A stretch of DNA of 10,611 nucleotides from assembly GCA_015222965.1 (NCBI GenBank), contig JADFWF010000205.1:1-10611 (forward strand), read 5' to 3'. The stretch's first letter is position 1. Each line of letters starts with the position of its first letter. The position numbers and the translations under genes are program-made. This document shows positions 1 to 10,611 of the stretch, piece after piece. The stretch is from Pseudomonadota bacterium (GTDB taxonomy: Bacteria > Pseudomonadota > Gammaproteobacteria > SZUA-229). Under the pieces are notes generated by a model, which saw nothing but the letters and a program-made list of their open reading frames with translations, made no database searches and was not told the DNA's origin.

Positions 1-29
1 GGATGACATTTGAAGCATTATTAGCTTTT

Positions 30-57
30 CTCTGTGTCCTCTGTGCCTCTGTGGTGA
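30..57. repeat. CTCTGTG-repeat remnant at left edge
   Basis: Three exact copies of CTCTGTG start at 30, 39 and 47, with starts 9 and 8 nt apart, followed by GTGA. On the minus strand this reads as CACAGAG repeats downstream of moeA. From memory, similar CACAGAG-rich tracts recur in intergenic DNA of many unrelated bacteria and are sometimes wrongly translated as His/Arg/Glu/Thr-rich peptides. Nothing else in 1-118 is recognisable: no gene, and no hairpin with a T-run that could end moeA transcription. The repeats are seen directly; membership in a dispersed repeat family is inference. Confidence 0.5.
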
Positions 58-118
58 ATCGCTTTTAAGTTTTTGACTGTCCGATTAGGCTCAACAGCAG
101 AACCAGGTTAATCTATTA

Positions 119-1363
119 TTAAAACAAACCCTCAAACGAAAGATAATTGACCGCATCACCCTTCTTAATCTCCTTGCCGGCTGATACCTCGACCAGGCCA
201 TCTGCCCAGCTTGCTGAAGACAACACGCCAGAACCCTGGTGTGGATAAATCTGTGCGACTGTCTGATCATCTTTTTGTATCAGGCGTACACGCAGATATT
301 CCTGACGTTTTATTTTTGGCCAGTCAAAATCTGCGATCACTGAAACACGTTTTACGATATAGTCATCTGCACCTTGCAGTTTTAGTATCAAGGCGCGGGC
401 AAATAATAAATAGGTAACAAACACTGAAACCGGGTTGCCGGGAAGCCCCATAAATAATGCATTGTCCACCTTGCCAAACGCTACCGGTTTACCTGGCTTC
501 ATCGCAATGCGCCACATGGAAAGCTCGCCGAGCTGCTCCAGTGCGATACGCACATAATCTTCTTCACCGACAGAAACACCACCACTGGTAATCACCAGGT
601 CTGAACTTGCAGCAGCCTGCTTTAAAACTTCCGTAGTTGCTTCCAGGGTGTCCGGTACTATGCCCAGGTCGATGACCTCACAATCCATCGCCTGCAACAG
701 GCCACGAAGCGTATAACGGTTTGAATTATAGATCTGTCCGGGAGCAAGCGGCTGACCGGGCGCTACAATTTCATCACCAGTAAAAAACGTAGCAACTTTT
801 AATCTTCGTTTGACATTAAATTTTGCCAGGCCAACTGACGCTAACAAGCCAAGTTCCTGCGCACGCAAGCGTTTGCCGGCATTTAAAACAGCACCGCCTT
901 TGGCGATATCTTCACCAGCACGTCGAACGTTAGCCCCTGCTTTAACTACTGCGTTTATCGTGACACTGTTGCCATCAGCTTCACACATTTCCTGCATGAC
1001 AACTGCATCAGCACCTTCAGGTATTGGCGCACCGGTAAAAATACGCGCCGCAGTACCTTTTTCAAGAACGCTGCCAACCTGCCCTGCAGGTATACGCTGT
1101 GATATTGGTAACTCATTTCCTGACGACTGACAGTCTTCACTGTAGACCGCATAACCATCCATCGCGCTGTTATCGTATCCAGGCACATCGATCGAAGAAT
1201 ACAGATCTTCTGCCAGCACCCTGGATAACGCATCGAGAATATCTACAGTTTCAGTTTCACCAACAGGCACAGCCTGTGACAGAATATTTTCTATAGCCTG
1301 TTCAACACTGAGCAGCCCGGGTGTTGCACAACAATCGATTGTTTTCGTTTCTATATTTTTCAT
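119..1363 (-). CDS. moeA: Molybdopterin molybdenumtransferase MoeA
   Basis: This cytoplasmic enzyme inserts molybdate into adenylylated molybdopterin, the last step of molybdenum cofactor (Moco) synthesis. At 414 aa it matches full-length MoeA (about 410 aa). Visible family motifs in order are DNSAMDGYAV (64-73), FTGAPIPEGADAVVMQE (109-125), the MPT-binding-domain block STGDE-like FFTGDEIV (193-200), ITSGGVSVGEEDY (258-270), MKPGKPVAFG (288-297) and GLPGNPVSVFVTY (306-318). The C-terminal domain IV (about 335-414) is complete. The ATG at 1363 is preceded by AGTGAAAA very close to the start and GGAG 14 nt upstream, so the ribosome site is poor. It lies 83 nt after moaB on the same strand, so co-transcription is likely, though two hairpins sit in the gap. 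No key motif is missing or broken. Confidence 0.97.
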   Translation of the reverse strand: MKNIETKTIDCCATPGLLSVEQAIENILSQAVPVGETETVDILDALSRVLAEDLYSSIDVPGYDNSAMDGYAVYSEDCQSSGNELPISQRIPAGQVGSVLEKGTAARIFTGAPIPEGADAVVMQEMCEADGNSVTINAVVKAGANVRRAGEDIAKGGAVLNAGKRLRAQELGLLASVGLAKFNVKRRLKVATFFTGDEIVAPGQPLAPGQIYNSNRYTLRGLLQAMDCEVIDLGIVPDTLEATTEVLKQAAASSDLVITSGGVSVGEEDYVRIALEQLGELSMWRIAMKPGKPVAFGKVDNALFMGLPGNPVSVFVTYLLFARALILKLQGADDYIVKRVSVIADFDWPKIKRQEYLRVRLIQKDDQTVAQIYPHQGSGVLSSASWADGLVEVSAGKEIKKGDAVNYLSFEGLF

Positions 1364-1397
1364 TTTTCACTTTTTATCTCCATGGATGGAGGGTATG

Positions 1398-1423
1398 CTG
1401 GGAATCGTCAGGAACGATTCCAG
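1398..1423. repeat. Hairpin in the moaB-moeA gap
   Basis: GGAATCGT (1401-1408) and ACGATTCC (1414-1421) form a perfect 8-bp stem with loop CAGGA. Pairing extends outward through CT/AG with one bulged G, giving about 10 bp. It sits 40-60 nt upstream of the moeA start in the minus-strand transcript. On the plus strand it is followed by TGCG and a T-run, but no plus-strand gene precedes it, so a terminator role there has no obvious client. It could be an mRNA processing or stability element; that is inference. Confidence 0.45.
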
Positions 1424-1437
1424 TGCGTTTTTCATTA

Positions 1438-1461
1438 CTGCTGGAATCACTTTTCCAGCAG
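1438..1461. repeat. Hairpin spanning the moaB stop codon
   Basis: CTGCTGGAA (1438-1446) and TTCCAGCAG (1453-1461) are perfect 9-nt inverted arms around a 6-nt loop. The moaB stop codon (1447-1449) lies in the loop, so the right arm is coding. In the minus-strand transcript the hairpin is followed by TAATGAAAAACG, not a U-run, so it is not a classical intrinsic terminator. Together with the stem at 1398-1423 it forms two stem-loops between moaB and moeA that could modulate the relative expression of the two genes. Confidence 0.5.
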
Positions 1462-1965
1462 TCTCGGCATCAACGCAACAATATTACACGGCGTCGTATT
1501 ACAGTCTAATTGCGGCGCTATCACTTTGTCCCAACCCGTCCGACACGCTCCTGTAGAACCCGGCAAGCAGAAAATAAATGTACCGTTGGCCAGGCCACCG
1601 ACACAGCGTGATGCGATTGTCGATGTTCCGATCTCCTGGTAAGAGACCCAGCGAAACAATTCACCAACACCTTCGATCTCTTTATCGAATAATGGCTCGA
1701 CCGCTTCCGGCGTGATATCCCGCCCTGTTAATCCTGTACCACCCGTACTGATTACAACATCAACATCTTTATCCGCGATCCAGCGCGAAACTGCCTCGCG
1801 AATTTTGTATTTATCATCTGTACAGATAAGTTTTTCTGACAGGGTGTGGCCGGCTTTGCTCAGTCGTTCGACCAATGCATCTCCCGAAGTATCATCAGCT
1901 TCGGTCCGGCTGTCCGAGACGGTTAAAATTGCTATTTTTATCGGAACCCATTTTTTGTCATTCAT
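1447..1965 (-). CDS. moaB: Molybdenum cofactor biosynthesis protein MoaB
   Basis: MoaB belongs to the MogA/MoaB molybdopterin-binding fold. In bacteria with MogA its own reaction is unsettled; in others MoaB-type proteins adenylylate molybdopterin before MoeA adds metal. The 172-aa length matches proteobacterial MoaB (E. coli about 170 aa). Visible motifs are ILTVSDSR near residues 13-20, the signature VISTGGTGLTGRDITPEA (71-88), and the late substrate-binding block FCLPGSTGACRTGWD (132-146). The start ATG at 1965 is preceded by GGTGA about 10 nt upstream. It lies 96 nt downstream of pdsS and 83 nt upstream of moeA on the same strand. The moaB-moeA pairing supports a working Moco branch. Proximity to the sortase regulators is probably chance rather than a functional link. 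Confidence 0.96.
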   Translation of the reverse strand: MNDKKWVPIKIAILTVSDSRTEADDTSGDALVERLSKAGHTLSEKLICTDDKYKIREAVSRWIADKDVDVVISTGGTGLTGRDITPEAVEPLFDKEIEGVGELFRWVSYQEIGTSTIASRCVGGLANGTFIFCLPGSTGACRTGWDKVIAPQLDCNTTPCNIVALMPRLLEK

Positions 1966-2061
1966 AATTCTAATTCACCGTTGATTAATAATTAAGCTGT
2001 GGTATGTACATTTTAACCTACTCGCAGAACAAGTTTCCTTTGTAACACACAACAGCCTGAA

Positions 2062-4029
2062 CTAAACGCTTAAAGGTAATACTAAACTAACTTCAACACC
2101 TTGTTTATCCACACGATTAGCTACTTTTAACTGCCCGTGATGGAACTGTGCGATCTGAAACGCTACATATAATCCGATACCCAGATGCGGTATATCCGTC
2201 TTCGCAGATCGACGAGAAATCATTCCCTGAAAAAGCAGATCCAGTTGTTCCTGCGGAATATATTCTCCTTCGTTTTTTACATGGATAATGACTTTATTGT
2301 CCTGATTCACATCAAGTTCAAAAGAGATTTCCGTTTCAGGCAATGCAAAATCCAGCGCATTATCCTTAAGTTTATCGAGCAGCTGTACTATACGGATATC
2401 ATTGCCCTGTACAAAAACCCCACTTTTATCACCGATATGACGTAACCGTGCATCGGCATGTTTCAGCTGTGAGTTATCGACATATTCACTGAGTAAAGCC
2501 GCTATATCAATTTCATCGATCTCATCCTGCACCAATGCCTCGTCTATATTCGCCGCTTCTGTCAGACTCGAAACGATGAGCTGTAACTGTTTTATCGCAT
2601 CACTGGCTATCGCGATATCATCTGAATCACTTCGCTGCCTGATATTTTGCAATGACATACTGATGGTGTTTACAGGGTTTAATATCTCGTGGCGCAACAT
2701 ACGCGGTACGGTTTCAAGAAAACGGGTATAACTGTTCAGTCTACCGAGCAGTGCTGAAAAACCACGAGACAGCTCACCTATCTCATCACTGCGGTCACAG
2801 TCTGACAATTCGACGTGGCTGATAAATCGACCTTTCTCATCGATAAGTGACGCTGTCTGCTTTGTTAACCGGTTGATCCGGAATGCCAGCCACGAACTAA
2901 AAAAAAGCAGGCTGATAAAGACCAGAGCGAAAATACCAAGGGTTGCCAGTATTACATCGTTTAAAGTATCGCGTTGTCGTGAAAGAATCTGTCGGCTGTT
3001 CTTACTAACCAGAACGGCACCGATCACTTCCTCACCATCGTATACGGGTCTTGCCGCAACGATAAGCGTCTCACCCTCATCATCGATACGTCTTACCTGC
3101 TCCTCACCTAACAACACTTTATTTACCAGAGACTCGCTTACTCTATCGATGGCGTGACACAATGAAGCATGTAATGTCTGACCACCGATCACTGCTCGCA
3201 CCCGACGAAATTTATCGATGACGCATATCTGTGAATCTGATTCACTCAAATTTTTAAGTACGCTGCTGATCTCATGCGATTGAAACAGCAATGGATTCAA
3301 CGTGTCGTTATCGAGTATGTGTGTTGAAACGATATCTTCGATATTACGCTCGTTCTCACCAAACACATCAACAATGCTGATGGATAACCTTCTATTGGGT
3401 TCAAGCCATTTTCTTGGCATACGGATTTCAACATCGTAACCAGACCCTGTTTCACGCCAGACGCCGTAAACTAAATTTACATGTTTACCGTTTTTCCAGC
3501 TGGTCCAGTCTTCCTTCACCTCATAGACGCTGATACTCCCTTGCGCAGCAGTAACGACCACCAGGCGGTTTCGGTCGCCATGCTCATCAATGTACTCAAG
3601 TCTTATGTGGTCACTGGAATCTAATGAACTGTATCGAGGATTTCGATAGATAATGTTTTTGTCCGTTATTTTTAAATAGACATACAAGTATTGCGTATCA
3701 TTGACCAGTTCATTATTAGCCAGCAATAAAGAAAATGAATTATTTGCATATGATGTAAACTGCTCTTTGAGCTGTTCCCAATCTTCGTCATAACCATCGA
3801 TATTGATACTCTGCTTGAACGGATAGACGTACAGGGCATGCTCATCGATATCGAACAGTCCCGTATAACCATTCAACACTGTTGCAATAGCTGACGCAGA
3901 CATCGATTGCGCTTCTTCCTGTCCTTGTAAAAGAGAGCTCTCAATCTTTTCGATAAAGTGATAACCGAACCATGGCAGCATCACTAAAAATATTGAGCTG
4001 AATACGAGTAACCGTGCACCCAGTTTCAT
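2062..4029 (-). CDS. pdsS: Sortase-system sensor histidine kinase (PdsS-type)
   Basis: This inner-membrane sensor kinase should autophosphorylate on His and pass the phosphate to the adjacent response regulator. It has 655 aa. TM1 is at about 7-26, followed by a large extracytoplasmic region (about 27-355), TM2 (about 358-383) and a HAMP-like linker (about 385-437). The H-box is RMLRHEILNP, with His447; the N-box is DKLKDNALDF, with Asn558. The G1 position reads NEG (586-588), with Asn in place of the usual Asp; G2 is HLGIGLY (615-621). The outer part at about 70-225 resembles a CBM9-like beta-sandwich (IDGYDEDW at 77-84, LYVYLKITDKN at 115-125, DHIRLEYID at 140-148). Its ATG overlaps the regulator's stop as ATGA (4026-4029), implying translational coupling. 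The length, layout and neighbours fit the proteobacterial dedicated sortase system kinase family; the signal sensed is unknown. Confidence 0.9.
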   Translation of the reverse strand: MKLGARLLVFSSIFLVMLPWFGYHFIEKIESSLLQGQEEAQSMSASAIATVLNGYTGLFDIDEHALYVYPFKQSINIDGYDEDWEQLKEQFTSYANNSFSLLLANNELVNDTQYLYVYLKITDKNIIYRNPRYSSLDSSDHIRLEYIDEHGDRNRLVVVTAAQGSISVYEVKEDWTSWKNGKHVNLVYGVWRETGSGYDVEIRMPRKWLEPNRRLSISIVDVFGENERNIEDIVSTHILDNDTLNPLLFQSHEISSVLKNLSESDSQICVIDKFRRVRAVIGGQTLHASLCHAIDRVSESLVNKVLLGEEQVRRIDDEGETLIVAARPVYDGEEVIGAVLVSKNSRQILSRQRDTLNDVILATLGIFALVFISLLFFSSWLAFRINRLTKQTASLIDEKGRFISHVELSDCDRSDEIGELSRGFSALLGRLNSYTRFLETVPRMLRHEILNPVNTISMSLQNIRQRSDSDDIAIASDAIKQLQLIVSSLTEAANIDEALVQDEIDEIDIAALLSEYVDNSQLKHADARLRHIGDKSGVFVQGNDIRIVQLLDKLKDNALDFALPETEISFELDVNQDNKVIIHVKNEGEYIPQEQLDLLFQGMISRRSAKTDIPHLGIGLYVAFQIAQFHHGQLKVANRVDKQGVEVSLVLPLSV

Positions 4030-4718
4030 TCACACGACCATTGATAGCCGAATCCGTAACGTGTTTTTATACACTGGAAAGCTGCATCTACTTTTTTGAA
4101 TTTTTTTCGGATATGCAAAATGTGTGTATTGATCGTATTATCTTCCACTACACCCTGATGCGTTGCTTTTATCAACTCATCCACACTGACCGCTTCATCA
4201 ACTTCGACTAATTTCGCCAATATAGAAAATTCCGTCGGCGTCAGATTTATTTCTTTTTCTCTCCAGAAGCACTGCATCGATTTTTCATTAATGTTTAGCT
4301 CACCCGACCTGTTACTGCTTTCACTATTATTGCCAGTCGAGGTAAGTTGTTTTATCTGAAAAAAAGATTCGATGCGTACTATCAGATATTCCAGCGAAAC
4401 CGGTTTAGTCTGGTAATCCCAGGCGCCTAATTGCAAACCATATATCTTGTCCAGTTCGTCGCCGCGAGAGGTAAGAAAAACGACTGGCAGACTGGCTTCA
4501 CGTTGCTTTAGATATCGGCAGACTTCATAACCACCACCGACATCTGATTTTAATGCAATATCAAGGATTGCAAGGTCTGGCAATTTTTCATCAAAAGCAG
4601 CTATTGCCTGCGCCCTATCCTCAAGTTCAACAACGATATAGTCATGCGCCCTTAAAGCATCAGCGTAATAACTTCGCTGCTGAGCATCATCTTCTACGAT
4701 AGCTATTGTTTGTTTCAC
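4026..4718 (-). CDS. pdsR: Sortase-system response regulator, OmpR/PhoB type (PdsR-type)
   Basis: This is a DNA-binding response regulator of 230 aa from the chosen GTG start. The receiver domain occupies about 1-120, with acidic pocket ED-D (9-11), phospho-acceptor Asp53 in LPDLAILDIAL, Thr83 in VVFLTSRGDE and Lys105 in TKP. The winged-helix output domain (about 140-228) shows LTPTEF, the recognition-helix region EDNTINTHILHIRKKF and TRYGFGYQW. The GTG at 4718 is preferred because AAAGGA lies 6 nt upstream and the product then begins directly with the receiver strand (VKQTIAIVEDD). The in-frame ATG at 4760 would add 14 residues and has no ribosome site. It overlaps the kinase gene by 4 nt and is divergent from pdsO, so it may regulate that intergenic region. 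This matches the known family of dedicated-sortase response regulators. Confidence 0.9.
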   Translation of the reverse strand: MKQTIAIVEDDAQQRSYYADALRAHDYIVVELEDRAQAIAAFDEKLPDLAILDIALKSDVGGGYEVCRYLKQREASLPVVFLTSRGDELDKIYGLQLGAWDYQTKPVSLEYLIVRIESFFQIKQLTSTGNNSESSNRSGELNINEKSMQCFWREKEINLTPTEFSILAKLVEVDEAVSVDELIKATHQGVVEDNTINTHILHIRKKFKKVDAAFQCIKTRYGFGYQWSCE

Positions 4719-4932
4719 ATGGTTTCCTTTCAGCAATTTATATTTTCTCACTCTGGCCATTCGCAGAATAAAATAATTTAGCAGAATTTAAATCTCTTAA
4801 CTGGAAAATTAAACATCTCCATCTTTTCTCCATAATTCCTCCACTCACTGCCAAAGATTCAATCTTCCTCAATTGCTTTAATAATGTCGTGGAAACACTT
4901 AAATCACTTTTATAAAAAATCTGGAGAAAACA
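4719..4932. promoter_or_regulatory. Divergent intergenic region, pdsR / pdsO
   Basis: This AT-rich 214-nt region separates two divergent transcription units and must hold their promoters. A direct repeat GCAGAAT occurs at 4763-4769 and 4781-4787, 18 nt apart and close to the pdsR side. The TATAAA-like stretch at 4911-4916 and TTGCTT at 4873-4878 are promoter-like words, but no pair has correct spacing, so no precise promoter is called. The pdsO ribosome site GGAG is at 4923-4926, 6 nt from its ATG. No hairpin or RNA gene is evident. Confidence 0.4.
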
Positions 4933-5913
4933 ATGAAAAAATCTATATTAAATATCGCAGTAACAATGGCATTAACCAGTGCTATCTATTCCGGCTCAGT
5001 TCTATCAACACAGGCCTATGCTAATGAGCAAATCACTGATGATATGAACATCACTAACAATAATAGCAGTAACGACGATACAACTGAAAACTATATGTAC
5101 CCGGGCATGGGCGTTGGTGCAGCAACAGGAACGCTTGTCGCCGGGCCTGCTGGATTTGTTGTCGGCGGACTTATCGGTGCCATCGTCGGGGCCAACCAGG
5201 ATGTTTCATCAGATAATGAAACAGCAAGCACTGATCTGGCCGAAAATACTGCAGTACAGGACTCACCTGTTTCTGTCAGCGATGATCTACCGCTGGCTGA
5301 AACCACAGAGCAAAGTACTCTGCAGCAGGGTATTCAGGTTGCACAACTTGGCAGTATCAATACAGTAGTCGAAGACTCGATCGAGTCTCAGCATGACACG
5401 CTGATAGATATTCTTACTGCAGATCTCAGCCTCGATATTTATTTCCGTTCTGGAAGCACTGATATCGAAGCTTTCTATCCTGCTCGCCTTTCCGCAATCG
5501 CAGATCTCATGAACACCATGGATAAACTTGAACTGCACCTTGACGGTTACTCTGACAGACGTGGCAACAAAACAAAAAACATTGCCCTGGCTAACGAGCG
5601 TATTGCAAAAGTACGTGAGCAGTTGATCGATGCCGGTGTCGATGAAACTCGCATTATCAGCAAAGCCTTTGGTGAGATGAAAATGGTTTCAGCCGCTGGC
5701 GATCTTGAAGCTTATACCTTCGACCGCAAAGTCGTCATCCGCTTTGAACGCAGCAGTGCCAATTCGATTCATGCTATGACTACAGCACTTTCTGCCCCTG
5801 AATCAGTATCTGACACAACATCTAAAACTGAGATTGAAATAGCAGAAACAGCTTCATCCACAGCCGATGAAAATACAGGCCCGGTGGTTGCTGATGCGAC
5901 CACACGGTTTTGA
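4933..5913 (+). CDS. pdsO: Sortase-associated OmpA-like protein (PdsO-type)
   Basis: This is an exported envelope protein of 326 aa. A signal peptide (about 1-30, probable cut in TQAYA-NEQ) is followed by an Asn/Asp/Thr-rich linker and a glycine-zipper-like segment at about 56-86 (PGMGVGAATG, then GGLIGAIVGA) that could insert in a membrane. After a variable acidic spacer comes an OmpA/MotB-type domain (about 167-274). That domain contains IYFRSGSTDIE, the peptidoglycan-binding block LDGYSDRRGN (203-212), and NIALANERIAKVREQL (216-231). OmpA domains bind diaminopimelate in peptidoglycan non-covalently; the Asp and Arg residues expected for this are present. A Ser/Thr/Glu/Ala-rich tail (275-326) follows. 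GGAG lies 6 nt before the ATG. Its place directly upstream of the sortase target, and its architecture, match the PdsO family. The exact role in the sortase system is not known. Confidence 0.9.
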   Translation: MKKSILNIAVTMALTSAIYSGSVLSTQAYANEQITDDMNITNNNSSNDDTTENYMYPGMGVGAATGTLVAGPAGFVVGGLIGAIVGANQDVSSDNETASTDLAENTAVQDSPVSVSDDLPLAETTEQSTLQQGIQVAQLGSINTVVEDSIESQHDTLIDILTADLSLDIYFRSGSTDIEAFYPARLSAIADLMNTMDKLELHLDGYSDRRGNKTKNIALANERIAKVREQLIDAGVDETRIISKAFGEMKMVSAAGDLEAYTFDRKVVIRFERSSANSIHAMTTALSAPESVSDTTSKTEIEIAETASSTADENTGPVVADATTRF

Positions 5914-6269
5914 TGCCTGCTGTAACCACAACGAAGGTCAACACGTTAAGTGGTGTGAATATGATTTCGATGAATATTTTCAGCAAGACGTCCGGTTTTC
6001 GCATGACAAACCACGCACTGGAAAGATCTCAGCAACGTTGTATTCCGCCGCTGATCATCCACTGGCTCTGCCAGTATGGCTCACGCAAAAGAAATAACAA
6101 CGGGACCATCGTGTGTTATTTCGACAGGAAAAGTATGCGCCTTATCTCATCAGATGTCGGGCAGATAGTGATCCGGCGCTTATCCGGACTGATGAATGCA
6201 TACCTGGTGATAGCCGGTGATCAGATCCTCACCGTTGGTCATCGTTACAAACGCATCAAGAATTTTTAG
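5913..6269 (+). CDS. Small protein of unknown function, DUF4258-like, in sortase operon
   Basis: This small protein has 118 aa from the ATG that overlaps the pdsO stop (TGATG, 5911-5915), an arrangement suited to translational coupling. No strong ribosome site is visible. In-frame ATGs at 5961 (102 aa), 5970 and 6003 (88 aa) are alternatives; the last begins exactly at the conserved-looking core. That core (31-115) reads NHALERSQQRCIPPLII, CYFDRKSMRLI and ILTVGHRYKRI. I recall this pattern from small hypothetical proteins of Proteobacteria resembling DUF4258 (H-A-x-x-R-x-x-Q-R near the start, then a repeated V-x-Y-F-D type strand). There is no signal peptide or membrane segment, so it should be cytoplasmic. 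No function can be assigned. Coding on the same strand between two Pds genes, with only 57 nt to the next start, supports a real gene. Confidence 0.72.
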   Translation: MPAVTTTKVNTLSGVNMISMNIFSKTSGFRMTNHALERSQQRCIPPLIIHWLCQYGSRKRNNNGTIVCYFDRKSMRLISSDVGQIVIRRLSGLMNAYLVIAGDQILTVGHRYKRIKNF

Positions 6270-6289
6270 TGCAAAACTTTTAATCAGAC

Positions 6290-6312
6290 CGGTGGCACAC
6301 AGTGTGCCACCG
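6290..6312. repeat. Near-perfect palindrome before target-gene ribosome site
   Basis: CGGTGGCACAC (6290-6300) and GTGTGCCACCG (6302-6312) are exact inverted copies separated by one base. As RNA this is a 10-bp GC-rich hairpin with a 3-nt loop. It lies 2 nt before the AGGAG (6315-6319) and 14 nt before the ATG of the VIT/VWA protein. No T-run follows, so it is not a standard terminator. It could be an operator for a dimeric regulator, a 5' mRNA stabiliser for the downstream gene, or a translation-control hairpin. Confidence 0.7.
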
Positions 6313-6314
6313 AC

Positions 6315-6319
6315 AGGAG
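6315..6319 (+). promoter_or_regulatory. Ribosome binding site of the sortase target gene
   Basis: AGGAG ends 7 nt before the ATG at 6327. It decides that start over in-frame ATGs at 6336 and 6390, which lack such a site. It sits immediately beside the palindrome at 6290-6312, so folding of that hairpin could affect ribosome access. Confidence 0.8.
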
Positions 6320-6326
6320 TAGTGAT

Positions 6327-8459
6327 ATGAACACCATGAATAATTATTGTTTTCATCGGATTAAACAAAAACATAATACAAATTCAATAATGCTAAATAT
6401 CATCCATAAGATACTGGTCGTCATCAGCATATACCTGGTCTTTGGCCTGTTATTCCAACACGTCTACGCAAACATAAGCGAAGAAGAATACGACATAAGT
6501 ACTGACCCCCACCAGTCACAACATGGTTCGGTCTGGCTGCTACCTGATAATGGCCCTAACAATAACCAGTATATTGAAGCTCTGCAGATGCAGACAGATG
6601 TTGATTATGAGATTACCGGTGCTATCGCCAGGGCCAAAGTTAAACAACAGTTTAAAAACAGCAGTTCACTATGGGCTGAAGGCATCTATGTTTTTCCACT
6701 GCCAGAAAGGGCAGCGGTTGATCATTTCAGAATGGTCATCGGCGATCGCATCATAGAAGGCCAGGTAAAAGAACGCATCACCGCAAAGAAGATATATGAG
6801 AGAGCGAAATCAGAGGGAAAAAAAGCCAGCCTGATCGAACAGCAACGGCCTAATGTCTTCACTACCTCACTGGCTAATATAGCACCCGGTGAAATGATAA
6901 CTGTTGAATTTGAATTCCAGCAGACACTTGAATACAGGGATGACAGTTATCGATTACGTTTTCCTATGGTTGTCGGTCCCCGCTATCACACTGTTAAGCC
7001 ATTAATTCAAGAGAAGTCCGACCCTGCCGCAAATGAGACAAGTGTTCATACAGAAACACAGACCACAAAAAACACCAACAACCCTGTACGTATTCATATA
7101 TTACTGGATGCAGGCGTCAGTCTTTACGATCTAAATAGTTCTTATCACCGCATAAATATCAACCAGACCAGTGAAACACGTTACAGCATATCCACCATCG
7201 GTGAGAACATCCCATCAGACCGCGACTTTGAACTGGTATGGAAACCACAGTTAAATAATAAACCGCAGTTATCCGCCTTCAATGAAACTATCGATGGTGA
7301 AAATTACACCATGCTTACCCTGTTACCACCTGACCTGTCTCACCTGCAACAAAAAGTTCAGGCTCGCGACGTAATCTTTGTTTTAGATATATCAGGTTCG
7401 ATGTCAGGCACATCGATCGACCAGGCAAAAGCCTCTTTGATCACCGCACTGGACAGACTTTCCTCTATCGATCGGTTCAACATCATATGGTTCAACGATC
7501 AAACAGATCGTCTATTTGCTGAGACTGTGGCAGCGACCACACAGTACAAAAGCACAGCAAAACGTTTCATCGATAGCCTGGAAGCAGGTGGTGGCACCGA
7601 GATGTTACCAGCTCTGAAGCTGGCATTATCTAACCACGATGAATTTACACGTTTCAGGCAGGTCATCTTTTTAACGGATGGAAACATCAACAATGAAGCT
7701 GAACTGTTTGATGTTATAGACAGGAAACTGGGCGATAACCGCCTGTTCACTATCGGTATCGGTTCCGCGCCGAATTCATATTTTATGCGCAAGGCGGCGA
7801 ACAAAGGGCGTGGCACGTTTACTTATATCGGTGATGTTAATGAAGTTCAGAAAAAAACAATCACCCTGCTTAAAAAACTTGAAACACCTGCGTTGATCAA
7901 TATTCAGTTAGATCTAGATCGTGACAGCTACGAAATATTCCCCAATATCATCCCTGATCTATATGCCGGTGAAACAACAACTATTCTTGTCAAAGGCAAA
8001 CAGCTGCCGACTAGCATCACTATCAAAGGTGATTATGGGAACAGTGAGTGGCAGACCGGTGCAGAACTTACAAACACTACACAAGGCGGCATCCGAGTTG
8101 CCTGGGCGCGTGAAAAAATTTCATCACTGATGAGCCTGCGCCATGAATCAGCAGCAGAGAATGTCCGCGAGGCGATCAAACAGGAGGTTACCAGTACCGC
8201 ACTGCAACACCATCTGGTCAGCCGTTATACCAGCCTGGTCGCAGTTGATGTAACACCGGTGAATGTGACAGAAATGCTCTATCAGCAACGCATAAAAAAC
8301 AACCTGCCGCATGGCTGGAAAAGTCCGGCTGTTTCAAATGGACTTATGTTGGCACAGACGGCGACTGGTTCGAAATTCAACTTGTTGATGTCAGTTATAT
8401 TGTTTCTTGGTGGCATATTGATGTACAGGTATTTTTATCGAGATGCACTTATCTCTTAA
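6327..8459 (+). CDS. Sortase target protein with VIT and VWA domains
   Basis: This 710-aa protein is exported and probably the single substrate of the neighbouring sortase. A long basic N-region leads to a hydrophobic signal segment (about 23-48, ending HVYA). A VIT domain (about 75-205) contains FPLPERAAVDHF, RIIEGQVKE and the RA.SEGKKASLIEQQRPNVFTTS-type block. A VWA domain (about 346-520) has an intact MIDAS: DISGSMS (Asp354, Ser356, Ser358), Thr424 in GGGTEM and Asp451 in LTDGN. It should therefore bind a divalent metal and a protein or surface ligand. The C-terminus is sortase-type: LAQTATG (675-681), hydrophobic segment (about 684-701) and Arg-containing tail (701-710). The family normally shows LPxTx; Ala676 replaces Pro here. 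The layout matches the marine proteobacterial sortase target family. Its ligand and final location are unknown. Confidence 0.92.
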   Translation: MNTMNNYCFHRIKQKHNTNSIMLNIIHKILVVISIYLVFGLLFQHVYANISEEEYDISTDPHQSQHGSVWLLPDNGPNNNQYIEALQMQTDVDYEITGAIARAKVKQQFKNSSSLWAEGIYVFPLPERAAVDHFRMVIGDRIIEGQVKERITAKKIYERAKSEGKKASLIEQQRPNVFTTSLANIAPGEMITVEFEFQQTLEYRDDSYRLRFPMVVGPRYHTVKPLIQEKSDPAANETSVHTETQTTKNTNNPVRIHILLDAGVSLYDLNSSYHRININQTSETRYSISTIGENIPSDRDFELVWKPQLNNKPQLSAFNETIDGENYTMLTLLPPDLSHLQQKVQARDVIFVLDISGSMSGTSIDQAKASLITALDRLSSIDRFNIIWFNDQTDRLFAETVAATTQYKSTAKRFIDSLEAGGGTEMLPALKLALSNHDEFTRFRQVIFLTDGNINNEAELFDVIDRKLGDNRLFTIGIGSAPNSYFMRKAANKGRGTFTYIGDVNEVQKKTITLLKKLETPALINIQLDLDRDSYEIFPNIIPDLYAGETTTILVKGKQLPTSITIKGDYGNSEWQTGAELTNTTQGGIRVAWAREKISSLMSLRHESAAENVREAIKQEVTSTALQHHLVSRYTSLVAVDVTPVNVTEMLYQQRIKNNLPHGWKSPAVSNGLMLAQTATGSKFNLLMSVILFLGGILMYRYFYRDALIS

Positions 8460-8470
8460 AACGCTGGCAT

Positions 8471-8507
8471 CGCGGAATGAAAAAATCCGCTCCTACGGAT
8501 ATGGCGC
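8471..8507. repeat. REP-like hairpin unit, left part
   Basis: GCGGA (8472-8476) pairs with TCCGC (8486-8490), followed by TCCTACGGATATGGCGC. The GCGGA-loop-TCCGCTCCTACGG pattern is a REP-like word I recall as common between genes of Gammaproteobacteria. It starts 12 nt after the stop of the target gene. The hairpin is seen directly; the REP label is from memory. Confidence 0.55.
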
Positions 8508-8510
8508 AAT

Positions 8511-8583
8511 ATGCAGGTGTGAATTCACTCGCACAATTGACCCAAACACTGGCACCTGCGTGCGGATAAATTCGCACCTGCAT
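8511..8583. repeat. REP-like imperfect inverted repeat between target and sortase genes
   Basis: The 24-nt arms 8511-8534 and 8560-8583 are inverted copies matching at 20 of 24 positions, separated by 25 nt. The core words are GCAGGTG-GAATT and its complement AATTCGCACCTGC; a further GCACCTGC lies at 8552-8559 inside the loop. GTGCGAATT/AATTCGCAC palindromes of this kind are typical dispersed elements of Gammaproteobacteria. The right arm ends 7 nt before the sortase ribosome site. It lengthens the target-sortase gap to 142 nt and could act as an mRNA stem or a partial terminator. Confidence 0.75.
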
Positions 8584-8590
8584 GTAAAAC

Positions 8591-8596
8591 AGGAAA
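8591..8596 (+). promoter_or_regulatory. Ribosome binding site deciding the sortase start
   Basis: AGGAAA is followed 5 nt later by the ATG at 8602. This is the only good ribosome site in the region. It argues against the in-frame ATG at 8443, which would overlap the target gene and translate the REP-like element into 53 extra residues. Confidence 0.8.
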
Positions 8597-8601
8597 CAAT
8601 C

Positions 8602-9234
8602 ATGTGTAAATTATTTAATCGATATGCAAGAAATCTCACCACGATCATCATCGTAATATTATTCAGCACCAGTCTGTGGCAACTCGCCTCGGCTGGCTGG
8701 ATACAGGGCAAAGCGATTATTGCACAGCGACTGCTTAATCATTCCTGGGATAAGACCATGATCGATCATGGAAAGAGCAATGTAAAAAAAGTTAAAGCTG
8801 CGAATCAGAAAGCCATTACCCACAAACCATGGCCATGGGCAGACACCTGGCCGGTAGCAAAACTGATCGTACCACAACACCATATCGAGCAGATTATCCT
8901 CGCTGGCGACAGTGGCAACAGCCTGGCCTTCGGGCCGGGGCATTCATTTACCAGTGCGGCTCCAAATTCTGCAGGGACCACAGTGATCAGCGCACATCGT
9001 GACACCCACTTTCAATTTCTTAAAGATTTGAAAACAAATGAAGAAATCTTTATACAGACAGCCGATAAAACTTTGACCTACCAGGTTTATGACACACAAG
9101 TTGTTGATAGCAGGAGATTTAAACTTCAGCCTGTCAGTGACAGAAAAACACTGGTCCTCGTCACCTGTTATCCTTTTGACTCTCTTGAAACTGGTGGCAC
9201 ATTACGCTTTCTTGTCTATGCAGCCGCAACTTAA
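8602..9234 (+). CDS. Class GN sortase
   Basis: This is a membrane-anchored cysteine transpeptidase of 210 aa, close to the family's usual 200 or so. An uncleaved signal anchor lies at about 12-33 (LTTIIIVILFSTSLWQLAS). The sortase beta-barrel spans about 75-207. It shows the family-type WPWADTWPVAKL (77-88) and LAFGPGH (108-114). The catalytic His is His132 in SAHRDTHF, Cys189 is in VTCYPFD, and Arg202 is in GGTLRFLVY, so the triad is complete. The enzyme should cut the C-terminal sorting signal of the VIT/VWA protein encoded just upstream and join or release it outside the inner membrane. What it is joined to in Gram-negative envelopes is unknown. A longer reading frame from 8443 was not used, for lack of a ribosome site and because it crosses a REP-like repeat. 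Confidence 0.94.
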   Translation: MCKLFNRYARNLTTIIIVILFSTSLWQLASAGWIQGKAIIAQRLLNHSWDKTMIDHGKSNVKKVKAANQKAITHKPWPWADTWPVAKLIVPQHHIEQIILAGDSGNSLAFGPGHSFTSAAPNSAGTTVISAHRDTHFQFLKDLKTNEEIFIQTADKTLTYQVYDTQVVDSRRFKLQPVSDRKTLVLVTCYPFDSLETGGTLRFLVYAAAT

Positions 9235-9531
9235 TACATAAGAACAGGTTGCAGCAGTGAGAAACTTTTTCCAGTTAAATCCCGTAACAATTCTTATCAT
9301 CTCAGCATATAAATCACAGGTCTCTGAAGCTATCATTTAGCGAATATCTGAAAAGTTCAACTTAATTCTTCAATAACCTTTTTAAAAGATTGACCTTAAT
9401 CAATTTTCTGTTCGAAACACTTTTCAAACTAACATAGATTAGTAATTAAGGCGTAAACGAATACTAATATGCAAAGGCTTTTTTAAAAAACAAATATAAA
9501 ACCCACAAAAATTTTTGGAGTCTTAATTCAC
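9235..9531. other. AT-rich intergenic region, sortase to porin
   Basis: No gene is seen in these 297 nt. They hold an FNR/Anr-like site (9390-9403), a T6A6 tract (9479-9490) that may bend DNA, and the porin ribosome site GGAG (9517-9520, 11 nt before the ATG). A weak inverted pair, ATTAGT (9438-9443) and ACTAAT (9463-9468), is also present. No hairpin with a T-run was found to end sortase transcription. The region most likely carries the porin promoter and a long 5' leader. Confidence 0.5.
9390..9403 (+). promoter_or_regulatory. FNR/Anr-type operator upstream of porin
   Basis: TTGACCTTAATCAA matches 9 of the 10 defined bases of the FNR consensus TTGAT-N4-ATCAA; the single difference is C for T in the left half. 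Its centre (9396.5) lies about 135 nt before the porin ATG. A possible -10 hexamer TAACAT at 9430-9435 would place transcription start near 9441, roughly 45 nt downstream, close to the class II activator position (-41.5). This suggests oxygen-responsive control of the porin, by inference. Confidence 0.6.
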
Positions 9532-10572
9532 ATGAAAAAAATCATACTTAGCGCAGCGATTGCTGCGATATGCGCTGCACCTGCAGCGGCTATAGCGGCT
9601 GATAACAACCTCTATGGTCAGTTGCGTTATTCTTTTAACTCAGTTAGCGATAAAGACGGTTCAGGTCAAGACGGCCTTAGCGGTAACGACAACGTCTCGC
9701 TATTCGGACTTAAAGGTACTGCTGGTGATGGCGATACTAAAGCTTTTTACCACTTACAGACGGGTGCGCCTTCAGATAAAAATGCTACTGGCTCTGCATT
9801 CAACCAGCGTTTCTACTTCGCCGGTTTGAAAGGTGGCTGGGGTAAAGCTGCTTACGGTCGTATGACCAATGCTTACAAATTCGATGGTTTTAAACTCGAC
9901 CCTTATTACAACTTGTCACATGTTAATGCCACTGGTAAATTTGCCACTGGCGGTGCCAGCTATGGTCTGTCAACAGCAACCAACGGCTTCACTGATAATT
10001 CACTGCAATACCATAGTCCTGCTTTTTCAGGCATCACGGTAAATGCCGGCGTTTATATTGACGACACCAACGAAGATAACCACAGTACTGGTATTGGCGC
10101 TACCTGGAAAGGCAAAGGCGCTAACGTTGGCGTACAGTATATCCAGAACGGTAATGATGGCAGTGTAAATACTAATGGTGTTATACCTGGTGTATATATT
10201 GATGGTTCTGCTATGCGTATTCATGGCGGCTTCAAAGCCAAGAGCTGGAGCGCTGGTTTATCCTATGAAACTGTAGATGAAGGCACAGCTGGTAATACAG
10301 GCGCAAGCACAAACTACATGTATCTTGTTGGTCGCTTTAACGCAACACCTAAGACTGAACTGGTTCTTACCGTCGGTACTGTGGATCCAGATGCCGGTGC
10401 AGCTAATGCTGCGGCAGAAGGTACTGGCTACCAACTGGGTGTTTTCCAGACTGTCGTAGCTAAGACTCAGATGTATGTAACTTACGGTGCAGCTGATTTA
10501 GACGCAAATGGTGTTGAAGACCCATCTGTTATCTCAGTTGGTGCGATTCATAAGTTTGGTTTCGGAGGCTAA
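9532..10572 (+). CDS. Gram-negative general porin
   Basis: This is an outer-membrane beta-barrel channel of 346 aa for small hydrophilic solutes. The signal peptide is at 1-23 (MKKIILSAAIAAICAAPAAA, then IAA) and the mature protein starts near DNNLYGQLRYSFN, the typical first strand of trimeric porins. Further porin features are SLFGLKGTAGDGD (56-68), FNQRFYFAGLKGGWGKAAYGRM (about 89-110), which resembles the usual 'vGLkG.fG.v.lGR' strand, and many alternating aromatic/Gly strands. The C-terminus is GAIHKFGFGG: the usual terminal Phe (342) is followed by GFGG. GGAG lies 11 nt before the ATG. It follows the sortase gene by 297 nt on the same strand but probably has its own promoter with an FNR-like site. 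Specific substrate cannot be told from sequence. Confidence 0.92.
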   Translation: MKKIILSAAIAAICAAPAAAIAADNNLYGQLRYSFNSVSDKDGSGQDGLSGNDNVSLFGLKGTAGDGDTKAFYHLQTGAPSDKNATGSAFNQRFYFAGLKGGWGKAAYGRMTNAYKFDGFKLDPYYNLSHVNATGKFATGGASYGLSTATNGFTDNSLQYHSPAFSGITVNAGVYIDDTNEDNHSTGIGATWKGKGANVGVQYIQNGNDGSVNTNGVIPGVYIDGSAMRIHGGFKAKSWSAGLSYETVDEGTAGNTGASTNYMYLVGRFNATPKTELVLTVGTVDPDAGAANAAAEGTGYQLGVFQTVVAKTQMYVTYGAADLDANGVEDPSVISVGAIHKFGFGG

Positions 10573-10611
10573 ACTAAAAAACTGTATTAAGAAGTATTAT
10601 CATAGCTGATA

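Follow-up and report, generated by a model that had tools for sequence, protein, structure and literature searches.

Among the systems described so far, the closest to the locus analyzed here is the class GN dedicated sortase system, whose members are represented by the models TIGR03784, TIGR03785, TIGR03787, TIGR03788, and TIGR03789. A vault-like target encoded next to a dedicated Gram-negative sortase is described in excerpts of one report (PMC3237569), and excerpts of another refer to the class GN enzymes as poorly described, with an unknown role in Gram-negative bacteria (PMC10581121). In addition, the available part of a transcriptome table lists an Ensifer target homolog as regulated (PMC6637203), and targets of class GN sortases are known, by record titles, from several bacterial phyla. 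The literature searched yielded no direct functional test of any member of the set, and no description of orfX, the hairpin, or the CTCCAT box discussed below.

The window, that is, the whole stretch of DNA that was analyzed, comprises 10,611 nt of a genome that is 75% complete, and it was compared with 54 genomes of the order (14 genera) and with a class sample of 368 other genomes. The following features were located:

119–1363, minus strand: moeA, a molybdenum cofactor gene
1447–1965, minus strand: moaB, a molybdenum cofactor gene
2062–4029, minus strand: sensor histidine kinase, divergent PdsS-like
4026–4718, minus strand: OmpR/PhoB-type response regulator, divergent PdsR-like, with Response_reg and Trans_reg_C domains
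4817–4843, no strand assigned: candidate operator, three CTCCA(T) direct repeats with an exact 11-nt period, in the spacer between the divergently oriented regulator and pdsO genes
4933–5913, plus strand: pdsO, OmpA-like, with a glycine-rich stretch
5913–6269, plus strand: orfX, encoding a basic protein of 118 aa, between pdsO and the target gene
6290–6312, plus strand: RNA hairpin CGGTGGCACAC-A-GTGTGCCACCG, in the spacer between orfX and the target gene
6327–8459, plus strand: sortase target with VIT and VWA domains
8349–8369, plus strand: sorting motif LAQTATG, preceding the C-terminal TM-like stretch of the target
8462–8584, no strand assigned: REP-like dispersed repeat stretch between the target and sortase genes
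8602–9234, plus strand: class GN sortase, 210 aa, with an N-terminal TM-like stretch

The sortase set is contiguous and all five of its genes are open between 2062 and 9234, as the preliminary description had claimed, and model searches placed none of the member proteins in an unrelated family. That description had also noticed an extra embedded gene, which is real and had been under-read at first, being a conserved, lineage-specific gene. Beyond the known five-gene set, the locus has three added parts: orfX, the candidate operator, and the hairpin. We consider it likely that the locus is a class GN dedicated sortase operon, divergent in its regulatory subtype, to which a sixth gene has been added and which would be controlled through the steps proposed in the sections below; in its Gram-negative host, the gene set probably serves to cleave a single surface protein and attach it anew.

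Sortase, target, and sorting motif

Calls against the NCBIfam models were made by comparing bit scores with the curated cut-off of each model, and by this measure the sortase (TIGR03784, 192.6 bits; cut-off 158.25), the target encoded next to it (TIGR03788, 703 bits; cut-off 551.65), and, marginally, PdsO (TIGR03789, 152.4 bits; cut-off 152.2) belong to their expected families. The catalytic residues of the sortase are H132, C189, and R202, numbered from ATG 8602, which is the more likely start than 8443 because the stretch 8462–8584 contains a dispersed repeat: these 123 nt have 27 other short matches in the genome, all within query positions 3–56, and include an inverted repeat at 8511–8583. 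Throughout the family, His, Cys, and Arg are all present in 89 of 103 aligned sortase rows, the other 14 being cut, misread, or misaligned.

The target is composed of an N-terminal TM-like signal, the VIT and VWA domains, a conserved NLPHGW, the sorting motif, and a C-terminal TM-like stretch. An LPxTG motif had been expected, yet no LPxT[G/A] precedes the C-terminal TM-like stretch, and LAQTA is found in its place, which distinguishes this target from the described class GN system. Alanine at the second motif position was read automatically in the targets of 26 of 104 loci, a count affected by occasional misreads and by a small number of duplicate loci, and it recurs in loci far beyond the genus. 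As the automatic reader misread several truncated targets, a stricter one was applied and obtained motifs from 110 of 120 target homologs; the Thr was lost in 23 of 76 Ala-type motifs and in 0 of 33 Pro-type motifs, as if recognition of the motif had relaxed. The target would be exported and then retained by its C-terminal helix, and the sortase would cut within LAQTA, by analogy between T and A, and transfer the product to an acceptor. The window's genome yielded a single sortase. A search of the same genome with PF00746 gave no match over the cut-off, but PF00746 misses the window's own target too, and, as the genome is 75% complete, the target is no more than a putative sole target.

The divergent regulatory pair and its candidate operator

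Unlike the described class GN systems, the window encodes a kinase (TIGR03785, 422.6 bits; cut-off 612.2) and a regulator (TIGR03787, 219.5 bits; cut-off 335.7) that fall under the cut-offs, and neither has equivalog status as PdsS or PdsR, although these models are still their best families. According to the tree, these two form a divergent subfamily of their own. For the regulator, GTG 4718 is the more likely start, with ATG 4760 also possible.

The kinase is ordered as an N-terminal TM-like stretch, a CBM9-like periplasmic region (about residues 65–245, nt 3295–3837), a second TM-like stretch, a weak HAMP domain, HisKA, with H447 in the H-box RHEILNP, and HATPase. The sensor region aligns with the CBM9 domain over residues 79–211 (CBM9_1, E = 0.0029), but here it is part of a kinase, and it misses the gathering score of CBM9 (PF06452) with 18.0 versus 23.4 bits. 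CBM9_1 was matched at E ≤ 1 by 12 of 27 sensors of the family (best 1.2e-5), and a PDB sequence search with the sensor region gave a beta-xylanase chain, 7nwn, as the best match (E = 0.0035). We propose that the kinase would respond to a ligand in the periplasm, which may be a sugar, by phosphorylating the regulator.

PhoB boxes are direct repeats with an 11-nt period. The CTCCAT box, a predicted operator, resembles such PhoB/OmpR-type operators in that its repeats have the same period and lie beside the gene of an OmpR/PhoB-type regulator, and differs from them in its repeat unit. Its footprint was aligned for 11 of the 13 same-genus orfX loci, leaving out L033, with a long spacer and an inverted repeat, and L054, on a contig without the regulator; all three repeats are covered in 10 rows, the L035 row being reduced to the last repeat, and a separate site scan found the box in L033, L054, and L035 as well. 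Across the order, 23 of the 24 genomes with orfX carry the box at this locus (at most 2 mismatches; 10 exact), and in the 24th the contig ends too early for a box to be visible. Within 1.85 Mb of retrieved loci, all 27 that have a site of at least 13/15 carry it in the spacer adjoining the regulator gene, and the distant loci L095, L098, and L106, whose kinases have an EIxNP H-box, each have a site at 13/15. In the class sample of 368 other genomes, no exact box was found, but 23 genomes have it with 1–2 mismatches, compared with 11 genomes for reversed-pattern controls.

Off the locus, the 54 genomes of the order gave 4 matches to the box versus 2 for the reversed-pattern control. These matches (G010 C104, G005 C13, G037 C62, and G034 C154) are treated as background, and G034 C154 alone was inspected.

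From its position and period, we infer that the CTCCAT box is the operator of the regulator. The regulator would bind its repeats and turn on pdsO, orfX, the target, and the sortase, and perhaps its own genes, and it would switch little else, given that the window's genome yielded no second site. The earlier proposal of a regulated set with one sortase and one target agrees with the single sortase match in the genome and the single candidate operator site; surface display or release of the product, and its tethering by PdsO, would be putative parts of that proposal.

orfX and the hairpin before the target gene

The product of pdsO is probably exported and matches OmpA (PF00691) over residues 170–255. 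The ATG of orfX at 5913 overlaps the pdsO stop (TGATG), and OrfX has a pI of 10.7 and no TM-like stretch. Open stretches as long as orfX occurred in 67 of 2000 resampled spacers, so that length alone is weak proof, and it is conservation that rules out a chance ORF: OrfX has 128 matching proteins at E ≤ 0.01, and the gene is present in 24 of the 54 genomes of the order, after pdsO in all 24, within the genera g1, g10, and g13 only (3 of 14). No orfX was seen in the retrieved Shewanella loci.

Profile searches point weakly toward DUF4258, which is placed in the RelE/ParE superfamily with unknown function in excerpts of a recent report (PMC11980606). The OrfX of the window has no match to DUF4258 (PF14076) up to E = 10, and 7 of 42 OrfX members match it weakly (best E = 0.032), all below the gathering score; the distant relatives L064, L065, and L066 reach E = 0.0076, 0.045, and 0.0012, respectively. 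OrfX differs from DUF4258 in that some members (8 of 42, best E = 0.034) match DUF3599 too, and in being encoded in a sortase operon. A further weak match is phrog_6182, and PADLOC returned nothing for OrfX. The superfamily placement leaves room for orfX being an independent lodger, perhaps a DUF4258/RelE-superfamily relative and former toxin, with no role in sorting. This would agree with the weak relatives outside the order, 3 of 4 of which, among those examined, have no sortase parts in the retrieved flanks, and with loci L051 and L055, where the sortase is gone and the target is a stub, and orfX is kept together with the kinase, the regulator, pdsO, and the hairpin. We regard it as rather unlikely, since within the order orfX is confined to the sortase operon in all 24 genomes, its start overlaps pdsO, it persists jointly with the kinase, the regulator, and pdsO, and its dN is the lowest among the operon genes in 9 of 10 compared pairs (dN alone was used because synonymous sites are mostly saturated).

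The hairpin ends 2 nt 5′ of an AGGAG that probably serves the target as its ribosome site, and it can be folded in all 13 same-genus orfX loci. In an alignment of 11 of these (L035 and L037 were omitted since MAFFT misplaced them), 95% of the cells are paired, compared with 22–49% on sliding; 8 of the 11 pairs are altered on both sides, which none of 500 shuffles reached, and the further pair types were equaled by 5 of 500 shuffles. The covariance model misses the two hairpins left out, L035 and L037 (E = 0.55 and 0.66), and at E < 1e-3 it found no copies in the 54 genomes beyond the rows from which it was built and the reverse strands of two of them. Three of the weaker matches, L158–L160, were inspected and taken as chance; L158 lies inside an open frame on the opposite strand, and L159 and L160 were judged from sequence alone. 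Rfam gave no match to the hairpin at the gathering score (best sub-threshold E = 0.62).

The sequence of the hairpin is also a perfect DNA palindrome, and the window's copy resembles the sigma-54 consensus spacing, TGGCAC-N5, so that a DNA operator, a sigma-54 promoter, a terminator, or a mobile repeat might be considered instead of an RNA element. We rejected these as very improbable: the loop ranges from 1 to 12 nt among loci, and the spacing of half-sites is therefore not conserved; the 10-bp stem of L035 is held only via a G-U pair; no T run follows the hairpin; and the window's genome has a single occurrence of its core pattern. A promoter scan gave 10 promoter-like sites versus 17.4 in shuffles and 11 terminator-like sites versus 5.5, and no such site coincides with the hairpin.

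A stem located immediately 5′ of a ribosome site is able to stabilize the mRNA that follows it. The hairpin may accordingly be a generic processing or stability stem, providing segmental stability in a polycistron and unrelated to OrfX, which would act elsewhere, and we give this reading a little less than an even chance. It fits the position of the stem, its absence at all 11 g10/g13 orfX loci examined, and its variable sequence, the TGGCA core being missing in 4 of the 13 loci. A stability stem would need no particular sequence, yet TGGCA is retained in the other 9 despite mostly saturated synonymous sites, and the failure of the covariance model to find the element elsewhere in the order also weighs against a generic stem. 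In the control scheme that we favor, the hairpin would set the yield of the target and sortase separately from that of pdsO and orfX, through either binding of a factor or shielding of the mRNA. More specifically, we hypothesize that OrfX acts on the hairpin, as a RelE-superfamily-like RNA-binding regulator that would recognize or cut it and thereby gate synthesis of the target and sortase after transcription, with the kinase, regulator, pdsO, orfX, and hairpin as a sensing module outliving the sortase and target; this remains speculative and, on balance, unlikely. If true, Gram-negative protein sorting would be under two-layer control, by an operator and an RNA. The operator, the hairpin, and the small extra protein are concrete handles that make the control testable; the signal could be looked for with an operator reporter, and a laboratory host could be used to reconstruct the control logic, so that the source organism need not be cultured.

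Sortase loss and genomic surroundings

The persistence of the kinase, regulator, pdsO, and orfX without a sortase in L051 and L055 suggests that these genes may have a role beyond serving it, and, together with the LAQTA motif, the two loci suggest that the remaining set can do without LPxTG and even without the sortase itself. The same losses could be read as decay of the system in the genus, in which the Pro and then the Thr of the motif were lost and whole sortase–target pairs were deleted. The loosening of the motif among target homologs would agree with decay, as would the 5 of 18 same-genus genomes that have no sortase, orfX, or box, although four of these five are 65–82% complete. We find decay improbable, as sortases with the catalytic triad still accompany targets with LARAA or LAQAA (L039 and L043), and the recurrence of Ala far outside the genus indicates that it may be tolerated.

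As in the window, moeA and/or moaB lie beside the kinase gene in 10 other same-genus loci, which are all those that reach that far, and in several loci of the genus the module of kinase, regulator, pdsO, orfX, and hairpin lies between molybdenum-cofactor and nitrate-reductase-type genes.

The sortase gene set and orfX

The window is a complete contig of 10,611 bases from a genome of 2.05 Mb (371 contigs, 75% complete). The five genes read in the preliminary description as a dedicated sortase system were all found as open reading frames, together with orfX:

2062..4029 (-), kinase
4026..4718 (-), regulator
4817..4843, CTCCAT repeats, candidate operator
4933..5913 (+), pdsO, OmpA-like protein
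5913..6269 (+), orfX
6290..6312, hairpin
6327..8459 (+), VIT/VWA target
8602..9234 (+), class GN sortase

Assignment of the five to their NCBIfam families was borne out in part: the sortase and target scored clearly above the curated cut-offs and PdsO exceeded its cut-off by 0.2 bits, whereas the regulator and kinase fell far below theirs, although their best-scoring families were the expected ones. Two models identified a single sortase in this 75% complete genome. The class GN sortase family has been named and its role termed unknown (PMC10581121, PMC3237569), and an Ensifer target homologue has one row in an expression table (PMC6637203). The open-access literature searched yielded no description of the operator, the hairpin or orfX. 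The sorting core is a known system; the sixth gene and the control layer are, to our knowledge, new. Between target and sortase, positions 8462-8584 hold a REP-like dispersed repeat, the first half of which matches 27 other places in the genome; the apparent start of the sortase reading frame at 8443 reads through it.

The start of orfX overlaps the pdsO stop codon (TGATG). Its product is a basic protein of 118 residues (pI 10.7; 17 Lys/Arg, 4 Asp/Glu) in which no TM-like stretch was seen. Homologues numbered 128 at E <= 0.01 by sequence search and 565 by profile search, the best 120 of the latter being listed, and share a core of about 88 residues (H-A-x2-R-x-Q-Q-R-x-I-P-P-L-I-I-x-W-L ... T-V-G-H-R-Y). 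Among 54 genomes of the order, all from one family, 24 carry orfX, in every case preceded by pdsO. A sortase lies a few kilobases beyond orfX in 19 of these; the contig stops before any sortase in three (G002, G003, G011), and two (G009, G017) have lost the sortase together with most of the target. No orfX was found in two sortase-bearing genera of the same family, g5 and g7, nor in G037 of genus g13, where a sortase fragment sits at the contig end; in three g10 genomes (G040, G080, G081) the matching stretch is interrupted by one stop. A class sample of 369 genomes contained four weak relatives besides the window's own orfX. Three were examined over 8-16 kb of surrounding sequence, in which no part of a sortase system was seen. 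Among 80 class GN target loci from named records, L068 alone has orfX.

Pfam families DUF4258 and DUF3599 were weakly matched by 7 and 8 of 42 OrfX members (best E 0.032 and 0.034), and the distant relatives at L064-L066 lean to DUF4258 below cut-off; DUF4258 is placed in the RelE/ParE superfamily, function unknown (PMC11980606). The PHROG family phrog_6182, also of unknown function, matches 36 of the 42 (best E 1.1e-4).

A candidate operator and the kinase sensor

Aligned regulator-pdsO spacers from 11 of the 13 same-genus orfX loci contain CTCCAT-N5-CTCCAT-N5-CTCCA, a block whose repeat unit recurs exactly every 11 nt; it is mismatched in L037, L043 and L055, and the L035 row is cut. On its 3' side the same alignment shows GCCAAAGATTGA, followed by TTG-N-TTTAATA; these elements, within 4844-4932 of the window, are kept in most of the 11 spacers and may represent the core promoter plus a further site.

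In the 1.85 Mb of fetched loci, 27 have a site matching at least 13/15 positions of the box. In every one of them it lies in the spacer next to the regulator gene or, at contig starts, ahead of pdsO. When two mismatches were allowed, the box was matched in 24 of the 54 genomes of the order, at the operon locus in 23 (10 exact); off-locus matches numbered four, and reversed-pattern controls two. The sole orfX genome without the box, G078, has a contig that stops inside pdsO. In the class sample an exact match occurred only in the window's own genome. Boxes with one or two mismatches were present in 23 of the 368 others, against 11 genomes with control matches; because the controls also match, such near matches are not proof by themselves. 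In one unrelated genome, contig G301:C1 carries an operator-like site (two mismatches) five times, nearly identical and probably inside a repeat.

Three distant loci (L095, L098, L106), whose kinases share an EIxNP H-box, also have a 13/15 site beside the regulator. In a regulator tree of 66 rows, the 23 labelled box carriers and L098, which bore no box label, form a 24-row group (support 100/98); the position of L095 is unsure because of its long branch. Both the 11-nt spacing of the CTCCAT repeats and the regulator type are consistent with PhoB/OmpR boxes, and we infer that the regulator binds this candidate operator. Upstream of the regulator in five Shewanella loci (L113, L122, L131, L132, L145) stands a related yet different repeat, approximately GCCA[CT]TTT with copies 22 nt apart, which may be the operator used by the main PdsR subfamily. 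An inverted repeat of 30 bp without mismatch, seen in the regulator-pdsO spacer of L033 alone, is probably a mobile element.

An alignment of the periplasmic part of 27 kinases shows few positions that never vary (G, W, D, D, G, G, E). CBM9_1 matches 12 of the 27 sensors at E <= 1 (best 1.2e-5; window 0.0029), and in the PDB the sensor profile has its top sequence match in a chain of a beta-xylanase (E 0.0035); a second, Cache-like match was obtained with 13 of the 27 whole kinases. With moderate confidence, these sequence matches suggest a CBM9-like fold.

The hairpin between orfX and the target

In all 13 same-genus orfX loci the orfX-target spacer can form a stem of 8-13 bp, which ends 0-3 nt before the probable ribosome site, or 14 nt before it in L037. 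The stem is a perfect complement of at least 8 bp in 12 loci, matched by at most one of 100 resampled spacers; that of L035 has 10 bp including a G-U pair. Other spacers of these loci gave stems of 8 bp or more in three cases (moeA-moaB in the window; regulator-pdsO in L033 and L052). Folding z-scores were -1.8 to -5.6, and -2.1 for a longer 95-nt stretch of the window. In an 11-row alignment, 95% of cells are paired, versus 22-49% in slid versions; both sides have changed in 8 of 11 pairs. TGGCA lies within 9 of the 13 stems, and the window's own genome has a single occurrence of the core pattern.

A covariance model built on these 11 rows, with L035 and L037 left out, found nothing in the 54 genomes at E < 1e-3 beyond its own rows and two reverse strands; the nearest further match (E 0.0011) lies within another gene, and L035 and L037 were not significantly recovered (E 0.55, 0.66). 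No Rfam family matches at cut-off. Most g10 and g13 loci have a short spacer or none, and all 11 examined lacked a recognisable hairpin (the L059 spacer was mismeasured); the tie between OrfX and the hairpin therefore stays hypothetical.

Sorting motifs and loss of sortase and target

The window's target ends in ...NLPHGW...LMLAQTATG, then a TM-like helix. The motif was legible in 110 of the 120 best-listed target homologues (unread: P0007, P0032, P0039, P0082, P0088, P0092, P0096, P0101, P0102, P0104), with Ala at position 2 in 76, Pro in 33 and Arg in one. Thr occupies position 4 in all 33 Pro-type versus 53 of the 76 Ala-type motifs. Ala-type motifs extend beyond the window's genus (e.g. 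L027, L028, L036, L095, L106, L126, L143), and sortases at L039 (LARAA) and L043 (LAQAA) retain the triad. A strict LPxTG rule thus fails for this subgroup; that C-terminal signals in the target family may differ between bacteria has already been remarked (PMC3237569).

L051 (G009) and L055 (G017) retain the kinase, which in L055 extends past the contig end, the regulator, pdsO, orfX, hairpin, ribosome site and target codons 1 to 54-65; the remaining target and the sortase are missing, and no class GN sortase was found elsewhere in these genomes (88% and 97% complete). Relative to the window, dN of the remaining genes in L051 is close to that in L052, where the target is present up to the contig end. 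In five further same-genus genomes (G001, G007, G008, G012, G015; one 98% complete) no sortase, orfX or operator was found, so whole sets may come and go as a unit.

Downstream of the sortase, nap-type genes occur in 6 of the 9 same-genus loci that have a sortase, as napF-A-G-H in L029, L035, L037 and L039 and as a NapC-like cytochrome gene in L031 and L043; L033, L041 and the window have none, and a porin gene comes next there. In L051, napFAGHBC immediately follows the target stub, and a NapC-like cytochrome gene lies downstream of the stub in L055. In each of the 11 same-genus loci (counting the window) that extend far enough, moeA and/or moaB adjoin the kinase; in loci with nap or NapC-like genes, moeA/moaB stand on the opposite side wherever the contig reaches.
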